7,806 bases of DNA from an uncultured delta proteobacterium (GTDB lineage: Bacteria; RBG-13-61-14; DRUE01): positions 1 to 7,806 of the forward strand of contig CAIYYW010000109.1 in the NCBI GenBank assembly GCA_903930515.1, read 5' to 3'. The first letter of the stretch is position 1; each line of letters begins with the position of its first letter. Positions 1-7,806 of the stretch are shown here, in pieces. The translations under genes and the position numbers were made by a program. The notes under the pieces were generated by a model. It was not told where the DNA came from. It saw only the letters and a list, made by a program, of their open reading frames with translations, and did no database searches.

Positions 1-2709
1 CCCAAAGGCGGCGCTCATACTGGGAGAGAGTTCCATGGTCGGCCCTTTGATAATATGATCCGGGAAAATGGGAGAGGCCAGGAAATAGCGCGGGGTGTCA
101 ATGATACTATCCGGTCCCGGGCATACCCCGATCTGCGCCCCCTGATAGCGGTAATAAACCATCAAGTTATCCTTGAGCCGGTTGTTGGGATCGCCGAAAA
201 AGACCGGATCGTATCCGTTGCCGGCAAGAGCGCCCAGCCAGTTGTTACCGAGCATAGTCAGTTCGCCGGTATCATAATTGATGTCATAGTCCGTTCCGTT
301 CACTAAAATCTCGCTTGCCACCGGTCCCCCGCCCAAAAAATTATAGATCGAAATATAGAATGAGACGAGGATTTCGCTGCCGGGAACGATCTGGCGGTGG
401 TTGAGCGGGACGGAATTGGCATATTTAAACCGAGCCCATTCCAAACCCGCGGCCGGATTGATTTCGCATAACTCATCGTCATTGACCGGAACTTTTTTGA
501 TTTTCCTCAGCAATTCCTCGGTCCGCCCCTGGTCGAATTTCTTGTTCTTGCCCGGACAGATTCCAACCCGGTCGCCCTGGTGACAGAAATAATCATCCCC
601 GGAAAGAAAATCGGTCGCGGTCTGAAGCTGTCCATCTCCTCCCGCGCTGATGGCACCCGCGTTGCTCTTGCCTCCCAGCGCGCACTGATTGAATTGATCA
701 GCCATAGACAGCGGATTGCAATTCTGGTTCCTCCAATATTCCGGGGGGTTCAAACCGATCGCCGCAGTCGCCCATTGATCATCGCCCAGCAAGTAAGCGG
801 TCTCGTCCTTGGCTCCGGACACGGAATCCCCGCAGTTGAGGTCGGGATTTCCCGGGGCTTCAGTCTTGAGTTGGTAATAAGCCGGGAAAACCGGCTCCCG
901 GTACGAAACGCATTTGGGGAAATAATAGGTATTGATCACTCCGTCCGGTCCCGAATTGATTCCCGGATTGCCGCTGTTAGCGGATTCCTCGTCAACCAGG
1001 GCGGTGGAATCCAGGGATCCGTCATCGCCGAAAGTGGTGCAGACGCTGTTGGGATAGCCTCTGCCCGGGACGGCCACTTGCGTATCGTCTCCCTCGGCCT
1101 TGGTCTCGCAATAGCCGTACCGGCCGCTGGACACCACCGGGGCATTGGGTTCCCCGGGGGCATCTTCGTCCTTGCTCCGTGGCAACAGGCTGGGCCGATC
1201 CTCGTAAATATTCTTTAAGCTCCACTCCAACCCCGTGAGCCTGTCCAAACTGGAAAGCTGAAAAATGCCCGAGCCGGTGGAAATAAACATCCAGAGCTGG
1301 TTCCCGATCTGGATCACGCTGGGGGCTTCATTTCCCAGGCTGGGGATATTGGTTTTGACGCCGCGAAAATATTCTCCGTCATCAATATGGTCCTTGTCAT
1401 CAACTTCCCAATACTGCATATTGCCGTCCTGGATGCCCAGGGTGTCTTCCGGATCGCTTACCCCGCCCCCTTCCACCGGGCAGATTTCATAAATCCCCCA
1501 ATCGCCTTCGTCGCCGGTATCGGGGACGCCGTCGCAATCCGGATAGATGTCCCGGACCAGGGTGCTGACATCGTCTGGCTCGAACGAGGGACCGTTGTTC
1601 AAATCCGGATTCCCGCTCTTGGCCGGCATAATGCCCGCGCGATAGATAACGGAAGTCGGATCCCAGGGGATGCCGACCATCGGGGCGGATTCCACCATCA
1701 CGATGAAGTCGTATTCCATGGTCTGCGCGATTCCTTTCTTGGCCTCCCAGTCGGTGATCAGGAGCCAATAATCGCGGTTCGGCCGGGCCATATATCCCAC
1801 CATCGGATCCAGTCCCCGGCTCAGGTCAATCCCGAAGCGGGAACTGCTCACGGGCTTTTCCGTGCTCGGGTCCGGGACTCCTCCGGAGGCGGTTTCGTAA
1901 AGGCTGAGCCGGAGGATGCGGGCTCCTTTCATATTGAACTGGTCGCCCATTACCCGGAGTTTCAGGGGGATAATCCTATTGAGGCCGAACTGGCTGACGG
2001 GAATCAGGACCCAGTCCAAGTCATACCCGGGGGATACCCTGGGTTCAATTTTATCTTTGAAATAGCAGTTGGTTCCGGTCAGGGTGCTGAAATCCTGGTT
2101 CGGATCGTTCGGGACATCGCTGAAATCGTTGTTGAGCCCGTCCACAATCCCGCCGGAGCTTTTGCAGAGAAAAACATCATTGCCGTTGAAATCTTTGGTA
2201 GTCATCGGGTAATTGGTGTAATAAAAAAACAACTTATTGTTGACCACCACCGCTTCCGGATGGTCCGACGCACTCCGGAGATCGCGGCCGCAGTTATTCA
2301 CATAATCTTTATAAAAAATGGTCTGGTCCATATCGCGCACCGGAGGATTGGCGTTGGTATATCCGTCTCCGCAGGGGTGTTGGATGTTATAATTCAACTG
2401 CTCATCGCTGGGGGATTTCATTGAAGGCCGGTACGGGAGGTCGCCCACATGATAGGTGACCAGGTAGATATTCTCTTCAAACATCAGGGTTTTTATCTGG
2501 CCCTCCCCGACATGATAAAGGACGAACTTGCCGTATTCGGGAGCGGTATTGGCAGGAAACGCCGCGGTCAGGGGCTGGTCATTGGGAACCACTCCTCCGA
2601 TCCCGAATCCCGAACAAGCGGTCCCGGCTGAGATCGAGATCAGGAGAGCGCAGATCCAAATCCTGCCCGGTATATATTTTTTCGTTCCCAGATTTTTACG
2701 CCTGTCCAT
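1..2709 (-). CDS. Large exported Cys/Asp-rich protein, probable lipoprotein (3' end cut by window edge)
   Basis: The frame is open from ATG 2709 to position 1, 903 codons with no stop, and continues out of the window. I do not recognise a named family. The N terminus is basic (MDRRKNLGTKKY) and then hydrophobic (residues 17-28), ending in SAGTACSG. Cys32 may be a lipid anchor, though Gly at -3 is not the canonical Leu; Ser at +2 would suit outer-membrane sorting. The remainder is soluble and secreted in character: 16 further cysteines, few lysines, many Asp, Asn, Gly and Pro. DCDGVPDTGDEGD (391-403) resembles a thrombospondin type 3 calcium loop, and GDDGSLD (561-567) is similar. GNPxxN recurs at 366-371, 580-585 and 620-625. 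Blade-like segments PEAVVVNNKLFFYYT (151-165) and APSVIQIGNQLWMFIS (462-477) suggest a beta-propeller-like N-terminal part. NGTDYDINYDTGELTML (804-820) suggests a beta-sandwich. It is cotranscribed with the FadL-like barrel, so a surface-exposed role linked to that barrel is inferred. Coding status is secure; function is unknown. Confidence 0.88.
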   Translation of the reverse strand, partial: MDRRKNLGTKKYIPGRIWICALLISISAGTACSGFGIGGVVPNDQPLTAAFPANTAPEYGKFVLYHVGEGQIKTLMFEENIYLVTYHVGDLPYRPSMKSPSDEQLNYNIQHPCGDGYTNANPPVRDMDQTIFYKDYVNNCGRDLRSASDHPEAVVVNNKLFFYYTNYPMTTKDFNGNDVFLCKSSGGIVDGLNNDFSDVPNDPNQDFSTLTGTNCYFKDKIEPRVSPGYDLDWVLIPVSQFGLNRIIPLKLRVMGDQFNMKGARILRLSLYETASGGVPDPSTEKPVSSSRFGIDLSRGLDPMVGYMARPNRDYWLLITDWEAKKGIAQTMEYDFIVMVESAPMVGIPWDPTSVIYRAGIMPAKSGNPDLNNGPSFEPDDVSTLVRDIYPDCDGVPDTGDEGDWGIYEICPVEGGGVSDPEDTLGIQDGNMQYWEVDDKDHIDDGEYFRGVKTNIPSLGNEAPSVIQIGNQLWMFISTGSGIFQLSSLDRLTGLEWSLKNIYEDRPSLLPRSKDEDAPGEPNAPVVSSGRYGYCETKAEGDDTQVAVPGRGYPNSVCTTFGDDGSLDSTALVDEESANSGNPGINSGPDGVINTYYFPKCVSYREPVFPAYYQLKTEAPGNPDLNCGDSVSGAKDETAYLLGDDQWATAAIGLNPPEYWRNQNCNPLSMADQFNQCALGGKSNAGAISAGGDGQLQTATDFLSGDDYFCHQGDRVGICPGKNKKFDQGRTEELLRKIKKVPVNDDELCEINPAAGLEWARFKYANSVPLNHRQIVPGSEILVSFYISIYNFLGGGPVASEILVNGTDYDINYDTGELTMLGNNWLGALAGNGYDPVFFGDPNNRLKDNLMVYYRYQGAQIGVCPGPDSIIDTPRYFLASPIFPDHIIKGPTMELSPSMSAAFG

Positions 2710-2715
2710 TGAATT

Positions 2716-2722
2716 CCTCCTT
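2716..2722 (-). promoter_or_regulatory. Ribosome binding site of the large exported protein
   Basis: The minus strand reads AAGGAGG here, 6 bases before the ATG at 2709, inside the 24-base gap after the barrel gene's TGA. It is the main evidence that the long open frame to its left is a real gene and that 2709 is its start. Confidence 0.85.
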
Positions 2723-2733
2723 TTCTCTTATTC

Positions 2734-4119
2734 TCAATGCAGCCAGTTGAATTGCAGACCAGCCGCCCAGATCTGGCCTTCGGTATGATACCAATACACA
2801 TCCGCCGGGCCCCGGGGATTTCCCCAATAATCGTAGGACAACTGATAATCTTTTGTCGCCAAGTCCAGGTATTGAAGGTCAAGATCAATGGAGAATTGAT
2901 TCTTGGACCGGGGCCGTTCCAGACTGGATTTGCCCTTCCGGTCAAAGGCCAAGCCCATCCCGAAGGAATAAATATCCGCGTCGCTGTCAAACCTGGTCCC
3001 CCAGAGTTGGTCCGGATATGGGGATTTCCATTGAAAGTATCCGCCCCGGAGCGCGAGCGCGGAATTCCTCTGGCTGAGCGCGCCCGGGATCCCCGAAAGG
3101 CCTTTCAAGGCCAGGATATATTCCAGACCGTAACGGTTGACCGTGACATTACTCACCGGGGGCGGCGCTCCGTAACCCACGCTCACCACGCTGCTCAGTT
3201 TCGGATCGCTCCATTGCAGGTAGTCTCCATAGAGATCGTCATAGAGGTCCCCTAAGCCGATTTTTTGCTGGGTCCAGGCCAGGGTCAGCTCGCTTCTGGG
3301 GATCGGGATGTGCACCCCGACTCCATATTGCTGGATCGGGGGCGTGGTTGAGATGTCGCTGAGAATGATTGATTTCATATCATCCACCAAGCCCCCGCCT
3401 CTGATCACCAGCGGGATCCGGAGCCGGGTTTTGGTGAGAGGCACATTCACATATCCCAGGCTCAGGTATTTGATGGGACGGAAGGCCACGGAAAGGGCGT
3501 ATTGGGTGTCTTCCGCGGAAAATCCCAAATCAATATTGGGGTTGACATTGGTGGCCGGAGCTCCAATCGCGACCCCGAGCAGGCCTTGCAGAACCTGGGT
3601 CAGGCTGAGCTGAATCTCGCTGGCGCGGATCCAGAGGTTGCTCGCCGGGGCCACTCCCACCGCCAGGGTATCGTGGAGCCGGATTCCCACTCCGAAGCCC
3701 ATCGGATAAGGAAGAATGCCCGCGGAATAACTCGGCCAATCTCCTCCCACGCTTGGAGCCACATTGAGCAAAAACCCCAAACCGATCCGGTCGCGCAGGA
3801 CCTTCTGGGTCAGACCCATAATGATCCCGAATGATTGCGGACCCTCGTTGACATCGTTCACGATCATCTCTGAGGAAGGGAAATAGGTTAACTGGAGACT
3901 GGCGCTATTGGGGCTTAAGGCCAGCGCGGCCGGATTATAGGCGACCGCGTCGATGCCATCCGCGATCCCGACCATCGCCCCGCCCATGGCCGTGCTCCGG
4001 GCGCTCGCCCCGAACATCCGGGTGTAACCGTCGTTGAGGCCCATCGTCTGGCAAAAAAGCCGGGTGCAGAACAGCAAGGCAATTGTGAACGCCCAAGCCA
4101 AGAATAGTTTCCTTACCAT
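2734..4119 (-). CDS. FadL/PorV-like outer-membrane beta-barrel protein
   Basis: This is a 461-aa exported protein predicted to form an outer-membrane barrel. Residues 1-23 are a signal sequence (basic MVRK, then a hydrophobic run to about residue 18), with cleavage probably near residues 23-25, although no clean AxA site is visible. The mature N terminus has GASARSTAMGGAMVGIADG followed by VAYNPAALAL (37-68), the hallmark of FadL/OmpP1/TodX transporters and of the related PorV/PorQ group, where this stretch forms the N-terminal hatch. The rest is Gly- and aromatic-rich alternating strands (for example IGLGFLLNVAP, FGVGIRLHDTLAVGVAP, YSFGMGLAF) with polar loops, ending in AAGLQFNWLH, a C-terminal strand with aromatic residues suited to barrel assembly. 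Classical FadL transports long-chain fatty acids or other hydrophobic compounds, whereas PorV acts with partner surface proteins. The substrate here cannot be told from sequence. It is first in its unit, behind its own promoter, with the large exported protein 24 bases downstream. Confidence 0.82.
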   Translation of the reverse strand: MVRKLFLAWAFTIALLFCTRLFCQTMGLNDGYTRMFGASARSTAMGGAMVGIADGIDAVAYNPAALALSPNSASLQLTYFPSSEMIVNDVNEGPQSFGIIMGLTQKVLRDRIGLGFLLNVAPSVGGDWPSYSAGILPYPMGFGVGIRLHDTLAVGVAPASNLWIRASEIQLSLTQVLQGLLGVAIGAPATNVNPNIDLGFSAEDTQYALSVAFRPIKYLSLGYVNVPLTKTRLRIPLVIRGGGLVDDMKSIILSDISTTPPIQQYGVGVHIPIPRSELTLAWTQQKIGLGDLYDDLYGDYLQWSDPKLSSVVSVGYGAPPPVSNVTVNRYGLEYILALKGLSGIPGALSQRNSALALRGGYFQWKSPYPDQLWGTRFDSDADIYSFGMGLAFDRKGKSSLERPRSKNQFSIDLDLQYLDLATKDYQLSYDYWGNPRGPADVYWYHTEGQIWAAGLQFNWLH

Positions 4120-4123
4120 AATG

Positions 4124-4130
4124 TCCTCCC
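4124..4130 (-). promoter_or_regulatory. Ribosome binding site of the FadL-like gene
   Basis: The minus strand reads GGGAGGA here, with 4 bases before the ATG at 4119 (5 when counted from the GGAGG core). It supports that ATG as the start, which also puts the signal sequence at the very N terminus. Confidence 0.8.
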
Positions 4131-4162
4131 ATATGTTTTTTCTGGAGCGCTAAATCTAAATA

Positions 4163-4191
4163 AACATATTTGAATTATAAAAACTTGTCAA
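4163..4191 (-). promoter_or_regulatory. Likely sigma-70-type promoter for the outer-membrane gene pair
   Basis: In the AT-rich gap between ppdK and the barrel gene, the minus strand has a perfect -35 TTGACA (4191-4186), a 17-base spacer and TATGTT (4168-4163, 4 of 6 matches to TATAAT). The start point would be near 4156, giving a leader of about 37 bases that contains the Shine-Dalgarno. A perfect TATAAT also lies at 4179-4174, but it is only 6 bases after TTGACA, and the hexamer at the proper distance upstream of it (GGGCCC) is a poor -35. Either element could be used. I see no operator repeat or riboswitch fold in the remaining leader. Confidence 0.6.
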
Positions 4192-4204
4192 ATGCTGGGC
4201 CCGG

Positions 4205-4237
4205 AAAAAAAACGCGCCATCCATTTTAATCCGGCGC
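4205..4237 (-). terminator. Probable intrinsic terminator at the end of ppdK
   Basis: On the minus strand the arms GCGCC (4237-4233) and GGCGC (4218-4214) can form a 5-bp GC-only stem around a 14-base loop. One G follows, then eight T (4212-4205). The upstream arm lies in the last codons of ppdK (Ala-Pro) and the loop holds the stop codon. The stem is short and the loop wide, so strength is uncertain. The T-run, the position and the promoter just downstream all support a transcript boundary. Confidence 0.6.
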
Positions 4238-6973
4238 CTCCAGGTTCAGCTTCTCCTTGAGCACGGCGTGCGCCGCGGCCATTCTCGCCACCGGCACCCG
4301 GTAGGGAGAGCAACTGACATAGTTCAGGCCGATCCGGTGGCAGAATTCCACCGAGCTGGGCTCGCCCCCGTGCTCTCCGCAAATGCCGATCTTGAGCTTG
4401 GCCCGGGTCGCCCTCCCCTTTTGCACCGCCAGCTCCATCAACTTCCCGACCCCTTCCTGGTCAATCGTTTCAAACGGGTCGCGCGGGTAAATCCGCAGCC
4501 GGACATACTCGGGCAGGAACGCCCCGGAATCGTCCCGGCTCATTCCCAAAGCGGTCTGGGTCAAGTCATTGGTTCCGAAGCTGAAAAAATCGGCCGCTTC
4601 CGCGATCAGGTCCGCGGCCACCGCGGCTCTCGGAATCTCAATCATCGTGCCGATTTTATATTCCAGCCGCTCCCCCTTCTCCTTCATCACATTCTTGATG
4701 ATCTGCTCGGAGCGCTTCCGGATCAACTCCAGTTCATTCGGGTGTCCCACCAGCGGGATCATTATCTCCGGAAGGGGCTTATGGTTGGTCCGCTTCGCCA
4801 CCTCGCACGCGGCCTCCATAATCGCCCGGACCTGGAGGTCATAAATTTCGGGATAGGTTATCCCGAGCCGGCAGCCGCGATGCCCGAGCATCGGGTTGAA
4901 TTCATGGAGCTGGTTCACCCGCGCCTTGACCTTGGCCGGAGTCACTTTCATCTTTTTCGCCAGCGCATTGATTTCCTTGGCCGCGTGCGGGACAAACTCG
5001 TGCAGGGGAGGATCCAGCAAGCGGATGGTCACCGGCATTCCCGGCATCTCCCGGAAAATCTCCGCAAAATCCCCCTTCTGCATCGGCAGAATTTTTTCCA
5101 GAGCCTTCTTCCGTTCCTCGCCGGTCTCGGCCAGGATCATCATGCGGATCGCCTCGATCCGGGCCGGCTCGAAAAACATATGCTCGGTCCGGCACAGCCC
5201 GATCCCTTCCGCGCCGAACTTCCTTCCGGCCAGGGTGTCGCGCGGAGTGTCGGCGTTGCAGCGCACTCCCAATTTTCTGATTTCATCCGCCCATCCCAGG
5301 ATAGTGTCAAAGTAGCGATAGATCAGGGAATCAGCCGGTTTCCTCTTGCCTTCCAGCAAAACCTGGACCACTTCGCTGGGATTGGTCTTGAGCTCGCCCT
5401 GCAAAACTTCTCCGGTGCCGCCGTCAATGGACAGCCAATCCCCTTGCTTCAGGGTTTTCCCGGAAACCGACATTTTCTTTTTCTTGTAATCAATCTCGAG
5501 CGCGGAGCATCCCACCACGCAGGGCTTGCCCATCCCCCTCGCCACCAAGGCCGCATGCGAGGTCATCCCGCCCCGGGCGGTCAAAATCCCGACCGCCACC
5601 GCCATCCCGTGGATATCCTCCGGGCTGGTCTCGGCCCGGACCAGGATCACCGGTCCCTTTTTCGCCTCCTTCTCCACTTCGTCGGCGTTGAAAATAATCC
5701 GCCCGCTCGCGGCCCCCGGGCCCGCGTTCAGGCCCTTGGCCAGGAACCTGCCTTTGGAAACCGCCCGCTTTTTTTCCTCAAGGTCGAAGATCGGCGCCAG
5801 CAACTGGATCAGGGCCTCCGGCTCCACCCGCCTCACCGCCTCGTCCTTCGAGATCAGCCGCTCCCGCACCATATCCACCGCGATCCGGACCGCGGCCATC
5901 CCGGTGCGCTTGCCCGAGCGGGTCTGGAGAATCCAGAGCCTTCCATTCTGAACCGTGAACTCCATATCCTGCATATCCTTGAAATGCCGCTCGAGCATCT
6001 TATAGATATTCACCAACTGTTTGAAGCAATTGGGCAAGTATTCCTCCAGGCTGACCTCGCCCAAAGATTTCTTCGCATCCTTCGTGATCGGAAGCGGAGT
6101 GCGGATGCCCGCGACCACATCCTCGCCCTGAGCGTTGGGGAGCCATTCCCCGAAAAAGTTTTTTTCGCCGTTGGCCGGATTGCGGGTGAAGCAAACCCCG
6201 GTGGCGGAATCCGTGCCCATATTCCCGAACACCATCGCCTGGACGCTGCAGGCCGTTCCCCATTCTTCGGGAAAACCGTTAAGCTTGCGGTAGGTGATGG
6301 CGCGGGGGGTGTTCCAACTGTCAAAAACCGCCTTGAGCCCTCCCCAAATCTGCTTCCAGGGATCCATCGGGAATTCCAGTCCCTTGTTTTCAATCATCTT
6401 CAAATATTGATGAACCACTTTTTCAAAATCGTGCTGGTCCAGTTCAATATCCCTTTCCACGCCCTTTTCCTTTTTCGCCCCCTCCAGGATTTCCTCAAAA
6501 TCGTCCCCGGAAATTCCCATCACCACATTCCCGTACATCTGGAGAAAGCGTCGAAAGCTGTCCCATCCGAACCGGGCGTTGTCGGTGCGCTCAATCATCC
6601 CTTTCAGGGTCTTGAGGTTCAGCCCCATATTCAGGATCGTGTCCATCATCCCCGGCATACTCACCCGCGCCCCGCTCCGCACGCTCACCAACAGCGGGTT
6701 GGTCTCGTACCCGAACCGCGCGCCCATCACCCGCTCAATCCGCCGGATGTTCTTCACCACATCTTCCTGCAACCCGGTCGGGAGCTGGCGGTTGTTCTGG
6801 AAATAGTAATTGCAAACCTCGGTGGTGATGGTGAACCCCGCGGGAACCGGGATCCCCTGGTTGGTCATCTCCGCCAGGTTGGCCCCTTTCCCGCCCAGCA
6901 GGTTCTTCATATCCGCCCGCCCCTCGGCCTTGCCGTCTCCGAAAAAGTAAATGAATTTTTTCCTCTTTGCCAT
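4226..6973 (-). CDS. ppdK: Pyruvate, phosphate dikinase
   Basis: This cytoplasmic enzyme interconverts ATP + Pi + pyruvate and AMP + PPi + phosphoenolpyruvate, for gluconeogenic PEP synthesis or PPi-linked glycolysis. All three domains are complete. The N-terminal ATP-grasp part has LLGGKGANLAEM (25-36, Lys29), SVRSGARVSMPGMMDT (97-112, Arg99) and ILQTRSGKRT (348-357). The swivelling phosphohistidine domain has GGMTSHAALVARG with catalytic His473 and the adjacent Thr471, the residue targeted by regulatory kinases in some PPDKs. The C-terminal TIM-barrel PEP/pyruvate domain has GLCRTEHMFF (Arg595), RLLDPPLHEF (Arg651), MLGHRGCRLG (Arg699), Glu779, SFGTNDLTQTALG (Asn802) and ICGEHGGEP with catalytic Cys865. 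These align with the Clostridium symbiosum active-site residues at a constant offset in the C-terminal domain. The length of 915 aa is normal to slightly long. PEP synthase is excluded by the PPDK-type motifs. It lies 10 bases after glyS and uses a strong Shine-Dalgarno. It contains no TTA, CTA or TCA codons, which fits high expression. Confidence 0.98.
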   Translation of the reverse strand: MAKRKKFIYFFGDGKAEGRADMKNLLGGKGANLAEMTNQGIPVPAGFTITTEVCNYYFQNNRQLPTGLQEDVVKNIRRIERVMGARFGYETNPLLVSVRSGARVSMPGMMDTILNMGLNLKTLKGMIERTDNARFGWDSFRRFLQMYGNVVMGISGDDFEEILEGAKKEKGVERDIELDQHDFEKVVHQYLKMIENKGLEFPMDPWKQIWGGLKAVFDSWNTPRAITYRKLNGFPEEWGTACSVQAMVFGNMGTDSATGVCFTRNPANGEKNFFGEWLPNAQGEDVVAGIRTPLPITKDAKKSLGEVSLEEYLPNCFKQLVNIYKMLERHFKDMQDMEFTVQNGRLWILQTRSGKRTGMAAVRIAVDMVRERLISKDEAVRRVEPEALIQLLAPIFDLEEKKRAVSKGRFLAKGLNAGPGAASGRIIFNADEVEKEAKKGPVILVRAETSPEDIHGMAVAVGILTARGGMTSHAALVARGMGKPCVVGCSALEIDYKKKKMSVSGKTLKQGDWLSIDGGTGEVLQGELKTNPSEVVQVLLEGKRKPADSLIYRYFDTILGWADEIRKLGVRCNADTPRDTLAGRKFGAEGIGLCRTEHMFFEPARIEAIRMMILAETGEERKKALEKILPMQKGDFAEIFREMPGMPVTIRLLDPPLHEFVPHAAKEINALAKKMKVTPAKVKARVNQLHEFNPMLGHRGCRLGITYPEIYDLQVRAIMEAACEVAKRTNHKPLPEIMIPLVGHPNELELIRKRSEQIIKNVMKEKGERLEYKIGTMIEIPRAAVAADLIAEAADFFSFGTNDLTQTALGMSRDDSGAFLPEYVRLRIYPRDPFETIDQEGVGKLMELAVQKGRATRAKLKIGICGEHGGEPSSVEFCHRIGLNYVSCSPYRVPVARMAAAHAVLKEKLNLEAPD

Positions 6974-6978
6974 AATAG

Positions 6979-6985
6979 CCTCCTT
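6979..6985 (-). promoter_or_regulatory. Ribosome binding site of ppdK, overlapping the glyS stop codon
   Basis: The minus strand reads AAGGAGG here, a full-strength Shine-Dalgarno, 5 bases before the ATG at 6973. Its first two bases are the last two of the glyS TAA (TAAGGAGG). This fixes the ppdK start and suggests that ribosomes finishing glyS help initiation on ppdK. Confidence 0.85.
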
Positions 6986-7806
6986 AAGATTTTTTTTCCG
7001 TTCCGCGCAAACGCGAAAAATCCGCGATCTTTCTAAATTCCTTCGCGATCCGGTCCAAAAGCGAATGCCGGTTGAGCCGGATTTTATGGTCCTCCGCGTT
7101 CACCAGCACCGTGTCGAAAAATTTGTCAATCGCCGGTTTCAGGGTTCCCAAGGACCGCATCGCCTCTTTCCAATTCCGGTCCGTGAGCGACTTTCCCAGC
7201 TCGCCCTGAACCGACTGGAACTCTTTCCAGAGCGAGCGCTCCTCGTCGCATTCAAACAAGGCGGGATCGAGTTCTCCGGTTTCTTCTATGATCCGGGCCA
7301 CCCTTCGGAACCCGACGAACAGGTCGTCAAACCCCGGCTCTTTCCGAAGCTCGTTCAAGGCCGAGGCCCTTTTGCCCGCGGACAAAATGCTTTGGTCCCA
7401 GGCTCCCAGAACCGCGTCCACAATGTCATAGTCAATCCCGGAATCAACCAGGATATTTTTCATCCGGGTGAGAAAAAAATCTTGAAGGGATTCCAAAAGT
7501 TTTTCCGCGTCCATCTTTTTCGACAGGCCGGAAAAAAGCTTCAGGCTTTTTCCCAGCAACCGGTCCAGGTTGAATTCCAACTCAAATTTGAGGGTAAGGG
7601 AAATCAAACCGTTGGCCATTCGCCGGATGCCGTAGGGGTCCGCGGAACCGGTTGGCTGGTTGCCGGAGATGAACCCCGCGACAATGGAATCCATTTTATC
7701 CACGATACTTAAAGCCCTTCCCAATTCTGTATCCGGGTAATTTTTATCTTTAATATCCGTTGCGTTTCTGGGAAGATAGTGATCCCGGATCGCCTTCCAT
7801 ACCGGG
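6984..7806 (-). CDS. glyS: Glycine--tRNA ligase beta subunit, C-terminal part (5' end cut by window edge)
   Basis: This is the C-terminal 273 residues of the beta subunit of the alpha2/beta2 glycyl-tRNA synthetase, which charges tRNA-Gly in the cytoplasm (Gly + ATP + tRNA giving Gly-tRNA, AMP and PPi). The frame is open to the right edge: before the internal TTG at 7724 it reads AIRDHYLPRN, so that TTG is not a start. Family signatures in order are HYLPR (about residues 9-13 of the visible part), ALSIVDKMDSIVAGF, the PTGSADPYGIRR segment typical of GlyRS beta, and a C-terminal helical DALR-type anticodon-binding domain ending in FFDTVLVNAEDHKIRLNR and a final FRKIADFSRL. The family is usually near 690 residues, so roughly 400 residues lie outside the window, and glyQ probably lies further upstream. 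The stop codon TAA (6986-6984) is embedded in the Shine-Dalgarno of ppdK. I see no frameshift or missing segment. The identification is very secure. Confidence 0.96.
   Translation of the reverse strand, partial: PVWKAIRDHYLPRNATDIKDKNYPDTELGRALSIVDKMDSIVAGFISGNQPTGSADPYGIRRMANGLISLTLKFELEFNLDRLLGKSLKLFSGLSKKMDAEKLLESLQDFFLTRMKNILVDSGIDYDIVDAVLGAWDQSILSAGKRASALNELRKEPGFDDLFVGFRRVARIIEETGELDPALFECDEERSLWKEFQSVQGELGKSLTDRNWKEAMRSLGTLKPAIDKFFDTVLVNAEDHKIRLNRHSLLDRIAKEFRKIADFSRLRGTEKKS

Follow-up and report, generated by a model that had tools for sequence, protein, structure and literature searches.

The window, a stretch of 7,806 bases that makes up the entire contig C109 of a 3.65 Mb MAG in 401 contigs, carries on its minus strand the first 903 codons of a giant exported-protein gene (1..2709), whose 3′ end is cut by the contig end and which would continue at C194:1-1995(+). 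A Shine-Dalgarno sequence, AGGAGG (2716..2721, minus strand), was read from the sequence 6 nt before ATG 2709. The first 31 residues (2617..2709, minus strand) form a signal sequence that ends ...SISAGTA-C32 and precedes a lipobox-like Cys32, with a hydrophobic stretch at residues 19-37. Both the strong Shine-Dalgarno and the signal sequence had been named in the original prediction, and both were found. A gene for a FadL/PorV-like outer-membrane barrel of 461 aa (2734..4119, minus strand), which scored below curated cut-offs, precedes the giant gene with a gap of 24 nt. A promoter-like site, TTGACA-17-TATGTT (4163..4191, minus strand), lies before the barrel gene and is a possible promoter of a two-gene unit of barrel and giant genes; the signal is weak, with the number of such sites not above that in shuffles. 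The genes upstream of the barrel gene, encoding PPDK and the glycyl-tRNA synthetase beta subunit, are ordinary genes.

From ATG 2709 to position 1, the minus strand reads through 903 sense codons with zero stops, and among 500 simulated first-order Markov sequences of equal length no open frame exceeded 323 codons. A 922-aa open frame on the plus strand (4268-7036) lies antisense to the bona fide PPDK gene (915 aa), and thus the length of a frame alone is weak evidence for a gene. Instead, conservation was decisive. A same-genus genome encodes an intact homolog of 1,613 aa that is 65% identical across all 903 aa, and a third genome, from the same order, encodes a homolog of 1,428 aa at about 40% identity, both free of internal stops. 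Between the window gene and the same-genus homolog, the differences were distributed over codon positions 1, 2 and 3 as 0.27/0.20/0.52 and dN/dS was about 0.17, showing that the giant gene is under purifying selection. Opposite the giant gene, the plus strand does contain open frames at 580-1218 (212 aa) and 1387-2424 (345 aa), which would be the genes if the 903-codon frame were a chance or decayed reading. However, comparing their translations between the window's genome and the same-genus genome gave just 41-42% identity, against 65% for the minus frame, and a Pfam/NCBIfam search gave no family match for either of them. The minus-strand codon pattern, the low dN/dS and the intact minus-strand homologs leave that reading next to no probability, and the plus-strand frames were ruled out as genes and are shadow frames. 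These results confirmed that the 903-codon frame is a real and apparently intact gene, as originally predicted from the sequence; the long opposite frames that had been called spurious were present and were spurious by conservation, and neither a plus-strand homolog nor a frameshift was found. Long shadow frames are common in the genome of this MAG.

The frame had been predicted to run off the window without a stop, and this is because contig C109 ends there, at an assembly break. The MAG was searched for the other half with the 1,613-aa homolog. Contig C194 contained 664 codons at 1-1992 (plus strand), followed by TGA, which matched the homolog from residue 950 onwards with 65% identity. The two contigs do not overlap, and a comparison with the homolog placed about 19 missing residues between them. 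Each half was present once in the MAG and each stops at a contig end, which is consistent with the halves belonging to one gene that would encode a protein of about 1,586 aa. By this reconstruction, the window holds the first 57% of the giant gene.

Apart from short repeat matches, no further homologs were found in 386 genomes across the domain or in 392 genomes of another phylum. When patterns derived from one protein were run against 84,980 species genomes, a scan that is blind to distant relatives, there was just one match apart from the RBG_13_61_14 homolog, and it was short. GTDB RBG-13-61-14 corresponds to Candidatus Coxosiota, with three species that have genomes of 3.65-4.74 Mb and come from freshwater and subsurface sediments (PMC11382960). 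We infer that the three genomes with the giant gene represent this lineage. The giant protein appears to form a lineage-specific, uncatalogued family. One segment of the window protein, residues 757-860 (130-441, minus strand; containing NGTDYDINYDTGELTML), is missing from the homolog of the third genome. This segment matched a Pseudanabaena contig over 49 residues and resembles a small module that also occurs elsewhere.

The original prediction could not name a family for the protein, and the natural giant proteins indeed matched no Pfam or NCBIfam family above cut-off; yet five motifs in them remotely resemble the blade-opening motifs of GH43/GH117-type propellers. Two of the five GH43-type motifs lie in the window part, at residues 146-180 (ASDHPEAVVVNNKLFFYYTN; 2170..2274, minus strand) and 457-512 (EAPSVIQIGNQLWMFISTGSG; 1174..1341, minus strand), and three lie in the C-terminal part. 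Long insertions separate the motifs, and an insert-free construct was made by removing these at splice points chosen by eye. When the insert-free sequence was compared to the PDB, 8 of 8 matches were GH43/GH117-type glycosidases (best E 0.0021), and a profile of three insert-free sequences gave 10 of 12 matches to the same type. In profile-profile comparisons, the score was about 40 against three GH43-like sets. None of 40 column shuffles scored above 26.1, the reversed profile stayed at or below 15.2, and the barrel reached 14.8; several further GH43-like proteins from the lineage did not match in this comparison. Against PF04616 (GH43), the insert-free construct reached E 0.099 and 12.4 bits, below the gathering score of 32.2, and the natural proteins did not match this model. 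Searching the PDB with a whole homolog or the whole alignment returned nothing useful, and AlphaFold2 was uninformative both for the window protein with one homolog (pLDDT 24) and for a three-blade piece of a homolog (pLDDT 31). Taken together, these comparisons make a moderate case for a five-bladed GH43/GH117-like propeller, and it is only moderate because the places to splice were picked by eye and because the C-terminal half, when left unspliced, gave no propeller match. The likeness to the propeller glycosidases of this type (1gyh, 5ta7, 3p2n) consists of the five blade-like motifs and of the insert-free sequence matching these chains first; on the other side, the E-values are marginal, the giant protein has insertions that run to hundreds of residues, and its catalytic pattern is not clearly kept. 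Of the Asp/Asp/Glu catalytic residues conserved in GH43, the Asp of blade 1 and the Glu of blade 2 are invariant and the Asp of blade 3 is not, with the blade register being uncertain; the sequence around the blade-3 acidic residue differs in the third genome (VDTPEV versus VGYPDV). An inserted segment at residues 225-345 (1675..2037, minus strand) looked PPC/jelly-roll-like by eye, and this assignment was rejected as it was without a Pfam match. Contigs C94, C326, C354 and C197 of the MAG encode several GH43-like proteins in open frames of 325-447 aa, some of them above the Pfam cut-off.

A repeat of about 56 residues with the approximate consensus I..G.DGIC.T.A..DD.Q..P.G.G.P...CV..G..G.L......DD lies in the insertion that separates blades 2 and 3. 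One well-matched copy is found in the window part, at residues 524-575 (985..1140, minus strand; G.DGIC.T...DD.Q..P.G.G.P...CV..G; E 6.5e-21), and two are found in the C-terminal part, together with weaker partial copies. No Pfam model covers the repeat, which may bind calcium, judging from its Asp/Asn/Gly pattern only. At E 1e-5 it was detected in 4 of the 386 genomes, namely the three genomes of the lineage and G058, which lies outside the lineage and was alone in its phylum among the 386. The other carriers are also large exported proteins, encoded at C207 2-3649, C342 2-3670 and C165 6623-8116 (same MAG) and at two G058 loci. Two different repeat proteins, those on C207 and C342 (both read from position 2 on), are truncated by a contig end at one shared peptide, DPEGGGTGIQTGVVSGRIFKPTLAGAGS, and near-identical sequence there probably broke the assembly of both contigs.

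The original prediction had proposed looking for the giant gene beside FadL-like genes in related genomes, and in all three genomes it directly follows a same-strand barrel gene with a product of 461-476 aa, the N-terminus of which is PorV/FadL-like at scores under the curated cut-offs. The N-terminus of the barrel in the window matched PorV_fam with E 3.2e-9 and 36.8 bits, below the cut-off of 90, and the barrel scored 14.8 bits against Toluene_X, below the cut-off of 29.7. A second pair is found on contig C165 of the same MAG, where a FadL-family barrel (4993-6600) is followed by the large repeat protein at 6623-8116. The C165 barrel was above the Pfam cut-off for Toluene_X (45.2 bits, 5.8e-12), and its partner has a near-threshold cohesin-like domain.

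Lipobox-like sites were seen by eye in all three giant proteins (AGTA-C, SGAA-C and AVWG-C), with the Cys preceding S/T in both homologs of the window protein, suggesting that the giant protein is lipidated at Cys32. The C-terminus was also conserved in all three, as a hydrophobic segment followed by a basic tail, and the combination of such an end with a putative N-terminal lipobox is unusual. Sorting by a PEP-CTERM/exosortase route is unlikely because no exosortase was found in the three lineage genomes (one control gave a match); the matches of the giant proteins to C-terminal sorting (CTERM) models were all below cut-off.

The reading that we favour, tentatively and with somewhat less than even confidence in the whole, is that of an outer-membrane lipoprotein with a barrel partner and a propeller binding head. 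The giant gene would follow the FadL/PorV-like barrel gene as the second member of a two-gene unit, and its product would reach the outer membrane as a lipoprotein by means of the signal sequence and lipobox. Its head would be a five-bladed GH43/GH117-like beta-propeller, broken by long insertions that include the Asp/Asn/Gly-rich 56-residue repeat. The barrel encoded upstream would act as a cognate docking or export partner, by analogy with the SprF-SprB and BamG-BamH pairs of Bacteroidota, and the propeller outside the cell would probably bind an extracellular glycan or another polymer or ligand. Contact between the barrel and the giant protein is suggested by gene order only, and surface binding is the probable function. 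FadL-family barrels that hold surface proteins do have precedents (PMC9143113, PMC12611786). SprB-SprF and the type B CTD proteins with PorP-like barrels (PMC9143113) are alike in that a very large repetitive surface protein is encoded beside a FadL-family barrel; they differ in that no SprA was found here, no sequence relation to SprB was shown and a putative lipobox replaces the CTD signal. In the BAM complex of Bacteroidota (PMC12611786), the FadL-family barrel BamG holds the surface lipoprotein BamH through the lipidated tail at the N-terminus of BamH, much as is proposed here; the giant protein is far larger, was found in one lineage only and has no shown sequence relation.

Binding is favoured over cutting because the GH43 pattern of acidic residues is not clearly kept. 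If the giant protein were instead an active surface glycosidase, its propeller would cut a polysaccharide and the barrel would import or pass the products. The GH43/GH117-like matches and the several GH43-like exported proteins of the same MAG would fit such an activity, but we consider it distinctly improbable given that the blade-3 acidic residue is not conserved in the third genome and that no match exceeded a GH43 cut-off. The main weakness of the outer-membrane reading is the C-terminal hydrophobic segment, which could mean anchoring in the inner membrane. Members of the FadL family transport hydrophobic molecules, and the barrel could thus be a separate transporter of hydrophobic compounds while the giant protein is periplasmic and held in the inner membrane by its conserved C-terminal segment and basic tail. 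The occurrence of alkane-degradation genes in the RBG-13-61-14 lineage (PMC13170169) would agree with such a transporter. However, the putative N-terminal lipobox in all three homologs and the recurrent pairing of a barrel with a large exported protein make inner-membrane anchoring rather unlikely. A third route would be type IX secretion, with the giant protein as cargo and the barrel as PorV. Despite the sub-threshold match of the barrel N-terminus to PorV_fam, this is very improbable because the translocon SprA was not found in the three lineage genomes, which are draft MAGs, in a search that did find it in 153 of 386 genomes.

Returning to the outer-membrane lipoprotein with a barrel partner, a broader proposal is that the FadL/PorV-like barrels of this lineage are dedicated export or anchor partners of giant surface proteins that operate without SprA, forming a barrel-cargo system independent of type IX secretion and with its own 56-residue repeat; we regard this as speculative and hold it with low confidence. 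The giant proteins add an uncatalogued family, with a barrel partner that is conserved, to a poorly known candidate phylum represented by three species. Should the barrel hold or export the giant protein, the principle of SprF-SprB and BamG-BamH would reach beyond the Bacteroidota group and could be tested in a setting without SprA.
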